Source of the DNA: Anaeromicrobium sp.
GTDB taxonomy: Bacteria > Bacillota > Clostridia > Peptostreptococcales > Thermotaleaceae
Assembly (NCBI RefSeq): GCF_025210435.1
Contig: NZ_JAOART010000023.1
Span: forward strand, 62,001 to 126,000
Length of the DNA: 64,000 bases
Direction of reading: 5' to 3'
In this document: piece after piece, positions 1 to 64,000 of the stretch
Layout: each line of letters opens with the position of its first letter
Position numbering within the stretch: position 1 is the first letter of the stretch
Position numbers and translations under genes: made by a program
Notes under the pieces: generated by a model
What the model saw: the letters and a program-made list of their open reading frames with translations, nothing else
Told to the model about the DNA's origin: nothing
The model's database searches: none

Positions 1-121
1 TATGCTGTTTGACAATTAGCGCTATACAGATAGGTGCAGGTATAATAAGAAAGCTAAAAATACCTAATAAAAATATAAACCAAGTATTTAAATACCATGG
101 TCTTATTAAGTTTTTATCCAT
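1..121 (-). CDS. membrane protein, N-terminal part only (runs off window)
   Basis: Reading leftward from an ATG at 121 gives about 40 residues without a stop before the window ends. A GGGGGAATT ribosome site lies just upstream of the ATG. The peptide has a charged start (MDKNLIRPWY) followed by one strong hydrophobic segment, about residues 13-36, so it is a membrane-anchored or secreted protein. Aromatic residues before the helix are common in anchors of small Firmicute lipoprotein-like or DUF4352-type proteins, but no domain is visible and I do not assign one. It probably belongs to the flanking chromosome. Confidence 0.55.
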   Translation of the reverse strand, partial: MDKNLIRPWYLNTWFIFLLGIFSFLIIPAPICIALIVKQH

Positions 122-389
122 TGGTAATTCCCCCTTTTCTAAGTAGATTATAGCACCATGAAAAGTCATTAAATGTAGAAAATTGTAAGTTTAATCTAAA
201 ATGGATTATAAAAACTTAAAATGAAAGATCGTTAATAAGGTTATAGTTATAAGTTGTACAATATATTAAATGGTATTGATTTACAAAAATATCATATGAT
301 ATAATATTTTTATGGATATATATTCAGGCTAGTCATTTTTAAAGTAGAAAACTATAATTAAATAAGAATATTGATTGTATGTATTTTAA

Positions 390-697
390 AGGAGAAATTT
401 ACAACATAATAAGTGTTGTAAATTAAAGTAGATGTATGAGAGTGTAATTACGGAGGATGATATTCTGGTGCAAAAAAGCATTGTTTAAATGCCTTTGAGG
501 AGGATATTACAGTATAAAAATACTGGTAATATAGATTGATTATATGAATGTATAATCAAATCTGAAGATGTATGAATTTAGAAATTCTTAATAGAACATA
601 ACTACTGTTTTGTTAAGCATTTTGAGGAGAGAGTAATCAATAAAATGATTCCCTAGTTTACTAGGTCTGTTCTTAATGCTTAAAAACAGTAGTTTTT
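390..697 (+). ncRNA. candidate structured noncoding RNA ending in a terminator
   Basis: Successive perfect or near-perfect hairpins stand in an otherwise non-coding stretch. They are 398-406 with 414-422, 478-482 with 488-492, 504-515 with 520-532, and 533-543 with 551-563. The final element has an outer stem of about 20 bp (600-621 with 675-694, one 2-nt bulge) enclosing two small hairpins (AATCA/TGATT and CCTAG/CTAGG), followed by a T-run as in an intrinsic terminator. A promoter-like TTGATT, 18-nt spacer, TATAAT lies at 275-304. The structure is seen directly; that it is transcribed as one RNA is inference, and I recognise no known family. Confidence 0.45.
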
Positions 698-981
698 TTA
701 TTGCTATAAATCGATTGTCAAAATATGCAAGAAAAAGACGAACGATAACGCTATAGCGTCCATTTTTTCTGCTACAATAATATATATAGTAGGCCTATAG
801 AATCATATTTTTGTGTTATTTGTATTTTGTATCGTTATTTTTACAATAACATAAACTGAGTATTTGCAATGGACACAACGGAAATATATAATAAAAAACA
901 AGCACGTGCTAAAAAAAGATAAGTGAAATTTAAAAGAATTTGTATAAAGTGGATATAATATTAATATAGTTAAATTTAACG

Positions 982-1010
982 TTGAAAGAAATAAATGGAA
1001 GTAGTATAAT
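982..1010 (+). promoter_or_regulatory. sigma-A promoter of the small SOS gene
   Basis: TTGAAA at 982-987, a 17-nt spacer and a perfect TATAAT at 1005-1010. The expected transcription start falls inside the LexA-like box at 1018-1031, the usual position for repression by occlusion. Confidence 0.75.
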
Positions 1011-1017
1011 ATAAAAA

Positions 1018-1031
1018 AGAACGTATGTTCG
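1018..1031. promoter_or_regulatory. LexA (SOS) box
   Basis: AGAACGTATGTTCG matches the Firmicute LexA consensus CGAAC-N4-GTTCG at all but the first base and sits directly downstream of a strong -10. Its core AACGTATGTT recurs in the operator at 57798-57811 beside the LexA-like gene at the right end. Confidence 0.75.
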
Positions 1032-1058
1032 ACGGGGTTCGAACAAAGGGGGCAACTT

Positions 1059-1181
1059 ATGAAGAAAATAGAGATTAAAGAAATTGAAAAAAATATAGAT
1101 ATAGAATATTTAGTAGATTTAAAAATAAATAATAAAATTATTATAAATAAAAAAAATAACAACAGGTCTAATAAGATCTAG
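1059..1181 (+). CDS. 40-aa SOS-controlled small protein, possible antirepressor
   Basis: An ATG at 1059 follows an AAAGGGGG ribosome site and opens a 40-codon frame encoding a lysine/isoleucine-rich, soluble, probably alternating-strand peptide starting MKKIEIKEIEKN. The gene has its own strong promoter and LexA box and ends inside the terminator it shares with the leftward repressor gene. The neighbouring 118-aa CI-like repressor has no self-cleaving peptidase domain. A LexA-controlled small protein beside such a repressor recalls the Tum/Ant antirepressors of coliphage 186 and the Gifsy phages, where SOS makes a protein that disables the repressor. That role is inference; a small SOS cell-division inhibitor or toxin is the alternative. 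Confidence 0.55.
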   Translation: MKKIEIKEIEKNIDIEYLVDLKINNKIIINKKNNNRSNKI

Positions 1182-1195
1182 TTGTTATTTTTTTA
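1155..1195. terminator. bidirectional terminator between SOS gene and repressor
   Basis: AATAACAAC at 1155-1163 pairs with GTTGTTATT at 1181-1189, with an inner GTCTAATAAGATC hairpin and T-runs on both strands. It ends the rightward small gene and the leftward repressor gene. Confidence 0.75.
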
Positions 1196-1549
1196 TGTGT
1201 GTTTTTTTAAAATATCTAAAATTTTCTTGACATCTTCTGGGGGGATTTCTTTATCCTGCATTTCTTTAGCAAGAGTTAGATACTCAATACCGATATCTCT
1301 AAGTTCTTCAGGAAGTTTATCTCCTGAAACTCTTATATGATTAGGATCATCCACTATCCCTAAAAGATAATCAACAGATACATCAAAGAAACAAGATAAT
1401 TTTTTTAATGTATTAGCATCTGGAATTCTATTTTCTTTTTCCCAATTAGATACTGTTTGCTTAGAAACGTTCATATACTTAGCTAATTGGGGCTGAGTAT
1501 ATTCTTTTTTTAACCTTAATTCCTTTATTCTATTACCAATTGTCAACAT
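1193..1549 (-). CDS. CI-like phage repressor (XRE family)
   Basis: This 118-aa protein has an N-terminal XRE helix-turn-helix (about residues 5-62: IGNRIKELRLKKEYTQPQLAKY, with the recognition helix in SKQTVSNWEKENR). A short C-terminal helical part, about 75-118, presumably dimerises. It lacks the S24/LexA peptidase domain of self-cleaving CI proteins, so induction must come through another factor. An AAGGAAGGAG ribosome site precedes the ATG. The gene is divergent from the Cro-like gene at 1729 across a 180-bp region holding repeated palindromic operators, the standard lysis-lysogeny switch arrangement. Confidence 0.85.
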   Translation of the reverse strand: MLTIGNRIKELRLKKEYTQPQLAKYMNVSKQTVSNWEKENRIPDANTLKKLSCFFDVSVDYLLGIVDDPNHIRVSGDKLPEELRDIGIEYLTLAKEMQDKEIPPEDVKKILDILKKHT

Positions 1550-1651
1550 AATTAAAACTCCTTCCTTAAGTCAATTATAAACAATTAGTTGATTTTTTAA
1601 AATGATTGTCAACTAAATGAATATTTTTTTAGAAAAAAAGTAAAAATACTA

Positions 1652-1680
1652 TTGACAGTAAACAAAAAGTTGACTAAACT
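1652..1680 (+). promoter_or_regulatory. early rightward promoter (PR-like)
   Basis: TTGACA at 1652-1657, a 17-nt spacer and TAAACT at 1675-1680, upstream of the Cro-like gene. The first operator lies within the spacer, so repressor binding would block RNA polymerase. Confidence 0.7.
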
Positions 1681-1711
1681 GTAAATATATCAAGTAAACA
1701 TAAAGTTGACC
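1657..1711. promoter_or_regulatory. repressor operators O1 and O2
   Basis: Two near-identical 19-bp sites, AGTAAACAAAAAGTTGACT (1657-1675) and AGTAAACATAAAGTTGACC (1693-1711), differ at two positions. Each is an imperfect palindrome of the form AGT(A/C)AAC-N5-GTTGACT. Related half-sites (AGTTGA, GTCAACT) lie at about 1587-1615 before the repressor gene. They are the likely binding sites of the repressor at 1193 and the Cro-like protein. Confidence 0.7.
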
Positions 1712-1728
1712 GAGGTGGTGATGAAAGT

Positions 1729-1962
1729 ATGGCTAAAGAATACAAAAGTTTGAAAGCCTATAGAAAGTTAGTAGGTATAAATCAAAGTGATTTGGCACAA
1801 ATGTTAGGTATAGGAACCAATACATATTCCTTTAAAGAAAATGGCAAAACTCCATTTACATTAGATGAAGCAAAAACCATAGCAGATTTCTTTGGAGCAA
1901 CTGTAGATGAAATTTTTTTTATGGATACAGTCAACGGTAAGTTGATAAAGACAACTGCTTAA
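1729..1962 (+). CDS. Cro-like regulator (XRE family)
   Basis: The 77-aa protein is almost entirely one XRE helix-turn-helix domain (about residues 8-65: LVGINQSDLAQMLGIG, then TVDEIFFMD). It is the first gene of the rightward early operon, driven by the promoter at 1652 and overlapped by the operators, the position of Cro. The start is set by GAGGTGGTG at 1712; an ATG at 1721 is in another frame. It probably competes with the 118-aa repressor for the shared operators. Confidence 0.8.
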   Translation: MAKEYKSLKAYRKLVGINQSDLAQMLGIGTNTYSFKENGKTPFTLDEAKTIADFFGATVDEIFFMDTVNGKLIKTTA

Positions 1963-2076
1963 ATATAGTTTACCACATGCATATAGGTAAAAAATGAGTA
2001 AATATTGGAAAAACAGAGGAGCAGAGAGAAACGAACTCTAGAAAGGGGGCAATAAAAAAGCAGGAGATGAATAACA

Positions 2077-2301
2077 TTGAAATTACTTCTAAAAAAAGTT
2101 AGAACACAGAAAGATTTTAGCAAAAGAAAACTTTCTATAGAATCCGGAGTATCAAGATCATTTTTAGATGAACTCGAAAGAGGTAGCAAGAGAAACATAT
2201 CAGTTAAGCTACTTTGTAAATTGGCATGTGCAATGGAGGTTGAAATAGGGGATCTAGTAGAGTGTAATTGTAGTGAATATGACAAGCAGAATAAAACATA
2301 A
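2077..2301 (+). CDS. XRE-family regulator
   Basis: The 74-aa single-domain helix-turn-helix protein starts at a TTG with an AGGAGAT ribosome site 8 nt upstream. The HTH spans about residues 4-60 (QKDFSKRKLSIESGVSRSFLDELERG), and the tail carries two cysteines close together (ECNCSEYD). It is second in the early operon and probably tunes early expression. Its resemblance to the short YozG/Cro-CI type is only at the level of the HTH. Confidence 0.7.
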   Translation: MKLLLKKVRTQKDFSKRKLSIESGVSRSFLDELERGSKRNISVKLLCKLACAMEVEIGDLVECNCSEYDKQNKT

Positions 2302-2325
2302 AGTTTACAAAGGGAGGGAGTAGAA

Positions 2326-2508
2326 TTGGCTAAACCAAAAATCAAAGTTGTTATGAATATTCCAGATATGAAATATGCGGAAAATCTAAAAACTAAAGCA
2401 TTAGCAGACATAATAATAGCCAGAATAAATAAACTCCCATATGAGCAGAGAAAAGCTGCTAAAGAATACATTGAAAGAGAATATGAGAGGGGGAAGAACA
2501 AAAGATGA
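2326..2508 (+). CDS. 60-aa phage protein of unknown function
   Basis: TTG start at 2326 after a GGGAGGGAG ribosome site. The product is basic and helical, ending in a charged helix (YIEREYERGKNKR). Its stop overlaps the antirepressor start (ATGA), so the two are translationally coupled. I recognise no domain. Confidence 0.6.
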   Translation: MAKPKIKVVMNIPDMKYAENLKTKALADIIIARINKLPYEQRKAAKEYIEREYERGKNKR

Positions 2509-3236
2509 AATTTTTAAAATTAAATGAGCAAGAAGCAACTATGACAAGTTTAGAGATAGCTGAAATGACGGGCAAAGAGCATAAGAATGTTATAAGAGAT
2601 ATTAAGAATGAAATTGAACAAATAGAAAGTGAAGGCTTAAGAGCTGAGCTCATTTTTGAGCCCAGTGAATACAAAGATGTTACTGGAAGAAAGTTGCCAT
2701 GTTACAAGCTGAATAAAAAAGGTGTTCTACAGCTAGGTGCTAGATACAATGCTGGAATTAGATATAAATTAATACACTACATAGAAAAACTAGAAGAAGA
2801 AAGACAACCGAAATGCATGGAAGATTTAATTATAATGCAAGCCCAGGCCATGAAGAATTTGAAGTTGGAAGTTAATACAGTTAAAGAGATAGCTGCTACT
2901 GCTATGGATGAAGTAAAGGAAATAAGAGAGGTTATAGAGATTAATCCAAAAGCAGAGTGGAGAAAGCAAACTAACTTAATGCTTAATAAAATTTCTAAGA
3001 AATTAGGAGATTACAGAACACCTAAGGAACAGGCATATAAAGCATTAGAGGAAAGAGCTAAATGTAAGTTAAGTATAAGACTTAAGAACTTACAGAGCAG
3101 AGCTATGATGAATGGAATGGCAAAAAGTAAGGTGGACAACCTTAATAATTTAGATGTAATAGCAAATGATCCAAGACTTAAAGAAATATATATTGTCATA
3201 GTTAAAGAATTGGCTATAAAGCATAGAGTTAACTAG
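2505..3236 (+). CDS. Rha/ORF6C-type phage antirepressor
   Basis: The 243-aa protein has two parts. Residues about 8-100 match the phage regulatory Rha family (MTSLEIAEMTGKEHKNVIRD, GVLQLGARYNAGIRYKL), a winged-helix-like DNA-binding fold. Residues about 140-240 match the ORF6C C-terminal domain (WRKQTNLMLNKISKKLG followed by a long helical tail). This pairing is common in antirepressors that oppose a CI-like repressor. It starts at an ATGA overlap with the preceding gene in the early operon. Which repressor it antagonises cannot be told from sequence. Confidence 0.85.
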   Translation: MKFLKLNEQEATMTSLEIAEMTGKEHKNVIRDIKNEIEQIESEGLRAELIFEPSEYKDVTGRKLPCYKLNKKGVLQLGARYNAGIRYKLIHYIEKLEEERQPKCMEDLIIMQAQAMKNLKLEVNTVKEIAATAMDEVKEIREVIEINPKAEWRKQTNLMLNKISKKLGDYRTPKEQAYKALEERAKCKLSIRLKNLQSRAMMNGMAKSKVDNLNNLDVIANDPRLKEIYIVIVKELAIKHRVN

Positions 3237-3252
3237 AAAGGTGGTGGAATAA

Positions 3253-3381
3253 ATGATTAGTGTGGAAACATTAGAAAGACTATATGAGCAAACAGGATTA
3301 ATTGCAATCTGTAAAAATGGTAAGTTTGTAAAGTTTTCTAAGAAATTAGAAAAAGACCACAAAGCAGCTGCAACTGCATAA
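3253..3381 (+). CDS. 42-aa small phage protein
   Basis: AAGGTGGTGG precedes an ATG at 3253 opening a 42-codon frame (MISVETLERLYEQTGLI). The product has one amphipathic helix, a short strand and an alanine-rich end. It lies in the early operon 16 bp after the antirepressor. No function is recognised, but the ribosome site and tight packing support translation. Confidence 0.55.
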   Translation: MISVETLERLYEQTGLIAICKNGKFVKFSKKLEKDHKAAATA

Positions 3382-3454
3382 TAGTGGCCTATAAAAAATA
3401 CTAGTAATCAAATTATATACAAAACCTTCATTAGATGCAAGGGAGGGACAAGTC

Positions 3455-3688
3455 GTGAATGAGTTATTAGCTAAAGATTTAGATAAAACACTTACATTAT
3501 CAGAAAAAGTAGCACGGTTAGAACTTAACAGTAAAAATGTATTAAATCAGTTAGAGGTAGTTAAGAAATATATTAAATCAGCGACTGCGAATAGTGATCC
3601 AATTAATAAAGAAATTGAATTAAATGTGGCTAATAATTTTTTAGAAGTGGCCATGGAAGACCTAAAAAAAGTTGAAAGGGGAATATAA
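3455..3688 (+). CDS. 77-aa coiled-coil phage protein
   Basis: GTG start at 3455 with GGGAGGGA 6 nt upstream. The protein is strongly helical with heptad-like spacing (LLAKDLDKTLTLSEKVARLE and NFLEVAMEDLKKVERG). It sits 3 bp before the Gam-like gene and so is probably made with it. Unknown function. Confidence 0.6.
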   Translation: MNELLAKDLDKTLTLSEKVARLELNSKNVLNQLEVVKKYIKSATANSDPINKEIELNVANNFLEVAMEDLKKVERGI

Positions 3689-3691
3689 AGC

Positions 3692-4207
3692 ATGAATAAA
3701 TTACAAGTATTAGAGATAAATGAGTTTGAGAAGGTGCAAGAGGAAATGAGAGAAGGGTTTAGAGTTGAAGATAAGGGCCAAGTTGAATGGTGCTTAAGAA
3801 AGGTACAAGCCTTACAAGCTGAAATTAAGGATAATAATACATTAGCAGACCAAGAGATAATGAGGATTAATAAATGGAGAGAAGATGAGAATAAGAAAGC
3901 TGAGGATAGTATTAATTTCTTCAAAGGATTGCTTGAAGAGTACATGAGAAGTGTCAATGCAGAGGATGAAAAAGTTAGAAGTATGAAATTGCCACACGGA
4001 ATAATTAGGCTTAAAAAACAACAGCCAGAGTTTAAGTTCCATGAGGAAAAGACAATAGCATGGCTTAAAGAGAATTACCCTGACAAGATCAAGATAGTGG
4101 AGAAATTCTCTAAGACAGATGTTAAGAAGATAGTGAAAGATACTGGAGAGGTATTTGATGGCCTAGAAATAGTTCAGAGAGATTATAAATTTGAGATGGA
4201 GGTTTAA
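3692..4207 (+). CDS. host-nuclease inhibitor Gam-like protein
   Basis: The 171-aa protein has the layout of the Mu Gam family: an N-terminal helical pair (about 10-90, INKWREDENKKAEDSINFFKGLLEEYM) and a C-terminal alpha/beta part with the family's RLKKQQPEFKFHEE stretch and a closing YKFEMEV strand. Gam proteins bind double-strand DNA ends and shield them from host exonucleases. Here it precedes a putative recombination protein by 3 bp, so the pair probably serves phage replication and recombination. The family assignment is strong; activity is inferred. Confidence 0.8.
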   Translation: MNKLQVLEINEFEKVQEEMREGFRVEDKGQVEWCLRKVQALQAEIKDNNTLADQEIMRINKWREDENKKAEDSINFFKGLLEEYMRSVNAEDEKVRSMKLPHGIIRLKKQQPEFKFHEEKTIAWLKENYPDKIKIVEKFSKTDVKKIVKDTGEVFDGLEIVQRDYKFEMEV

Positions 4208-4210
4208 GAT

Positions 4211-5059
4211 ATGGAAAACGTAAGAGAATTACAACCCGTAGGTGGAAGTATATCAATCATAGATGATATAGATGTTACAGCCATACAAGGTACTATGAGA
4301 AAAATAACTCAGTTACAAGTAGCAGTACAGAGTACTTTAAAAAAAGATCATGACTTTGGGGTAATACCTGGAACATTTAAGCCTACGTTACTTAAGCCAG
4401 GAGCAGAAAAAATATTGATGATGTTCGGATTGACTAGTGAATATGAGTTTTTAGAAAAAGTTGAGAATTACGAAAAAGGTTTCTTTGCATATACTCTTAA
4501 ATGCAAATTACTTAAAAAAGGACAGAAAATCACAGAAGGTGTAGGCCAATGTAATACCATGGAAGGAAAATATCGTTATAGATGGGTTAGCGAGAAAAAT
4601 GTACCAGAAGGGATAGCTAAAGAAACATTACCTTCAAGGAATAAGGAAGGGAAGTATGGTCCATATACAGAGTACAAAATTGAAAATGATGATCCATATA
4701 CACTTGCTAATACTGTTTTAAAAATGGCTAAGAAAAGAGCCCAAGTAGATGCAGTATTGACAGTGGCAAGTTTATCAGAAGTATTTACACAGGATATTGA
4801 AGATATGAGGGAGTTTATACAGCAAGAGCAAATGGACAACATGGATGTAACAGATGCCAAGAATTTGAAGATTACTTTTGGAAGTAAGCACAAAGGCAAA
4901 ACTTTAGGAGAAATATATAAATCTGATATTGGCTATGTGAAATGGTTATCTCATAAAGCTTCTGATGCAGTAGTAAGAAAAGCAGCCACGGAGTTATTAA
5001 TGGAAAAAGAAAATGAAGGAGAGAAAACTGTACAAGATGGAGACGATCATCCATTCTAA
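4211..5059 (+). CDS. phage recombination/DNA-binding protein with ExoX-like C-terminal domain and SSB-like tail
   Basis: This 282-aa protein resembles clostridial phage proteins with a conserved KPTLLKPGAEKILMMFGL segment (about residues 57-74) and a YTLANTVLKMAKKRAQVDAV segment. A C-terminal part (about 215-265, FGSKHKGKTLGEIYKSD) resembles the small domain found at the end of exodeoxyribonuclease X-like proteins. The last residues, DGDDHPF, mimic the acidic DDDIPF tip of single-strand-binding proteins. Its place directly after the Gam-like gene suggests a role in strand annealing or loading onto single-stranded DNA. I cannot place it with certainty in the RecT, ERF or Sak groups. Confidence 0.6.
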   Translation: MENVRELQPVGGSISIIDDIDVTAIQGTMRKITQLQVAVQSTLKKDHDFGVIPGTFKPTLLKPGAEKILMMFGLTSEYEFLEKVENYEKGFFAYTLKCKLLKKGQKITEGVGQCNTMEGKYRYRWVSEKNVPEGIAKETLPSRNKEGKYGPYTEYKIENDDPYTLANTVLKMAKKRAQVDAVLTVASLSEVFTQDIEDMREFIQQEQMDNMDVTDAKNLKITFGSKHKGKTLGEIYKSDIGYVKWLSHKASDAVVRKAATELLMEKENEGEKTVQDGDDHPF

Positions 5060-5086
5060 CATAGATAAAGGAGAAGGTGAATCTCG

Positions 5087-5332
5087 ATGTGTATATTTTA
5101 CAAACCAACTGAATATGGAAAAAGCACCTGGGGTGATGTCGTTCCGCCTTCTCCGCCCTGGTGCAAGTTAAAGAGTGTTGAACTCATATCATTTGATAGA
5201 CAAGACCCCTGCGGAGAGTGCAAATATCGTACAAATGATGAGCTTAAGATTGAACCTTACAAAAGGGAGTTCAATAAAGAATATATGGAACTGGCTATTA
5301 CTTATGAAGATAATGAACCAATACCATTTTAA
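5087..5332 (+). CDS. 81-aa cysteine-containing phage protein with SSB-like tail
   Basis: ATG at 5087 follows GGAGAAGGTG. The protein has a CGEC motif and two further cysteines (MCIF near the start and PPWCKL), suggesting a small zinc site, and ends in an acidic tail TYEDNEPIPF that resembles the SSB C-terminal peptide. The preceding gene ends in a similar tail. It may be recruited to proteins that normally bind the SSB tip; otherwise unknown. Confidence 0.6.
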   Translation: MCIFYKPTEYGKSTWGDVVPPSPPWCKLKSVELISFDRQDPCGECKYRTNDELKIEPYKREFNKEYMELAITYEDNEPIPF

Positions 5333-5369
5333 AGTAAATGTTAATGTAAAACATTAAGGAGGACACTAA

Positions 5370-5522
5370 ATGCTTAGTAATCCCAAACTATTGAGTATAG
5401 AGCGTGCGAGTGTAGGTACACGCTTAAACTCAATAGCTAAAAAGAAAAAGAAAGTTTTTACCTTAATTATATTTTTAGTATTGGCAGTAATATTTGGAAT
5501 TATACAGTTGATAGTAAAGTAG
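5370..5522 (+). CDS. 50-aa single-helix membrane protein
   Basis: AAGGAGG precedes an ATG at 5370. After a basic segment (NSIAKKKKKVF) comes one hydrophobic helix (TLIIFLVLAVIFGIIQLIV) that runs almost to the C-terminus. It is a tail-anchored small membrane protein in the early operon; function unknown. The stop abuts the ribosome site of the replication gene. Confidence 0.6.
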   Translation: MLSNPKLLSIERASVGTRLNSIAKKKKKVFTLIIFLVLAVIFGIIQLIVK

Positions 5523-5531
5523 GTGGAAAAG

Positions 5532-6473
5532 ATGACAAAAGCAAAAAGATATTATTGGTTAAAATTACATGATAATTTCTTTGATAGAGAAGAAATTAAG
5601 CTAGTAGAAAATATGACGAATGGTAAGGACTATATAATTTTTTACCTAAAGCTATTATTAAAATCTATCAAAACAGAAGGGGAACTTAGATTTAGAAACG
5701 TCATTCCTTATACACCTGAAATGTTAGCTAGTATAACAGGAATTAATATAGATACGGTTAGAGTTGCTACTGATTTATTTATCAATTTGCAGCTTATGGA
5801 AAAATGGGATGATGGAACTCTCTTTATGGCTGAAACACAAGCTATGATAGGGAGTGAAACCGAGTCAGCTAAACGGATGAGAAGGAAAAGAGAAAAAGAT
5901 CAAAAACTATTAGCGTCACAATGTGACGAAGATGTGCAAAAAAGTGACACAGAGATAGAGTTAGAGAAAGAGATAGATATAGATATAAATAATAGTGTTG
6001 AAGATTCGGATGAACCTTCAAGCCATTCTGATGAAAAAATTAAATATGATGAAAAATCTACGTACTATAAAGCTGCTATATACCTAAGAGAAAAAATACT
6101 AGAGTTTAATCCTAAGTGTAGAGTTCCTAAGGATACTTTAAAGGATTTACAAAAGTGGTCTAACGATATGAGACTTATATTTGAGAAAGATAATAGAACT
6201 AGAGAAGAAGTATATCGGATTATTCAATTCATCTTTGATGAAGATGATTTTTGGAGCACAGTAGTTCAATCTCCTAGTGGTCTTAGGAAGAATTGGGATA
6301 AAATCATGGCCCAAATGATAGCCAAGGAGAAAAAGAAAGATAGGGTTGAGGTAAATAAACCTAAGGGTAATAATAATAGATTCCATAATTTTAAGCAACG
6401 AACGGATAAGTATTCGGCTGAGGAACTAGAAAAATTAGTGCGAAATAGGGGGAAGAACAAAGATGAGCCATAG
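5532..6473 (+). CDS. phage replisome organizer / replication initiator
   Basis: The N-terminal 120 residues match the phage replisome organizer N-terminal domain (KAKRYYWLKLHDNFFDREEIKLVENM, then a winged-helix-like LASITGINIDTVRVATDLFINLQLMEKW). An acidic, serine-rich linker (about 140-180) and a C-terminal helical domain follow. Such proteins bind the phage origin and help load the replicative helicase. The ATG at 5532 was chosen because AGGTGG lies 5 nt before it; an in-frame GTG at 5523 has none. No phage helicase loader or helicase is seen next door, so host DnaI/DnaC-type proteins may be used. Confidence 0.8.
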   Translation: MTKAKRYYWLKLHDNFFDREEIKLVENMTNGKDYIIFYLKLLLKSIKTEGELRFRNVIPYTPEMLASITGINIDTVRVATDLFINLQLMEKWDDGTLFMAETQAMIGSETESAKRMRRKREKDQKLLASQCDEDVQKSDTEIELEKEIDIDINNSVEDSDEPSSHSDEKIKYDEKSTYYKAAIYLREKILEFNPKCRVPKDTLKDLQKWSNDMRLIFEKDNRTREEVYRIIQFIFDEDDFWSTVVQSPSGLRKNWDKIMAQMIAKEKKKDRVEVNKPKGNNNRFHNFKQRTDKYSAEELEKLVRNRGKNKDEP

Positions 6474-6660
6474 GGGAGTAAGTAGTCCTTGTTATCAATG
6501 CAACGCAAGGTACATAGGTTGCCACGATGAATGTGAGAAATACTTGGAGCGAAAAAGAAAAATATATGAAGCTAAAAAAGTGGAACAGGAAATAAATAAT
6601 TATATTTGCTGGCAGAGTGGGATAAATGCAGAAATAACTAGGAAATGCAATTCACGATAA
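6463..6660 (+). CDS. 65-aa cysteine-rich small protein
   Basis: It overlaps the end of the replication gene by 11 bp. The N-terminal half holds a CYQC pair and two more cysteines (YIGCHDECEKYL), a plausible zinc-binding knuckle, followed by a charged helix. Such proteins are common next to replication genes in clostridial phages; no function is assigned. Confidence 0.6.
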   Translation: MSHRGVSSPCYQCNARYIGCHDECEKYLERKRKIYEAKKVEQEINNYICWQSGINAEITRKCNSR

Positions 6661-6671
6661 GGGGGATAATC

Positions 6672-6842
6672 ATGTTTAAACAAGCTAATGAATTAGCTAC
6701 AGCAGTAGCGGAGATGGCCTTAGCAGGAAAAGATACTAATGAACTTATAAACCAGGCTAAAGAAGTGATGGGAACATATGGACAAGCTATAAAGTGTGAA
6801 ATGGGAAAAGGGAAGCTACTGGATGTAGTCAGAGGCAAATAG
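6672..6842 (+). CDS. 56-aa helical phage protein
   Basis: The ATG at 6672 follows AAGGGGGATAATC. The product is alanine-rich and helical (MFKQANELATAVAEMALAGK). Unknown function; it lies between replication and PcfK-like genes in the early operon. Confidence 0.55.
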   Translation: MFKQANELATAVAEMALAGKDTNELINQAKEVMGTYGQAIKCEMGKGKLLDVVRGK

Positions 6843-6865
6843 TTCTATAGGAAAGGGGATCTTCA

Positions 6866-7315
6866 ATGATTAACTCTGCAGTTGAGAAATTAGAAAAGGG
6901 ACTTGAGAATGAGGATAAAGTAGGAGTACCGGCACGACATATAATTAAATTTTTAATAGCAAGGTGCAAAACAGACGAAGCTTTTTCAAAAAAAGTGCTT
7001 GTGAAGGAAAAAGAAGTAGAAGGTTGCTTTAATTATGTCTATGAAGAAGTAAAGAAAAGATTAAGTGGTAAAAGTGGCTGGATGGCTGATGATGAAGTTT
7101 ATAAAATTGCATCAATGTATTTTGACCCTGATGATACTGAATTTGATTATAAGTCAATAAATAAAGCTAGAGTTGAAAATTCTGATTCAATTATTCAGAC
7201 AAAGATAGTGGAGCAAAAGGCAGTCACTAATAAAAGGACCACAAGATTTACTAAAAAGAAAAATGGAAAAGTAATTAATTTCAAAGATCAAGTATCAATG
7301 TTTGAATTAGTGTAA
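6866..7315 (+). CDS. PcfK-like protein, AcrIIA9-related family
   Basis: The 149-aa protein has the PcfK-like layout: an N-terminal domain about 1-95 (ARHIIKFLIARCKTDEAFSKKVL, YVYEEVKKRLSGKSGW, VYKIASMYFDPDD) and a basic C-terminal region. It is followed by a PcfJ gene, the usual pairing on enterococcal plasmids and Firmicute phages. Some members of this family were described as the Cas9 inhibitor AcrIIA9, so an anti-CRISPR role is possible but not shown by sequence. The C-terminus, FKDQVSMFELV, looks like a sliding-clamp-binding peptide (QLSLF type) and is echoed by the gene ending at 14566. Confidence 0.7.
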   Translation: MINSAVEKLEKGLENEDKVGVPARHIIKFLIARCKTDEAFSKKVLVKEKEVEGCFNYVYEEVKKRLSGKSGWMADDEVYKIASMYFDPDDTEFDYKSINKARVENSDSIIQTKIVEQKAVTNKRTTRFTKKKNGKVINFKDQVSMFELV

Positions 7316-7335
7316 GTTATTTGAGGGGGATGGCA

Positions 7336-9270
7336 ATGAAAAAGAAATTACTTTCACAGGTGCCAATAGAAGAATTAAATATAGATTGGGATAGTTATGA
7401 ATATGAAGATAAATTACATCATCTAGCAGCTAAAGAAGTGACAGTAAATGAGAATAAAGTTTTAATGATACATCTGTATAGAGCTAATCCAGAAGAAAGA
7501 CAAGTAAATTTCAGTTACAGAGTATTCTTAACCAAAGATGATTATATAACACAGGATTTAAGGACAAGCCCTATGAAATGGAAAACAGGAGCCATAGAAA
7601 GCTTATTAGGATATGCAGGATATGTGTGGTATAAGAATGCTAAATGTGTTGATCAAGAATCAGCTAGAGTTATAAAAGACTTTCTTAAAACGGAAGATAA
7701 TCCATGTAAGGCCATATATAAATTACAAGAAGAGATTAAACACAACAGATTGAGAAAGAGACATGCAGCCATTAAATCTAAGATTGATAAAAGAATGGAA
7801 AATGTACCACCAGTACCTATGGATTTTAAGGAATGGGTTGAAAATATTGCATTGTACAAGAGTAGATACATTTACTATGAATATAAAAAAGGCAAGAAGA
7901 AGCTAAAAGCTTATTGTACCCATTGTAAACAGGATCTTATTGTGGAATCACCACGATACAACCAGAAAGGCACATGTATTTGTGGTAGCCCTACAACGTA
8001 TAAGTCAGTAGGAAAAGCCACTGGTGTACATGATACAGGGGAAGCAATTTTAATACAAAAGGTAGATGGAGATATTTTATTGAGATATTTTACAATATCA
8101 AAGACATACAGAGATCACTACAGACATCCTAAATTATACTATGGAGAAATGAAGAGAGTTTTTCTAAATAGTGAGGGTAGGACCAAAGCCTATGAATGGG
8201 CAGATTTTAAGCAAACAGGAGAAATGAGATGGTGTGATAGTCTTGGCAAATATGAAAGACTATATACTGCAGCTGTATATGATAGGAATTTAGAAGATGT
8301 TCTAGGAGGAACAAAATATCAGTACTGTGCACTAAAGGAATTTATAACGCATAAGCCAGGCCATAAGGTAGATGCATTAGAGTACTTAAGAAAATATGAA
8401 AAATATCCAGTCATTGAGTATTTAGTAAAACTTAAATTATATAACTTGGTTGGTCATATAGTAAAAGAATATAGCTACTCAAAATTAAATCTAAAAGGGA
8501 AGTCTATAAAAGAAGTATTAGGAGTAGACAAAGAGTATATGCCAGTACTACAAAGACTTAATGTAAACGATGATGAACTTATGATAATCAAAGAATCTCA
8601 GAAAAGAAATATAAAAATTAGTGATGAACAGATAAGGTTTATAGGGAATCAACTCATGGGAAGTCTAGATATATTTAATTGCAGCGAATATACCACTATA
8701 AGCAGAGTAATCAAATACATTAAGAAAAATGCATTTTGTAAACCTGGTGAGCGTTATGCCTATGATAAATTCCTAGATTGGAAAGATTACATAGAAAACT
8801 GTAGAGTTCTTGGATATGACATAAGAAGTGAATTTGTAATATTTCCTAAAGATTTTAAAAAAGAACATGACAAAGTGTATAAGTTAGTCCAGGAAAATCA
8901 AAGTGAGCTCTTTGACAAAGCTATAAAAAATATGAGTAATAATATATCTAGTCTATATAATTGGCAAAGAAAAGATTACATGATAATAGCTCCTAAGAGT
9001 GCAGAGGAAATTATAAGAGAAGGAGAAGCTCTTCATCATTGTGTAGGAACCTATATAGAAAAGATGGCCAAAGGCAAATCTATAATACTATTCTTAAGAC
9101 AAAAGAATAATCCTATAAAATCATTCTACACCATTGAAGTAAAGAATGGGAAAGTAGTGCAATGTAGAGGCAAAAAGAATAAGAGCATGACTAAGGAGAT
9201 AGAAAAGTTAATAAATAGATTTAGTAAAGAGAAATTAGTACCAATGTTACAGAAGAAAATAGCAAGTTAA
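7336..9270 (+). CDS. PcfJ-domain protein
   Basis: The large protein (644 aa from the chosen start) carries the PcfJ signature near its C-terminus (EGEALHHCVGTYIEKMAKGK, then SFYTIEVKNGKVVQCRGKKN). A four-cysteine zinc ribbon lies in the middle (CTHCKQDL...CICGSP, about residues 190-220). PcfJ genes travel with PcfK on conjugative plasmids and phages; their biochemical role is unknown. GAGGGGG at 7323 lies 6 nt before the ATG at 7336, making this start better than in-frame codons at 7321 and 7330. Confidence 0.8.
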   Translation: MKKKLLSQVPIEELNIDWDSYEYEDKLHHLAAKEVTVNENKVLMIHLYRANPEERQVNFSYRVFLTKDDYITQDLRTSPMKWKTGAIESLLGYAGYVWYKNAKCVDQESARVIKDFLKTEDNPCKAIYKLQEEIKHNRLRKRHAAIKSKIDKRMENVPPVPMDFKEWVENIALYKSRYIYYEYKKGKKKLKAYCTHCKQDLIVESPRYNQKGTCICGSPTTYKSVGKATGVHDTGEAILIQKVDGDILLRYFTISKTYRDHYRHPKLYYGEMKRVFLNSEGRTKAYEWADFKQTGEMRWCDSLGKYERLYTAAVYDRNLEDVLGGTKYQYCALKEFITHKPGHKVDALEYLRKYEKYPVIEYLVKLKLYNLVGHIVKEYSYSKLNLKGKSIKEVLGVDKEYMPVLQRLNVNDDELMIIKESQKRNIKISDEQIRFIGNQLMGSLDIFNCSEYTTISRVIKYIKKNAFCKPGERYAYDKFLDWKDYIENCRVLGYDIRSEFVIFPKDFKKEHDKVYKLVQENQSELFDKAIKNMSNNISSLYNWQRKDYMIIAPKSAEEIIREGEALHHCVGTYIEKMAKGKSIILFLRQKNNPIKSFYTIEVKNGKVVQCRGKKNKSMTKEIEKLINRFSKEKLVPMLQKKIAS

Positions 9271-9285
9271 TAAGGGGGAATTAAG

Positions 9286-9624
9286 GTGGAATTTTTAATA
9301 CCGATATTACACTCTAATGAAGAGTTAGGGTTTAAAGATAACTTAGATTTGGATAAGTTAGGAGAAAAATTAATAGAAGAGGCCAAAGAAGTACAGTCAG
9401 CTATAAACTGCTTTTTAGAATGTGATGATGTTGGTTTTAAATCTAAGAACATAGGAGATATAGTTGAGGAGGCTATGGATGCAATACAAATAGGTATAGG
9501 GATATTAAATTTCTGTATGAAAGAAGATGGTCAGATAACAAAAGAGAGAATGAAAGCTCATTTACCTAAATTGTTAAAAAGAGGATGGTTAGTTGAAAAT
9601 GTATTGAGAGTTGAGGAGTTTTAA
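9286..9624 (+). CDS. MazG-like all-alpha NTP pyrophosphatase
   Basis: The 112-aa helical protein shows the metal-binding pattern of the all-alpha NTP pyrophosphatase superfamily: EEAKE at residues 31-35 and EEAMD at 61-65 (EExxE followed by ExxD). These enzymes hydrolyse NTPs to NMP and PPi; phages use them to adjust nucleotide pools or remove aberrant dUTP-like nucleotides. It starts with GTG after AAGGGGGAATTAAG. The substrate cannot be inferred. Confidence 0.7.
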   Translation: MEFLIPILHSNEELGFKDNLDLDKLGEKLIEEAKEVQSAINCFLECDDVGFKSKNIGDIVEEAMDAIQIGIGILNFCMKEDGQITKERMKAHLPKLLKRGWLVENVLRVEEF

Positions 9625-9625
9625 T

Positions 9626-10165
9626 ATGAGCAGAGTAAAAGGAAATTACATTAAAAATCATAGAATGGCCAACAAGGGGAAATTATTTGAGAAAGAAGTC
9701 ATATTATCCAATACGGCCTATAAGAATAGTGGCATAGCATTAATTCAAAAGATTAGTACTCCATGGAATGTAGTAAGGCAAGGAAAGAAAATAGTATCAG
9801 CATTTCCTGAGGAAAAAAGTACTTTGGATTTTAGGGGAACTGTAAAAGGTGGTATGTCAGTATCTTTTGATTGCAAGGAGACAGTTAACGAAAATGGGTT
9901 GCCACTTAGGAATATAGAGCCACATCAAATAGAGTATATGAGAATGGCCATAGCCATGGGTGAGACAAGCTTTATTCTTTGTTACATGAAAAAACTTAAT
10001 AAGAGATTCTTGATTCAAGGAAATATTGTTGTAGATCATTGGGACAGATGGCAAGAGAACAAAGGAAAAAGAGGTTTTAACTATATACCTAAGGAGCTTA
10101 TGACTGAAGTTAAATCAGGTAAAGGCATTATACTAGACTACTTAAAGGGACTGGATAAGATATGA
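9626..10165 (+). CDS. recU: Holliday junction resolvase RecU
   Basis: The 179-aa protein matches the RecU family: N-terminal basic segment (NKGKLFEKEVILSNTAYKNSG), a nuclease core with STLDFRG and DCKET supplying the acidic/lysine metal site, and a late EPHQIEYM segment. RecU resolves four-way junctions formed during recombination and could process concatemers before packaging. The start at 9626 has GAGGAG 7 nt upstream. Its stop overlaps the next start (ATGA). Confidence 0.85.
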   Translation: MSRVKGNYIKNHRMANKGKLFEKEVILSNTAYKNSGIALIQKISTPWNVVRQGKKIVSAFPEEKSTLDFRGTVKGGMSVSFDCKETVNENGLPLRNIEPHQIEYMRMAIAMGETSFILCYMKKLNKRFLIQGNIVVDHWDRWQENKGKRGFNYIPKELMTEVKSGKGIILDYLKGLDKI

Positions 10166-10482
10166 AGAGACAATCTATAGAACTAGACAATTTATTTCCA
10201 CAGGATATAAAGCAGTATTATGAAGTTGCTCATGAGTACCTAGAATTACAACCGGAGAACTTTAGAGGAGCATTTAAGTTATCTCAAATGGCATGGGCAT
10301 TAGCAGATAGATGGAATGACATATTGGCTAATATATCTAAATTAGACATTACTAAAGGAACTACTAAAAGTGAGTTACAAAAGTATTGTTATGGGAAGTA
10401 TAGGCAAATGAAATTGATACATGAGCATTGTAGGAGTATATGGAGGCTAGGTGAAGATATAAACAAATTCAATGCAAAATAG
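10162..10482 (+). CDS. 106-aa helical phage protein
   Basis: It starts inside the recU stop (ATGA) and is therefore translationally coupled. The protein is all-helical (YYEVAHEYLELQPENF, FKLSQMAWALADRWNDIL). No known domain. Confidence 0.6.
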   Translation: MKRQSIELDNLFPQDIKQYYEVAHEYLELQPENFRGAFKLSQMAWALADRWNDILANISKLDITKGTTKSELQKYCYGKYRQMKLIHEHCRSIWRLGEDINKFNAK

Positions 10483-10495
10483 TTGAGGTGAGGAT

Positions 10496-10693
10496 ATGAG
10501 TTCACAAGAAATGGCCGCAAGGGCAATCATTAGATTATTAAATGAAGAATTCGGAATATTCAGAGAATATAAAAGGGCAGCTATAGAATTATTTGAGGAA
10601 GAAGAAAGAGAGATAGAAATACCTAGAGCAAGTTTTCCTATAGGAGAGCTTATACCAAAGAAGGTTAGAAAAGAATTATACGAGATTGCATAA
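10496..10693 (+). CDS. 65-aa phage protein
   Basis: GTTGAGGTGAGG precedes the ATG. Helical N-terminus and a very acidic middle (FEEEEREIEI), ending VRKELYEIA, a tail resembling the KKELYEI segment of the small gene at 15328. Function unknown. Confidence 0.55.
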   Translation: MSSQEMAARAIIRLLNEEFGIFREYKRAAIELFEEEEREIEIPRASFPIGELIPKKVRKELYEIA

Positions 10694-10707
10694 GGGGGAT
10701 TATCAAT

Positions 10708-10881
10708 ATGTTTATAAATGCAAAAAAGGGTCATGTATGGGTTGTTACTGAGAAAGCTGAAAAACAATTTGGAGGGAAGAAAGCTGGAACACCACTTAAT
10801 AAGGCATACAAGAAGAAAGTTCATGAAAGCTGGGTTAAAAAAGGTTATGTAGAGGAAAAGAAGGTGGATGCCAATGTATAA
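10708..10881 (+). CDS. 57-aa basic phage protein
   Basis: AAGGGGGATTATCAAT precedes the ATG at 10708. The lysine-rich product (NKAYKKKVHESWVKKGYVEE) overlaps the start of the sigma factor gene by 8 bp. Unknown function. Confidence 0.55.
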   Translation: MFINAKKGHVWVVTEKAEKQFGGKKAGTPLNKAYKKKVHESWVKKGYVEEKKVDANV

Positions 10882-11548
10882 CCAGGAGTTAGTAACAGAG
10901 AATATGGGATTGGTACATATGGTTTGCCAAAAGTATAGACAATCCATAAATGGAATAATTGACTATGAAGATCTTGCAGGAGTAGGAACTGAGGGGTTGA
11001 TAAAGGCAGCACAAATATATGATCCATCAAGAGGAGTTAAATTTTCAACTGTAGCAGTGACTTGGATTAAAGGGTATGTAATGAAATTCATTAGAAATTG
11101 GAGCGATGGAATTAAGTATCCAAGACAAGTGAAGTTAGATTCTAGAGATATTGTAGAGAAAAACTTAATAGAATCTAATCCAGAAGAAATAGCTAATAAA
11201 TTAAAGATATCAGTATATAGAGCTAAAGCAGCATTAGATTATTACAAGCACAAAGAAGTAAGGTATTTAGATGAACCTGTACATGATGGAGAAGGAAAAA
11301 CCATAGTTTTAAAAGATAGAATCGGTTGTGAGTCACAAGAAAATAGTGTAGATAAACAACTCTTGTTAAATGCTTTTATAGGTACCTTAACTAAAAGAGA
11401 AAAATTAATTGTAGAGTTACAATTTAAAGGCGAAAGTCAAACTCAGATAGGTAAAATCATAGGAATATCACAAGCACAAGTAGGAAGAATCATTAAAAAT
11501 ATCTATGTTAAAGCAGAGACCTATGGAAAGGAAAATATAGTGGCTTAA
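10874..11548 (+). CDS. phage-encoded sigma-70 family factor
   Basis: The 224-aa protein has sigma region 2 at about residues 8-80 (LVHMVCQKYRQ, IDYEDLAGVGTEGLIKAAQIYDPSRGVKFSTVAVTWIKG, with the 2.4 helix after it). A short region 3-like stretch follows, and region 4 lies at about 165-215 (LTKREKLIVELQFKGESQTQIGKIIGISQAQVGRI). It most resembles group 3 sporulation-type factors such as SigF/SigG/SigK. It lies at the end of the early operon, so it may redirect RNA polymerase to middle or late promoters, or touch the host sporulation programme. AAGGTGG lies 6 nt before the chosen ATG at 10874. Confidence 0.8.
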   Translation: MYNQELVTENMGLVHMVCQKYRQSINGIIDYEDLAGVGTEGLIKAAQIYDPSRGVKFSTVAVTWIKGYVMKFIRNWSDGIKYPRQVKLDSRDIVEKNLIESNPEEIANKLKISVYRAKAALDYYKHKEVRYLDEPVHDGEGKTIVLKDRIGCESQENSVDKQLLLNAFIGTLTKREKLIVELQFKGESQTQIGKIIGISQAQVGRIIKNIYVKAETYGKENIVA

Positions 11549-11608
11549 TAAATGGGCCACTATAGGCCCTAAGCTACAAGGCTGTAATTAAGAGGGGGAA
11601 AATATAAA

Positions 11609-12637
11609 ATGAGAAAAATAGATTCAATACTTATAAAGAAGGTAATTACTCACGTAATAGACATGAATTCAGATAGACCATTACTAAATGATTTTACTCA
11701 AGAAATAGATGCAACTATTCATGAATTTTTAGAAAAACATATTGTGAAGAATCTACAAAGTGAGGATAACAAGAAGGCTAATTTTAGAAGTGGAGAACAG
11801 ACTATATTGAGAGCTTGTGAGAGTATATTTGATGATAGTGATACTTTTGTAGCCAACTCCCAAAGAATAGCGGAGAGGCTGTTTAAGGTCATGAAAGATA
11901 ATAACTATAGTTCATCTTGTGACTTGGTAGTAGTATTGTATTCCTTTGAAGAAAATGATTATGTAGCCATACTAAATTTAGACTACAGTACATCCTTTAT
12001 ACATCAGGTAGAGTTTGTAGAGGATAGATTTAAGATAGATATTAAACCACAAGCTATAGGTCTTCCAGGGACGAATAAGAAGATTAATAAATGTGCATTT
12101 ATAAAAAGATATGATGAAGAAAGTGAATATGATCTCATTGTTCTAGATAAATATGTGGATTTAAAAAATGATGATATAGTTCCATTCTTTGTAAATGATT
12201 TTTTAAACTGCAATATGATTCTAGATGATAGAGATAAAACTAAAATATTTAGGGATTCTGTGGAAAAGTGGGTTAGAAAGAATCTGAGAGAAGATATTGA
12301 TGCTGCTATGGAGGTTAGGGATGAACTAGTAAATCAATATAGAAATAAAGTGGATATAGATCCTAATGATTTTGTACGACAAGTGATTGATGATAATGAT
12401 AAAAGAGACCATTTAGTACAATACTTAGCCGATGCAGGAATTAATTCTAAATTTGAAATAGATAAGGATTGGGTTGAGAAAAAGATTAAAAAGAGAAAAA
12501 TCAAAACTAATACTGGAGTGAAGATTGAGGTAGCGTATGAGGACTTTAAAGATAATTCTAAAATTGAAATTGAAAGAAATAATGATGGAACTATAGATAT
12601 AGTAGTTAAAAGTGTGAGATTTACACAAGAGTCCTAA
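11609..12637 (+). CDS. nucleoid-associated protein (NdpA/37-kDa family)
   Basis: The 342-aa protein matches the nucleoid-associated NdpA family: KKVITHVIDMNSDRPLLNDF at the start, a central IGLPGTNKKINKCAFI segment and a conserved FFVNDFLNC motif. Family members bind DNA; their role in phages is unclear. It has its own AGAGGGGG ribosome site and follows a 60-bp gap with a GGGCC-ACTATA-GGCCC hairpin. It is the last rightward gene before the leftward island. Confidence 0.75.
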   Translation: MRKIDSILIKKVITHVIDMNSDRPLLNDFTQEIDATIHEFLEKHIVKNLQSEDNKKANFRSGEQTILRACESIFDDSDTFVANSQRIAERLFKVMKDNNYSSSCDLVVVLYSFEENDYVAILNLDYSTSFIHQVEFVEDRFKIDIKPQAIGLPGTNKKINKCAFIKRYDEESEYDLIVLDKYVDLKNDDIVPFFVNDFLNCNMILDDRDKTKIFRDSVEKWVRKNLREDIDAAMEVRDELVNQYRNKVDIDPNDFVRQVIDDNDKRDHLVQYLADAGINSKFEIDKDWVEKKIKKRKIKTNTGVKIEVAYEDFKDNSKIEIERNNDGTIDIVVKSVRFTQES

Positions 12638-12692
12638 AGATGTATTAAGTGAAAAGTATCGAAGAAAAAAGGCAGTTATCCATGTGGATTAT

Positions 12693-12762
12693 GCTGTGTG
12701 TTGAACATCTATGTTCATGCTCTACCGCTGAGCTACCTCCCCAGAAAGCCACAACACACAGC
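12693..12762. repeat. 11-bp inverted repeat around the tRNA 5' half
   Basis: GCTGTGTGTTG (12693-12703) and CAACACACAGC (12752-12762) are perfect inverted copies separated by 48 bp that hold the tRNA 5' half. In RNA they would form a closing stem; in DNA they could be ends of a small mobile unit. Confidence 0.65.
12702..12742 (-). tRNA. tRNA 5' half (acceptor 5' strand, D-arm, 5' anticodon strand)
   Basis: From 12742 leftward: acceptor strand GGGGAGG, TA at positions 8-9, a canonical D-arm (GCTC, loop AGCGGTA, GAGC), A26, then TGAAC. TGAACAT is followed by ATGTTCA, so the half ends in its own hairpin instead of a standard 7-nt anticodon loop. The anticodon is therefore undetermined from this half. 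Confidence 0.55.
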
Positions 12763-12904
12763 ATTGGTGATATAAAGTATCGAGTCAAGGAACCCCACAA
12801 CCTTTCAATATAAATTCGTATAGCTGTAATTTCTTTTGTAAAGAAATCCACTGCTATAGTAAAAGTTACAACCGAAAAAATGGAAAGGATCAATTTCAAC
12901 ACTT

Positions 12905-12945
12905 CGGGGAGGGTTGGAATCGAACCAACGCACTGGGCATCAAAT
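12905..12945 (-). tRNA. tRNA 3' half (3' anticodon strand, T-arm, acceptor 3' strand)
   Basis: Leftward: TTTGAT, GCCCA (3' anticodon-stem strand), a 4-nt variable loop GTGC, a perfect T-arm (GTTGG, loop TTCGATT matching TTCRANY, CCAAC), acceptor strand CCTCCCC and a G discriminator; CCA is not encoded. If the halves join at U33, the anticodon would read TTG (Gln), but the anticodon stem TGAAC/GCCCA would carry two A-C mismatches. Confidence 0.55.
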
Positions 12946-12991
12946 TGTATTATAAATTTATCACAAACTAACAAATAGTTCAAGAAAAGAA

Positions 12992-13096
12992 ATGGGAATG
13001 CATGCAGAAATCAGTAATATGCCTTATATAGAAAAGGTTGTAAATAAGTATGAATTTAAAATAGATGACAAACGGAAGGTAAAGTCGCTAGAATGA
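12992..13096 (+). other. 34-codon ORF, possible gene fragment
   Basis: A frame MGMHAEISNMPYIEKVVNKY... ending at 13096 has a protein-like composition but no ribosome site. It may be the remnant of a gene disrupted when the leftward island formed. Not a confident gene. Confidence 0.25.
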
Positions 13097-13159
13097 AGTT
13101 TTACTGTATAGACCGAAAAAGTGATAAGGATAATAGTTAGGGAAAAGAAGAACTATGAT

Positions 13160-13190
13160 GAAAAATAAGAGCAGGATCGCTGCTCTTATT
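13160..13190 (-). terminator. terminator of the leftward membrane-protein gene
   Basis: Eleven-base-pair stem AATAAGAGCAG/CTGCTCTTATT with a 5-nt loop, followed leftward by a T-run. The stop codon of the gene lies inside the stem. Confidence 0.8.
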
Positions 13191-13629
13191 GAGACATTAT
13201 ATACATAAATGTAAAGAAAACGAAAACAAGAAATAAAAAAATCATAGTTAACGAAACTAAATAATTGAGATAATAGAATCCAGCAATAAAAATTAGTAAT
13301 CCTGCTATGCCAGTTAATCCGTAGACAATAACAGTATAATCTTCATAAAGATTAATTGCTTGTATTATTAATGTTATACCGTTATGAAAACAAAGTAAAC
13401 CTGCAATAAGAGAACATATTAATGTAAGCATATAATCATCTGTATTAGAAAGTAAGTATTTGCCTAACTCTAAAAATGTTTCAGGTTTGGGTAGTTTTCC
13501 AATTAAATAGTTAGAAATAGAAGTAAAAATTGCTCCTGAAACAATAGTTGTTATAAAAATATTTTTATTACGTGAAAGATTATAGAAAGATGAAATTTTG
13601 TTAGATATATGATCTAAATCCAAATACAT
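13186..13629 (-). CDS. integral membrane protein (leftward cargo gene)
   Basis: From the ATG at 13629, preceded by GGAGGTTGCT, the 147-aa protein has a soluble N-terminal helix (DLDHISNKISSFYNLSRNK) and four hydrophobic segments, about 24-44 (IFITTIVSGAIFTSISNYLIG), 66-86, 95-115 and 120-143. It has its own strong promoter (13663-13691) and terminator and opposes the surrounding phage operons, the pattern of an accessory gene expressed in the lysogen. A role in superinfection exclusion is plausible but unproven. An upstream in-frame start would add 14 residues without a ribosome site. Confidence 0.7.
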   Translation of the reverse strand: MYLDLDHISNKISSFYNLSRNKNIFITTIVSGAIFTSISNYLIGKLPKPETFLELGKYLLSNTDDYMLTLICSLIAGLLCFHNGITLIIQAINLYEDYTVIVYGLTGIAGLLIFIAGFYYLNYLVSLTMIFLFLVFVFFTFMYIMSQ

Positions 13630-13662
13630 AGCAACCTCCAATATATAGAATTTTATACCAAA

Positions 13663-13691
13663 ATTATACAATGTAATTATAAAGATTTCAA
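13663..13691 (-). promoter_or_regulatory. promoter of the leftward membrane-protein gene
   Basis: On the minus strand TTGAAA, a 17-nt spacer and TATAAT, about 35 bp before the start codon. A consensus-like promoter in an opposing orientation marks an independently expressed lysogenic gene. Confidence 0.75.
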
Positions 13692-13906
13692 ATTTATTTA
13701 AGTAAAATAATGTATAGATTTATATAAAAATGTCAAATTAAAGGTTTGGGTAATGGTTTTACTATGTAGGTTATCTAAAAAATTGAATATACAGATTATT
13801 AGAATGTATGGTAATAAGAAAATATAAAAAGAATTTAAAAAGATAGTTAAATATTGCAGTAAAGAAATTAAAAAGTTTTGAAAATTTATAACCAAGGAGG
13901 GGGATA

Positions 13907-14566
13907 ATGTTTGATTGCTGCAGTAGATACATGGAATGTTCTAAAGAAGGATTCTGTACCAATAAAAATGAGGATCTCAAAAAAGAGTGCTCTTATAGAA
14001 AGAAGTTAGAACAGGGCATTAATTTTTATTACAAAGATAGATATTCAAAGTCTTTCATAGAGATACAGGGTAGATTATTTTCAATAGGAGAAAGATCTAG
14101 TTACGGAGGATATACTAGGAGCTTAAGTAAAAGTGCATTAGATGAACTTAATTCTAAGATTAATATAAGGGGAGTGGCCCTAGTAAGTCAGGTGAATTTT
14201 AAGAAAATACAGGTAGAAAAAGTGAGTGAAGAGAATAGAGCTCATTGCAAAGTAATATTGACCATTGATGGTATTAAGTATAATATCCAAAATTTCAACT
14301 CAAGAGCTTTAACTCACGATACTGCTAAAGGCATAAGAGAATTATTTGTAGAGAACGGATATTTATGTGCTATAGAACAATTTGGAACTAGTGGCTATGG
14401 ACATAAGAGAAATAATAAAATAACAACTTCGAATAAAAGTACAACGAAAGATTCAGTAAAAAAAGAGATAAAGCCTATTAAGATGAAAGATAAACAAATG
14501 AAAAAAGAAGAAAAACAGCCACAAACAAATGTACAATTATCAATGTTTGATTTGAAAGTTATATAA
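13907..14566 (+). CDS. phage protein with Cys cluster and clamp-binding-like tail
   Basis: The 219-aa protein begins with a cysteine cluster (CCSRYMECSKEGFC, later ECSYR) that could hold zinc or an Fe-S cluster. A central alpha/beta region (KVILTIDGIKYNIQNFNSRALTH) follows, then a lysine-rich linker. The C-terminus, NVQLSMFDLKVI, closely resembles the bacterial sliding-clamp-binding motif QL(S/D)LF; the PcfK-like protein ends similarly. A role at replication forks is therefore plausible. GGAGGGGG precedes the ATG. The family is not recognised. Confidence 0.6.
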   Translation: MFDCCSRYMECSKEGFCTNKNEDLKKECSYRKKLEQGINFYYKDRYSKSFIEIQGRLFSIGERSSYGGYTRSLSKSALDELNSKINIRGVALVSQVNFKKIQVEKVSEENRAHCKVILTIDGIKYNIQNFNSRALTHDTAKGIRELFVENGYLCAIEQFGTSGYGHKRNNKITTSNKSTTKDSVKKEIKPIKMKDKQMKKEEKQPQTNVQLSMFDLKVI

Positions 14567-14588
14567 GGCAGCATAAGGGGGAGATTAC

Positions 14589-15107
14589 ATGGCGAAAGTT
14601 AATATAGAAAGCATAATTAAAAGAACAGCACAAGAAACTGTTAAGGAGCTAGAGCGAAATAGATTAATTAAAAGTGATTCATTGACTTACTTTCAGAAAA
14701 CAGAGAAGTTATTATATAGTTATCCAGATTTATTACAAGCAATTAAACAAAAAGAAGAAGATATTAAGTATATAGAATCATATGGTGTAGGAGAAACATC
14801 AAAGTCAGTGGTATTATATACTACTGGCGGTGGAGGAAGTGAACAGGAAAAGTATGTAGAGATTATAGAAGGATATAAAGCTTCAAGAGAAAGAACTAAG
14901 AGGCTAACTGAGAAAATAGAAAGAGCCATAGATGAAATAAAAGAGGATAAATATTACTGTATCATCGAGAAAAAATATTTTACTAAACTTACAAGAGAGG
15001 AAATGGAAGAAGTTTTAAATATAAGTGAAAGTACCATAAGAAGGCATAGAAACAGACTTATAAACAGATTAAAGGTAATATTATTTGGAGCAGATGCATT
15101 AGAATAG
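14589..15107 (+). CDS. ArpU-type late transcription regulator
   Basis: The 172-aa protein has a helical N-terminal half and a C-terminal sigma-region-4-like helix-turn-helix (about 120-165: YYCIIEKKYFTKLTREEMEEVLNISESTIRRHRNRLINRLKVI). This layout is typical of ArpU/RinA-like activators that sit just before the terminase genes and switch on the late operon. The 220 bp after it hold TGACC repeats and an inverted repeat that may be its target. Confidence 0.7.
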   Translation: MAKVNIESIIKRTAQETVKELERNRLIKSDSLTYFQKTEKLLYSYPDLLQAIKQKEEDIKYIESYGVGETSKSVVLYTTGGGGSEQEKYVEIIEGYKASRERTKRLTEKIERAIDEIKEDKYYCIIEKKYFTKLTREEMEEVLNISESTIRRHRNRLINRLKVILFGADALE

Positions 15108-15327
15108 TGACCGTTTTGTGAATAATTATTGACCTTTTAGCCAAGGGGGTAACTGTAGTAATATGTTAGTAGAAGATTTTGTGGTTGTCCCCCTTGATGA
15201 CCAAAGATGCAGAGAGAAAACTTCTTACATAATTATAAAATGGCTATGGTACACCTGATCTAGTAGAGAGGCAGTCGAGAAATCGGCTGTCTTTTGTTAT
15301 GTACCGAGTAGGAAAGAAGGTGAGGTA
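15108..15327 (+). promoter_or_regulatory. control region between late regulator and packaging genes
   Basis: It contains two TGACC(G/T)TTTT direct repeats (about 15108 and 15131) and a long-range inverted repeat CAAGGGGG/CCCCCTTG (about 15141-15195). The terminator at 15270-15296 is itself framed by GGTACA/TGTACC. Regions like this after ArpU-type genes often carry the late promoter; no clear -35/-10 pair stands out. Confidence 0.4.
15270..15296 (+). terminator. intrinsic terminator
   Basis: GGCAGTCGA-GAAA-TCGGCTGTC stem (two G-U pairs) followed by TTTT. Confidence 0.65.
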
Positions 15328-15507
15328 ATGAAGATTAAGGAAGTGTTGAGTAAAGAGGTTAAAAAAGAACTATATGAAATAAGAGCCAGAGCACCAGTTC
15401 GGCAAACTGATAAAAAGAAGATAGAACTAGGGGATTCAGTGAAGAATTTAATGAAGCATAGGAGTTATAAAAGAGTACATGGTAGGATTCGACAAGTAAA
15501 TGATTAA
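15328..15507 (+). CDS. 59-aa basic phage protein
   Basis: AAGAAGGTGAGGTA precedes the ATG at 15328. The product is strongly basic (MKHRSYKRVHGRIRQVND) and could bind nucleic acid. Its N-terminal KKELYEIR resembles the end of the 65-aa gene at 10496. Unknown function. Confidence 0.55.
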   Translation: MKIKEVLSKEVKKELYEIRARAPVRQTDKKKIELGDSVKNLMKHRSYKRVHGRIRQVND

Positions 15508-15573
15508 TAGTTAATTGTATTTTTACTTTGCAGTCGGCCTTTTAGACTCAAAAGAATCAAAAAAGGCTGGCTG

Positions 15574-15654
15574 CTAATATGCTTTTATAGTGTTAAGATA
15601 TATCATAAACATAAGAACAGCCACGAATAATATAATTCGCAGTATTCTCTTCAT
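15574..15654 (-). CDS. 26-aa hydrophobic peptide (possible small toxin)
   Basis: On the minus strand a perfect AGGAGG site lies 6-7 nt before an ATG at 15654. The peptide MKRILRIILFVAVLMFMIYL plus six residues is a single membrane helix with a basic start, the form of type I toxins or small phage membrane peptides. It is antisense to its neighbours; a GCAG...CTGC inverted repeat overlaps its end (15536-15575). Confidence 0.45.
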   Translation of the reverse strand: MKRILRIILFVAVLMFMIYLNTIKAY

Positions 15655-15749
15655 TATTTTACCTCCTGTAAAAGAGATAATTTTATTATACCTTAATAGT
15701 ATAGCAAATTTAATTTGTAAAATATGGTAATTAATTATCGATTATCATA

Positions 15750-15799
15750 TGTCGAAACTTGCGAACGATTAATGTAGGATATTATCTTTTAATGTAGAA
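15750..15799 (+). promoter_or_regulatory. triple-box promoter/operator copy A
   Basis: TGTCGAA (15750), TGTAGGA (15773) and TGTAGAA (15793), within a block that starts ATGTCGAAACTTGCGA. The same three boxes with identical 23- and 20-bp spacing occur at 16072-16121. The first box matches the Spo0A box TGNCGAA; GAAAC plus TAGGAT 15-16 nt later also resembles an ECF-type promoter. Confidence 0.6.
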
Positions 15800-15830
15800 T
15801 GTATAAATTATAAAGTGAGGTGATATAAAA

Positions 15831-16016
15831 ATGATTAAAGTTAAAATCTTTAGCGAAACGGATGAAGATAATCTTCAATATAAAATCAATGAGTTTATTA
15901 AATATGAGAAGGCAGTTAAGGATATAAAATTTGATACTGCATTATCATACTCTGATAAGCAAGAACATTGTTTTAGAACATATAATGCAATGGTAATTTA
16001 TGAAGTATCAGAGTAA
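15831..16016 (+). CDS. Cse60-family small protein
   Basis: The 61-aa protein has the pattern of the sporulation protein Cse60 family (MIKVKIFSETDEDNLQYKINEF, DIKFDTALSY, then AMVIYE): an acidic alpha/beta fold in which the IKF strand is conserved. In Bacillus cse60 is transcribed in the mother cell during sporulation; its function is unknown. Here it follows the triple-box element at 15750, whose first box matches a Spo0A site, and ends in a terminator at 16039. GAGGTGATATAAAA is the ribosome site. Confidence 0.65.
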   Translation: MIKVKIFSETDEDNLQYKINEFIKYEKAVKDIKFDTALSYSDKQEHCFRTYNAMVIYEVSE

Positions 16017-16038
16017 AAAATATTATAAAATCAAAGGA

Positions 16039-16058
16039 AGAGCCAAAGGGCTCTTTTT
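16039..16058 (+). terminator. intrinsic terminator after the Cse60-like gene
   Basis: AGAGCC-AAAG-GGCTCT stem followed by TTTT. Confidence 0.8.
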
Positions 16059-16071
16059 CTATATTTTTAAA

Positions 16072-16121
16072 TGTCGAAACTTGCGATAAAAATATGTAGG
16101 ATTTTTTATTTTATTGTAGAA
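16072..16121 (+). promoter_or_regulatory. triple-box promoter/operator copy B
   Basis: TGTCGAA (16072), TGTAGGA (16095) and TGTAGAA (16115), with the leading ATGTCGAAACTTGCGA identical to copy A. It lies directly before the gene at 16153, so both small genes are probably co-regulated. Confidence 0.6.
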
Positions 16122-16152
16122 ATTATTTAGATATAGAAAGGGGAGGATAGAA

Positions 16153-16626
16153 TTGCTATTTGAATACAAGGGCTTTCACAATTGTGATAGTGTATGTGAT
16201 ATCGAAATATATAACAATATTGTGCTGTGTACAGAGTTAAAAGAGAATGTGGGCACTAGTATAACTAATATGGCTGAAAAGGTGGCCACGCTTGCATGTG
16301 AGAAGTTTAATATACCGCAGGATAAATTAATTTGGATAGAGCATTATCCTAAAGGGCGTGTATCGGGTGAAACTTTCAGTATTGTAAGTTTTGATATTTG
16401 TGGTAAAAGATTTACATCACCAAGTTGGAAAACAGTTAAGAAGAAAGATGTTGAAGAAATGATAGGTAGGAAGTTTACTTATGATTTAAAAATGGATAAA
16501 GATGAGGCAATGTTTTTAAAGAAAGCACTATTAAAACTTTATACAGATGAAAGCTTTATAAAAGATAATCAAAAAATGCTTGAAGCAGTGATTGACAAGG
16601 TATCTGAAATAGCGGAAATATATTAA
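16153..16626 (+). CDS. 157-aa phage protein under triple-box control
   Basis: TTG start at 16153 with GGGGAGG upstream. The protein looks like an alpha/beta fold (IVLCTELKENVGTSITNMAE, LIWIEHYPKGR) with a helical C-terminus. I do not recognise it. Its shared promoter element with the Cse60-like gene suggests a lysogenic or sporulation-linked function rather than a structural one. Confidence 0.6.
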   Translation: MLFEYKGFHNCDSVCDIEIYNNIVLCTELKENVGTSITNMAEKVATLACEKFNIPQDKLIWIEHYPKGRVSGETFSIVSFDICGKRFTSPSWKTVKKKDVEEMIGRKFTYDLKMDKDEAMFLKKALLKLYTDESFIKDNQKMLEAVIDKVSEIAEIY

Positions 16627-16703
16627 ATGCGTAATATGCAGCCAAGGTTGAAATAGTTTTTTATGAAAATATGTAAATAGATGATTTCGATAGGGGGATA
16701 AAT

Positions 16704-16880
16704 ATGGATGAAAGAGTAATAGAATTATTAGAGAAAGTAGTAGAAGAACTTCAATATTTATCTAGTAGAATTGATAATATTGAACATAATACTACACATA
16801 CAGAAAGAAATACACAGTATAATAAAAAATATCTTAAAGATATATTTGATGGTGTAGATAGCATAAGAAGAAAATTATAG
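16704..16880 (+). CDS. 58-aa coiled-coil small protein
   Basis: AGGGGGATAAAT precedes the ATG at 16704. The product (MDERVIELLEKVVEELQYLS...) has leucine/valine heptads over its first 30 residues. It ends in a terminator. Unknown function. Confidence 0.6.
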   Translation: MDERVIELLEKVVEELQYLSSRIDNIEHNTTHTERNTQYNKKYLKDIFDGVDSIRRKL

Positions 16881-16899
16881 AGCCAAGTGGCTCTTTTTT
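16879..16899 (+). terminator. intrinsic terminator before the packaging operon
   Basis: AGAGCC-AAGT-GGCTCT stem followed by TTTTTT, similar to the terminator at 16039. Confidence 0.8.
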
Positions 16900-16938
16900 C
16901 ATACCCAAAAACAACACGAATAATAGAGGTGGTGGTGA

Positions 16939-17700
16939 ATGGCTAGAGCTAGGAGTCCGAATAGAGATAAAGCAAAAGCTATTTATATAGAATCTAATGG
17001 AGAAAAGAAATTAAAAGACATTGCAGAAGAGTTAGCACTAAAAGATTCTCAAATTCGAAAGTGGAAAAGCCAGGATAAATGGGATCAAGAATTAAAAGGA
17101 GCGTTACCAAAAACAAAAGGTAACGTTACTAATAAAAAGAAACGTAACAAAGGTGGCCAACCAGGTAATAAAAATGCCTTAAATAATGACGGTGGGGCTC
17201 CTCTCGGTAATCTTAATGCTATAAAGCATGGAGCATATCAGTCACTATATACTAATATGCTTAGTCCAGAAGAAAAAGCTTTATATGAACAAACCACAGC
17301 AGTAGTTAATATAGATGATGAAATAAGACTTATAAGACTAAAGATTGCTAGGTTACTTAATAGAGATAAAACATTCTTTTATAATATGTTTGGGAAAAAG
17401 CTATATAAGGATATAACTGAGGAAGATAGAGAAAATGGAATTTTACTATGTATGGATCAATTAAGAAAGTTAATAGAAACCAAAGCCGCTATTATAGGAG
17501 ATACTGAGAAGTTACAAATGGAAAAAGAAAAGTTTGAGTTTAATAAATATAAGATAGATATTGAATTGCAACTTAAGAAGGAAAAGCTTGAACTAGAAAA
17601 ATCTAAAGTAATGGGTAATGAAGGTGAGATTGGTGATGATGGATTTATTGAAGCATTAGAAGGAAAAGTAGATGAGGTGTGGACAGATGGCGAAGAATAA
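16939..17700 (+). CDS. terminase small subunit
   Basis: The 253-aa protein has the N-terminal HTH of phage small terminases (RSPNRDKAKAIYIESNGEKK, LKDIAEELALKDSQIRKWKSQDKWD). A glycine/asparagine-rich linker (GGQPGNKNALNNDGGAPLGNLNAIKHGAY) typical of the YqaS/PBSX-type subunit follows, then a long helical C-terminus with coiled coil. It recognises the packaging site and regulates the large subunit. Its end overlaps the large subunit gene by 14 bp. Confidence 0.85.
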   Translation: MARARSPNRDKAKAIYIESNGEKKLKDIAEELALKDSQIRKWKSQDKWDQELKGALPKTKGNVTNKKKRNKGGQPGNKNALNNDGGAPLGNLNAIKHGAYQSLYTNMLSPEEKALYEQTTAVVNIDDEIRLIRLKIARLLNRDKTFFYNMFGKKLYKDITEEDRENGILLCMDQLRKLIETKAAIIGDTEKLQMEKEKFEFNKYKIDIELQLKKEKLELEKSKVMGNEGEIGDDGFIEALEGKVDEVWTDGEE

Positions 17701-19051
17701 AATCATACCCTTTAAATTTAAACCTTTCTCAAATAAACAATTAAAAGTATTAACTTGGTGGATGCCTAATTCACCAGTGAAAGATAAAGACATATTAATC
17801 TGTGATGGATCTGTTAGAAGTGGAAAGACAGTGGTTATGTCTTTGAGTTTTGTCATGTGGGCAAACTCAAGTTTTGAGGATGAAAATTTTGCCTTATGTG
17901 GTAAAACAATTGGTTCATTAAGACGTAATGTAATAAAGCCATTAAAAAAGATGCTTAAAAGCAGAGGATACAAGTGTAAAGAACATAGAGCAGATAACTA
18001 TATTACAATAAGTAAATATGACAAAAGAAAAGGAAGAGTCGTGAATAACGACTTTTATTTATTTGGTGGGAAAGATGAAAGCTCACAGGACCTTATTCAA
18101 GGGATTACTTTAGCAGGAATATTATTTGATGAAGTTGCTTTAATGCCACAAAGCTTTGTGAATCAGGCTACTGCTAGATGTTCTATTGATGGGGCAAAAA
18201 TGTGGTTTAACTGCAATCCAGCAGGACCATATCATTGGTTTAAGCTTGAATATCTGGATAAGCTAGAAGATAAAAATGCATTACATCTTCACTTCACAAT
18301 GAAGGACAATTTAAGTTTATCTGAGAAAGTTAAAGAAAGGTATTCAAGAATGTACTCTGGAGTATTTTTCAAAAGATATATCCTGGGTCTTTGGGTGCTT
18401 GCAGAAGGAATCATATATGATATGTTTGATGAAGCAGTACACAAAGCTAAAACAATCCTAAGAAAATATGAGAAATATTATATTTCTATTGACTATGGTA
18501 CTCAGAATGCATGTGTTTTTCTTCTCTGGGGATTATATAAAGACAAATGGTATATTGTTAAAGAATATTACTATAGTGGTAGAGAAGAAGGGAAGCAGAA
18601 GGCAGATGTTGATTACTCTAGGGATTTAAAGGAATTTACAGAGGATATTTCTTATTCAGGAATAATAGTGGATCCATCTGCAGCAAGTTTTATTGCTCAA
18701 CTTAAAAAGGATGGATTTAAGAATATTATTAAAGCTAAAAACAATGTGGAAGATGGTATAAGAAATACCGGAACAGCATTAGCTAATCAAATGTTTTTTA
18801 TAAATGATTGTTGTATAAATACATTGAGAGAGATAAGTGGATACATATGGAATCCTAAGGCACTTGAAAAAGGTAAAGAAGAACCACTAAAGGAAAAAGA
18901 TCACTGTATGGATGCTATGAGATATTTTGTTGAAAAAGTATTAGCTGGAATTATTAAAGCTTTATATGACGATAAGGTTTACAACAAAGGTATGGGTCTT
19001 AAAAATAATATGCATAAACAATATCGTAAGAAGGGAGGTAGCGTATTCTAG
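17687..19051 (+). CDS. terminase large subunit (PBSX type)
   Basis: The 454-aa protein has an N-terminal ATPase with Walker A GSVRSGKT (residues 41-48) and Walker B ILFDE (about 145-149). A C-terminal RNase H-like nuclease begins at YISIDYG (about 265), with further acidic residues in IIVDPSA and KDHCMDAMRYF. It cuts concatemers and pumps DNA into proheads. The ATG at 17687 lies 7 nt after GAGGTG and is preferred to the in-frame ATG at 17672. The PBSX-type family suits either headful or cohesive-end packaging; no cos site is identified. Confidence 0.9.
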   Translation: MAKNKIIPFKFKPFSNKQLKVLTWWMPNSPVKDKDILICDGSVRSGKTVVMSLSFVMWANSSFEDENFALCGKTIGSLRRNVIKPLKKMLKSRGYKCKEHRADNYITISKYDKRKGRVVNNDFYLFGGKDESSQDLIQGITLAGILFDEVALMPQSFVNQATARCSIDGAKMWFNCNPAGPYHWFKLEYLDKLEDKNALHLHFTMKDNLSLSEKVKERYSRMYSGVFFKRYILGLWVLAEGIIYDMFDEAVHKAKTILRKYEKYYISIDYGTQNACVFLLWGLYKDKWYIVKEYYYSGREEGKQKADVDYSRDLKEFTEDISYSGIIVDPSAASFIAQLKKDGFKNIIKAKNNVEDGIRNTGTALANQMFFINDCCINTLREISGYIWNPKALEKGKEEPLKEKDHCMDAMRYFVEKVLAGIIKALYDDKVYNKGMGLKNNMHKQYRKKGGSVF

Positions 19052-20523
19052 TGGCCAGTATAAAAGAACAGTTACTTAAATTAAGTAAGGCAGAGAAAAA
19101 GGAAAGAAAGCAGGCTAGAAAAGATTATTTTTATTTTCTTGGGAAATGTAAAGATGAAGAAGTAGCAAAGTCTAATCTGGACTTACTAGGTCAAAGCTGG
19201 ATTGTGACAGATGATTTAGACTATGTTCCAACACAGGATATTAGGAATAAGATTAAACCACTCCTAAAAAAACAGGCAAGGTTCATGTTTGGTAGAGCTC
19301 CAACAATACTATTTAAACCTTATGATCCAAAGGATAAAGAAAAATGTGAAGAGCTTAGACAATTTATTGATGATATATTAGAAAGCAATGGCTTTTGGAG
19401 TGATACTCTAAAGGCTTTTTTAATGTGTACAGTTAAAAAGAGAGTAATGCTTAGGCTTGAAGCTAATCCAGAGCAATCAATAAACCTTATTTATCACAAT
19501 ATAGAAGGCTTTAACTATAAAAAAGAAGGTAAACATTTAAAAAGCATTACACTAGTTGTCCAGGATAAAGACACCATAGATAAAGAGAAGAATGAGAAAA
19601 TATACTATAGATACATGTATTACATGGAAGGAGAAACCTGTAAGCTTAAAATTGAAACCTATAAAGGTGGTTTTAATGTAGATAAACCATTTAAAACAGA
19701 AATAAAGGATACAAAGTTAAGTAGGATACCAGCATGGGTAATAATTAACGGTGGCCTTCTGGGAGATGAATTTGGAGAAAGTGATTTAGATGATTTGAAA
19801 GATGCTCAAAATCAGTATAATAGAAGAGTTTCTGACTTTGCCGATGCACTTAGATTTCAAATGTTTGGTCAGACTGTAATAATAGATGCAGAAGAAGATA
19901 GCGTAAATAGACTAAATATAGCTCCTAATGCTATAGCACCTTTAAGGTCTATAGATGAGCGTAAGGCCGATATGAAAAAGGTTGAAAGTACATTTAGCTC
20001 AGCAGAACCAGTTGAAATGTATTTGAAACGTGCTGAACATGATATGTACCAGGCATTAGATATGCCAGAAGATGAACAGCTTAAAGAGATACCAAGTGCT
20101 AAGGCTATGAAGTATATGTACAATGATTTAATTGCACGATGTGAAGAAAAGTGGAATGATTGGGCAACTCCAATTAAAGAACTTATAAGATTAATAATTG
20201 AGTGCTGTAGTAAATTCGGTTGTTATTCCGATTGGAATGAGGAGTGGGGAAAACTCAAATTTAAGATAGTAATTAATTATAATTATCCTATTCCAGAAGA
20301 TACAGAGGACAAGAAGCGCCTTGCACTTGAAGAAGTTAATTCCAATGTTAGAAGCCATAGAAGTTACATAAAGGATTATTCAGATGAAGAAGATGCAGAA
20401 GGAGCCATGAAAGAAATAGCTGAGGATATTAAAACAATCATTGAAGCTGAACAGGATCAATTTCAAAAAGCTATAGATAGTGAACTGAATAATTTAAATA
20501 AAAATACTGGTGATGGTTCATAA
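19051..20523 (+). CDS. portal protein (SPP1 Gp6-like)
   Basis: The 490-aa protein matches the SPP1 Gp6-like portal family: an N-terminal FMFGRAPTILFKPYDP wing region, the central GEFGESDLDDLKDAQNQYNRRVSD-like crown/stem segment and a C-terminal helical clip with an acidic tail. It forms the dodecameric DNA gate at one capsid vertex and the docking site for terminase. The GTG start overlaps the last base of the large terminase stop; GGGAGG is the ribosome site. Confidence 0.85.
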   Translation: MASIKEQLLKLSKAEKKERKQARKDYFYFLGKCKDEEVAKSNLDLLGQSWIVTDDLDYVPTQDIRNKIKPLLKKQARFMFGRAPTILFKPYDPKDKEKCEELRQFIDDILESNGFWSDTLKAFLMCTVKKRVMLRLEANPEQSINLIYHNIEGFNYKKEGKHLKSITLVVQDKDTIDKEKNEKIYYRYMYYMEGETCKLKIETYKGGFNVDKPFKTEIKDTKLSRIPAWVIINGGLLGDEFGESDLDDLKDAQNQYNRRVSDFADALRFQMFGQTVIIDAEEDSVNRLNIAPNAIAPLRSIDERKADMKKVESTFSSAEPVEMYLKRAEHDMYQALDMPEDEQLKEIPSAKAMKYMYNDLIARCEEKWNDWATPIKELIRLIIECCSKFGCYSDWNEEWGKLKFKIVINYNYPIPEDTEDKKRLALEEVNSNVRSHRSYIKDYSDEEDAEGAMKEIAEDIKTIIEAEQDQFQKAIDSELNNLNKNTGDGS

Positions 20524-22166
20524 TGAGTGAATATCGAAAAAGGGTTTTAGAAGCTAGAACAAAATTTTTAGAGCTTAATAAGAAACAAGAAAAAGAACTT
20601 TTTCAGATATATAAAGATTTAGCTAATCAATTATCAAATGAAATTATTTCATGTAGAACTACTTCAGGTGGGAAATATTTGAAAGAACTGAATCAGATAG
20701 TACAGACTTATATGAATGATTTAAACATTAAATTAAGTAGTACTATAAAAAGTAATATTGAAGCTAGCTCTCAGATAGCAAGTTCAGCAGAATTAGCGTA
20801 TTATGAAGCTATAACTGATGATATAAAACTCAAGTCTATGTTTAATAAGACAGTACTAAAATCATCATCTGACTCTGTTAAAAAGCTGATACAAGGAAAT
20901 TATTATGCGGATGGTAAAACCTTAGATAAAAGACTCTGGAACATAACCAAAAGCAATGCAAAGGATATAGATAGGTTTATAAAGATTAATGTAACTAGAG
21001 GTGCTAATTCTAAAAAGTTAGCAGAACAACTAGAGAAATATATTAATCCAGCCAAAAGAATAGAGGCTAAGACTTTAGAAGCTGGTATGAATAAATCCAT
21101 TGCGTATCAAGCACAACGTTTAGCTAGAACATCAATAACTCATAGTTTTGGAGAAACTACTATAGAAAATGCAAAAAATAATCCATTTAATAAAGGTATT
21201 AAGTGGAATTTGAGTGCTAGTCATAGTGCTAGAATGCATGGTAGAAAAGATGAATGTGATGATTATGCTGGAAGGATATTTAAGCCAAATGAAGTTCCTA
21301 TGCAACATCCAAACTGTTTATGTTATTTTACAGAAGAAAATGAGGAAATAGATAAGGCTATTGAAGAACTTAAAGCATGGAGCAATGGAAAAACTAATTC
21401 TAAGCTAGATAACTGGTATGAAAACAATAAAGAATTAAATATTATTGAATATCCTAATAAACCTAAACCGGTGCAATGGAAAGACTTTAAAGGAAGTAAT
21501 ACCAAATTTAAGAATAAGCAGGCAATAAAGAAACATATGTTAGAAAATTATAATATAAAGTTTTCTGATAGTACTAAATATCCTATAGATAAAGATATAT
21601 TACAGGATTCAGTTAATTGGTTAGATAAATTTCATAGCTATTTTAAAGGGTTTAAAACAATAGATCCTGTCAAATTACCAGCAATAAAAGTTAAGGCAAG
21701 AATGAATGCAGTAGGCTATTACAAATATTATATTAATAAACCTCAAGTAGTAGAATTGGCCTTAAATGGTGCATATTTTACAGATAAAGGGTATAATATT
21801 AGTTATATAGAAGAATGTATTAAGAGTAGGTGGACAGTGGCTAATGCTAAACCGTACAAAACATTTGTACATGAATACGGCCATCATGTTGCTAATTCTT
21901 TGAAGTGGCTTGATAAGAAAGAAGGTATATCTAGTACTAATTGGTGTAAAGAGTTTATTAGTCATACTATTAAAGAATATAATAAAAAATATAATGAAAA
22001 TATTAGCTTTAAAGACATAGCACAACTGGTAAGTAGATATGGAGGAACTAAGCCAGAAGAAGCTTTTGCAGAAACATTTGCAGAATACTTCGGTGGGGAA
22101 AATCCAAGAAAGTTTGCTAAAGTTTTTGGAGGAGAAGTAGAAAAGAGATTAAAAGAATATATATAA
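20523..22166 (+). CDS. minor head protein (SPP1 Gp7/Mu F-like) with C-terminal zincin-like domain
   Basis: Residues about 1-280 match the phage head morphogenesis domain, including the conserved ARTSITHSFGET and the cysteine-containing HGRKDECDDYAG...QHPNCLCYFT end. Fused to it is an extra ~260-residue domain holding HEYGHH at 450-455, an HExxH zinc-protease motif, and EEAFAETFAEYFGG about 60 residues later that could supply the third zinc ligand. Standard members end soon after the head domain, so the fusion is unusual. The zincin could act inside the capsid, on ejected host targets, or be structural; catalysis is not proven. Confidence 0.75.
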   Translation: MSEYRKRVLEARTKFLELNKKQEKELFQIYKDLANQLSNEIISCRTTSGGKYLKELNQIVQTYMNDLNIKLSSTIKSNIEASSQIASSAELAYYEAITDDIKLKSMFNKTVLKSSSDSVKKLIQGNYYADGKTLDKRLWNITKSNAKDIDRFIKINVTRGANSKKLAEQLEKYINPAKRIEAKTLEAGMNKSIAYQAQRLARTSITHSFGETTIENAKNNPFNKGIKWNLSASHSARMHGRKDECDDYAGRIFKPNEVPMQHPNCLCYFTEENEEIDKAIEELKAWSNGKTNSKLDNWYENNKELNIIEYPNKPKPVQWKDFKGSNTKFKNKQAIKKHMLENYNIKFSDSTKYPIDKDILQDSVNWLDKFHSYFKGFKTIDPVKLPAIKVKARMNAVGYYKYYINKPQVVELALNGAYFTDKGYNISYIEECIKSRWTVANAKPYKTFVHEYGHHVANSLKWLDKKEGISSTNWCKEFISHTIKEYNKKYNENISFKDIAQLVSRYGGTKPEEAFAETFAEYFGGENPRKFAKVFGGEVEKRLKEYI

Positions 22167-22184
22167 ACAAAAGGGTGATGTATA

Positions 22185-22334
22185 ATGGAACAACTTGAAC
22201 CAAAATTTTTAAAAGAAGGTTATGGATATTATACAGATGATGGATTGCAAATTAGAAATGATGCACCACAGTGGGCAAAAGAAGAATACGGAGAGTTTAT
22301 GAAACAACTGAATATAAACGAAATTAGTGAATAA
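22185..22334 (+). CDS. 49-aa acidic small protein
   Basis: GGGTGATGTATA precedes an ATG at 22185. The product (MEQLEPKFLKEGYGYYTDDG) is acidic with aromatic residues; it resembles small proteins placed before scaffold genes in other clostridial phages. It is followed by a terminator-like hairpin. Unknown function. Confidence 0.55.
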   Translation: MEQLEPKFLKEGYGYYTDDGLQIRNDAPQWAKEEYGEFMKQLNINEISE

Positions 22335-22336
22335 AG

Positions 22337-22367
22337 GCATTTACTGTTAAAAGTAGGTGCTTTTTTT
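22337..22367 (+). terminator. terminator or attenuator before the scaffold gene
   Basis: GCATTTACT pairs with AGTAGGTGC (two G-U pairs) and is followed by seven T residues. Lying inside the structural operon, it may set the ratio between packaging and capsid genes. Confidence 0.6.
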
Positions 22368-22396
22368 AATGGAAAAAATTAAGGAGGCACAAAACA

Positions 22397-23038
22397 ATGG
22401 GATTATTAGAATATCTTAAAAAAATTTTAGGAGATGAGGAAGGTCAAAAGGCCTTTGAAAAAATCAAAGCAGATAATGAAAATGTGCTTTTAGTTGACTC
22501 GAAGGAGGAATCCAAGTATGTAGAAAAATCTAAATTGAATGATGCTAATTCTACTATAAGAGATTACAAGAAGCAATTAAAGGATAGAGATAAGCAACTT
22601 GAAGATTTAAAGGGAAAAGCAGAGGGCAATGAAGATCTTACAAAAGAAATTGAAAAACTCAAAGGTGAAAATAAAAAAGTTACTGAAGATTATGAAGCTA
22701 AGTTAAAAGAAAAAGATTTTAATTATGCTTTAGATAGAGCTTTAACTGATGCTAAGGTGAAGAACCCTAAGGCAGTTAAAGCTCTTTTAAATTTAGAAAA
22801 TATTAAGCTTGATGGAAATGACTTAATAGGGTTAAAAGAGCAGATGGAAAAAGTAAAAGAGTCTGATTCTTACTTGTTTGAAGAGAGACAGGAAGGAGGA
22901 ACCGGGACCATAGGGAGCAATATATCTTCATCTACTAATACAAATGATAAAGAACCAAAAAGTTTGGGCGAAAAATTAGCAGCAGAAAAGGCTGAAGCTA
23001 CTAAAGCAAGTGAAACATTAAATAGTTTTTTTAAATAA
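22397..23038 (+). CDS. scaffolding protein (Gp20 family)
   Basis: The 213-aa protein is mostly a charged coiled coil (about 45-120, DYKKQLKDRDKQLEDLKGK) flanked by an N-terminal GLLEYLKKILGDEEGQKAFE segment and a C-terminal helix ending TLNSFFK. This is the minor structural GP20/scaffold family that guides capsid assembly and then leaves. It lies directly before the decoration and major capsid genes. Confidence 0.85.
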   Translation: MGLLEYLKKILGDEEGQKAFEKIKADNENVLLVDSKEESKYVEKSKLNDANSTIRDYKKQLKDRDKQLEDLKGKAEGNEDLTKEIEKLKGENKKVTEDYEAKLKEKDFNYALDRALTDAKVKNPKAVKALLNLENIKLDGNDLIGLKEQMEKVKESDSYLFEERQEGGTGTIGSNISSSTNTNDKEPKSLGEKLAAEKAEATKASETLNSFFK

Positions 23039-23054
23039 GAAGGAGGTATAAAAG

Positions 23055-23405
23055 ATGAGACAAAGTTCAAGAACAATATTCACACAACAGAAAGACATTA
23101 GAGAAATTGCAGGAGATCACTATGTAAACATTAATATTAAGGTTGCTAAAACAGATGTTCAGGCAAAATTAGTTGAAGGGGTTTTACCAGCAGGTACTGC
23201 AGTTGATTCTACAGGTAGACCAGCAAATGGAACAACTTCACATGGAGTTACTTTTGCTGATGTAGATTTTAACGACTCCATGGGAACTGAAATATTGCCA
23301 GTAATGATTCATGGCTTTGTAAATAAAGCTAGGCTAAAAGAATACAGCAGTGAAGATTTAACTGCAGAAGCTATAACAGCAATGAACATGATTAAATTTT
23401 TATAG
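23055..23405 (+). CDS. probable head decoration protein
   Basis: The 116-aa beta-rich protein lies between scaffold and major capsid genes, the place of lambda gpD-like cement proteins. Segments such as LVEGVLPAGTAVDSTGRPANG and GTEILPVMIHGFVNKARL fit the family that stabilises expanded capsids. Assignment rests mainly on position and composition. Confidence 0.65.
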   Translation: MRQSSRTIFTQQKDIREIAGDHYVNINIKVAKTDVQAKLVEGVLPAGTAVDSTGRPANGTTSHGVTFADVDFNDSMGTEILPVMIHGFVNKARLKEYSSEDLTAEAITAMNMIKFL

Positions 23406-23417
23406 GAGAGTGATAAT

Positions 23418-24455
23418 ATGGATTTAAAAGATTTTATAAACTCAAAAGAAATTGCTTTGTATATTAAGAACCTACCACCTCAGGTAAATATTGATGAAGC
23501 ACTATTCCCAAAAACTAAACAGCTATCACCAGAAATAGAACTTGCAAAGGGAGCAAAGCAAAGACCAGTAGCATTAAGACTATCCACTTTTGACACAGCG
23601 GTTAAGGTTAGAGCTTTAAAAGCTGATGTATCTATAGAAAAGAAAGAAATGCCTTTCTTTAAGGAAGCTATAGGAATAAAAGAAAAGGATAGAAGAGATT
23701 TGATAATTGCTAAGAGCTCTAATAATCAAAATCTAGTTGAGTTTTTAGTGAAAAATGTATTTGAAAATTACGCCAATTTAGTCGCTGGTGCTGATATACA
23801 AGCTACTAGAATGAGGGCACAATTAATGCAAAAGGGTGAAATAAATGTAACTACGAATGATGGGGATGTAGTTGTAGATTACAAAATACCAGCTAATCAT
23901 AAAGAAGTTTTAACAGGGTCAGCTGCATGGAGTGATCCGACAGCAGATATAGTTGGAGATATAAAAAGATGGCAAAAGGTATTTACAGAAGAGGGGTTAG
24001 AAAAGCCAACTAGAATGTTATTGACAGAAAAAACTTTTGGTTATATAACTCAAAACACAGCAATAACTAAGGATTTAAAAGCAAGAGTGCTAGGTGAGGT
24101 AATTCTAACGGATGAAGATTATATATCATTCCTAAAGAAAAAATTGGGCTTAGAAATTGCTTTCTTAAATGGTGTTTTTGTAAATGAAGAAGGTCAGACT
24201 ATGAATTTCTATGAAGATAATTTAGTAACATTAATTCCAAAGGGAACCCTTGGACAAACAATATATGCAGTTACTCCTGAAGAGTTTGATAGCGAATATG
24301 GTAGTGGTAAATTGGATACTCAAGTTATAAAGACAGGTATAGCAATTACTACTATGGTAAAAGAAGATCCAGTTGCAGTTGACACTAAGGTATCTCAAAT
24401 AGTTATACCTTCATTTGATAAAGCAGATGAATGTTTCTTTGCAACAGTAGCATAG
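23418..24455 (+). CDS. major capsid protein (gpE family)
   Basis: The 345-aa protein has the features of the phage major capsid protein E family: FINSKEIALYIKNLPPQ near the start, an internal VLTGSAAWSDPTADIVGDIKRW segment and a late ATVA C-terminus after VPVAVDTKVSQIVIPSFD-like strands. It forms the HK97-fold shell. AGGAGAGTGATAAT precedes the ATG and a terminator follows, as expected for a highly expressed capsid gene. Confidence 0.85.
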   Translation: MDLKDFINSKEIALYIKNLPPQVNIDEALFPKTKQLSPEIELAKGAKQRPVALRLSTFDTAVKVRALKADVSIEKKEMPFFKEAIGIKEKDRRDLIIAKSSNNQNLVEFLVKNVFENYANLVAGADIQATRMRAQLMQKGEINVTTNDGDVVVDYKIPANHKEVLTGSAAWSDPTADIVGDIKRWQKVFTEEGLEKPTRMLLTEKTFGYITQNTAITKDLKARVLGEVILTDEDYISFLKKKLGLEIAFLNGVFVNEEGQTMNFYEDNLVTLIPKGTLGQTIYAVTPEEFDSEYGSGKLDTQVIKTGIAITTMVKEDPVAVDTKVSQIVIPSFDKADECFFATVA

Positions 24456-24482
24456 GAGAGGGGATTTTCCCTTCTCTTTTTA
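24456..24482 (+). terminator. terminator after the major capsid gene
   Basis: AGAGGGGA-TTTT-CCCTTCT stem followed by CTTTTT. It partially separates capsid from neck and tail transcription. Confidence 0.75.
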
Positions 24483-24506
24483 TTATGAATAGAAAGGATG
24501 ATGAAA

Positions 24507-24719
24507 ATGGCTGGAAAGAAAAGAATTGTAGAAGTTGAAGCATTAGTTAATCTGAAATATGATAAAGAAGTTAAAAAGATAGGTGAAAAATTTAAAGTAA
24601 AAACTAAGGATATTAAAGAATTAACAGAAAGAGGAATAGTGAAACTTCTAGAAAACATTGAAGATGATCTAGGGGAGCCTAATGATGAAGGTGATACTAA
24701 CAACGAAAATGATGAATAA
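24507..24719 (+). CDS. 70-aa phage protein with acidic tail
   Basis: The small protein has a beta-rich N-terminal part (RIVEVEALVNLKYDKEVKKI) with a GEKF-like turn, and an acidic, asparagine-rich C-terminus. Of three clustered ATGs, 24507 fits AAAGGATGA best. Proteins of this form lie between capsid and neck genes and may be minor head proteins. Confidence 0.6.
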   Translation: MAGKKRIVEVEALVNLKYDKEVKKIGEKFKVKTKDIKELTERGIVKLLENIEDDLGEPNDEGDTNNENDE

Positions 24720-24748
24720 TAGTATAAGTTTACTAGGGAGGTTTCACC

Positions 24749-25030
24749 ATGGGTAATAGTATAGAAATTCTGAAGTTCAATCTTCAAGAAAGACAATATC
24801 CTTATTTTACAGAGGCAGAATTACAAATGCTTTTAGAAAATAATGATAATGATATGAAAAAAGCTAGTTATCAAGGATGCATTATGAAAGCACAAGCGGA
24901 TGATGGTGTTAATATTGGTCCTATTAAAACACAATCAAATAGAGAATACTGGCTGTCTTTAGCTGAAAATTTCAAGCCTCCCAAAGTATATAATTACAAT
25001 ACTAGTATGAGAAGAGCTGATGGCCAATGA
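24749..25030 (+). CDS. head-tail connector (adaptor) protein
   Basis: The 93-aa protein begins with the helical pattern of SPP1 gp15/HK97 gp6-type adaptors (LNLQERQYPYFTEAELQMLLE, then KKASYQGCIMKA). It lies first in the neck cluster after the capsid gene. Its end overlaps the next gene by 4 bp (ATGA). Confidence 0.6.
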   Translation: MGNSIEILKFNLQERQYPYFTEAELQMLLENNDNDMKKASYQGCIMKAQADDGVNIGPIKTQSNREYWLSLAENFKPPKVYNYNTSMRRADGQ

Positions 25031-25407
25031 GTTTAAATCCTGAAAGAATTAAGCAACAAGTTATTAGAGCTATAGATGTTAATCCTACTGAAATTGAAAT
25101 AGAACAAATAATAAAGGTAGAAAAGGATGGGTACTTTGATGAAGAAGAAGTATCATCCAAAATTAAAGTAGTGATATATCCTTTTAAAAGTAGTGAAGTG
25201 CAAGTTAGTAGTGATAAGATAGGTACTTCTTATTCAAGTAAAAAATATAATATGGTTGCTGATTATACTTCTAATTTACAGGTTAATCCTAAAAAATCTA
25301 TTGAATTTAATTGTATAGAAGGCCATATGAAAATAAAGGCTGTTTATCCAATAGTAGTGAAAGAAATAATTTGTGGTTATGAATGTGAACTAGAGAGGAT
25401 TGACTAA
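25027..25407 (+). CDS. head-closure (stopper) protein
   Basis: The 126-aa beta-rich protein (KVVIYPFKSSEVQVSSDKIGT) is in the position of SPP1 gp16-like stopper proteins, which seal the portal after packaging. Assignment is by order in the neck cluster and size. Confidence 0.5.
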   Translation: MSLNPERIKQQVIRAIDVNPTEIEIEQIIKVEKDGYFDEEEVSSKIKVVIYPFKSSEVQVSSDKIGTSYSSKKYNMVADYTSNLQVNPKKSIEFNCIEGHMKIKAVYPIVVKEIICGYECELERID

Positions 25408-25408
25408 T

Positions 25409-25813
25409 ATGTCCTTTGAAGTTTTAAACCATATAGCTAGAAAAAAAGCCGGCATGCATGTTTTATGTAATCTTATTTCTAGAGACTTAGAAGGACAAGC
25501 AAAGCATAATGCTAATTGGAAAGATAGAACATCTAATGCCAGGCAAGGTTTAAAAGGTGGAGTTGAAGGTGGTCCTAATCTATACTCTATATATCTATCC
25601 CATGGAGTTGACTATGGAGAAATATTAGAAGAAGGATCTAAGCCACATATAATAAAACCTAAAAATAAAAAAGCTCTTTATTGGAAAGGTGCAGCACATC
25701 CAGTTAAACAAGTTCATCATCCTGGTACAAAAGGTTTTAAAACCATAGAAAATACTTTGAAGAATAATAAACCTTTAGTGATACAAAGGATAACAGACTA
25801 TTGGAGTGATTAA
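25409..25813 (+). CDS. HK97 gp10-like tail completion protein
   Basis: The 134-aa protein shows the HK97 gp10-like pattern: AKHNANWKDRTSNARQGLKG, SIYLSHGVDYGEILEEGSKPHII, and a C-terminal helix. It joins the head to the tail. ATG 25409 is preferred to the in-frame TTG at 25400 because the ribosome site is GAGAGG at 25393. Confidence 0.7.
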   Translation: MSFEVLNHIARKKAGMHVLCNLISRDLEGQAKHNANWKDRTSNARQGLKGGVEGGPNLYSIYLSHGVDYGEILEEGSKPHIIKPKNKKALYWKGAAHPVKQVHHPGTKGFKTIENTLKNNKPLVIQRITDYWSD

Positions 25814-25815
25814 AA

Positions 25816-26637
25816 ATGAGAGCAGGAATAAGAGAAAAACTATTGAGTAGTATTCAGGACCTTAAAGGTTGCTATGAACCTACTGTACCTGATAAAAAGA
25901 CAATGAAACCATATGCAGTAATAGTTCAGGGGGCTGACAATGAGGAAAACACTCCTACGTCATTTAGAAGAACTATAGAAATATGGCTATATGAAAAGCG
26001 AACAACTTTTCAAAAGTTAGACAGCTTAATGAAAGGGGTTATAGAGGCATTAGATATGCAGACTATAACAGACCCCAATACTCAGCAGTCTTATACATGC
26101 ATGTTTAGTGGAGCTATAGGCCAGGATGTGATTGATGAAGATTGGAATGCAATTGCTAGAGGACTAAGTTTTTCAGTTATAGCATTACATGAGGAGGAAG
26201 AGTCAACAGGAGATCCATGGGTAGAGGCATTGAGTCTTTATACAGAAGTGTTAACTAATATGTCTGTGTATAGAGATTACTGGAGAAAAAACTTCCAGGT
26301 ACCTTCTATACTTTGGAGAACCACTACAGTAGAGAAAGAGCCTATAAATGGAGCTTTATTTAAAATATCTAAAACTATGAGATGTCATGTAGTAAGTAAG
26401 AATAGAAGTGAGATAGAACAGTTGCTTGATATCCTAGAAAATAAGCTCATAACAGAGTTGAAAGTACCTTTGGACTTAGAAGATAGAAGATATCTTACCA
26501 TAGAGAGTATTAAAGAAGATAGAACTGCAGATATGCTAGGTATAGGACAACTTACTGTAATATTTAGTAGAAGGCAAATGATAGAAGATCATACTCCTAC
26601 TATAGAAAAGATTTATAGTAGAGGAAACATAGAATAA
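25816..26637 (+). CDS. tail terminator-like protein, apparently two fused domains
   Basis: The 273-aa protein is about twice the usual tail terminator length. The first half (residues 1-130: GIREKLLSSIQDL, RRTIEIWLYEKRTTFQKLDSLMKGVIEAL, then ARGLSFSVIALHE) and the second half (140-265: RCHVVSKNRSEIEQLLDILENKL, GIGQLTVIFSRRQ) show the same strand-helix-strand order. A duplication or fusion of two tail-terminator folds is likely. It lies between neck genes and the sheath. Confidence 0.6.
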   Translation: MRAGIREKLLSSIQDLKGCYEPTVPDKKTMKPYAVIVQGADNEENTPTSFRRTIEIWLYEKRTTFQKLDSLMKGVIEALDMQTITDPNTQQSYTCMFSGAIGQDVIDEDWNAIARGLSFSVIALHEEEESTGDPWVEALSLYTEVLTNMSVYRDYWRKNFQVPSILWRTTTVEKEPINGALFKISKTMRCHVVSKNRSEIEQLLDILENKLITELKVPLDLEDRRYLTIESIKEDRTADMLGIGQLTVIFSRRQMIEDHTPTIEKIYSRGNIE

Positions 26638-26648
26638 GGAGGAGCAAT

Positions 26649-26843
26649 ATGGCTAAAGGCGATACAAAACCAATTGAAGAAGCAAAATATCCTATAGAGG
26701 AATTAATAGAGAATTGTGAAGCGTTAACAGGCTATAAGAAAGATGTAGCAGTTGGCGCTTTATTTAATTGTGAAGAAAAAGAAATTACTAAAACAGAATT
26801 TAAGGCCAAAGTTAAAAGTTTCTTAAAAAGGAAGGTGAAATAA
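26649..26843 (+). CDS. 64-aa protein before the sheath gene
   Basis: Small helical protein (YPIEELIENCEALTGYKKDVAV) like those found just before tail sheath genes of PBSX-like myophages. AAGGAGGAGC is the ribosome site. Function unknown. Confidence 0.6.
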   Translation: MAKGDTKPIEEAKYPIEELIENCEALTGYKKDVAVGALFNCEEKEITKTEFKAKVKSFLKRKVK

Positions 26844-26844
26844 T

Positions 26845-28275
26845 ATGGCAGGAGGATATTGGAGTGAAACTGATAAGCCAATACGACCAGGGTTTTATAA
26901 TCGATTTAAAGCTGTAGCTTTAGCAAGAATCCAAATGGGTAAACGAGGAATTGTGGCAATGCCTGTGAAGGCAAACTGGGGTCCTTCTAAAAAAGTAGTA
27001 ATTATCACATCAGAAAAAGATTTGATGGATTGCTTTGGAGTTGATATGAATTATACTGCATATAAACTAGGTAGATTAGTTCTACTAGGTCAGCCAAAAC
27101 AATTATTACTATATAGACTTGTAGATGGACAAGAGAAAAAGGCTACTACAACCCTTAAAGATACAACAGCTGATACGCCAGTTGATGTACTTAAATTAGA
27201 AAGTAAGTATCCTACAACTAGAGATTTTAATATAACCGTCAAACCTAACATAGTTGATGGTACCAAAGTAGATATAGTTTTATTTGAAGAAGCTAGACAG
27301 TTATATGTATTTTCTGGACTTTCAGGAACTATAGAGGAAATAGCTGTTGCCATTAACAGTAATTCAGAAAATAAATGGCTCGAAGCTACTAAAGTGAATG
27401 ATGGAAATGGAAATTTAGCAAGTGTAGCAAATCAAACTCTTACAGGTGGTAATGATGGTGTAGCCACAATAACTAATGAACATTACATTGGAGCTATGAA
27501 TGCCTTTGAAGGTCATAAATTTAATGGATTTGCACTTGATGGGATAACTGATTCAGCACTTCATACAAGTGTAAAGGCTTGGGTTGAAAGAAATAGAAGA
27601 AATGGCAAGAAAATTAGAACTTATTTTGGTGGAAATTCAGATGAAACATTAGTACAAGCTAATAACAAATCAAAGAGTTATAATCATGAAGCAATACACT
27701 ATGTAGGTGGTGTAGGGGGAATTTTGGATGGAATAGAATACACACCTGCTGAAACCGCATGTTATATAGCTGCCTTAGGAGAAGGTCAGGACCTAAAAGA
27801 ATGTTTATGCAATGCCACTACAGTATTTCAAGATGTTACTAAGCATTTAACAGATGAAGAAATTGAAAGTGCCTTATTATCTGGAACTATTGTACTTAGA
27901 TATGATGATGGAGCTGTGGTGATTGAGGACGATGTAAATACTCTTAAGACTTATGGCCAAGACCAAAATGAGACATGGGGATATTTAAGAGCTATTAAGT
28001 TCATGGATGCCGTGGATGAAGATACTGCATTTACAGGCAATAGACAGTATGTAGGAAAAGTATTAAATAATAGAAATGGCCAGTTAGCAATCTTAGCAGC
28101 GCTTAAACAATATTTTGAAGTCTTAAATGCTGGAGAATTAATAGATGATGATTTTACTGTAGAAATTGATGAAGAATTACAAAAGAATGCAGCTAATGAT
28201 GAATTCTTCTGGAAATGGGATGCTAGATATGTAAATGTCATGAAGAAAATCTTTGGAACAGGCTATATAAGATAG
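26845..28275 (+). CDS. tail sheath protein
   Basis: The 476-aa protein matches contractile tail sheath proteins (XkdK-like): an N-terminal PIRPGFYNRFKAVALARI segment, central variable domains and the conserved C-terminal handshake region (EDDVNTLKTYGQDQNETWGYLRAIKFMD, then NGQLAILAALKQYFEVL). It forms the outer contractile tube and proves a myovirus-type tail. It is the first gene of the tail module proper. Confidence 0.92.
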   Translation: MAGGYWSETDKPIRPGFYNRFKAVALARIQMGKRGIVAMPVKANWGPSKKVVIITSEKDLMDCFGVDMNYTAYKLGRLVLLGQPKQLLLYRLVDGQEKKATTTLKDTTADTPVDVLKLESKYPTTRDFNITVKPNIVDGTKVDIVLFEEARQLYVFSGLSGTIEEIAVAINSNSENKWLEATKVNDGNGNLASVANQTLTGGNDGVATITNEHYIGAMNAFEGHKFNGFALDGITDSALHTSVKAWVERNRRNGKKIRTYFGGNSDETLVQANNKSKSYNHEAIHYVGGVGGILDGIEYTPAETACYIAALGEGQDLKECLCNATTVFQDVTKHLTDEEIESALLSGTIVLRYDDGAVVIEDDVNTLKTYGQDQNETWGYLRAIKFMDAVDEDTAFTGNRQYVGKVLNNRNGQLAILAALKQYFEVLNAGELIDDDFTVEIDEELQKNAANDEFFWKWDARYVNVMKKIFGTGYIR

Positions 28276-28285
28276 GAGGGAGAAT

Positions 28286-28693
28286 ATGTTAGATGCATCA
28301 AGAACTATACATGGTTCAAGAGGAAAGATACTTATAGATGGAGAATGGCAAACGAATCTTACAGATTGTACTGCTGATGTGGAATTAGATAAAAAAGAAG
28401 TAAATGTATTAGGTGATACATGGGTTAGATATAAGCAGGGTAACTATAAAGGGACAGGATCTATACGAGGATATAAAGTAACTTCTAAAATGATTCAACA
28501 AGGATTTGAAAGGTTTGAAGTTATTACAGCATTAGAAGACCCTGAAGCTTATGGACATGAAAGAATAAGGCTTAAAAACTGTATGGCCGATAAAATACAG
28601 CTTGTGAACTTAAAAGCTAATGAGCTTGTAGAAGAAGAAACCCCTTTCACATTTGAAGGGTATGAATTAGTAGACAAAATTGAAGTAAAATAA
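28286..28693 (+). CDS. tail tube protein (XkdM-like)
   Basis: The 135-aa protein follows the sheath by 10 bp and matches XkdM tube proteins (HGSRGKILIDGEWQTNLTD, GTGSIRGYKVTSKM). It builds the inner tube through which DNA passes. Confidence 0.88.
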   Translation: MLDASRTIHGSRGKILIDGEWQTNLTDCTADVELDKKEVNVLGDTWVRYKQGNYKGTGSIRGYKVTSKMIQQGFERFEVITALEDPEAYGHERIRLKNCMADKIQLVNLKANELVEEETPFTFEGYELVDKIEVK

Positions 28694-28713
28694 AAAATTA
28701 GGAGTGATTTAAA

Positions 28714-29148
28714 ATGGAAAATAATAAAAGAATAACTGAAGAAGAAATATTAAATATGACTGAGGAAAATATAATTGCAAAGCTTATGGAGCCTACAGAA
28801 GCACCAGAAGCTACATACCTAATTGATAGGTTAGGAATACCAATAACTCTTAAAGGGCTTTCAGAAAAAGAAATAAACAGAATAAAGAGAGAATGTACTT
28901 ATACTAGAAAGGAAAGAGGAAAAAGGGTTAAAGAACTTGATGATGAAGAATTTAACGCTGCATTAATAGAAGTTGCAACTGTAAAACCTAATTGGAATGA
29001 TAAGAAGTTACTAGATGCGCTTAAAGCTTCAGATGGTAGGCAAGTAATCAGAAAAAAATTCCTTGCGGGAGAAACGTCTGCTATGGCAGATAAGGTACTA
29101 GAATTAAGTGCTTTTGATAATGATCTAGAAGAAATAAAAAACTTATAA
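28714..29148 (+). CDS. tail assembly chaperone, short form (XkdN-like)
   Basis: The 144-aa protein matches XkdN-type chaperones (MTEENIIAKLMEPTEAPEATYLIDRLGIPITLKGLSEKEINRIKRE region). It is the equivalent of lambda gpG: made alone or, after a -1 ribosomal slip near its end, fused to a 61-residue extension. It coats the tape measure during tail assembly. The slip site A-AAA-AAC lies at 29136-29142, two codons before the stop. Confidence 0.85.
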   Translation: MENNKRITEEEILNMTEENIIAKLMEPTEAPEATYLIDRLGIPITLKGLSEKEINRIKRECTYTRKERGKRVKELDDEEFNAALIEVATVKPNWNDKKLLDALKASDGRQVIRKKFLAGETSAMADKVLELSAFDNDLEEIKNL

Positions 29149-29210
29149 GTCGGGGTGGCCAAATTACTGCTTTGTATAATTTATTTGTAAAGCACGATAT
29201 GGACCCCGAC
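29136..29210 (+). promoter_or_regulatory. programmed -1 frameshift signal
   Basis: The heptamer AAAAAAC at 29136-29142 is in the correct zero frame (A AAA AAC). After a 6-nt spacer, GTCGGGGT (29149-29156) pairs perfectly with ACCCCGAC (29203-29210), and an inner TGCTTT/AAAGCA stem lies between. This is a complete slippery-site plus stimulator signal. Confidence 0.85.
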
Positions 29211-29327
29211 TTTGTTATGTCTAGAAGTGATATGGCGAGGAAATTACTCCTCGCTTTTTCTGATTATGAAATTCAAGAAGAAAAAAGAGCAGCAGAGAAA
29301 GCTAAAGCTCAAAAGGGGGCGAGATAG
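29142..29327 (+). CDS. frameshift extension of the tail chaperone (GT-like long form)
   Basis: In the -1 frame, codons run from CTT at 29142 to a TAG at 29327, adding 61 residues (LISRGGQITALYNLFVKHDM... ending AKAQKGAR). It has no ribosome site of its own and begins directly at the slip site, so it is read only as the fused long chaperone, the counterpart of lambda gpGT. The long form is expected as a minor product that recruits tube subunits. Confidence 0.8.
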   Translation, partial: LISRGGQITALYNLFVKHDMDPDFVMSRSDMARKLLLAFSDYEIQEEKRAAEKAKAQKGAR

Positions 29328-32309
29328 TTGGCCCAAAGGGAAATATATAGATTAGATATAAATGTTGGAGTATCAGGTGATGAACAATCTAGAAGAAGAT
29401 TAAGGTCTTTAGATAGATACACTGAACAGTCAGAGAGAAGATTACGGAGACTTAATAGGATAAGAGCAAGTCCATCTGTAAGGTTAAGAGATAGATTAAG
29501 TAGACCTTTGGATAGAGTGGAATCAAAAATATCCAAATTTTCAAAAGTTGCTAGAAGCAAATTGCTAGCAGTGGCCACGGCAGGAGCAGTATTAGTTGGT
29601 GGTTTAGGAGTAGGTTCTACTCTGAAAACTTTCATGGACTTTGAACAGGGAATGAAAAATGTTCAAGCTACTAGCCAAGCAACAACGCAAGAATTTGAAC
29701 AGTTGTGGGGTAATGCAAAACAATTAGGTGCCACCACGGCATTTAGTGCTAAAGAAGCCTCAGATGGCATGAATTACTTAGCAATGGCAGGATTTAAAAC
29801 AAATCAGATTATAAAAGCTATGCCTGGTCTTTTAGATTTAGCAGCCGCAAGTGGTACTGATCTAGCGACGACCTCAGATATTGTATCAGATGCAATTACA
29901 GCTTTTGGACTAAAAGCTAAAGATACCACACATTTGTCAGATGTTATGGCTAAGGCTTCGAGTACCGCTAATACAAATGTTCAAATGTTAGGTGAATCTT
30001 TTAAATATGCAGCATCACCTGCCACCGCTTTTGGAATGAGTGCAGAAGAAACTACTACTGCACTAGCTATGATGGCAAATGCAGGGATTAAGGGTTCAAT
30101 GGCAGGTAATGCTTTAAGAGGAGCATTAACTAGGCTTGCAAAACCACCTAGAATGGCATCAAAATGGTTAGATAAATTAGGAATAAGTATAGCAGATTCC
30201 CATGGTAAAATTAAGCCTTTCAATTCTATTATGGATGATATGAGAAAGAAAATGTCTAAATTAACTCAGCAAGAAAGACAACAGGCTGTGGCCAGTATAT
30301 TTGGACAGGAAGCCATGAGTGGTATGTTGGCTGTACTTAATACAAGTACTGAGAAATTTGATACATATATAGATATGCTTGAAAGTGCTGATGGTGCAGC
30401 AAAAGAAATGGCCAATACTAAACTTGATAGCTTAGGTGGGCAATTTACCATACTTAAAAGTGCAGTAGAAGGAATGAAAATTGAGCTAGGAGAAAGATTG
30501 GCACCATATGCAAAAGAATTTGTGACATGGTTTACGGATAAGATTCCTGACATAACAAAAGGAATAATTGCAGTAGTGGATACAATATCTAATTTAGCAC
30601 ATGGATTTAGTGAATTGAGTCCAGCAACTAAAAAATTCATATTAGGAATAACAGTTGGTACTTTAGCAATGGGACCTTTCTTAAAAACTGTTAATGGAAT
30701 TACAATGGGTATATCAGGATTAATGAAATTAGGATCTGGAGTAGGCTCTTTCTTTGGATTATTCAAAGGTGCTACTGTAGCAGCAGAAGCCACCACGGCA
30801 GTTGCAACATCAGCCGAAGTAGCAACAGGCAGTATAAGCGGATTTGGAATAGCAGCAAGATCAGGAACATTATTATTAAATCCTTGGGTACTTGGAATAG
30901 GAGCTGCAACAATAGCTGGGATAAAGTTATATACACACTTGAAAAAGGATGCTATTCCAAAGGTTGAATTATTTGGTGAAGAAACATCTAGAGCAACAAA
31001 AAAAGCTATTGGAGCATATTTGGAACTAGAGAGAAAAGCGACTACTAGTTTGAATCAAATACAATGGAGTGGAGCTAAAGTCACTCAAGAAATGAAGGAT
31101 ACTGTAGTTAATAACTTTAATGCTATGGCAACTCAAATTACAACTAAATTAGATGAAACTAAGAATAAGAGTATGTCCACATTGCAAAAAATGATTTCTA
31201 ATTCAAAAGGAGTAAGTGATGAAGAAAAACAACAGTTAATTGCTACTACAGAAGAAGCTTTCAAATCAAAGGAAGAAATAATAAATAATGGAATGACTAG
31301 AATTGAAGAAATTTATTCAAATGCAGCGGCTGAAAATAGGAAAATAAAACAGGAAGAGTATAATGAAATATTAAGAATTAAGTCAGAAATGTCTAGCGCT
31401 GCTATACAAATCATGAGTGAAACTGAAGCTGAACATGCGGCGATACTTGAAAAAATGAGAGCTAATGCAAGTATACTAACTGCTCAACAAGCAGCAGATG
31501 TTGTTAAAAATTCATTAGAGCAAAAAGAAAAAACAATAGCAGCAGCACAACAGGAGTTTGATACAAGAATGAAGCTAGCAGCTATGATGAGATCTTTAGG
31601 AGGAGAAAAGAACGAAAGTACTGCAGATTGGATAATACAAGAAGCTACAAGACAAAAGGATGAGGTAGCAAGTAGGGCTGAAGAAATGCATTCTAGAGTT
31701 GTAGAGCAAGCCAAACAACAGGCAAAAGAACATGTTACGGAAGTTGATTGGGAAACTGGTCAGATACTAAGTAACTTTGACGCAATGATAGAAAAGGCTA
31801 AAGAGTTCTATAAGTTAACTGCTAAAGAGCAGTTTATAAGCGTAACTCAATCAATTAATAGTGCTTTTGAGAAACAAAGTAATAAAGGGTTAGGGAATTA
31901 TACAGGACCAGGTTCCATTCCTAATATTAGACTTGAGAAAGATTATGCAAATGGAACAAATTATGCAACATCAGGAATTCATCAAGTTGCAGAACATGGT
32001 TTTGAGATTGTAACTTCTCGGCAACATCGTTTATTCAATGGGGGCGAAAAAGTTTTGAATCATAGAAAATCAAAGAAATTATTAAGTGATATGCTTAGAG
32101 AAAATTCAGAAGTAGATGGTGTTCAAAAACAACAATTTTCAGTTGCAAGACCTACTGTAGCAGGTGTTGGTGGTATTAGTGTGAATGTTGGAGATATTGA
32201 TGTACAAAATGAATTTGATTCGGATGTTGATATAGATGGAATAATAGATGAAACAGTAAAGCAGGTAGCTTATAAATTAAGAGAGGCATTTAAGAATATA
32301 AAAAGGTAA
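29328..32309 (+). CDS. tail tape measure protein (TP901 family)
   Basis: The 993-aa protein begins with an arginine-rich helical region (RRRLRSLDRYTEQSERRLRRL), then a hydrophobic segment, then the TP901 core (about 105-420: FMDFEQGMKNVQATSQ, EASDGMNYLAMAGF, GNALRGALTRLA). A long helical coiled-coil region follows, with hydrophobic patches at about 440-540. It sets tail length and leaves with the DNA. TTG start at 29328 directly follows the TAG of the frameshift frame; AGGGGG is 9-10 nt upstream. As the longest tail gene it implies a tail of roughly 150 nm by the usual rule. Confidence 0.9.
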   Translation: MAQREIYRLDINVGVSGDEQSRRRLRSLDRYTEQSERRLRRLNRIRASPSVRLRDRLSRPLDRVESKISKFSKVARSKLLAVATAGAVLVGGLGVGSTLKTFMDFEQGMKNVQATSQATTQEFEQLWGNAKQLGATTAFSAKEASDGMNYLAMAGFKTNQIIKAMPGLLDLAAASGTDLATTSDIVSDAITAFGLKAKDTTHLSDVMAKASSTANTNVQMLGESFKYAASPATAFGMSAEETTTALAMMANAGIKGSMAGNALRGALTRLAKPPRMASKWLDKLGISIADSHGKIKPFNSIMDDMRKKMSKLTQQERQQAVASIFGQEAMSGMLAVLNTSTEKFDTYIDMLESADGAAKEMANTKLDSLGGQFTILKSAVEGMKIELGERLAPYAKEFVTWFTDKIPDITKGIIAVVDTISNLAHGFSELSPATKKFILGITVGTLAMGPFLKTVNGITMGISGLMKLGSGVGSFFGLFKGATVAAEATTAVATSAEVATGSISGFGIAARSGTLLLNPWVLGIGAATIAGIKLYTHLKKDAIPKVELFGEETSRATKKAIGAYLELERKATTSLNQIQWSGAKVTQEMKDTVVNNFNAMATQITTKLDETKNKSMSTLQKMISNSKGVSDEEKQQLIATTEEAFKSKEEIINNGMTRIEEIYSNAAAENRKIKQEEYNEILRIKSEMSSAAIQIMSETEAEHAAILEKMRANASILTAQQAADVVKNSLEQKEKTIAAAQQEFDTRMKLAAMMRSLGGEKNESTADWIIQEATRQKDEVASRAEEMHSRVVEQAKQQAKEHVTEVDWETGQILSNFDAMIEKAKEFYKLTAKEQFISVTQSINSAFEKQSNKGLGNYTGPGSIPNIRLEKDYANGTNYATSGIHQVAEHGFEIVTSRQHRLFNGGEKVLNHRKSKKLLSDMLRENSEVDGVQKQQFSVARPTVAGVGGISVNVGDIDVQNEFDSDVDIDGIIDETVKQVAYKLREAFKNIKR

Positions 32310-32331
32310 TATAATGCCCTTCTCGATTTGG

Positions 32332-32337
32332 TATAAT
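32332..32337 (+). promoter_or_regulatory. extended -10 promoter of the tail-module moron
   Basis: TTTGGTATAAT is an extended -10 (TG-N-TATAAT) 23 bp before the start of the following gene. The -35 region is poor. It lies inside the tail operon, which otherwise has no internal promoters. Confidence 0.55.
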
Positions 32338-32359
32338 ATAACAGAAAGGGAGGGGTATT

Positions 32360-33310
32360 ATGAAAAATGCATTTTTCATGATTTTAATTGCTGTTGCATT
32401 TCTATCATTTGTAAACATGGGAAGCGAAAAAAAATCTCAAGAGGTCTATGAAAATGAAGAATTGGTTATTACTAAGAATGAAACGGATGGGAACGGTAAG
32501 TCAAATCAACAAGTTATGACTAATCATAAAAAAGAAATAAATATAAAGGAAGAGGCTGTTAAAGCAGATTTTATAAAACTAAATGGGCATACAAAAGAAA
32601 ATGCTAAGTTACCAGTATTTGCAGAGGGTGAGATTTCTTGTGTAGACTATGAAAATGTTATGGATGTAGTTCCTTCTTTCTTACTTTCACAAAAGGAAGG
32701 CGATGGGTATGGGATATATCATATTGCAAATGTTCCAGCTTTTATAGGAAAAGATGGGAACATCAAGTTAAAAGATGGTGACATAGTTAAAATTTATGGT
32801 ATTGTAGATGCAGAAACTGCAAAAGACGGATCAATTAGAATAGTTGCAACGAGCATTGAAAAGGTTAATAATACAAAAATTGAAATAGAAAATACAAAGG
32901 AAACAAAAGGTGAGAATAAATCAATAACGGATAAAGAAAAAGAAAGTAAAAGAAAAGTGGATCGCGAATCTGAGATAGAAACTACTATAAGAGACAAGTT
33001 TTATAGTGAAGATTATACAAATGCTAAACTTAGTAGCATAACCATAAATGAAAATTTAGGGACAGATACGTCTGATGATTATATAGCTCTTGTATATATT
33101 AAATTTGATATAAAAAATAGTCGTGAAACAGGAAATAAAATTATGAGAATGTATTCAGATGATTTAGTTGCCAAAGTAGCAGAGTTAGGAATAACAGATA
33201 TAAGTGAAGCGGCAATATTTTGGGAGGATGAATACAACAGCAGAAGTGTTAAATATTCATATGAATATAAAAATGATGAATTTTATATTATGGATATTGC
33301 AGGAGAATAA
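32360..33310 (+). CDS. exported protein inserted in the tail module (moron)
   Basis: The 316-aa protein begins with a signal-peptide-like hydrophobic stretch (MKNAFFMILIAVAFLSFVN), has no lipobox cysteine, and continues with charged linkers and two small folded parts. One resembles an OB-like strand set (YGIYHIANVPAFIGKDGNIK, VKIYGIVDAE) and the other the C-terminal ALVYIKFDIKNSRETGNKIM region. It has its own extended -10 promoter and terminator within the tail operon, the signature of a moron expressed from the prophage. A cell-surface role in the lysogen is likely; no family is certain. Confidence 0.65.
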   Translation: MKNAFFMILIAVAFLSFVNMGSEKKSQEVYENEELVITKNETDGNGKSNQQVMTNHKKEINIKEEAVKADFIKLNGHTKENAKLPVFAEGEISCVDYENVMDVVPSFLLSQKEGDGYGIYHIANVPAFIGKDGNIKLKDGDIVKIYGIVDAETAKDGSIRIVATSIEKVNNTKIEIENTKETKGENKSITDKEKESKRKVDRESEIETTIRDKFYSEDYTNAKLSSITINENLGTDTSDDYIALVYIKFDIKNSRETGNKIMRMYSDDLVAKVAELGITDISEAAIFWEDEYNSRSVKYSYEYKNDEFYIMDIAGE

Positions 33311-33374
33311 AATTAATGAGCAATTCTTAAACTGAAGATGTTTCTATATTGAACAGTATGTAGTAAGCTTATCG

Positions 33375-33399
33375 AAAGACCACAATTTTGTGGTCTTTT
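33375..33399 (+). terminator. terminator of the tail-module moron
   Basis: AAAGACCACAA/TTGTGGTCTTT perfect stem followed by a short T-run. It isolates the moron, and late transcripts must read through it. Confidence 0.8.
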
Positions 33400-33456
33400 A
33401 TAATTCTTATTATAGCTTTGTAATTATTCAAAACATTAATAAAGGCAGGTGATTGC

Positions 33457-34113
33457 ATGGATGTATATCTTATAAACGACAAAGAAAAAAGTACTCTTCA
33501 TTTTCCTGTAAATCCATTTTTCATAACTGTAAACAGAAATAAAAGGTATGAAACAGTAGATATTATTGACTTTGGGGAAGTTGATTTTAGTGATAAGGGT
33601 AAAAAGATAAAAGAATTGACCATGGATACATTATTACCTGCTAAATATGATACTTATTGTAAGTACTCCGATATCCCTAAACCTATAAAAACCATGCAAA
33701 AGTTAGAGAAATGGATGAACCAAAAGGAACCGTTAAGACTTATTGTTACAGATTTTGGTTTTAATGAGCTAGTTAATATTGTCACTATACATGAAGAAGA
33801 AAGAGCAGGAGAAACAGGCGATAAATATATAACTTTAAATTTTAGAATGTGGAGAGAATTAAAAATTGAAACTGTAGTTTCAGCTGTAAAGAAAACTTCA
33901 GGCAGTGACCGAAATAAACAGCTAAAAAGAAATAGATCTATAATTAATTATTCATCTAAAACTTATACTGTTAAGCCAAAGGATTCATTATATAAGATAG
34001 CAAAAAAAACATTGAAAGATGGTTCTAGATGGTCAGAAATATATAGTAAAAATAAAAAAGTTATTGGTAAAGATCCTAATCGTATTTATCCAGGTCAAAA
34101 GTTGGTGATTTAA
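33457..34113 (+). CDS. LysM-containing baseplate hub spacer (XkdP-like)
   Basis: The 218-aa protein has an N-terminal hub domain (LINDKEKSTLHFPVNPFFITVN, DIIDFGEVDFSDKG) and a C-terminal LysM module (about 165-216: KTYTVKPKDSLYKIAKKTL, IYSKNKKVIGKDPNRIYPGQKL). This matches XkdP and the gp53-like spacer family that binds peptidoglycan and links hub to tube. It lies after the tape measure, interrupted only by the moron. Confidence 0.88.
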   Translation: MDVYLINDKEKSTLHFPVNPFFITVNRNKRYETVDIIDFGEVDFSDKGKKIKELTMDTLLPAKYDTYCKYSDIPKPIKTMQKLEKWMNQKEPLRLIVTDFGFNELVNIVTIHEEERAGETGDKYITLNFRMWRELKIETVVSAVKKTSGSDRNKQLKRNRSIINYSSKTYTVKPKDSLYKIAKKTLKDGSRWSEIYSKNKKVIGKDPNRIYPGQKLVI

Positions 34114-35085
34114 ATGGCTATTCTCATATTTAAAGATAAATATAAAATAGACAATTTAAATGAAGGGATACAGCTTAGTGAGGCAATAGACACAATTGCT
34201 TATACAGCGACCATACAACTTACAATAACAGATGAGCTTGATAAGATAGGAATAGATAAAGGGGATGCCATTGAAATACTTGAAACGAATTTTGAGACGA
34301 AAGAATTAGAATCAGTATTTAAGGGGATTATCTGGGAGAAGGATACAGATAGAAGAATCAGAAAAGCAGGAAGAATTATTTGCAAAGAAAGAACGGTATA
34401 TTTAGAAGAATCAGAGGATGAATATTTATTTCCAGCAGGACAACCAGCAACTCAAAGAGCAAAAAAACTTTGTAGTGATTGGGGTATACCTATAGGAAGT
34501 TTTGAAAATACCATAATACCTTTATCAAAGGCTGTTTATAGAAGTGAATCTATATATGGGATTATGTTAAAGGATCTTCAAGAAACAGCTCAAAAAGGTG
34601 GAGAACTTTATATATATCAGATGAAAGGAAATTTAGATTTAATCAAGGTAGGTAGTAATAAAAAGGTATGGGATATATCAAACATTATAGAAGAAGTAAA
34701 TCAAAAAAGTTCTTTAGATGGAACTGTAACACAAGTAAAAGTACTAGGTAAAGAAGAAAAAGATATAAAAACGCCTGTGATTGGAATTTATAAAAAAGAT
34801 GCAGATAAATATGGAACTGTACAAAAGATTATACAGGATGAAAAAATTAAAAGTGCTGCAGATGCAAAAAGCAGAGCCAATAATATGTTTAGTCCTGGTA
34901 CTGGAAGTATAACCACAACAGGAATTGATATAAATTCTATAAGAGCAGGGGATAAGGTGAAGTTAAATGGATTTGAAATTTTTGTTTCAGAAGTTACTCA
35001 TAAACTAGGGAATCCTGGTCGTATGAGTCTTACCTTGGAAAACTATGATCAAATAAGAAGGAGATTTTACAATGGAAATATTTAA
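34114..35085 (+). CDS. baseplate hub protein (XkdQ-like)
   Basis: The 323-aa protein matches XkdQ/YqbQ hub proteins, relatives of gpD of phage P2 and gp27 of T4: an N-terminal IAYTATIQLTITDEL barrel, a FKGIIWEKDTDRRIRKAGRII strand region and a C-terminal GDKVKLNGFEIFVSEVTHKLGN segment. It forms the trimeric hub through which the tube ends. It directly abuts the LysM gene. Confidence 0.82.
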   Translation: MAILIFKDKYKIDNLNEGIQLSEAIDTIAYTATIQLTITDELDKIGIDKGDAIEILETNFETKELESVFKGIIWEKDTDRRIRKAGRIICKERTVYLEESEDEYLFPAGQPATQRAKKLCSDWGIPIGSFENTIIPLSKAVYRSESIYGIMLKDLQETAQKGGELYIYQMKGNLDLIKVGSNKKVWDISNIIEEVNQKSSLDGTVTQVKVLGKEEKDIKTPVIGIYKKDADKYGTVQKIIQDEKIKSAADAKSRANNMFSPGTGSITTTGIDINSIRAGDKVKLNGFEIFVSEVTHKLGNPGRMSLTLENYDQIRRRFYNGNI

Positions 35086-35476
35086 TGAGATTGTGAGAGA
35101 AATTAAAGGATCTTCAAATAATGCTGCAAAGCGTACTTCTGAAACTGTTGGATTAGAACTAGGGACTATGACGGGAGAAAGAAAGGTAAAACTTGATAAT
35201 TTTAAGTATGAAGTATCCTGTCTATTATCAGAGTATGTAACAAGACAACACAAGCGAATTGTAACATTAACTCATGAAGAAATGGCTCAGAGGGATCTAG
35301 GGGATAAGACTGAAAATGACTACCTAGATACAGACGATAAAGTTCCTCTTTACACAAGCTATAAACATAATTTTATAGAGCTTCAGTTCGAGGATGTTTT
35401 GAAAGTAGGTGATAGGGTATTGGTAGCTTTAGTTAATGGTGGAGTTGATTTTGTTGTGTTAGGGAGAGTGGTATAG
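35072..35476 (+). CDS. baseplate protein, DUF2577/XkdR-like
   Basis: The 134-aa protein overlaps the hub gene by 14 bp and shows the DUF2577 pattern (FNEIVREIKGSSNNAAKRTSETVGLELGTMTG, and a C-terminal VLVALVNGGVDFVVLGRVV barrel strand). It belongs to the PBSX-type baseplate set. Confidence 0.8.
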   Translation: MEIFNEIVREIKGSSNNAAKRTSETVGLELGTMTGERKVKLDNFKYEVSCLLSEYVTRQHKRIVTLTHEEMAQRDLGDKTENDYLDTDDKVPLYTSYKHNFIELQFEDVLKVGDRVLVALVNGGVDFVVLGRVV

Positions 35477-35937
35477 TGCCTAATTTATTCCCACAAAACA
35501 TGGAATTTGAATATGAAGAGAAAAGCATAGAAGATTTGGAAGAACCTTTAGAATTTAAGGGTTCTTATTTATTTGACTTTGAAAAGGGTGAGTTTGTAAA
35601 AAATCCAGATGGAACAATAGCAAAATCAAATGATCTAGAAGCTTATGTACAGTGGTGTAATAAGACAATGTATTCTCCAAGATATAAACTAGCCTATAGT
35701 GATCTATATGGACAAGAGTTTAATAAGCTTATAGGGACCTTACTTTCTAAGGATGCCATAGAACTTGAAATAAAGAGAATGACAGAAGAAACACTCATAG
35801 TGCATCCAAGAACTAGAGAAATTACTAACTTTGTATTTAAATGGTCTGATAGTAAGGAAGAAGTTTTCTATGAATATGAGGTCATAACCATAGATGGTGA
35901 AAGGTTTATGCTAGAGAATAGTGTGAAAGTGAGGTGA
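35476..35937 (+). CDS. baseplate wedge protein, DUF2634/XkdS-like
   Basis: The 153-aa protein begins with GTG overlapping the previous stop. It matches DUF2634 (FEYEEKSIEDLEEPLEFKGSYLFDFEKGEF, YVQWCNKTMYSPRYKLAYSD), the gp25-like wedge component that initiates sheath assembly. Confidence 0.8.
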   Translation: MPNLFPQNMEFEYEEKSIEDLEEPLEFKGSYLFDFEKGEFVKNPDGTIAKSNDLEAYVQWCNKTMYSPRYKLAYSDLYGQEFNKLIGTLLSKDAIELEIKRMTEETLIVHPRTREITNFVFKWSDSKEEVFYEYEVITIDGERFMLENSVKVR

Positions 35938-35942
35938 TACAA

Positions 35943-37070
35943 TTGGAAAAAGATTTACCTATGCCAGGTTTTTTAGAAGAGGATGCTGATATTATACATA
36001 AGAGGATGTTAGAAAAAGCTCCACCTGGTATAAGTACTATTGAAGGTGATTTCTTTTGGGATAATACTAGACCTACTGCAGAAGAAAAAGCAGAACTTAT
36101 TCAACTAAAGTTACAAAATATTTTAAGGCTGGCATTTCCACAAACTTCATATGGTCTATGGCTAGAATATCTAGGAGAATGTAAAGGTGTATTTAAGAAT
36201 CCAGCAACTAAATCCACAGGGGTAATAAAAGTAAAGGGTAAGTTTGGAACAGTAGTGGAAAAAGGTAAGATAGTAGGTATTCCCGCCACAGATAAAAAAG
36301 AAAGTATAGAATTTGAATTCACAGAAACTGAGGCAATAGATGATACAGGGATAGCTTATATTAATGCAAAATGTCTCCAAGAAGGAACTGTAGGAAATGT
36401 ATTACCTAATACCATAACAGTACTTATTACTCCTATAAATGGTATAAAAAGCATTACAAATGAAGAAGAGTTTAAGGGTGGTACTGAAATAGAGGATGAA
36501 GAACATTATAGAGATAGAGTTATAGAAGAAGAACAAGATGAAGATTCAAGCGGAAATGATGAAGACTATGTGAAATGGGCAAAGCAAGTACCTGGTGTAG
36601 GATTTGCTTATGTAATATCAGAATGGGATGGTGCTGGAACAGTTAAGGTATTAATATTAGACAAAAATGGGCAACCAGCAGTACCAGAACTCATAGGTGA
36701 AGTACAAAAGTATATTGCACCAATAGTCCCCAAAGGACAAAATCGAGGAGGAAAGGCTCCTATAGGTGCCATAGTAACTGTAACTGCTCCAAGTGTATTA
36801 AATATAGATATACGAGCTCATTTTGAATTTGAAGATGGTTTTAATACTGAAGAGGTATTAAATAATCTGAAGGATAAAGTAAATGCATATCTAGGTGGAA
36901 TTGATGTAGGTGGCACCATAATTTATAAAGTTATAGATACTATTGCCGGATCCATGATACTTCAAAAGGAAGGTCTTAAAGATTTCAATAACCTTACTAT
37001 TAATAATGGAACAATCAACATTGAACTCATAGATCAGGTAGCTACAGTTGGAGAGGTGAATAGCATATGA
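35943..37070 (+). CDS. baseplate J-like protein (XkdT/gp47 family)
   Basis: The protein (375 aa from the TTG at 35943, with GAGGTGAT 5-6 nt upstream; a GTG at 35934 would add three residues) matches baseplate J/gp47: LPMPGFLEEDADIIHKRML at the start, then barrel repeats, the GGTEIEDEEHYRDRVIEE segment and a C-terminal IGAIVTVTAPSVLNIDI strand. It is the main wedge protein linking the hub to the fibres. Confidence 0.88.
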   Translation: MEKDLPMPGFLEEDADIIHKRMLEKAPPGISTIEGDFFWDNTRPTAEEKAELIQLKLQNILRLAFPQTSYGLWLEYLGECKGVFKNPATKSTGVIKVKGKFGTVVEKGKIVGIPATDKKESIEFEFTETEAIDDTGIAYINAKCLQEGTVGNVLPNTITVLITPINGIKSITNEEEFKGGTEIEDEEHYRDRVIEEEQDEDSSGNDEDYVKWAKQVPGVGFAYVISEWDGAGTVKVLILDKNGQPAVPELIGEVQKYIAPIVPKGQNRGGKAPIGAIVTVTAPSVLNIDIRAHFEFEDGFNTEEVLNNLKDKVNAYLGGIDVGGTIIYKVIDTIAGSMILQKEGLKDFNNLTINNGTINIELIDQVATVGEVNSI

Positions 37071-37705
37071 TTAATTCACCTAAAGGAAGAGATATGATCT
37101 CTTATGTATCACCTATCTATGGACAAAGTGAAGTAGCAAAAGCAATATTTGAGTCGATAGGGACTGAATGGGATAATGCAGATGAATTAGCGGAAGATAT
37201 TTTGCTACAACTTTTTCCACAGACAGCTACATGGGGACTAATATTTTGGGAATTACGATTAGGATTGTCAACTAATCTAAGTGAAGATATAGAAAAAAGA
37301 AGAAGAAGAGTAATAGCAAAAATGCAAAGTAAGTACACCATTAATCCAGAACGAATGGCCATGATACTTAAAAATTATACTGGGGCAGAAATAGAAATAA
37401 TCGAGAACATAGCACCTCATACATTTGAAATTAAATTATTAGGAAGTGAAGGATTCCCTAATAGCTTAGATGATTTATATAAAAGAGTGAAAAAAATTAA
37501 ACCTTCTCATTTATCAGTGAAGTATAAATTAGTATCTATAAGCAACATGGATATATACTTTGCAACCTTTATGAGAACTGGCGAAGAAATAACTGTGTAC
37601 CCATGGACACCTAAAGATATAGAATCCAAAGGACAAATAAATATAGCTATGGCCAGTAGTACTGGCTCAGAAGACATAACAATATATCCTAAGAAGGAGG
37701 GATAG
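37067..37705 (+). CDS. YmfQ/XkdU-like tail protein (DUF2313)
   Basis: The 212-aa protein overlaps the J-like gene by 4 bp (ATGA). The YVSPIYGQSEVAKAIFESIG, LLQLFPQTATWGLIFWELRLGL and RRRVIAKMQSKYTINPERMA segments match DUF2313 baseplate proteins, the P2 gpI-like arm that carries the tail fibre. Confidence 0.82.
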   Translation: MINSPKGRDMISYVSPIYGQSEVAKAIFESIGTEWDNADELAEDILLQLFPQTATWGLIFWELRLGLSTNLSEDIEKRRRRVIAKMQSKYTINPERMAMILKNYTGAEIEIIENIAPHTFEIKLLGSEGFPNSLDDLYKRVKKIKPSHLSVKYKLVSISNMDIYFATFMRTGEEITVYPWTPKDIESKGQINIAMASSTGSEDITIYPKKEG

Positions 37706-37707
37706 GT

Positions 37708-40700
37708 TTGGCAGAACAATTTTATACCATATTAACCCAAATTGGTAAGGCTAGAATAGCTAATGCCAATGCATTTGGAACCAAGATAGATTTAACAACA
37801 TTAGTAGTTGGGGATAGTGGAGGTTCTTATTATGATCCTACAGAAGAAAGTGAGAATGTAAGAAATGAAGTTTGGCGTGGAAATATCAACTCAATAACTA
37901 CAGATGAGGAAAATCCTAATTGGATAGTAATTACAACTGTTATTCCATCTGATATAGGTGGATTTATGATTAGAGAAGCTGCAATATTAGATGGTGAAGG
38001 AAATCTTATTGCCATTGGAAAGTATCCTGAAACATATAAGCCCAAAATACAAGATGGAAGTTCTAAGGATCTAATAATAAAGATGATATTAGAAGTTTCT
38101 AACTCATCTAGTGTAACATTAAAGATAGATCCTACAGTTATATTAGCTACTAAAAAAGACATTCAAGTTGTAGAAGATAATTTAGAAATTAAGGCAAAGC
38201 AAACACAAGATTTGATGAGAGCTTCAATACCTAGTGGGGTTATAGGTTTTAAGCAGTTAGAATTTACAATGGAACCTAACAAGATTATACTTCCAGCAGA
38301 CACGTATCATATAAATGGAGAGATTATAAACTTACCTGGGCAGGACATAGTATTACCACTACCACCAGTTACAGGCGAGCGTGACGACTTCGTATTTTTA
38401 GAAGTTTACAAACAGAAAAACGCAAGCGGAAAAACTGAGATTAAGCACCGTATAAGGGTAGTTGAGGGGGTAGATTTCGATAAATACCCCGAGGGTTTCG
38501 TATCTAGCAATATTGTGTCGGGAAGTAGTTTAGTAATCAACCCGAAAATTACGGCACAGGGCGCAAATTCAGAGCCTATGGAGGTTGTAGATACAGGAGA
38601 GAGTCAAGCGTGGAACATACAGACTTTTGTCCACCAAGCTATGAGAAATTATTCGCAACGAATAGCAGGAGACGACGTAGGACTTTATGTAGCAGGACTA
38701 GGCGACCATGACAGTAAGACTATATTAGGCACGACCGACGGCTACGTGTATGCCGTACCACTGTTTCGCGTAAAACGCAGGAACACGGCGTCGTATAGTG
38801 ATGTGAACCCAGGAGGGGCGCCAAACTTCATACCTGTAAGTGTCACAAGACCCGAAGAAGTAGCACCCAGCCAATCGTCACAGATAACAGTAAATAGTAA
38901 TTACGACAAATTAGCTGTAGGCGACATATTAGAAACTATGGAAGGCTTAGACGTAATGAGGGTAGACCGCTTAGACGGTAATAACTTAATAACTGTAACT
39001 AACGTATATACGTCTACGATAGGGGCTATATCTCATGATTATAAAATAGGCGGAGCGCAAAGACCCGATAGTCTACACTGTGACGTAATAGACGAAAGGG
39101 ACATTATAGACCTACGCCACAAAGTAAGCTTAACAGGAGTCAATTATAATCAACTCCTAGAGCAGAGTTTTGACAAATTACTACGCGGAGAACTTCAAAC
39201 GAAGGATAAGAAGCAAATGCGTAAAACGTACCACGGTGTACGTAAGACTCCTAAAGACGCGAATACCGTGTTTTATGCGTCTTTAGATGGAACTACTACG
39301 GCGGAAGTAGGCGGCGCACCTACTGAAATAAATACTACAGAGGGAAGCGGCTACGCGCCAATGCCTACGGGATTAGGAGGTAAAGCAACTGTTAAATATG
39401 ACCTAACAGATATAGACACAACAGAATTAACTATGGATATGTGGGTTAAAACACCACCTAATACAGATAGTAATGAACATATTTTTACTATCTATGCTAA
39501 TGATGGAAATTGGTCTAATGAAAATATAATGAAAATGTACTTCGGTGGTCCGACTGGTACGGGTTATCTTAGATTTAGACCTTTTGGTATTACATGGGAT
39601 ATTAATATGTGTAAATACAAGTTTAACGAAATAATCCATATAAGGATTACCGTAAGCAATGATAAGTACACGGTATACGTTAATGGTGAATCCGTTTACG
39701 AAGGTATTGTCGCAAACATAAACGAAAAAACTATAAACAAACTGGAAATTACGTGTACTAGTGCAACTAAAGTTGCCGACTTCTCTATCTCAAACATAGA
39801 CCGCGGTGCGGACTTCGCTACACTTCCACAGGACTTTATAAGCGGTCACGCGGATATTACGGCGGCGTTTAGCGGACAAAGAAACGTACATAGCGATGCA
39901 CTAACTAGCCAACCTACAATAGGTATTGCTAGAGGTAGTGGTAGCGGTCACAGCTACGGAGTAACAGCTACACCTGGAACCTGGGCGGCTGGTGATACCG
40001 TGAAAGTCAAGGGGATGGCTGGCGAACTAATTTCGGGCGTGCTAGACAGTAATACGGCATTAGCTAGAATAGAGGAAATAGTAAGCAGTAACCAGGTCAG
40101 AGTAACCGACGTAGCTAAACTGGTTGTAGGCGATACTGTAGACGTAATAGGTAGCGACTTATCTAATGGCACGTCTATAGATACTACAATTATAGCTATA
40201 GACGGTGATGTAGTTACCGTAGATAATGTAGCGTTTGACGCCGCACATGTTGGATTTTACTTAATAGAGACAACAGCCAGTAATTCCAGTCCTATAGTAA
40301 GATACTCAAGCGCAGGAGTTTCATATATAGTAACTGGAACCTGGGCGGGACTAGGTACGAATGAGGCTACATTCACACTAGGAAGTAACGCGGGCCTAGT
40401 AAACGCGGACCTACAAGTAGGGTATGGCCTGAACATGGAATCAGGCCAGGCGGGTATACCTGTAGTGTATACCGAAACCCTACAGGGAGAGGTTAACGGT
40501 AAAAAACTTATACCTGGAGTAGTGGCAGTAATAGACGATTTTAAGGGCAAGGTAGAAGGAAGTATTGTAGAAAATCCTAACGTAATGAAGGCGAACTATG
40601 GACAAACTACCTTACAACCGCCTACGGGTACGTGGAATAGCGTAATAACAACGCCTGCATACGACTTAGTAACAACGCTAAACAATAACCTATTTACACT

Positions 40701-41793
40701 AGAAACAGCTCCGAACGGTGCTATACCACAACAAATGTTCTCCTTTAATTTAATCCGTATTGTGGAAGACAAATACGGGCCTATCCCTGCGGCGGATAAG
40801 GTAAAGTGGCTTAAAGACAACTTAAATAAAATAATCGTGACATACTACGGAAGGGCGGAAAACCCGACTGACAATATTATGTATGTATCCTGGTGGCAGG
40901 ATGGTACTGACGACTGGGCAGCATTTCCACCAGGTTCGTCTTATGATACAGATACTACAAACGGAGTTACTAAATTTACAAGACCCTGCTATGCTACTAA
41001 TTCCTGGTGGTCCGAGTGTATGGATATAAATGGGTTTGTCCACCTATTAGCTAGTACGAAGGCTTCCGACGGTGTTAAACCTAGTACGATTTACACGGAC
41101 TACGTAAATATAGAAGTAGAATTAAAAGGTAAAACGGACTACGATATGTTAGTCCCAGAAAACCCACGCCGCGACGACGGAAAAGCTGGGGTACTCCTGG
41201 TAAGAAAAGAAACTAGGGAAATAGAGACATATTTCCCGGCCGAGGAGTCCGACGGCGTAATTACATGGGGGGACCACACGCCTTATGGTGGTTGTATAGA
41301 TGGTAAAAGTATACTAGACGCAACCATAAGTGGTAAGGGCTTCAACGTATCGGGTGGTAACTTTATTACGTGCCTTAAAAATGTGTTTGTGTCTCCATTC
41401 TGTATAACGAATATTTCTAGGCTGGACCTACTACCCGTACATGCTAACTTAAAAGTATTTGATAACAGGGGAGCGCTGATACATTACGAAAACCCTATTA
41501 TCAGTAATAGTGTGGGCGTTTACGCTATTCCAAATACTGTATATGGAGACTTTAGTACAAATAACAGCGTTAGGCCGCTAACCTTCTATGTACATGAAGA
41601 TATAGCAAAAATTTATATGCAATCTGAATATGAAAGAGATTTACTGTATATGTCAACGGGCATATACGAAGTTAACGGGGAATTATACTTAGGGGTATCT
41701 ACTAATAACGACCATATAACTAGGGAAACAGGCGAAAATGCTAGTTTTGACCTGTTTAAAATAGAAGGTAGACCACTAATAAAGGGGGTATAA
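37708..41793 (+). CDS. tail fibre / receptor-binding protein with LamG-like domain
   Basis: The 1361-aa protein starts with the conserved baseplate-attachment domain of tail fibres (DUF3751 type, about 5-160: YTILTQIGKARIANANAFGT, WVITTVIPSDIGGFMIREAA). A barrel-like region and, at about 520-690, a jelly-roll domain of the LamG/concanavalin type (TVFYASLDGTTTAEVGG, ELTMDMWVKTPPNTDSNEHI) follow, then beta-rich shaft and tip regions. From about residue 220 codon use changes sharply: CGT/CGC arginine, GAC, TAC and GCG become frequent, while the first 215 codons look native. The distal fibre was therefore probably acquired by recombination and sets host range. Confidence 0.85.
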   Translation: MAEQFYTILTQIGKARIANANAFGTKIDLTTLVVGDSGGSYYDPTEESENVRNEVWRGNINSITTDEENPNWIVITTVIPSDIGGFMIREAAILDGEGNLIAIGKYPETYKPKIQDGSSKDLIIKMILEVSNSSSVTLKIDPTVILATKKDIQVVEDNLEIKAKQTQDLMRASIPSGVIGFKQLEFTMEPNKIILPADTYHINGEIINLPGQDIVLPLPPVTGERDDFVFLEVYKQKNASGKTEIKHRIRVVEGVDFDKYPEGFVSSNIVSGSSLVINPKITAQGANSEPMEVVDTGESQAWNIQTFVHQAMRNYSQRIAGDDVGLYVAGLGDHDSKTILGTTDGYVYAVPLFRVKRRNTASYSDVNPGGAPNFIPVSVTRPEEVAPSQSSQITVNSNYDKLAVGDILETMEGLDVMRVDRLDGNNLITVTNVYTSTIGAISHDYKIGGAQRPDSLHCDVIDERDIIDLRHKVSLTGVNYNQLLEQSFDKLLRGELQTKDKKQMRKTYHGVRKTPKDANTVFYASLDGTTTAEVGGAPTEINTTEGSGYAPMPTGLGGKATVKYDLTDIDTTELTMDMWVKTPPNTDSNEHIFTIYANDGNWSNENIMKMYFGGPTGTGYLRFRPFGITWDINMCKYKFNEIIHIRITVSNDKYTVYVNGESVYEGIVANINEKTINKLEITCTSATKVADFSISNIDRGADFATLPQDFISGHADITAAFSGQRNVHSDALTSQPTIGIARGSGSGHSYGVTATPGTWAAGDTVKVKGMAGELISGVLDSNTALARIEEIVSSNQVRVTDVAKLVVGDTVDVIGSDLSNGTSIDTTIIAIDGDVVTVDNVAFDAAHVGFYLIETTASNSSPIVRYSSAGVSYIVTGTWAGLGTNEATFTLGSNAGLVNADLQVGYGLNMESGQAGIPVVYTETLQGEVNGKKLIPGVVAVIDDFKGKVEGSIVENPNVMKANYGQTTLQPPTGTWNSVITTPAYDLVTTLNNNLFTLETAPNGAIPQQMFSFNLIRIVEDKYGPIPAADKVKWLKDNLNKIIVTYYGRAENPTDNIMYVSWWQDGTDDWAAFPPGSSYDTDTTNGVTKFTRPCYATNSWWSECMDINGFVHLLASTKASDGVKPSTIYTDYVNIEVELKGKTDYDMLVPENPRRDDGKAGVLLVRKETREIETYFPAEESDGVITWGDHTPYGGCIDGKSILDATISGKGFNVSGGNFITCLKNVFVSPFCITNISRLDLLPVHANLKVFDNRGALIHYENPIISNSVGVYAIPNTVYGDFSTNNSVRPLTFYVHEDIAKIYMQSEYERDLLYMSTGIYEVNGELYLGVSTNNDHITRETGENASFDLFKIEGRPLIKGV

Positions 41794-42210
41794 ACTTTTG
41801 AAAATACTAATAAACAGACAAACTGATAAGGTAGTAGGGGTAAATATTCCCCCTACTCCTTTTACTATAGCGTTAGAAATTCCCGACGACCTACAGGTAA
41901 CGAAGGTCGTAGAGTACCAGGACGGGACTAAGCACAAGAAGAACGACCAGGACCAGCCACTATATAAGGATAACGTCGTAGTAGATCCCGAAACACAGGA
42001 GGAGACATACGACGAAGTGACAGAGAAGTCAAAAGCTGTAGAGTGGGAGGACAAGGACATAGTAGAGAAGCACGTAGGCGACGACGGGACCATAACCGAA
42101 GTAGATAGGGTTATACAGGTACCTACGAAATTCGAGGAACTGGACCCCGTAATAGTGCCTAATATGCTACATAAGTCCGTTAGATTAAAAGAGGAGCCTA
42201 CGGAGTTTAC
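38365..42210. other. foreign-composition segment spanning two tail genes
   Basis: GC content and codon choice rise abruptly near 38365 inside the fibre gene and fall back near 42210 inside the following gene. Both borders are in frame and within genes, so only the middle of this two-gene unit has been exchanged. Borders are estimated by eye. Confidence 0.65.
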
Positions 42211-42601
42211 CTTGGATGAAATTTTAAATGCTAAATATCTTGAAGTTCTGAATCAAACTGAAATGGATTATATTTTGGCAGACATCTTTTTATCAGAAGA
42301 TGATATTGACTTGAAAGACGAAAGTCACAAGGCTAATACAGGAAAAGCTATTGTGCAGATCCTTCCACAAGGACAGGTAAAAACTAAGAACATTCAATTA
42401 GCTTCTGCAACAGATACTTTCAAACTGCTAGAGCTAAATGTAGATGATGGAATTGAAATATATATAGCTGGTAAAAAGTTCGTTGATGGGATAGTGGATT
42501 TATCTACTCCTATTGAGAGCTGCACAATTAAATTTTTAAATACAACAGACAAACCTAAAATGGCCTTTAGTTATGCCATAGGATATAAGGAGGTGATCTA
42601 A
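41798..42601 (+). CDS. fibre-associated protein, N-terminal part of foreign composition
   Basis: The 267-aa protein starts with TTG after AAGGGGGTATAAAC. Residues about 1-135 (VEYQDGTKHKKNDQDQPLYK..., acidic, extended) use the GC-richer codons of the fibre tip. From about 138 (LDEILNAKYLEVLNQTEMDY) onward the gene returns to native codons, with a C-terminal beta domain (IEIYIAGKKFVDGIVDL). It may attach to or fold the fibre; no family is recognised. Confidence 0.6.
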   Translation: MKILINRQTDKVVGVNIPPTPFTIALEIPDDLQVTKVVEYQDGTKHKKNDQDQPLYKDNVVVDPETQEETYDEVTEKSKAVEWEDKDIVEKHVGDDGTITEVDRVIQVPTKFEELDPVIVPNMLHKSVRLKEEPTEFTLDEILNAKYLEVLNQTEMDYILADIFLSEDDIDLKDESHKANTGKAIVQILPQGQVKTKNIQLASATDTFKLLELNVDDGIEIYIAGKKFVDGIVDLSTPIESCTIKFLNTTDKPKMAFSYAIGYKEVI

Positions 42602-42603
42602 GT

Positions 42604-42651
42604 ATGATTCAATTAAAAAGAACCAAACCCAAACCTATAAAGAAAGATTAA
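42604..42651 (+). CDS. 15-aa basic peptide with strong ribosome site
   Basis: AAGGAGGTGATCTAAGT, an almost perfect anti-16S match, precedes an ATG at 42604 that opens only 15 codons (MIQLKRTKPKPIKKD). In related phages this spot holds a 40-50-aa XkdX-like protein, so this could be a shortened remnant or a real micropeptide. Confidence 0.4.
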   Translation: MIQLKRTKPKPIKKD

Positions 42652-42653
42652 AA

Positions 42654-42679
42654 GCACCTAAAGTATAGGTGTTATTTTT
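42654..42679 (+). terminator. terminator after the tail module
   Basis: CACCTA/TAGGTG stem followed by TTATTTTT. Confidence 0.7.
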
Positions 42680-42711
42680 ATACTCAAATTTAAAAATGGA
42701 GGAACATAGAT

Positions 42712-43152
42712 ATGATTAATATTAGAGTGTATGATGGACAAATAACAAAGAATTTTAACATCAAAGAATTTAAATGCAGGGCTAATGGAGAAGTACTTCT
42801 AAATGAGGATGTTATTAGCCATATAGTAAGATTACAGAAATTTAGAGAATGGTATGGAAGGACCATGAAAATTAACTCTGGTTATAGAACTACTACTTAC
42901 AATTCAAAAATAGGCGGAGCTCCAAAGAGTAAACATATGCAAGGAATAGCTACAGATTTTGCTTTACCTTTAAAAGAATTCAGTGGGTATTCACAGGACA
43001 GAAAAAATGAATTCTTGGATAATGTAAAGGAAAAATGGTATCAACTTTGTGAAGAAGATGGAGTACAAGGTGGAGTAGGATTTTATGATACGTTCATACA
43101 TTTAGACAGTAGAACAGATAGGCAAGCATTTTGGAATATGAGAAATAAATAA
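42712..43152 (+). CDS. endolysin, M15-type peptidase
   Basis: The 146-aa protein matches the M15_3 peptidase family (D-alanyl-D-alanine carboxypeptidase/endopeptidase fold). Zinc ligands are visible as H75 and D82 in SKHMQGIATDF and H130 in FIHLD, with INSGYRT as the preceding substrate-pocket motif. It would cleave peptidoglycan cross-links at lysis. No separate cell-wall-binding domain is present. It is next to the holin gene. Confidence 0.88.
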   Translation: MINIRVYDGQITKNFNIKEFKCRANGEVLLNEDVISHIVRLQKFREWYGRTMKINSGYRTTTYNSKIGGAPKSKHMQGIATDFALPLKEFSGYSQDRKNEFLDNVKEKWYQLCEEDGVQGGVGFYDTFIHLDSRTDRQAFWNMRNK

Positions 43153-43173
43153 AAATTGAAAGGGGTAATTGAG

Positions 43174-43596
43174 ATGAATTATAAGAACATAATAAATAGC
43201 ATTATGGCAGCTGGAGCTACAGGAGTAACACTTTTAATTGGAGGATGGGATAGTGTAATGAAAATATTAGCTATCCTTATTATTTTAGATTATGTTACTG
43301 GAATAATGAAGTCTGCAAAGGAAAAGAAATTAGATAGTTCTGTTGGGTTTAATGGACTACTAAAAAAGGCAGCGATATTCGTGGTTGTAATATTGGCTCA
43401 CCAATTAGATTTAACAATACCACAAGAAGTACCTGTATTTAGAACAATGGTAGGCTATTTTTACATAGCTAACGAAGGAATAAGCATTACAGAAAACATA
43501 GCTATCTTAGGAGTGCCATTACCATCTGGTCTAGTAGGTGCATTAAAGAAATTAAAAGAAGAAAATAACAATGTAAACAATGAGGCAGATTTATAG
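43174..43596 (+). CDS. holin (phage holin 4_1 / TcdE-like family)
   Basis: The 140-aa protein from ATG 43174 (AAAGGGG 8 nt upstream) has three hydrophobic segments and the hallmark ILIILDYVTGIMKSAKEKKLDSS...GLLKKAAIF of holin family 4_1. The C-terminus is charged. It permeabilises the membrane so that the endolysin can reach the wall. Confidence 0.88.
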   Translation: MNYKNIINSIMAAGATGVTLLIGGWDSVMKILAILIILDYVTGIMKSAKEKKLDSSVGFNGLLKKAAIFVVVILAHQLDLTIPQEVPVFRTMVGYFYIANEGISITENIAILGVPLPSGLVGALKKLKEENNNVNNEADL

Positions 43597-43684
43597 ATTA
43601 TACATTTACACTTCTTAATTATAGCAGTTTAAGAATTAAGAAAATGGAAAAAATAAAAATGATGTTATGAATAGGAGGTTAAAA

Positions 43685-43867
43685 ATGACTAAGCAAGAAA
43701 TGATAGATCAATTAATTGAATGGAATCAAGATCCTGATGAACTAAAAGAGATGACTTATAAGGAACTAAAATCTTTTTATAAGGAAATGAAAGAAGAATT
43801 TTCGGATGATTATTTACTTTTTCCAAATGGTAGAGATCGAGATGCAGAAGATGAAGATGGTATATAA
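43685..43867 (+). CDS. 60-aa acidic small protein
   Basis: AGGAGG 5 nt before ATG 43685. The protein is acidic and helical (MTKQEMIDQLIEWNQDPDELKEMTYKEL), ending in an aspartate-rich tail. It follows the lysis genes and precedes the first copy of the repeated terminator. Unknown function. Confidence 0.6.
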   Translation: MTKQEMIDQLIEWNQDPDELKEMTYKELKSFYKEMKEEFSDDYLLFPNGRDRDAEDEDGI

Positions 43868-43944
43868 ATTGGTATCAATGGTTAAATGAAAAAATGTACA
43901 GTATCTTAATATGTAATAAAATATTTTTAGAGGATTACTTAATA

Positions 43945-43970
43945 CAGGGGCTCAGGCCCCTGATTTTTTA
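43945..43970 (+). terminator. cargo terminator repeat, copy 1
   Basis: CAGGGGC-TCAG-GCCCCTG perfect stem, T-run, then TTTTTAGTTTTTGGGTAAA. Related to copies at 44923, 47325 and 52645. Confidence 0.85.
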
Positions 43971-44120
43971 GTTTTTGGGTAAATACTATACTTAACTTAG
44001 GTGAATGAACTTATAAATAACTTATTGCAAATACATGTAATTATAAAAATGTTATAATATATATAAATTTTCCAGAATGTTGAATTAAATATAATACATA
44101 ACTAGTAAGGGGGACTACAC

Positions 44121-44852
44121 ATGTCAAAGGAAAATCATAAAATATTTTCACTAGAAACAAAAGAGGATTTTATCATTTACCTGAGTGAACTTATAATATT
44201 GGTTCAGATGAAATTAACTATATTGAAAAGATATTTAGAACAGCTTGAGAAAGAAATAGAAATATGTGGTTTGGACCAGAATCATAATGTAAAAATATCA
44301 CCGAATGTTTATCAGGAATATAGGGACAAATTGATGAATACGCAAAACTATTTACTGAATTTAGTTGGGGATGAAACAAAAACAGCTATGTCATATAAAA
44401 AGTTCAGGAAAATTTTAGAAAAGAAATCAAAATCTATAGGTATAGAATTTGATAAGTTGAAAGAAGAGTTGCAAGCTTTAATAATAAAGGCTAATGTGTC
44501 TAGAAATTGGAGCATGCATGTTCCAGAATCATTATTAAATGCACAAATGGAATATGACACTGAAGAAAGTGGAGAGGATATTAGAAAATTTATCTTAGAT
44601 AATGTAAATCCAATAGGAATACCGCATTATGAATATTATGAAGGAAAATGGTTATTAGATTTATATGAAAATAGTAAGTTAAGTTATGAAGGCACTAGAA
44701 TGATACATCAGCAAATGAAGAAAGATTATTCAAAATTAATTGGTGAAAGTGTGAGAATACTGCCAGTAATTAATGAAATTCGTACATTTAAACAAATAAA
44801 TATTCCTAAAATATCTATGGATATGCAGCTACGTAAATACAAGAAAAAATAA
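44121..44852 (+). CDS. HEPN-motif protein, candidate abortive-infection RNase
   Basis: The 243-aa all-helical protein carries RNWSMH at residues 128-133, which fits the catalytic RNxxxH motif of HEPN ribonucleases (R-N, then H five positions after R). Helices before it (FIIYLSELIILVQMKLTILKRYLEQLE) fit a HEPN bundle. It stands alone between two copies of the cargo terminator with a TATAAT-like promoter at about 44052. HEPN proteins act as RNA-cleaving toxins in many defence systems. No partner antitoxin is visible, so it may be self-regulated or structural. Confidence 0.55.
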   Translation: MSKENHKIFSLETKEDFIIYLSELIILVQMKLTILKRYLEQLEKEIEICGLDQNHNVKISPNVYQEYRDKLMNTQNYLLNLVGDETKTAMSYKKFRKILEKKSKSIGIEFDKLKEELQALIIKANVSRNWSMHVPESLLNAQMEYDTEESGEDIRKFILDNVNPIGIPHYEYYEGKWLLDLYENSKLSYEGTRMIHQQMKKDYSKLIGESVRILPVINEIRTFKQINIPKISMDMQLRKYKKK

Positions 44853-44922
44853 TTTTACATAATTATTTTTTCAATTTAAACAAACTTTTGTAGTCTGTTA
44901 TTATGTAATAAACGTGTGATTA

Positions 44923-44952
44923 ATGCAGGGGCTTGGGCTCCTGTATTTTTTA
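44923..44952 (+). terminator. cargo terminator repeat, copy 2
   Basis: TAATGCAGGGGC-TTGG-GCTCCTGTATT hairpin followed by TTTTTAGTTTTTGGATAAAA. Nearly identical over ~55 bp to the copy at 47325, including an upstream TAAACGTG. Confidence 0.85.
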
Positions 44953-45010
44953 GTTTTTGGATAAAATTTGTCGAACGATTTTTAGGAGAAAATAGAAAAT
45001 ACTCCCTCGG

Positions 45011-45044
45011 ATCTATTGTTTAAAAACAATAGATGTGGTATAAT
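45011..45044 (+). promoter_or_regulatory. promoter with palindromic operator over the -35
   Basis: A 24-bp palindrome (arms ATCTATTGTTT and AAACAATAGAT) contains the -35 TTGTTT (45016-45021). The -10 TATAAT (45039-45044) is preceded by TGG (extended -10) at a 17-bp spacing. A dimeric repressor very likely controls the following small gene. Confidence 0.7.
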
Positions 45045-45069
45045 GTAATTAAGAAAGAGAGGTGAGAAA

Positions 45070-45168
45070 ATGCTAGATGATATAGGAAAAGTCGTCCATA
45101 TCATATTCGAAGTAGTCAGTACCATTGCCATAGTAATTGCACTACTTAGAAGAGATATAAACGACTAA
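45070..45168 (+). CDS. 32-aa hydrophobic peptide, type I toxin-like
   Basis: AGAGAGGTGAGAAA precedes ATG 45070. The peptide (MLDDIGKVVHIIFEVVSTIA...ALLRRDIND) has one membrane helix flanked by charges, similar in form to holin-like type I toxins (TxpA/BsrG/Fst type). A GGGGCT-ATAA-AGCCCC hairpin follows, and the gene has a palindromic operator. No antisense RNA can be proven. A small regulator of membrane stress is another option. Confidence 0.5.
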   Translation: MLDDIGKVVHIIFEVVSTIAIVIALLRRDIND

Positions 45169-45227
45169 CACCAGGGGCTATAAAGCCCCAACTCTTAATA
45201 TTATTATATCACATCTAGCGATAACTT

Positions 45228-45362
45228 ATGAATAAAAAGATTATGCTAATAGGATTGTTGGTTATTCAAGCATTACATTTATTGACTCCATATAAAGTAT
45301 TTGATGTACTATTCTATTTAGGAATTACATTATTAATACTTAATTTATTAAGAAAGAAATAG
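45228..45362 (+). CDS. 44-aa two-helix membrane peptide
   Basis: ATG 45228 opens 44 codons with two hydrophobic helices (KIMLIGLLVIQALHLL and VLFYLGITLLILNLL) and a basic end. No good ribosome site is seen before it, which lowers confidence. It abuts the next gene. Confidence 0.4.
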   Translation: MNKKIMLIGLLVIQALHLLTPYKVFDVLFYLGITLLILNLLRKK

Positions 45363-45371
45363 GGTGATAAG

Positions 45372-45629
45372 GTGAAAGATATAAAAGAAGTGCTGGGTAA
45401 ACTCTCCATAGAAGAGCTTACTCAGCTGATAAAAGATGAAATATTAACTAGTAAAGAAGTCCAGGAAGAATTAGGTATAACACAACAAAGACTATCGTCA
45501 ATGAATAAACCTGGAAAACTTCAACCAATTAAAAAAGGAATTTATTTGAAGCGTGAGGTATTATTAAGGAAAGAAGAGCAGGCAAATTTAAGGCAAAAAT
45601 ACCTTCATACTGAAGAATATAAAAAGTAG
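45372..45629 (+). CDS. small DNA-binding protein (helix-turn-helix-like)
   Basis: The 85-aa protein starts with GTG after AGGGTGATAAG. SKEVQEELGITQQRLSSMNKPGKLQPIKKGIYLKREV looks like a MerR/excisionase-type winged HTH with a wing turn. It may be the repressor of the palindromic operator at 45011, which lies two genes upstream. Confidence 0.55.
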   Translation: MKDIKEVLGKLSIEELTQLIKDEILTSKEVQEELGITQQRLSSMNKPGKLQPIKKGIYLKREVLLRKEEQANLRQKYLHTEEYKK

Positions 45630-45687
45630 TATTAAAAAGTATATTCATGTGAGCCAAAGAAAAGTAGATGAAAATGGAGGTGAATTT

Positions 45688-46059
45688 ATGTTTGATGTAG
45701 TGGAAATTCCATATGAAAAATTAGAAGAGCTAAAAGAGCAGGTAGAGTTAGAGTTGTTACCATATTTCTATAAAAAAGCTGGACTAATCTTTACAATTTC
45801 AAACCATGAAGGAAATATAGGAATAATCATTATTAGAGAATATAGTGATGGATTTCTTATTGAATACTTTGAAATAGTTAAAAATCAAAGAAATAAAAAA
45901 TTAGGCAGAAAATTTATTTATGATTGTATACAAGATCTCAAAACCAATATTTATGTAGCTCCATTTCCTGAAAAAGAACGATTTTGGAAAAATTGTGGTT
46001 TTAAAAATTATAAAAATATATCACCAATGTTATGTTACAAATATGATAATGATAATTAA
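45688..46059 (+). CDS. GNAT-like acetyltransferase domain protein
   Basis: The 123-aa protein begins at ATG 45688 after TGGAGGTGAATTT. Its core fits a GNAT fold: IGIIIIREYSDGFLIEYFEIV strand, then QRNKKLGRKFIYDCIQ with the acetyl-CoA pyrophosphate-loop pattern, and a late FWKNCGF segment. It is short for a GNAT enzyme. Substrate unknown; possible roles are drug, toxin or protein acetylation in the lysogen. Confidence 0.55.
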   Translation: MFDVVEIPYEKLEELKEQVELELLPYFYKKAGLIFTISNHEGNIGIIIIREYSDGFLIEYFEIVKNQRNKKLGRKFIYDCIQDLKTNIYVAPFPEKERFWKNCGFKNYKNISPMLCYKYDNDN

Positions 46060-46215
46060 TAATAACAAAAACATCTTATGATTTGTTTTTAGATAATATG
46101 CTATTTTTTATGCATTAAAAAATTGTTTAATAGGTGTAGTTAAAGGAAAAATAGGTCAAGGCAATAGAATTGAATGTTAGCTTTGAAAGAAATATTAAAA
46201 TAGGAGGAGATTAGA

Positions 46216-47268
46216 ATGGATATGAATAAAAAACTAACTACAGCTTTATGTATTCTTCTGATGTCAATTTCTATATTGTCAGGATGTGGAAATGACTCAA
46301 TTAAAGATACAAACGCAGTTTTAAAATCAAATGAGGTTGCTGAAACTATTGCTTTAGATAAAGAGCAAATAAAAAATGAAGAAACTTTGATAGCAGAAGA
46401 TTCACTTGAAGGAAATAAATTAATTGAAGTTGATGGTGGAAATCAATCAGGCCATAGAGAGCCTAACGTTGTTGTAGATATAGGATATGGTGATAGAGAA
46501 TATTATGCTTACACGAATGAATATGGTCAATTGGTGAAAGTAACAGCTAAGAAAATTACTTTACAAGATGAATCTACTGAACCTGTTCTGTCAACTGGAA
46601 GGTATTACAGGGACGAAGCGAAAGTACCTGGGGTGGAAAGTAAAACTTTAGACGAAGGTCATGTAATAGCTGATTCTCTTGGTGGAGTATCAAATGCATA
46701 CAACATAACTCCTCAAAATAGCACCCTTAATAGACATGGAGATCAAGCATATATGGAAAAAGCTATTAGAGATGCTGGAGGTTGTACAGATTTTGTTGCT
46801 GTTATAACTTACCCAAATGCAAATACTCAGATACCAAGTCATTATAGTTATACATACACTATAAAAGGAAATACTGTAAAGGATGGATTTGATAATGTCA
46901 ATCCAGATGAAGTCAATGCAAAATTAGAAACAAATGCACCACCTGAGAACCAAACAAGTGAGATGAGTAAAGAACTAATGATTACTGAGCTGGATAAAAA
47001 AGCTGAATATATTGTAATTACAAATTCAGGCAGTAAATCAGTAGATCTTACAGGGTGGAAGATTATGTCAGTAAGAGGTAATCAGTCTTTTATATTTCCA
47101 AAATTCATTTTAGATTCAAATGCATCTGTAAAAGTTGGCGACTCCGCTAAAAACTCAGGTGTAGAATTCCATTGGCTAGATGGCAAAGGTACTTGGAACA
47201 ATAGCAAAAGCGATCCTGCAGAGTTATATAACACTAAAGGTGAACTTGTTAATAGATTTGATGATTAA
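46216..47268 (+). CDS. lipoprotein DNA/RNA nuclease with C-terminal lamin-tail domain
   Basis: The 350-aa protein has a lipoprotein signal ending LSGC (Cys24), so it is anchored on the outer face of the membrane. Residues about 80-230 match the non-specific endonuclease family related to EndA, with DEGHVIADSLGG (146-157) and NITPQNSTLNR holding the catalytic His and Asn. Residues about 255-330 form an LTD (lamin-tail) beta-sandwich (YIVITNSGSKSVDLTGWKIM). It lies in its own terminator-bounded region. A surface nuclease could attack DNA injected by competing phages or scavenge DNA. Confidence 0.75.
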   Translation: MDMNKKLTTALCILLMSISILSGCGNDSIKDTNAVLKSNEVAETIALDKEQIKNEETLIAEDSLEGNKLIEVDGGNQSGHREPNVVVDIGYGDREYYAYTNEYGQLVKVTAKKITLQDESTEPVLSTGRYYRDEAKVPGVESKTLDEGHVIADSLGGVSNAYNITPQNSTLNRHGDQAYMEKAIRDAGGCTDFVAVITYPNANTQIPSHYSYTYTIKGNTVKDGFDNVNPDEVNAKLETNAPPENQTSEMSKELMITELDKKAEYIVITNSGSKSVDLTGWKIMSVRGNQSFIFPKFILDSNASVKVGDSAKNSGVEFHWLDGKGTWNNSKSDPAELYNTKGELVNRFDD

Positions 47269-47324
47269 TAGATTAAGTGAAAGGAGAATAGGTGCTATTT
47301 TCTATGCACTAAACGTGAGATTAA

Positions 47325-47353
47325 TGCAGGGGCTTAGGTTCCTGCTCTTTTTT
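47325..47353 (+). terminator. cargo terminator repeat, copy 3
   Basis: TGCAGGGGC-TTAGG-TTCCTGC hairpin, T-run and TTTTTAGTTTTTGGATAAAA, closely matching copy 2. Confidence 0.85.
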
Positions 47354-47578
47354 AGTTTTTGGATAAAAACCTAAATTAGAAAATGTAAATTAATGTATTC
47401 AAGTAAAGAATCATAAGTATAAAACTATAATTATGATATAATATGGATATATTTGACATGTGGATTGTAAATAGATGGAATCCTTTTTGCTTTTTTATAG
47501 AGAGTTATTACTGATAAAACTGTTTTTGGATGAAGTAAGTTTTCATAAGGAAAGCTTTTATTATAAGGAGGGCATAAA

Positions 47579-47881
47579 ATGAATGATTTTAAAGGAGAAC
47601 TATATAATATGTATCCAGCCATTGGTATAAAAGGTTATTGGGAAAATCAAGATGGATTGTATAGGATTAAAGAAATGGATGAGCTATGGATAAAAAATAC
47701 AATAAATATGTTGAAAAATAAGAATGGAATTAATTTAACGTCACTTGAAAAGTGGATTAAAACTGACAGGGATTTCTTTAGTTCTACTCAATGTAAAAAT
47801 CTTGAAAAAGCAATAGAATTAATTAGAACAAAAATTGAAGATTTAGAAGATCATTTAAATGCAGGTTTGTATAAAAAATAA
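47579..47881 (+). CDS. 100-aa protein upstream of the IetAS genes
   Basis: TAAGGAGGGCATAAA precedes the ATG. The helical protein (IKEMDELWIKNTINMLKNKN, CKNLEKAIELIRTKIEDLEDHL) is unrecognised. A TATAAT-like element lies about 145 bp upstream, so it may begin the cassette that contains the AAA/protease pair. Confidence 0.55.
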   Translation: MNDFKGELYNMYPAIGIKGYWENQDGLYRIKEMDELWIKNTINMLKNKNGINLTSLEKWIKTDRDFFSSTQCKNLEKAIELIRTKIEDLEDHLNAGLYKK

Positions 47882-48085
47882 ATAATATTTAAGTAAAAAT
47901 TTCTTGAGTATTATGTTAGACTTTTAGGTTTACTATAAGATTAAAAAAACTAAAAGCGTACAAAAAAAATAAAAAAAGGTATAAATTCGCTCTAAAACGT
48001 GCAGAATCTTTAGTAAAATGATACAATTAGTATTGAAACATATAACTTTTAAAGTTTGTATGTTTGATAATAAGGAGTGAATTTA

Positions 48086-49186
48086 ATGTATATGCGTACT
48101 GAAATATTAAAGATAATTGAAGGAGGATTAGAAAAAAATCGTGATAAAGTACAAAGTTATGCATTATTATTTTCTGAAAAACTGAGAGAAGAAGGAGAAG
48201 ATAAATTTGCAGACAGAATAAAAAAAATAATTGATAAAAAGTCTGTACATCCAGTATATCTAGATGAATTTCTTTCTAAACCAGTTGATCAAGACAGTCG
48301 ATTGGATATGGTTGACGTCGCGATAGAAAGTAATAATCATAAAAAAATTGTCTTACCTGAAATTACAAAAGTAAAGGTTGACAACTACATAGAATCTTTG
48401 AAACACAGAAGTAAATTTATAGAATTAGGTATTAATTTACCAGAATCTTTGCTATTATATGGACCACCAGGTTGTGGGAAAACTAGTATAGCACATTACA
48501 TAGCACAGCAAACGCAATTACCATTAGTAACAGCTAAATTAGATGGATTAGTATCATCTCTTTTAGGGAGTACTGCTAAAAATATTAGAAAAATTTTTGA
48601 ATATGCAAATGAAAGGCCTTGTATTTTATTCTTAGATGAATTTGACGCAATAGCAAAGGCACGAAATGATGAACATGAAGTTGGTGAATTAAAAAGGGTA
48701 GTTAATAGCTTGCTTCAAAATATTGATACCTTTAATGAAAATAATATATTAATTGCTGCTACTAATCATGAAAAACTTCTTGATCCAGCAGTTTGGAGGA
48801 GATTTACTACTATTGTAGAAGTTCCAAAGCCTAGAGAAGCAGAAATTGTTGAACTTATTAAGCTTTATCTAGAAACAGTAAAATATGATTTTGATAAAGA
48901 TAGAAAAAAAATGAATACATTAGCAGAACTTTTATTAGGATTTAACGCCTCAGATATAAAAACATTATGTTTTAATTCAATAAAGAAAAGCATAATATCT
49001 GAAGAAAAACAATTAACCTATGCTACAGTTTTGTATCAAATATATTTGCACAAGGGATTTAAGGAAGACGAAATTACACTAGTAAGTTTTTTGAATACAA
49101 ATGGGGTATCTCAATCAGATATATCAAAGATTTTAGGACTTTCTCGTAGGCAAATAAGGAAAGTTTTAGATGATCAGGGGGAATAA
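48086..49186 (+). CDS. ietA: IetA-like AAA+ ATPase of an IetAS defence pair
   Basis: The 366-aa protein has Walker A GPPGCGKT (126-133), Walker B LFLDEFD (181-187), a sensor and an arginine pair in WRRF. A C-terminal helix-turn-helix-like segment (GVSQSDISKILGLSRRQIRKVL) follows. It is followed 3 bp later by a large subtilisin-like protease, the arrangement of IetAS, first known from Ti plasmid maintenance and later as an anti-phage system. The ATPase is thought to sense or restrain while the protease acts. AAGGAG lies 9 nt before ATG 48086, preferred to GTG 48077. Confidence 0.85.
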   Translation: MYMRTEILKIIEGGLEKNRDKVQSYALLFSEKLREEGEDKFADRIKKIIDKKSVHPVYLDEFLSKPVDQDSRLDMVDVAIESNNHKKIVLPEITKVKVDNYIESLKHRSKFIELGINLPESLLLYGPPGCGKTSIAHYIAQQTQLPLVTAKLDGLVSSLLGSTAKNIRKIFEYANERPCILFLDEFDAIAKARNDEHEVGELKRVVNSLLQNIDTFNENNILIAATNHEKLLDPAVWRRFTTIVEVPKPREAEIVELIKLYLETVKYDFDKDRKKMNTLAELLLGFNASDIKTLCFNSIKKSIISEEKQLTYATVLYQIYLHKGFKEDEITLVSFLNTNGVSQSDISKILGLSRRQIRKVLDDQGE

Positions 49187-49189
49187 AAG

Positions 49190-51583
49190 ATGAAAGAAAA
49201 ACATCTACCAATTAAAATTTTCGAAAAAAGACTTGAAGTTGATGAAAGGCAAACAGAAGGAGGTGGAAGTGATAAACCTCCTAAATGGGTATTGAAAGGA
49301 GAAGCATTAATTCATAAAGCCAAAATACTTAAAGAAGAACTTAGTGAAGCAAAAACACAAGTGGAGCAAAAAATGGAAAAATACAACAACGTACCTGCAA
49401 TTCTTAAAGCAAAAATTGTTGAGGATGCATTAGCGAAATCACATCGTAAAGAAATATCTCAGCTATTTTATTCAAATCAAAAAAAAGATAGAATTATAGG
49501 GTTATCTAGAGATCAAGAATTAATAATAAGAATTGATGATGTTGCTGAACTTGAAGCGATTAATAAAAAATTATTACAAACACAAAAAAATGCAAAAGCA
49601 ATTTCTGGTGTGGAGTCAATAGAATCATTTGAACCTATGATTGATACGTCTAAAACTGAGATTACGAAAAATGGGAAATTTATATTTAAAGTTAGACTAC
49701 ATGATTATAGTGATTATCATACTAATAAACAAGTGTTACGTACTTTTGAAAGGTTATTAGAAAGAAATAAATATCTCAAGTTGGATAAAACAGTAAAATA
49801 TTCAGAAAAGCTGTATATTCATCAAATTACAGCAGATTCACTGGATGCACTAAATGATATAGATGACTTTAGCGGGATTTTATCCATTGAACCAATGCCA
49901 TTATTAAAGGTGATAACAGATGATTTTTTTCTTGAGAATGTAGTTCAAGTCCCTGCACCAAATAAAGATGTTGAATATCCTGTAGTGGGTGTTTTAGATT
50001 CAGGAATAAGTGATATACCACAATTAAGACCATGGATTATAGGTAAACGTCATACCAATTATCCAACGCAAGTAATTGATCCGTCCCATGGAACTTTTGT
50101 TTCAGGAATTATTGGATTTGGAGATTTATTGGAAGGAAAAAGTTATACAGATGTTAATGGATGTAAATTATTTGATGCGGCAGTTTTTCCAAATCCTAGA
50201 AAAGAAGAAATCTCTGAAGCATATTTAGTAGATAATGTAAGGGAAGCTATAGATAAACATAGTGATACAATAAAAATTTGGAATATGTCTTTAGGAAGTG
50301 AATATGAAGTCAATAATGGGGATTTTACAGAATTTGGAATAGCGTTAGATAGTATTCAAGATGAAAATGAAGTGCTAATAATTAAATCAGCAGGTAACTG
50401 TAGGAATTTTTTAAACAATAAATGTGTAAGTAGAATTGCTAGAGGTGCAGACTCAGTTAGAGCATTGACTATAGGATCTATAGCACATTCTAAAATTAGT
50501 ACCGATCTTGCTGATATCAATCATTTGTCTCCTTTTAGCAGAGTAGGACCGGGACCGGCAAATATTATAAAACCAGATCTTGTCCACTATGGAGGTAATT
50601 GTGGGGTTAATAGTGGACGCCCGATACCAAACGGTGTATGTTCATTTGACATTAATGGCAATCTAAGAAACACAATAGGAACAAGTTTCTCGACTCCAAG
50701 AGTATCAGCAATTGCTGCAGATCTAAATGATAAATTAAAAGAAGGTTTTGATCCAGTATTAATAAAAGCTTTACTTATACATTCGGCAAAATACCCGCAA
50801 GAAGTAGATTTAGATATAAGTGAAAAATTAAATCAATTAGGGTTTGGACTTCCAAGTTCGTCTTCTGGAATATTATATAATGACCCGTCGGAGATTACTC
50901 TAGTATTAAGAGAAAATCTAGTCAAAGGCGAATATATTGATATCTTAGATTTTCCTTTCCCTGAATCATTAGTAGATGATGATGGATATTATTATGGTCA
51001 AATAATCTTGACGGTAGTGAATACACCAATTCTTGCAGAAAATGAGGGAACTGAATATTGTCAATCAAATATTGACGTGAAATTGGGGACATATAACAAC
51101 AAATGTCAAAGAGATACAACTAAAAAAACCATAAAAAATCCAATAGGCCGTGATGAGGGGTCATATAACTTGTTAAATACTAGTTGCTATAGTAAAAAGA
51201 AATCTAATATTAAACATAAAAATTTTGCTACTGCTGAAAAGATGTTAGTTCAATATGGAGATAAATTCTATCCAAATAAGAAATATGCTGTTGACTTATC
51301 TGAATTAACTCAAACGAACAAAGAAAAGTATATTCAAGCACCAAAAAAATGGTTCTTAAAGGTAACAGGTTTGTATCGTGAATTTGCAGAAAGAAAAGCT
51401 GAGATTGAAAGAAAAGAATTATCACAGGAATGTTGTATTATAGTAACTATTCGTGATCCATATAAGGCAGAACCTATTTATCGAGAGGTTACAAAATTAT
51501 TAGAGAGAAATAATTTCTTGCACAGAGATATCAAACTTAAGCAAAATATTCATATTAATCTAAGAGGAAATCAAGAGGTTTAA
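49190..51583 (+). CDS. ietS: IetS-like subtilisin-family serine protease
   Basis: The 797-aa protein holds an S8 peptidase core with the full triad: D270 in VGVLDSGISD, H300 in DPSHGTFVSG and S499 in GTSFSTP, with the oxyanion Asn at 403 (SAGNC). The N-terminal ~250 residues are helical and extended, possibly for contact with the AAA+ partner; about 250 residues follow the core. No signal peptide is seen, so it acts in the cytoplasm. With IetA it probably forms a regulated toxic protease that stops phage growth; the target is unknown. Confidence 0.85.
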   Translation: MKEKHLPIKIFEKRLEVDERQTEGGGSDKPPKWVLKGEALIHKAKILKEELSEAKTQVEQKMEKYNNVPAILKAKIVEDALAKSHRKEISQLFYSNQKKDRIIGLSRDQELIIRIDDVAELEAINKKLLQTQKNAKAISGVESIESFEPMIDTSKTEITKNGKFIFKVRLHDYSDYHTNKQVLRTFERLLERNKYLKLDKTVKYSEKLYIHQITADSLDALNDIDDFSGILSIEPMPLLKVITDDFFLENVVQVPAPNKDVEYPVVGVLDSGISDIPQLRPWIIGKRHTNYPTQVIDPSHGTFVSGIIGFGDLLEGKSYTDVNGCKLFDAAVFPNPRKEEISEAYLVDNVREAIDKHSDTIKIWNMSLGSEYEVNNGDFTEFGIALDSIQDENEVLIIKSAGNCRNFLNNKCVSRIARGADSVRALTIGSIAHSKISTDLADINHLSPFSRVGPGPANIIKPDLVHYGGNCGVNSGRPIPNGVCSFDINGNLRNTIGTSFSTPRVSAIAADLNDKLKEGFDPVLIKALLIHSAKYPQEVDLDISEKLNQLGFGLPSSSSGILYNDPSEITLVLRENLVKGEYIDILDFPFPESLVDDDGYYYGQIILTVVNTPILAENEGTEYCQSNIDVKLGTYNNKCQRDTTKKTIKNPIGRDEGSYNLLNTSCYSKKKSNIKHKNFATAEKMLVQYGDKFYPNKKYAVDLSELTQTNKEKYIQAPKKWFLKVTGLYREFAERKAEIERKELSQECCIIVTIRDPYKAEPIYREVTKLLERNNFLHRDIKLKQNIHINLRGNQEV

Positions 51584-51644
51584 TAAAATATAATTTTTTA
51601 TGTAGCAACTAAAATTACAACATATTATATGAAAGGAGATAGAT

Positions 51645-52172
51645 ATGAGCAATCCTAATGTAAATTTACTAGATAAGTTATTAGAAAAAGTATTACAAAT
51701 ATCAAAAGTTTCTTATGAACAAGAAGTTGATAGAAGTAAACAATTACTAGCTAAATCTGATTATCTTATTAAATACCTTTCAACAATATTTGTTTTTGTC
51801 AATATATTTTTACCTTTGGCATTTAAATATAATATTATAAATTTAAAAGTCTTGGCATTTATATATTTTGCTATTTCAGTACCTTTGATATTCAGTTTAT
51901 TTTTATCAATTAAATCTCAAAGATTAAGGCTAGGAATGTTTTTTCCAACAGGTAAGTATCTCTTAGAAGAAATGAAACGAAACCAAGATAAATTTAATAC
52001 TGAAATTAAGATGAAGAACAAAAGCATTCTTTATTATAGTACTTCAACAGAAACATTGCAGAAAACTAACGATGAAAGGGCAAAAAACCTTAAAGCAGCT
52101 TATACATCGTATTTTTCAAGTATTATTATTCTTGCAGTTGCAATATTCTCTATAATGATAATAGTTGCCTAA
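51645..52172 (+). CDS. three-helix membrane protein beside IetAS
   Basis: The 175-aa protein has a helical N-terminus, two adjacent membrane helices (LIKYLSTIFVFVNIFLPLAF and VLAFIYFAISVPLIFSLFLS), a cytoplasmic helical stretch of about 60 residues and a third membrane helix at the C-terminus (SIIILAVAIFSIMIIVA). This form resembles SLATT-like or pore-type effectors of defence systems. AAAGGAGATAGAT precedes the ATG, 61 bp after ietS. It could be a third component or protease substrate of the system; that is inference. Confidence 0.55.
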   Translation: MSNPNVNLLDKLLEKVLQISKVSYEQEVDRSKQLLAKSDYLIKYLSTIFVFVNIFLPLAFKYNIINLKVLAFIYFAISVPLIFSLFLSIKSQRLRLGMFFPTGKYLLEEMKRNQDKFNTEIKMKNKSILYYSTSTETLQKTNDERAKNLKAAYTSYFSSIIILAVAIFSIMIIVA

Positions 52173-52187
52173 ATAAGGGGGGATTTT

Positions 52188-52352
52188 ATGCTACAACATA
52201 CTAATGCTAGACCTGAGGGTCAGAATGATTCAGTAGATACTACTTTAGAGGATTTAATTTCTAATCTAGATACTAATAAGCCTACTGAAATGAGAACTGT
52301 TTGGGATGGATTTTCTATGGATGAAGATGTTGATTCACAAGAAAAAAAATAA
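52188..52352 (+). CDS. 54-aa acidic protein
   Basis: AAGGGGGGATTTT precedes ATG 52188. The product is acidic and threonine/aspartate-rich (VDTTLEDLISNLDTNKPTEM), probably unfolded alone. It lies 15 bp after the membrane protein gene and is likely co-expressed; it could be an inhibitor or regulatory partner. Confidence 0.55.
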   Translation: MLQHTNARPEGQNDSVDTTLEDLISNLDTNKPTEMRTVWDGFSMDEDVDSQEKK

Positions 52353-52397
52353 AAGTAATAAAGCATTCAGAGATAATAAAAATTATATTGGGAGGTA

Positions 52398-52589
52398 ATT
52401 ACAAGGGAGTTAAATCAAAAGGATAAAGAAACTTTAGTTAGAGCAATAGCATTTTATTATGAAAATTATGTTTGGGAAGATTTGCTTTCAAAAGATAGTA
52501 GTGTAGCAAGCGACGAAGATTATAATTTAAGACATGTTGTTAATAAATTAAATCTTAAATGGCCAGCAGAAATTCAATATAGATTGTAA
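52398..52589 (+). CDS. 63-aa protein with rare ATT start
   Basis: GGGAGG lies just before an ATT at 52398 that opens 63 codons (ITRELNQKDKETLVRAIAFY...). No ATG, GTG or TTG begins this frame. The composition (YYENYVWEDLLSKDSSVASD) looks like a real helical protein. Either ATT is used, as in infC, or the gene has lost its start. Confidence 0.4.
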   Translation: MTRELNQKDKETLVRAIAFYYENYVWEDLLSKDSSVASDEDYNLRHVVNKLNLKWPAEIQYRL

Positions 52590-52644
52590 TAACTAGAGTA
52601 GAGCCTACATAATATGGGTTTACAACGTTAATAGTGTGTTTAAT

Positions 52645-52677
52645 ACAGGGACTTAGATTCGTGCTCTTCTTCTATTT
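52645..52677 (+). terminator. cargo terminator repeat, copy 4 (degenerate)
   Basis: TAATACAGGGACTTAGATTC followed by GTGCTCTTCTTCTATTTT and ATAAAA keeps the pattern of the other copies, but the stem is broken, so it may no longer terminate. Confidence 0.5.
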
Positions 52678-52733
52678 TGAATAAAATTTTAATATCAGGT
52701 CAATACTCCGTAAAAAGCTATAAGGGGAATGTT

Positions 52734-52928
52734 ATGGTACAAAAATTAATCTTGCAAGAAATTGCCAAAATATTAGAGGATGAAAAAGAAACAAATGAAT
52801 ATATAACGTCATATCACATAACAGGTCAGCAATTAGAGAATATGACTAACAAGCTAAATGCACTACATAATCATAAAATAGAATTATACAAGCAGTTGCA
52901 AGAAGTAAAATATAATAATATCTTTTAA
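52734..52928 (+). CDS. 64-aa helical protein
   Basis: AAGGGGAATGTT precedes ATG 52734; an in-frame TTG upstream lacks a ribosome site. The protein is helical and charged (LQEIAKILEDEKETNEYITS) and ends in a terminator. Unknown function. Confidence 0.5.
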   Translation: MVQKLILQEIAKILEDEKETNEYITSYHITGQQLENMTNKLNALHNHKIELYKQLQEVKYNNIF

Positions 52929-52938
52929 TAAAAATATT

Positions 52939-52962
52939 AGACCAGGGAGACCTGGTCTTTTT
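52939..52962 (+). terminator. intrinsic terminator
   Basis: AGACCAGG-GAGA-CCTGGTCT perfect stem followed by TTTTT. Confidence 0.85.
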
Positions 52963-53043
52963 GCATATAATCCAAGTATAAAGAAGGAATATCCAACTCA
53001 TTATCTAATACATAATAGAGTACAAAAGATAAAAGGGGGAGCC

Positions 53044-53247
53044 ATGGGGGTACGACATAAATTAAAAGAAATAAGAATGAAAGAATATATGATGAAGCAA
53101 AACGAGTTCGCTGAAAAAGTTTTAGAGATGGACTATCGGAAGTATAATAATTATGAAAATGGTACTACTCCATCTGGAGAAGCAATGCTCCATATAGCTA
53201 AAAAATTGAAAAGACCTGTTGAAGAGATATTTTACCTGGAAGATTAG
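53044..53247 (+). CDS. XRE-family regulator
   Basis: The 67-aa single HTH domain (HKLKEIRMKEYMMKQNEFAEKV, then YENGTTPSGEAMLHIAKKL) ends IFYLED. GGGGGAGCC precedes the ATG. It lies between the cargo and the partition genes and may control either. Its stop is within a terminator. Confidence 0.7.
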   Translation: MGVRHKLKEIRMKEYMMKQNEFAEKVLEMDYRKYNNYENGTTPSGEAMLHIAKKLKRPVEEIFYLED

Positions 53248-53262
53248 CCAGGTATTTTTTTA
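53233..53262 (+). terminator. terminator after the XRE gene
   Basis: TACCTGG-AAGATTAG-CCAGGTA stem with a long T-run; the gene ends inside the stem. Confidence 0.8.
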
Positions 53263-53382
53263 TGTAAAAAATCAAAAGTTTTGGAAAAAATACATATGGA
53301 CATGCATTAATTCTAACTATTTTAATATACTTTATTAAGTAAACAAAATGTTAACAAAATGTTAACAAGGGAGGTTTTAATT
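53263..53382. promoter_or_regulatory. candidate centromere/promoter region of the partition operon
   Basis: About 120 bp of AT-rich DNA before the actin gene. It contains a tandem 11-bp repeat AACAAAATGTT at 53342-53352 and 53353-53363, just before the ribosome site. In actin-type partition systems the centromere and autoregulatory sites lie in this position. Confidence 0.4.
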
Positions 53383-54294
53383 TTGAATTATGGAGCAGAT
53401 ATAGGCAGAGGAAATGTAAATATAGTTAGCCTTAACAAAAGAATAGCATTTGAAAGTTATTGTGGTAGAGCTAGAAGTTTGGATTTTGAAGATGATAAAA
53501 CTAATTACATTATGACCATAGATAATAATGGATATTTTGTAGGTGAAAAAGCTAAACTTGAAGGTTTATCAAGAGGATTTCAAAAGAAGAAAATTGATAA
53601 ATTAAGGAGTTTACCATTATTGCTGACGGGGATATTTTTAACCACAGATGTTGAAGAAGTAAGAACTAATATAGTAACTGGAACACCTGTATCGGATTAT
53701 AAGAACCAAAGAAAAGAGATAGAAGAGTTCTTGAAAGGTGCTTATAAAGTTGGAATGTATGGAAGTACAAAAAGTATTGCATTAGAAAATGTAAGCGTAT
53801 TTCCTGAAGGAGCAGGAGCTTATTTTTCCCTTGTATTAAATGATAAAGGTGAGGTTGTAAATAAAGAATTAGCCACTCAAAAAGTTGGGATGATAGACAT
53901 AGGTTACAAAACCATAAATTTGGTTGTATTTGAAAATATGAAGTTCATTGATAAATACAGCTTTACTGTTAACTTTGGGATGCATCAAGTGTATAACATG
54001 ATCTACAAAAGACTTTCAAGGGCGGAAGATATAACACCAGAACAGGCTGAAAATATAAAAACAGGACCGGAATATGACGTGTTAGCTAATAGAATTGATA
54101 ATGATGTAAATAAGTTTTGGGGGAATACATCATTTAAAATATTTTTATGCGGTGGTGGGGCTCATTTATTAGGTAAATACTTCCCTCAATTCTTTGTAAT
54201 GGATAATCCTGAATATGCTAATGCGAATGGCTATTTCAAAATAGCTCAAATGCTATACAAACCTAAAAAACTAGTTTGGGAGATGCCAAAATGA
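53383..54294 (+). CDS. actin-like plasmid segregation ATPase (ParM-type)
   Basis: The 303-aa protein has actin-fold signatures: phosphate 1 NYGADIGRGNVNIV at the start, phosphate 2 VGMIDIGYKTINLVVF (about 177-192) and adenosine LCGGGAHLLG (about 260-270). It matches ParM/AlfA-like proteins of low-copy plasmids, which polymerise to push replicons apart. TTG 53383 follows AAGGGAGG by 7 nt. Its stop overlaps the next start (ATGA), as expected for a parM-parR operon. Confidence 0.8.
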   Translation: MNYGADIGRGNVNIVSLNKRIAFESYCGRARSLDFEDDKTNYIMTIDNNGYFVGEKAKLEGLSRGFQKKKIDKLRSLPLLLTGIFLTTDVEEVRTNIVTGTPVSDYKNQRKEIEEFLKGAYKVGMYGSTKSIALENVSVFPEGAGAYFSLVLNDKGEVVNKELATQKVGMIDIGYKTINLVVFENMKFIDKYSFTVNFGMHQVYNMIYKRLSRAEDITPEQAENIKTGPEYDVLANRIDNDVNKFWGNTSFKIFLCGGGAHLLGKYFPQFFVMDNPEYANANGYFKIAQMLYKPKKLVWEMPK

Positions 54295-54569
54295 AAGTTA
54301 TAGGGGTTAGAGTCGCAAATGAAGTTTATGATTATTATATGGCTATAGAAAATAAGAAGGAGAGAGCAGAATTATTAAGAGGAATATTAACTAAAGCAGC
54401 TGGTTTTAGTTATGATGATAAACAAGAATTATTTAATGTGAAAGAATTGGTTATGAAGTACCTTGAAGAAAATATAGGTAAGTTTAACATATTGGAAAAA
54501 CATTCAGATGAGATTAATGAAACTATGACAGAAAAAGCTTTAGATTCTATATTAAAAATGATGAATTAA
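54291..54569 (+). CDS. ParR-like ribbon-helix-helix partition adaptor
   Basis: The 92-aa protein starts inside the actin gene stop. Its N-terminus (KVIGVRVANEVYDYYMAIENKKERAELLRGIL) has the strand-helix-helix layout of ribbon-helix-helix DNA-binding proteins, followed by a helical tail that could contact the filament. This is the expected centromere-binding adaptor of the ParM-like protein. Confidence 0.65.
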   Translation: MKVIGVRVANEVYDYYMAIENKKERAELLRGILTKAAGFSYDDKQELFNVKELVMKYLEENIGKFNILEKHSDEINETMTEKALDSILKMMN

Positions 54570-54605
54570 CATAAAAATAGCCGGCGAAGTTAGGCCAAGT
54601 GAGCT

Positions 54606-54863
54606 GTGAAGCAAATACCTTTGCTAACAGCATATGCAAGAGAAGTGTTAAAAATGCTAGTCTACTATAAAAAATTAACAATTATTTTTGCAATCATACA
54701 AGAAGTTGAAACTAGTGCAAGCCCTAATCCTAACTCAAACATAATTTATCACCTCAATAATATTATTCCACACGGGAGGAGGGATATGCGTGATCGTATT
54801 GATTATTTTAGACATTGCCTTATTGGTTTTGGGGGGAGGTTTGATATTGAAAGGAATATATAA
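54606..54863 (+). CDS. doubtful 85-aa ORF after the partition genes
   Basis: A GTG-initiated frame with some hydrophobic character (LVYYKKLTIIFAIIQEV) but no ribosome site. It overlaps the better-supported GTG gene at 54790 in another frame. It may not be translated; otherwise 54570-54789 holds no recognisable feature. Confidence 0.2.
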   Translation: MKQIPLLTAYAREVLKMLVYYKKLTIIFAIIQEVETSASPNPNSNIIYHLNNIIPHGRRDMRDRIDYFRHCLIGFGGRFDIERNI

Positions 54864-54900
54864 AATTGTAAGGGGGATTTTTAATGAATGGAATAAATAA
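54790..54900 (+). CDS. 36-aa single-helix membrane peptide
   Basis: GGGAGGAGGG precedes a GTG at 54790. The peptide is one long hydrophobic helix (VIVLIILDIALLVLGGGLIL) followed by an amphipathic end. It overlaps the start of the next membrane-protein gene by 17 bp, suggesting coupled expression with the ATPase operon. Confidence 0.5.
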   Translation: MIVLIILDIALLVLGGGLILKGIYKIVRGIFNEWNK

Positions 54901-55105
54901 TTTATCAAAGATAGTTGATAAGATAGGTGTTATTATTACTGACTTGGTTATTATAGCCTCTAAAGTAAGTTGGAAGGCTTTGATAGTAATGCTAGTGATA
55001 GCAGGAGCCTTAATGATGTTTGGAAATGAATATGGTTCTAAAATAGTAACTAAAAGAGCCATACAAGGATTTTTATTTATACAACTAGCCTCAATGTTAA
55101 TATAG
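54884..55105 (+). CDS. 73-aa two-helix membrane protein (pilin-like)
   Basis: AAGGGGGATTTTT precedes ATG 54884. Two hydrophobic segments (about 13-27, VIITDLVIIASKV; 31-47, ALIVMLVIAGALMMF) and a possible third at the C-terminus are separated by short charged loops. The size and layout recall VirB2/Maff2-type subunits next to conjugation ATPases. Function is inferred from the neighbouring ATPase only. Confidence 0.5.
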   Translation: MNGINNLSKIVDKIGVIITDLVIIASKVSWKALIVMLVIAGALMMFGNEYGSKIVTKRAIQGFLFIQLASMLI

Positions 55106-55113
55106 GTGATGTT

Positions 55114-57312
55114 ATGAGAGTTAGAATTGTACCTAATTATTCATTAGATAATAGAAAAGTTTTAGGAATGCTAGAAAATATCCACTACTACAAAACACCA
55201 TATAACAGAACAGAAATAACCCATGATAAAGAAAATATATTTATAGACTTGAACCCTAAGAATAATATTTCATACGAGATAAAACTTACTAAAAATGATT
55301 GTAGCTTTTACTTAGGATTCCCCGACAGAATAAAGGGAAATGTGCTTACAGAATTGAATATATGCTACCCACAAGCCACTATAAAGGAAGATAATAAGAT
55401 TGATATCCCAATAGGTGTTAATAAACAACTAGAATTAAAAGAGCACTTTTTCATGTCCTTAAAAACAAATATGAAAGGCCAGTTCCCTTTGTCTAATCTA
55501 TTAGAAAGCCAAAATACTCTTAAGGAAAATGAAGAAATATACATAAGATTTGATTTAGAACCATGTAATCCTAGCTGGTACAGAGAGGTTGAAAGTTGCA
55601 TAAAGAAATTTAATACTAACGGGAAGGTAACAACCAAAACAAGTTTAGATTTAAGGAAGTTAACATATGGAGGCATTGATTTTGCATTAGAAACCTGTTA
55701 CTACGGAATAGATCTTTTAAATTCGGTTTTTAGTAAAGTTGAAATAGAACATGAATATCTAGGGAATGATATGTATTCAAAATTACTTAGGAATGGATTG
55801 AGTGATAATACATTGACCAAAAGCAGATACAATGCCTATAAAACTAAGATAAATGTAATAATTAAAAGCGAAAGAGAGGATATGTTGTTTAGAAATGTAC
55901 TAAAATCTTTCAATTCCATGAGTGGTGACAATGAATTTATTCTTAAAGACAAAAGTCATTACAAAAATATATTATGTTCAAAGGAACTTGCACAAATTAT
56001 GCAGCTACCCACAAAATATTACCAAGAGACATATAGAATAAACAGCATAGACAATAGAGAAATAGAAGTCCCTAAGGAGTTACAAGGTGATAGAATACCA
56101 GTGGGCGAAACTACTGTTAGGGGTAACGAGGTAAAAGTTAGCTGGTGCAATAAATACAATGTAAGGGCCTTGCCAAAGGTTGTTGCTGGACCTCCGGGGG
56201 CTGGAAAGACAGAATACACATGTAATTATATAAAAGGTGCTAATAAAATCGGGGATTGCACAATAACATTTGACTATATTAAGAATTGCGAACTTACTTA
56301 CAAATCAATAGAAGATATTGAGGATCCAGTGCTAATAAATCTTGCAGATGAAAAACAATTATTTGCTTTTTCATACCCAGAGGTGTCTAGCAATATAACA
56401 GAAGAATCTACATCATGGGAAAAGATATTAGTCGCTAGTGAAATAGGCCAACAAGTAAAGTATCTAGTTAACAGTATTTCTGACGGAGACAACAACGGAC
56501 CTTTATCATCACAAATGGCTAGATATTTAGTAGCAGCAGTCAAAATTGTATTTATACATCCTGATGAAATAGTAGATAATGTTTTTAGAGTGTTAGAGGA
56601 GTGGACGGTTAGGAATAACTACATTAGAAATAGTAAAGGAATATATGATTATGATGATAGGGTTTTAAATACTCTTAGGGAATTGAATGATGTTGATTCT
56701 AATGGTAAAATTACAGGAACTAAAACACATCTGATTAGTGGGATTATAAATAGAATTAATACATTGGTTGAAAATCCGAGGTTAGAGAGAATGTTAAAGG
56801 CTCCTATAGATAATCATGATTTCACTGAATATATGAATGATGGTAGAGCGGTGTTTATTATGATGCCAGAGAAAGCATTTAAAGTTCCTATGACTAAGGA
56901 TGTAGTTGTTACCTACTTTATGACTAGAATCCGCATGGCATCACTAGAAAGGTGTGAAGTAGATAAGCCTAATATAGCTCATATAATAACCGATGAAGTC
57001 CATCAAGTGCCTACAGCGGCCTCATTTTTTAAGAATCATATTACAGAGTTTAGAAAATTTGGGTTATCTCCTTATTTCACCATACATTACATGAAACAAT
57101 TCAAAAGTCTGTTAGATGCTATTAAGTCAGCAGGAGCAAGCTATATGTTAATACAAGGGATAGAAAAAGAAAATTTGAAGATGCTAGAGGAAGAAATTAA
57201 GCCATTCACAGTAGAAGAAGGTTTAAATATGAAACCTTTCCATAGTTTGAATATAATAAGCTATGGAAATCAATACGCAAAATTCATAAGTAAATTACCA
57301 AAACCATTGTAA
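55114..57312 (+). CDS. VirD4/TraG-like (FtsK-HerA superfamily) ATPase
   Basis: The 732-aa protein has Walker A GPPGAGKT (about residues 354-361) and Walker B IAHIITDEVHQ (about 626-636), with a large N-terminal region of mixed fold and no membrane helices. The core resembles conjugative coupling or VirB4-type ATPases (NGPLSSQMARYLVAAVKIVF, YFMTRIRMASLER). Next to two small membrane proteins and a plasmid partition module, it may be a remnant of a conjugation or DNA-translocation system carried by the phage. Its role in this element is unknown. Confidence 0.65.
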   Translation: MRVRIVPNYSLDNRKVLGMLENIHYYKTPYNRTEITHDKENIFIDLNPKNNISYEIKLTKNDCSFYLGFPDRIKGNVLTELNICYPQATIKEDNKIDIPIGVNKQLELKEHFFMSLKTNMKGQFPLSNLLESQNTLKENEEIYIRFDLEPCNPSWYREVESCIKKFNTNGKVTTKTSLDLRKLTYGGIDFALETCYYGIDLLNSVFSKVEIEHEYLGNDMYSKLLRNGLSDNTLTKSRYNAYKTKINVIIKSEREDMLFRNVLKSFNSMSGDNEFILKDKSHYKNILCSKELAQIMQLPTKYYQETYRINSIDNREIEVPKELQGDRIPVGETTVRGNEVKVSWCNKYNVRALPKVVAGPPGAGKTEYTCNYIKGANKIGDCTITFDYIKNCELTYKSIEDIEDPVLINLADEKQLFAFSYPEVSSNITEESTSWEKILVASEIGQQVKYLVNSISDGDNNGPLSSQMARYLVAAVKIVFIHPDEIVDNVFRVLEEWTVRNNYIRNSKGIYDYDDRVLNTLRELNDVDSNGKITGTKTHLISGIINRINTLVENPRLERMLKAPIDNHDFTEYMNDGRAVFIMMPEKAFKVPMTKDVVVTYFMTRIRMASLERCEVDKPNIAHIITDEVHQVPTAASFFKNHITEFRKFGLSPYFTIHYMKQFKSLLDAIKSAGASYMLIQGIEKENLKMLEEEIKPFTVEEGLNMKPFHSLNIISYGNQYAKFISKLPKPL

Positions 57313-57347
57313 AAGCTAAGGCTATAAAAGACCTTAGCTTATTTTTC
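57313..57347. terminator. bidirectional terminator at the right end
   Basis: AAGCTAAGG/CCTTAGCTT perfect stem with a T-run on the plus strand. It lies between the convergent ATPase and LexA-like genes and contains the stop of the latter. Confidence 0.8.
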
Positions 57348-57753
57348 TCATTACATTTTTCACTATACCCAGTATGTTAGGTTGGTCATTGAAAATATCC
57401 ATATGAACTTTATCCTTATTCATATAGGCAATAACATCTCCAGTAGAAGGAGGAAGACAAGACAGTGTTAGGTAATCTCCTTCTAGTATGCCTAAATCTA
57501 TCCTAGTATAAGGAGCCCTTATGATGTTATTTCCGTTAAAAAACTCTTTATTTAATACTTCTATAGCTCGTGGCTTAGTAGGGGTTCTCTTAATAAATCC
57601 TTTTTTCTCCAAAACTTCTAAGTGATGGTGAACTGTGGAAGGAGAACTAAGGCCTACAGCGGCACAAATTTCTCTAACAGAAGGTGCGTATCCTTTAAAG
57701 TCTAATTCTCGTCGTATGTAATCAAATACTATTTGTTGTTTTTTAGTCAACAT
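57334..57753 (-). CDS. LexA-like repressor lacking the catalytic-serine segment
   Basis: The 139-aa protein has a full LexA winged HTH (residues about 1-65: [47 protein letters not shown]). The C-terminal part keeps [10 protein letters not shown] and TGDVIAY but lacks the block containing the Ala-Gly cleavage site and the GDSM serine. It therefore cannot cleave itself and would be blind to RecA. The ATG at 57753 follows GAGGTGAATTTA. Two palindromic operators lie upstream, suggesting autoregulation. It may be the real immunity or plasmid-state regulator, or a competitor for host LexA sites. Confidence 0.75.
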
Positions 57754-57758
57754 TAAAT

Positions 57759-58460
57759 TCACCTCATGATAATATTATCATGTTTTGGAATGGGTAGCAA
57801 ACGTATGTTTGTGAATTGCATGGAAAATAAATGAAAAAGTAACTTTTTAAAAGATATAGCTTCTGATATGTCGTGTGTAATCATTATGGCTGTTTTCTTC
57901 TCCTTTTTTAGTATATTATAAATATCATCTGCTACTATCAATCTAGTCTGATAATCAAGGGCAGAGAATGGTTCATCAAGTAGAAGTAATTTAGGCTCTA
58001 TGGCTAGTGTTCTAATTAATGCAACCCTCTGCCTCATACCACCAGATAATTGACTAGGGTAGTGATATTTAAAATCCTTTAATCCATAAGTATCTAAAAG
58101 CTTTTCAACCATTTCCTTTGAATCTGTTGTCAATTTCTTTTGTACTTCAAGTCCAATAAGCACATTATCTAATATATTCCTCCACTCAAATAAAAGGTCA
58201 TTTTGGAACATATAACCTACATCTTTACGAGTATCAGTCACTTCTATACCTTCAATGGTAACTTCACCAGAGGAAGGTTTGAGTAAACCAGATATGATAG
58301 ACAACAAGGTGGACTTTCCGCAGCCACTAGGACCTACTATGGTTATGATCTCTCCCTCGGATACATGAAAGGATAGATCTGATAAGGCCTTAGTCTCGCC
58401 ACCTAATGTATGATAGCTCAGGTGCAAGTTATTCACTTGTACTATTCTTTTTTGAGGCAC
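57759..58460 (-). pseudogene. ABC transporter ATPase, C-terminally truncated
   Basis: The 233-aa product has Walker A GPSGCGKST, the Q-loop GYMFQNDLLFEW, signature LSGGMRQR, Walker B LLLLDEP and the H-loop ITHDISEAIS of nitrate/sulfonate/thiamine-precursor importers. After EAIS, where family members continue with a conserved VIVLSKRPG-like segment and about 40 more residues, the sequence becomes an unrelated tail that reads through the operators of the LexA-like gene. The 3' end was probably lost at the element's insertion or a deletion. GTG 58460 has AAGGAGGG 6-7 nt upstream. No permease or binding protein is nearby. Confidence 0.7.
57765..57811. promoter_or_regulatory. palindromic operators of the LexA-like gene
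   Basis: CATGATAATATTATCATG (57765-57782) is an 18-bp perfect palindrome just before the ribosome site. CAAACGTATGTTTG (57798-57811) is a LexA-box-like palindrome whose core AACGTATGTT is identical to the core of the left-end LexA box at 1018-1031. Confidence 0.7.
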
Positions 58461-58884
58461 GATCAACCCTCCTTAAATAACTATAATTTATATTATTCAA
58501 AGAAGGGAGTTTTGCTACTGATGAAGTTATTAGTTTACTAGGAAAGAATATTTGAATGAAATTTTGGTCAGTAGTAAGGGGAAGATATGGGATTTTTTTA
58601 GATGTTGTGGATGAAATATTGAAAACGGTGTTTATGAGTATTTCAGGGCAACCGTACCATAAGTGATGGCGGTTTTCACTAAAATTGGATAAACGTAAAC
58701 TCACCATCCACTATTTAGTCAAGAAAGTTCAAGTTATTTGATTTTCCTGGACTAGTTTAATTTATATATATTTATAGAAAAATTATTTATAAATATAAAC
58801 TATGAATAGCAGAAAATATCAGGCATACATTTTCTAAAAATGATAACTTTATATTACAAAATAAAGTTAAGGAGAAAAGTAGTT
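58461..58884. other. 424-bp stretch without a recognisable gene
   Basis: Only short, low-quality frames occur here. AAGGAGG at about 58470 (minus strand) serves the ABC gene and AAGGAG at 58870 serves the next gene. No terminator or repeat stands out. It may be a decayed region left by loss of transporter genes. Confidence 0.4.
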
Positions 58885-59994
58885 ATGAAAAACTTGAAAG
58901 CTTGTTATTATGAATTAGAAGGTACAAATTATGAAGTGGGTAAATTATTGGGAGAAAAAATAAAATCTGTGTCACAGTTTCTGGAGAGGAATGAAATGCC
59001 AAAATCTCCTTTTTCAAAAGAGGAAGAAATACAAATTATAAAAATGTTTGATGAATATTGTCCAGGAATTAATGAAGAAATTGAAGGTTTTACAGATGCA
59101 TTAGGACTTGATAAATTTCAAGCAATATATTATGTAATGTCATTTCTTAAACCAGGTTGTAGTCAAATGACAGTATTACCTGAAAAGACGAAAAACAATC
59201 ATGTGCTATTGGCTAGAAATTATGAATTTAATGATGAAATGGAAGAACTTATTTTGTGTACAACAAAGATTAAAGGGAAATATGCTCATATAGGTACATC
59301 TATGGTTCAATTTGGTAGAGGGGATGGGATGAATGAATGTGGTCTTGGAGTTAGTCAAACATCAACAGGTCTACCAGTAGGAAATTTTCAAGGGTGTAGA
59401 AAACCTGCAATTGTGGGATTACAATTTTGGTCAGTTATAAGATCAATATTAGAAAATTGTAAGGATGTCAATGAAGCTATAAAATATATGGAAAGTGTAC
59501 CAATAGCATATAATATAAATCTTATGGTTGCTGATAAAATGGGAAATGCAGCTTTAATTGAAAGTCTTGATGGTAAAAAGGCAATTAAATGTATTTCAGC
59601 TAATACAAAAGAACAATTTTTATGCTCTACAAATCATGTTCATTTAGAGGAATTAAAGAAATATGAACCTAAGGCTATGAAAAACTCAGTAGTACGATAT
59701 AATTTAATCAATAAATATTTAAATGAAAAAGAAATAGTCTCACAGGACAACCTTAAATCATTATTAACTACAATGTATCCAGAAGGACTATGTTGTCATC
59801 ATTACGAAGATTTTTTTGGAACACTAAGAGGAATGGTGTTTGATTTAAATGATGGAACTGTAGATGTATGTTTTGGATCAACCGCTTTGAATGACTGGCA
59901 TACTTTTAAAATAGACAATAGCCAAAAAAAATTAGAGTATACAGTAAAAATTATAAAGCATAAAGCACCAAAAGATTTTTATGAATTAATATAA
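58885..59994 (+). CDS. C45-family autoproteolytic acyltransferase/hydrolase
   Basis: The 369-aa protein resembles the C45 peptidase/acyltransferase family (isopenicillin acyltransferase-like Ntn hydrolases): YYELEGTNYEVGKLLGE near the start, an acidic-rich entry region, then PGCSQMTVL whose Cys is the likely nucleophile released by autocleavage, followed by NHVLLARNYEFN and GMNECGLGVSQTSTGL. Such enzymes hydrolyse or transfer acyl groups on amides. ATG 58885 follows AAGGAG; upstream in-frame ATG 58840 lacks a site. Chromosomal gene; substrate unknown. Confidence 0.75.
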   Translation: MKNLKACYYELEGTNYEVGKLLGEKIKSVSQFLERNEMPKSPFSKEEEIQIIKMFDEYCPGINEEIEGFTDALGLDKFQAIYYVMSFLKPGCSQMTVLPEKTKNNHVLLARNYEFNDEMEELILCTTKIKGKYAHIGTSMVQFGRGDGMNECGLGVSQTSTGLPVGNFQGCRKPAIVGLQFWSVIRSILENCKDVNEAIKYMESVPIAYNINLMVADKMGNAALIESLDGKKAIKCISANTKEQFLCSTNHVHLEELKKYEPKAMKNSVVRYNLINKYLNEKEIVSQDNLKSLLTTMYPEGLCCHHYEDFFGTLRGMVFDLNDGTVDVCFGSTALNDWHTFKIDNSQKKLEYTVKIIKHKAPKDFYELI

Positions 59995-60067
59995 GAAGCT
60001 AAAAAAGCAGAGTGAGTTAGAGGTATGATGTGAAGTATATAATCAAGAAAGGATTTTGTGATAGGTT

Positions 60068-60937
60068 ATGGATTATACTAAATCATTAGAAAAAGCAATT
60101 ATGTACATTGAAGAAAACTTGAATGAAGAGTTGAAAACAGAGGATGTAGCTAAATCTATTGGTTATTCTTACTATCATTTTACTCGGTTATTTGAAGGAT
60201 TACTAGGTGAAAGTATTGGAAATTATATACGAAAAAGAAGAATCACAAAATCAGCACAAGATTTAATATATACGGATAAAAAGATTGTAGACATAGCATT
60301 AGACTTTCAATTTAAATCACCAGAGGCATTTGCAAGAGCATTTAAAAAAATATATGATTCTAGTCCTATTGAATATAGAAAGAATAGAATTCATGTATTA
60401 AAAGGAAACAAGAAATATATGGATAATGAAAGATTAAAGCATATTTTAAATAATATTACCATTCAACCAGTGATTAAAGTTATACCTGAAGTTAAAGTTA
60501 TAGGTATAAAGGGAAATATTACACTGAAAAATAATTTATTACCTGATCTATGGAATGACTTTAATAGTAGTAGTTCAAAAATAATAAATAGGGCTGAACC
60601 ACTTAAATATTATGGAATTTGTGAAAATGATAGACCAAATAATCAATTTGGTGAAAATGTAGCATATAGTGAAATTGTGGGCTTAGAAGTTACCTCTTTT
60701 GACTATATACCAGATGGGATGATAACTAAAGTTATTCCACAGGGGAAATATATAGTATTTACTCATAAGGGAAGTATAGATAAATTAAAGGAAACTTATG
60801 AATATATTTGGGGTACATGGATTCCTTTGTGTAAGGTAGAGATTGATATGAGAGATGATTTTGAATTATATGATGAAAGGTTTAAAGGAGCAAATAATCA
60901 TTTATCAGAAATTGATATTTATATTCCTATAAAATAA
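60068..60937 (+). CDS. AraC-family regulator with GyrI-like effector domain
   Basis: The 289-aa protein has an N-terminal AraC pair of HTH motifs (about 8-105: AIMYIEENLNEELKTEDVAKSIGYSYYHFTRLFEGLLG, then DIALDFQFKSPEAFARAFKKIYDSSPIEYR). A C-terminal GyrI/SOUL-like small-molecule domain lies at about 135-287 (VKVIGIKGNITL, ending IDIYIPIK). This is the Rob/TipAS-like arrangement of regulators that sense amphipathic or toxic compounds. It follows the C45 gene by 73 bp and may regulate it. Confidence 0.85.
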   Translation: MDYTKSLEKAIMYIEENLNEELKTEDVAKSIGYSYYHFTRLFEGLLGESIGNYIRKRRITKSAQDLIYTDKKIVDIALDFQFKSPEAFARAFKKIYDSSPIEYRKNRIHVLKGNKKYMDNERLKHILNNITIQPVIKVIPEVKVIGIKGNITLKNNLLPDLWNDFNSSSSKIINRAEPLKYYGICENDRPNNQFGENVAYSEIVGLEVTSFDYIPDGMITKVIPQGKYIVFTHKGSIDKLKETYEYIWGTWIPLCKVEIDMRDDFELYDERFKGANNHLSEIDIYIPIK

Positions 60938-61281
60938 AAAATGATATACTTTATTATCAATCAAAAACTTAATTTGTACGTGATATAGTGAATCGCATCA
61001 TAGATGATTATACCCCTGTCAAGTGCACGCATAATAGTTTACTAGTAAATAGGATTTGAATATGCCTAAATAAGTTGAAAGAATCTAATATGGATTTAGC
61101 ACTTCTAAAAAAGGTATAATTAAAAGTAAAAGGATGATATTATATAAATGATACATAAAAGAATTAATATGGAGGGAGCGTATGAAAAAAATATAAAATT
61201 ATGTACACTAGATTTTTATTAGGAAATCTATATAGGTTTCCTATGTGAAAATAGAATAATAAAGGAAAAGGATGAATAAGA
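60938..61281. other. 344-bp intergenic region
   Basis: It contains an inverted repeat AGGAAA-TCTATATAGG-TTTCCT (61221-61242), a GGAGGG site at 61173 with only a 4-codon frame after it, and otherwise AT-rich DNA. No gene is supported. Confidence 0.45.
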
Positions 61282-61917
61282 ATGATAAATTTTAAGGTGA
61301 AGAGATTTATAAAATCAGTATGTATGGTATTTGTAATGGCAATATTTATAACGGCATGTACCAACGAAAAAATAAGTGAAGGACCAAAGGAAGATGTTAA
61401 GATCCAACACCCAAAAGTACAGATAGAAATGAAAGATGGTAGCAAGATGGTTTTTGAACTATATCCTGAGTATGCACCTACTACAGTTGAGAATTTCATA
61501 AGTCTTTCTAAATCAGAATTTTATGATGGACTTAAATTTCATAGAATCATGAAAGGGTTTATGATTCAGGGAGGAGACCCTAAAGGAGATGGAACTGGGG
61601 GATCTAAAAATACTATCAAAGGTGAATTTGCAGAAAATGGTTTTTCCCAGAATGAGCTTAAGCATACAAAAGGTATAATTTCTATGGCTCGTAGTAATGA
61701 TCCAAATTCAGCGAGCAGTCAGTTTTTTATAATGGATGGAGATGGAAGTTTTCTTGATGGGAAGTATGCAGCATTTGGAAAACTAATAGATGGAGAAGAT
61801 ACGTTAGATAAAATAGCTGATACGCCTGTGAAAAATAATCCTTATTCAGGAGAAGCATCTACCCCTAAAGTAGATGTAGTAATAAAAAAAGTAATAGTAT
61901 TAGAGCCTAATAATTAA
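61282..61917 (+). CDS. lipoprotein peptidyl-prolyl cis-trans isomerase (cyclophilin)
   Basis: The 211-aa protein has a lipoprotein signal (VKRFIKSVCMVFVMAIFITAC, lipobox ITAC) and a cyclophilin domain from about 45: MVFELYPEYAPTTVENF, FYDGLKFHRIMKGFMIQGGD with the catalytic FHR, SQFFIMDG, and GKYAAFGKLIDG. It catalyses prolyl isomerisation in secreted proteins on the outer membrane face. Single gene, own terminator. Confidence 0.9.
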   Translation: MINFKVKRFIKSVCMVFVMAIFITACTNEKISEGPKEDVKIQHPKVQIEMKDGSKMVFELYPEYAPTTVENFISLSKSEFYDGLKFHRIMKGFMIQGGDPKGDGTGGSKNTIKGEFAENGFSQNELKHTKGIISMARSNDPNSASSQFFIMDGDGSFLDGKYAAFGKLIDGEDTLDKIADTPVKNNPYSGEASTPKVDVVIKKVIVLEPNN

Positions 61918-61974
61918 TAATATAGAAAAGAATTTTTTTATATGGGATTTAAAAAAATTAAACTACACTCTATG

Positions 61975-62004
61975 AGATGGTAATTTTGCCATCTTATTTT
62001 TTTT
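61975..62004 (+). terminator. terminator of the cyclophilin gene
   Basis: AGATGG-TAATTTTG-CCATCT stem followed by TATTTTTTTT. Confidence 0.8.
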
Positions 62005-62049
62005 GTCCAAAAACTTTTAAATTCACTATCTATATAAGTGAAGAACTTT

Positions 62050-62530
62050 AGAATCCGTAAGACCTAAAACAAAGGGCAGGCAAGCGTGAGTTTTTGTGAC
62101 AACTAAAAAGAGTGTGGTTAATCATATCCACTATAAAAAAATATTAACGTGTTGAAAGATTAAAAATCACGATAAAATAACTTGCCGTACCAACGGTTTA
62201 GTCGCAGGTTAGAGCTGCATGGGTCTATATGTATTAAAAAAATATATATAGACATTTCCCAGATAAGTGCAGCTCCGTTGTGGGGCATCCTCAAATGTTT
62301 GGTATACATACCTGGTAATCGGGCCTGGGCAGGTTTGAGAGGATGTTTTCGAATAAGATATTATTCAAATAAGAAAAAGGGTATACGGATACCTATGGCT
62401 CCGCCTTGTATAGTAAAACCCTTCTCCTGTAATTTTTTTTCTCAAAAGTTACAGGGGGAGGAGTAGCCGTTGTCCTATTCACCACTTTGTATAGATAAAG
62501 AATCTGAAGAGTATAGATTTTGAAAATATA
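62050..62530 (+). ncRNA. large structured noncoding RNA
   Basis: This stretch is GC-richer than its surroundings, has no ribosome-supported gene and folds extensively: GGCAAG (62080) with CTTGCC (62182) around CGTGAGTTTTT/AAAAATCACG; GAGCTGCA (62213) with TGCAGCTC (62269) around GTCTATAT/ATATAGAC; CATCCTCAAA (62287) with TTTGAGAGGATG (62335); CTCCTGTAA (62425) with TTACAGGGGGAG (62450); and a closing CAACGG (62192) with CCGTTG (62468). The nested plan marks a conserved RNA of 400 nt or more. Large clostridial RNAs such as raiA or OLE are candidates, but I cannot match either from memory. Strand is inferred from neighbouring genes. Confidence 0.65.
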
Positions 62531-62653
62531 TTATCTAGGCTACAAGGGGGATAAAGAATTATATTAATCTTTATAGTTTAAATATATGGAATTATTTGTT
62601 TTGTAATTATTTCCATATTCATGTATCATATTCTTATTAGGGAGGTTTTTATC

Positions 62654-64000
62654 ATGAATAAAAAAATATTAATTGTGTCAATCTTACTTATCTTTTCTTT
62701 ATTTTCAATTACTGCTTCAGCACAAAATAATGGTTTTATTAAAGCTAGTAGCTTAAAGCCCTTTGAAAATATGATGAAGGAAAAAGTGAACTTATATGAA
62801 TTATACAAAGAAGGAGATTTAAATATTTATAATAAAAGTATTTCCATAGGGAAAGACGAAACTCTTACATTAAATGCAATTTTAGCAGATAAAGCCAATG
62901 TTATTATCATGTATACCTTAAAAGGTAATTCAGAATATCATGAAATATCCATATCATCTAAAAATTTCAGATCATATTTAGATGAAAATAAAACTAGTGC
63001 CTATAGTGCAGGTATGCAATCTTTTACTGATAAGGAAAATACCTATGTAATTTTAGATTGCAATGTCCAATTAGTTCCTAATTATGACAATACTATAGTT
63101 CTTACTATAGAAAATGATGATAATACATTTAGAGAACTGACTATTCCTTTTGGTGATGAAAACTTTTTAAGATCTAGTGTAGATTATTCACCTAATGTCC
63201 AATTAGAAGGTTTTAGGGATAGGGTAACCTTATCAAGGGTTGTTTCTTCACCACTGGGCCTTACTTTGTTTTCCACATACACAGAAGATCCTTCTAATAA
63301 GAATCCTCATAATTTACCTAGAGAAGTGGATTATAAAGGTTCTTCATTAGTTACAGAGGATACTGAACTTGAATGTTTTGGTGGTGGTGGAACTAGAATA
63401 TCTGATAATATATTTTTAGATTATTCTTCTTATTCTCCAATTCCAAGGGATACTAAGGAAATCTATTTTTATACTAATGGTAAAAAATATACAATAAAAC
63501 TTCCAATCATTCCAACCGTACATCATCCAAAGGATGCTTATGAATTAGGTTCTACCATAGGGTCTAATAGAACCATCTATTTAGATGATAAGGAATATAA
63601 CTTAAGTACTATTCTTTATGAAACAGATGTTTTACAAAAGAATCCTGTCCATGATGGAAAAGAAATTATAATTAAAAATATAGAAAACTTAACTATCATA
63701 GGAAAAGAAAATTCTAAAATAGTAGTAGAACCTAGGTATGCCAATGTCCTTACCTTTGAAAATTGTAAAAACATAAAATTACATAACCTAACCATAGGTC
63801 ATACAATAGAACCTGGACATTGTACAGGGGGAGTTATTAAAGCTTTAAATACTACAGGTCTTACTATTAAAAATTCTAAATTATTTGGTTGTGGTACTCA
63901 AGGTCTTGAACTAGAATCTAGTAATGATATAAAAGTTTTGGATTCTGAAATTTATGAATGTAGTTATGGCATAATGGCTATTAGAGATAGTGGCAATATA
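62654..64000 (+). CDS. secreted right-handed beta-helix protein (runs off window)
   Basis: An ATG at 62654 after TAGGGAGGTTTTTATC opens a frame that stays open to the window end (about 449 codons). It starts with a clear signal peptide (ILIVSILLIFSLFSITASA, cleavage near AQN). After a ~300-residue beta-rich region comes the repeat pattern of parallel beta-helix proteins (IIIKNIENLTIIGKENSKIV, NIKLHNLTIGHTIE, TGLTIKNSKLFGCGTQGLEL, DIKVLDSEIYECSYGIM). Such folds occur in pectate-lyase-like enzymes and adhesins. The catalytic part, if any, lies outside the window. It follows the structured RNA by about 120 bp. Confidence 0.8.
   Translation, partial: MNKKILIVSILLIFSLFSITASAQNNGFIKASSLKPFENMMKEKVNLYELYKEGDLNIYNKSISIGKDETLTLNAILADKANVIIMYTLKGNSEYHEISISSKNFRSYLDENKTSAYSAGMQSFTDKENTYVILDCNVQLVPNYDNTIVLTIENDDNTFRELTIPFGDENFLRSSVDYSPNVQLEGFRDRVTLSRVVSSPLGLTLFSTYTEDPSNKNPHNLPREVDYKGSSLVTEDTELECFGGGGTRISDNIFLDYSSYSPIPRDTKEIYFYTNGKKYTIKLPIIPTVHHPKDAYELGSTIGSNRTIYLDDKEYNLSTILYETDVLQKNPVHDGKEIIIKNIENLTIIGKENSKIVVEPRYANVLTFENCKNIKLHNLTIGHTIEPGHCTGGVIKALNTTGLTIKNSKLFGCGTQGLELESSNDIKVLDSEIYECSYGIMAIRDSGNI

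Follow-up and report, generated by a model that had tools for sequence, protein, structure and literature searches.

A prophage in the DNA analysed here (64,000 nucleotides, hereafter the window) carries on the minus strand a tRNA-like element whose halves stand in permuted order, with the T-arm and acceptor 3' half preceding the acceptor 5' and D-arm half. The same order recurs at two further loci, L012 and L237, with compensatory changes in the helices, and we consider it very probable that this permuted tRNA-like fold exists and is under selection. The element is probably not a tRNA, because it has no conserved anticodon arm, encodes no CCA and varies in its acceptor letters. The best reading, to which we give an even chance, is a Ro60-independent, pseudoknotted tRNA mimic of Y-RNA-like build. 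These findings suggest that the Y-RNA plan, an inside-out tRNA elbow with a closed acceptor, also exists in a different topology and, it seems, independently of Ro60, and that bacterial and phage RNAs may mimic tRNA more widely than the Rfam model and the link to Ro60 imply.

Anatomy of the permuted element

Read along the minus strand, the element opens with overlapping TATAAT and TACAAT motifs (12944..12954), a putative -10 recognised from its letters and unscored by a consensus scan, 15-25 nt ahead of the T-arm, with motif ends 14-19 nt before it. The T-arm, GTTGG-TTCGATT-CCAAC (12929-12913), has a 5-bp stem and the 7-nt loop TTCGATT, and is followed by the acceptor 3' strand CCTCCCC (12912-12906), a discriminator-like G (G73, 12905) with no CCA after it, and a linker (12904-12743) that forms the acceptor loop. 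This linker measures 162 nt, one fewer than the 163 nt given in the preliminary description of the sequence, and 140 nt in L012 and L237. Beyond it lie the acceptor 5' strand GGGGAGG (12742-12736) and, at 12735-12719, a TA connector (tRNA positions 8-9) with the D-arm GCTC-AGCGGTA-GAGC (D-arm proper, 12733-12719). A hairpin with a 6-nt loop, TGAACATAGATGTTCA (12717-12702), takes the place where the anticodon arm would be; the folding program also makes a hairpin at this place in L237, not in L012. A short hairpin with a T6 run (12690-12665), visible in the letters and unscored in the window, is a possible terminator.

The preliminary description had called the acceptor strands complementary and both arms canonical, and in the window every pair is indeed Watson-Crick (acceptor 7/7, T-stem 5/5, D-stem 4/4). 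The permuted order that it proposed was likewise borne out: a motif scan requiring 5/5 T-stem, 4/4 D-stem and at least 6 of 7 acceptor pairs, with a linker of 40-400, picked up a single instance in the window, whereas 150 first-order Markov windows yielded none. Neither ARAGORN nor Rfam, the latter at its gathering score, returned a match in the window, which sets aside any known Rfam RNA at that score. When the isolated halves were compared with the Rfam tRNA model in truncated mode, the T-arm and acceptor 3' half matched positions 34-71 (18.4 bits, E 0.029) and the acceptor 5' and D-arm half positions 1-31 (15.2 bits, E 0.18); the partial matches cover the T-arm, the D-arm and both acceptor strands. 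Both scores fall short of the gathering score of 29, weak scores being expected of fragments, and the 15.2 bits of the 5' half are on the same level as the match of an unrelated miRNA model.

The preliminary description had missed a second, outer helix of 13 bp. Its 5' strand, ATGCTGTGTGTTG (12764-12752), lies within the linker, 9 nt ahead of the acceptor 5' strand, and pairs at 13 of 13 positions with CAACACACAGCAT (12703-12691), whose first 2 nt overlap the hairpin at 12717-12702; the 5' half is thereby enclosed. Because its strands sit in the linker and 3' of the D-arm, the outer helix crosses the acceptor helix, and the two may coexist as a pseudoknot or may be alternating pairings.

Recurrence and covariation

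The locus L012, from a Marinisporobacter MAG, was brought in by blastn of 99 related genomes and matches both halves in the same order, and L237 lies in genome G015, which has the same genus label. Both retain the permuted order, the acceptor pairing and the outer helix. A covariance model built from the window's 5'-half hairpin alone (R1) scored 42.9 bits at L012 and 29.2 bits at L237 (E 6e-4 for its genome). The window's opposite strand reaches 28.4 bits with R1 because the outer helix is self-complementary, so that the 29.2 bits of L237 by themselves prove little and this locus rests mainly on its identity with L012, which is 86% across a 352-bp block. That block alone, from the promoter-like site through to just past the terminator, is common to the two loci; their surroundings differ, and L237 lies ~230 nt downstream of an ssrA gene that itself follows smpB.

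Across the three members, in an alignment fitted to the model, 6 of the 13 outer-helix pairs are altered on both sides and 94.9% of the outer-helix cells are paired; the covariation score of 0.57, in essence a single comparison of two lineages, was matched by 0 of 500 shuffles, with slid partners reaching at most 0.13. In the acceptor helix, pairs 3-70 and 4-69 read GC/GC in the window, CG/AT in L012 and TG/GT in L237, which are compensated changes. Acceptor pairing is 7/7 in the window, 6/7 in L012 (C-A at 1-72) and 7/7 in L237 including two G-U. L237 also has an A instead of U at position 8 and an A-A mismatch in the T-stem, because of which the strict motif scan passes over it. In each of the three members, the fold of the 5'-half hairpin is better than that of shuffled sequences (z -4.2, -3.9 and -2.9). 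With a folding program unable to build pseudoknots, the minimum-energy fold of the isolated hairpins contained the D-stem in L012 only, and that of the whole region (z -2.2) formed the T-arm, with D-arm and acceptor pairing absent. A covariance-model search and an inspection of relatives for compensatory changes had been proposed in advance as checks, and their outcome favours a real, selected RNA.

The signals claimed for the two ends, a weak promoter just ahead of the 3' half and a hairpin with a T-run after the 5' half, fared unevenly. In the window, the consensus scan scored no terminator and no promoter immediately ahead of the T-arm; a minus-strand promoter-like site (13044-13016, 9/12) lies ~90 nt upstream of the T-arm, and promoter sites number three in total against a shuffle mean of 2.0. 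Both signals were scored in the relatives. L012 and L237 each have a TG-extended promoter with its -10 ending 27 nt ahead of the T-arm, although their totals of promoter sites do not stand out from shuffles (2 versus 1.7 in L012, 3 versus 2.8 in L237), and each has one terminator at the expected place, with shuffle means of 0.3 and 0.1. As the promoter-like letters stand close upstream, little RNA would precede the T-arm.

The members to date are three loci in one bacterial family and effectively two lineages. A pattern search of 394 genomes of the order gave L012 only, and R1 gave nine genomes at E <= 1 among the 99 relatives, three of them members. A second model, R2, found G000, G014 and G015 only in 298 genomes of the order (E <= 0.05), no additional member in 391 genomes of the class, where two weak matches came without the T-arm half or a tRNA, and no additional member in 398 genomes of the phylum (E <= 0.02), while six weaker matches in 17 genomes of the family were all non-members; these genome draws overlap, and the searches score just a share of first-look candidates, so that diverged members could escape. 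One protein scan and seven pattern scans of viral contigs gave no member, for linkers of ~166-226 nt among the matches listed, and named phage and plasmid records yielded mostly short matches inside tRNA genes, or nothing, and no homologue. A long-linker scan of 234 loci produced 70 permuted-order pairs, eight of them without normal partners, and among these eight an enclosing inverted repeat was present only in the window and in L012. A third inverted-repeat case, L161, met among 295 loci, turned out to be an ordinary tRNA pair, and L255 was discarded as an unrelated match in what appears to be coding sequence.

Comparison with known tRNA-like RNAs

The element resembles the bacterial Y RNA YrlA (Rfam RF02553) in presenting, in order, a T-arm, an acceptor-like helix closed by a loop, UA and a D-arm, in having no anticodon arm, and in occurring in phages or prophages. 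This order is found at all three loci, with AA replacing UA in L237; in the cmscan output, the YrlA model consists, in sequence, of basal stems, T-arm, acceptor hairpin, UA, D-arm and closing stems. In the accessible text of PMC8394870, YrlA is described as a tRNA mimic composed of a paired-end stem and a tRNA-like domain, the latter comprising D, T and acceptor arms; DusA and TruB modify the RNA, and PNPase binding takes place at the tRNA-like domain. The element differs in its loop, which spans 140-162 nt as against a few in YrlA, and in its additional helix, which crosses the acceptor helix, whereas the basal stem of YrlA pairs both ends. The RF02553 covariance model gave no match at the three loci, where the long loop may mask one, and exact complements that could make a basal stem there reach 6, 5 and 7 nt at the longest, each of them lying upstream of the putative -10.

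Y RNAs are not foreign to phages: in the parts of the sources at hand, TROVE proteins are reported in a small subset of jumbo phages (PMC7824862) and one YrlA among the Mycolicibacterium prophages surveyed (PMC8190616). A short-linker scan of 295 loci gave 40 permuted-order pairs, of which 21 had no normal tRNA partner on either side; these 21 modules, which are of Y-RNA type, lie in 19 viral contigs that were fetched via T-then-D patterns and form a non-random sample, some being near copies of each other (IMG/VR; L038, L050, L054, L059, L061, L071, L077, L138, L141, L145, L171, L195, L208, L211, L214, L215, L224, L232 and L234). An exact basal complement of 8-12 nt was present in 10 of the 21 modules. 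Among the 20 ORFs tested of 33 with at least 330 aa, TROVE was found above the cut-off in five of the 19 contigs (L038, L050, L061, L138 and L145), and DUF2828/DUF7788 in L195 and L211; the TROVE genes indicate that the short-linker scan does recover Y RNAs. The Rfam YrlA model matched three of six viral loci tested, all below its gathering score of 69 (L050, 59.4 bits; L071, 45.1 bits; L062, 34.2 bits). The 21 modules, with TROVE in five of the contigs, make the role of phage Y RNAs testable.

The permuted tRNA genes of algae and archaea likewise have the 3' half ahead of the 5' half and an intervening sequence that links the acceptor ends. According to the available portion of PMC3978253, this sequence spans 1-74 bp, the transcript passes through a circular intermediate, and a bulge-helix-bulge junction leads to a complete tRNA with anticodon. 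The element, by contrast, has no conserved anticodon arm and a linker of 140-162 nt, and inspection of the three members revealed no complete cloverleaf with an anticodon arm upon joining the halves. A permuted tRNA in a Firmicute phage had been thought new, and the literature searched, mostly papers outside subscription and in part through extracts, indeed yielded no permuted tRNA gene in a bacterium or phage; the arm order itself is not new, being known from bacterial Y RNAs, also in phages. As far as the accessible passages go, PMC10085705 names tmRNA, not tRNA, as the bacterial case of natural permuted RNAs, permuted reads from E. coli tRNA fragments reflect RNA circularisation rather than gene order (PMC10455298), and in PMC5733544 permuted tRNA appears in the reference list only.

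With tmRNA (RF00023) the element shares the upper half of a tRNA and the lack of an anticodon arm, and with the permuted two-piece tmRNA (RF04321) the permuted gene order. It differs in its full 4-bp D-arm and in acceptor pair 3-70, which is G-C, C-G or U-G and not the G-U that is linked to alanine charging. Neither RF00023 nor RF04321 matched window positions 12300-13300 at E <= 10. A group I intron with permuted exons was also rejected, as no intron match lies around the locus at E <= 10 and there is scant room 3' of the 5' half.

Proposed role and alternative explanations

The preliminary description had entertained an actual tRNA gene with a poor anticodon stem (two A-C mismatches), and neither part of this claim is supported. 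Inspection of the three members finds 2-3 possible pairs beside the D-stem between the halves and nothing conserved, and in the window the 5' half has a separate hairpin at 12717-12702. CCA follows the acceptor in 0 of 3 members but is encoded in 29 of the 30 host tRNAs that were parsed, and base 73 and the first acceptor pairs vary among the members. A tRNA mimic, raised there as a second thought, is the best fit. The mimic would be encoded on the minus strand by a small RNA gene of some 270 nt (about 12940 to 12665), with the transcript starting shortly ahead of the T-arm. It would fold into the upper part of a tRNA, with T-arm and D-arm connected via the acceptor helix; the outer end of this helix would be capped by the long loop, leaving no free acceptor end, and a decoding arm would be absent. 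The end of the loop would pair with the RNA's 3' portion over 12-13 bp, and this second helix would cross the acceptor helix and hold the D-arm half. The tRNA-like elbow would most likely be presented to a tRNA-recognising protein, perhaps an exonuclease (PNPase, for instance), an enzyme of tRNA modification or RNase P, and this partner would be tethered, redirected or competed for, as with bacterial Y RNAs. Independence from Ro60 is consistent with the absence of a TROVE (Ro60) gene from both genomes tested, G000 and G014 (G015 was left out).

A pure mimic does not explain why the linker contains an open frame in all three copies, and translation of the linker is the strongest rival, though an unlikely one. 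In this case a small, hydrophobic peptide of about 45-55 aa would be translated from the linker, and the surrounding tRNA-like fold would control the mRNA, for example via cutting by RNase P or RNase Z; a small membrane peptide would then be coupled to a tRNA fold. The frame, the same relative to the T-arm, is open throughout in the window, L012 and L237, and an open frame common to random linkers with the make-up of the window and L012 arises in 0.12% of 5000 trials; the peptides have two hydrophobic ends and a charged middle, and in L012 the letters GGGAGG stand ten bases ahead of an in-frame ATG. Yet no in-frame ATG, GTG or TTG precedes this late ATG, 16 of 40 codons differ between L012 and L237, with 11 of those 16 changing the amino acid, and the substitutions by codon position (7, 4 and 8) are as without coding constraint. 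BLASTP produces no alignment between the window and L012 peptides, and their global alignment, which beats 997 of 1000 shuffles, beats only 759 of 1000 after the part within the outer helix is removed. Searches of the peptides against Pfam and PHROG gave nothing above the cut-off, with weak matches for L012 alone (ATPase_gene1, E 0.015; PHROG, E 0.0051) and none for the other two, and tblastn against phage records gave no match.

We are similarly doubtful that the element is a permuted tRNA precursor, cut by RNase P before GGGGAGG and by RNase Z after CCTCCCCG, with the linker discarded and CCA added to give a two-piece tRNA comparable to the two-piece tmRNA. The full elbow signature (T-loop TTCGA, D-loop GG), the paired acceptor and ends positioned as both enzymes require would suit such a precursor, and permuted tRNA genes and two-piece tmRNA do exist (in the accessible parts of PMC3978253 and PMC10085705). 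The unconserved anticodon arm, the missing CCA and the variable base 73 and first acceptor pairs speak against it, as do the outer helix, which would bind the leader to the 5' half, and the failure to find an RNA ligase among the 40 ORFs tested, out of 62 in the window with 110 aa or more. A variant that we hold equally doubtful dispenses with decoding: a Ro60-independent, permuted tRNA-like precursor opened by RNase P and RNase Z would give a two-piece RNA held by the acceptor and outer helices, with a split acceptor and no decoding arm, and the linker would be released, perhaps as a small mRNA. If RNase P does cut the element, it would be a natural permuted substrate. A true Y RNA of the YrlA family, part of a Ro60 particle and with an enlarged acceptor loop, appears improbable and is already largely contradicted. 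Its arm order is identical to that of the YrlA model, and many of the viral contigs examined contain Y-type modules; against this stand the lack of a YrlA match at the three loci, which a 140-162-nt loop could mask, the absence of TROVE from G000 and G014, and the absence of any end-to-end basal stem within the likely transcript. Least probable to us is a recombination relic, also suggested in the preliminary description, in which one or two broken tRNA genes would have left their halves behind, with no present function. Wear is visible in L237, and the window copy abuts a small gene without a start, but order, spacing and extra helix are kept in two lineages with compensatory changes, and the best of 30 distinct host tRNAs (38 places were matched in the genome and 30 fetched) agrees with the window halves at only 21 of 27 and 18 of 26 letters.

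Genomic context and further observations

The window comes from contig 119 of a genome of 3.96 Mb, whose label places the host in the same family as Marinisporobacter, a genus of Clostridia. The assignment of the locus to a phage holds: the window contains prophage genes for a terminase, an SPP1-type portal, capsid E, a contractile tail sheath and baseplate J, and also RecU, Rha, Gam-like and replication genes. The element, on the minus strand, is convergent with the gene of a 37-kD nucleoid-associated protein (NA37), which ends at 12637. No empty site was found for the window copy, and the sole viral relative of this neighbouring NA37 gene is 30% identical. Upstream of the element, on the plus strand, lies the remnant of a small gene (~13004-13094) whose start is missing and whose broken end meets the upstream side of the RNA element; G001 (L009) has an intact relative of 48 aa, and similar DNA occurs in L014. 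Between this remnant and a minus-strand ORF ending at 13186, the window has a nearly perfect inverted repeat, AATAAGAGCAG ... CTGCTCTTATT (13164-13190), which is probably a two-way terminator. An ORF of 112 aa (12645-12983, minus strand) spans the entire element, including T-arm and D-arm, and carries a risk of mistaken protein annotation.

Some further observations concern other loci. In L244 (8915-9541), a tmRNA gene following smpB has an apparently displaced 3' end, with some 260 nt between the T-loop region near 9257 and the tmRNA-like CCA end near 9541; we suspect an intron-like insert, and no Rfam intron match was listed. The viral contigs L016, L020 and L044 carry phage tRNA-like genes whose arms are separated by additional sequence, the Rfam tRNA matches in L016 being 105 and 153 nt long. 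Within the prophage of the window, positions 6866-9270 hold PcfK-like and PcfJ-like genes, and PcfK and PcfJ genes are associated with conjugative plasmids.
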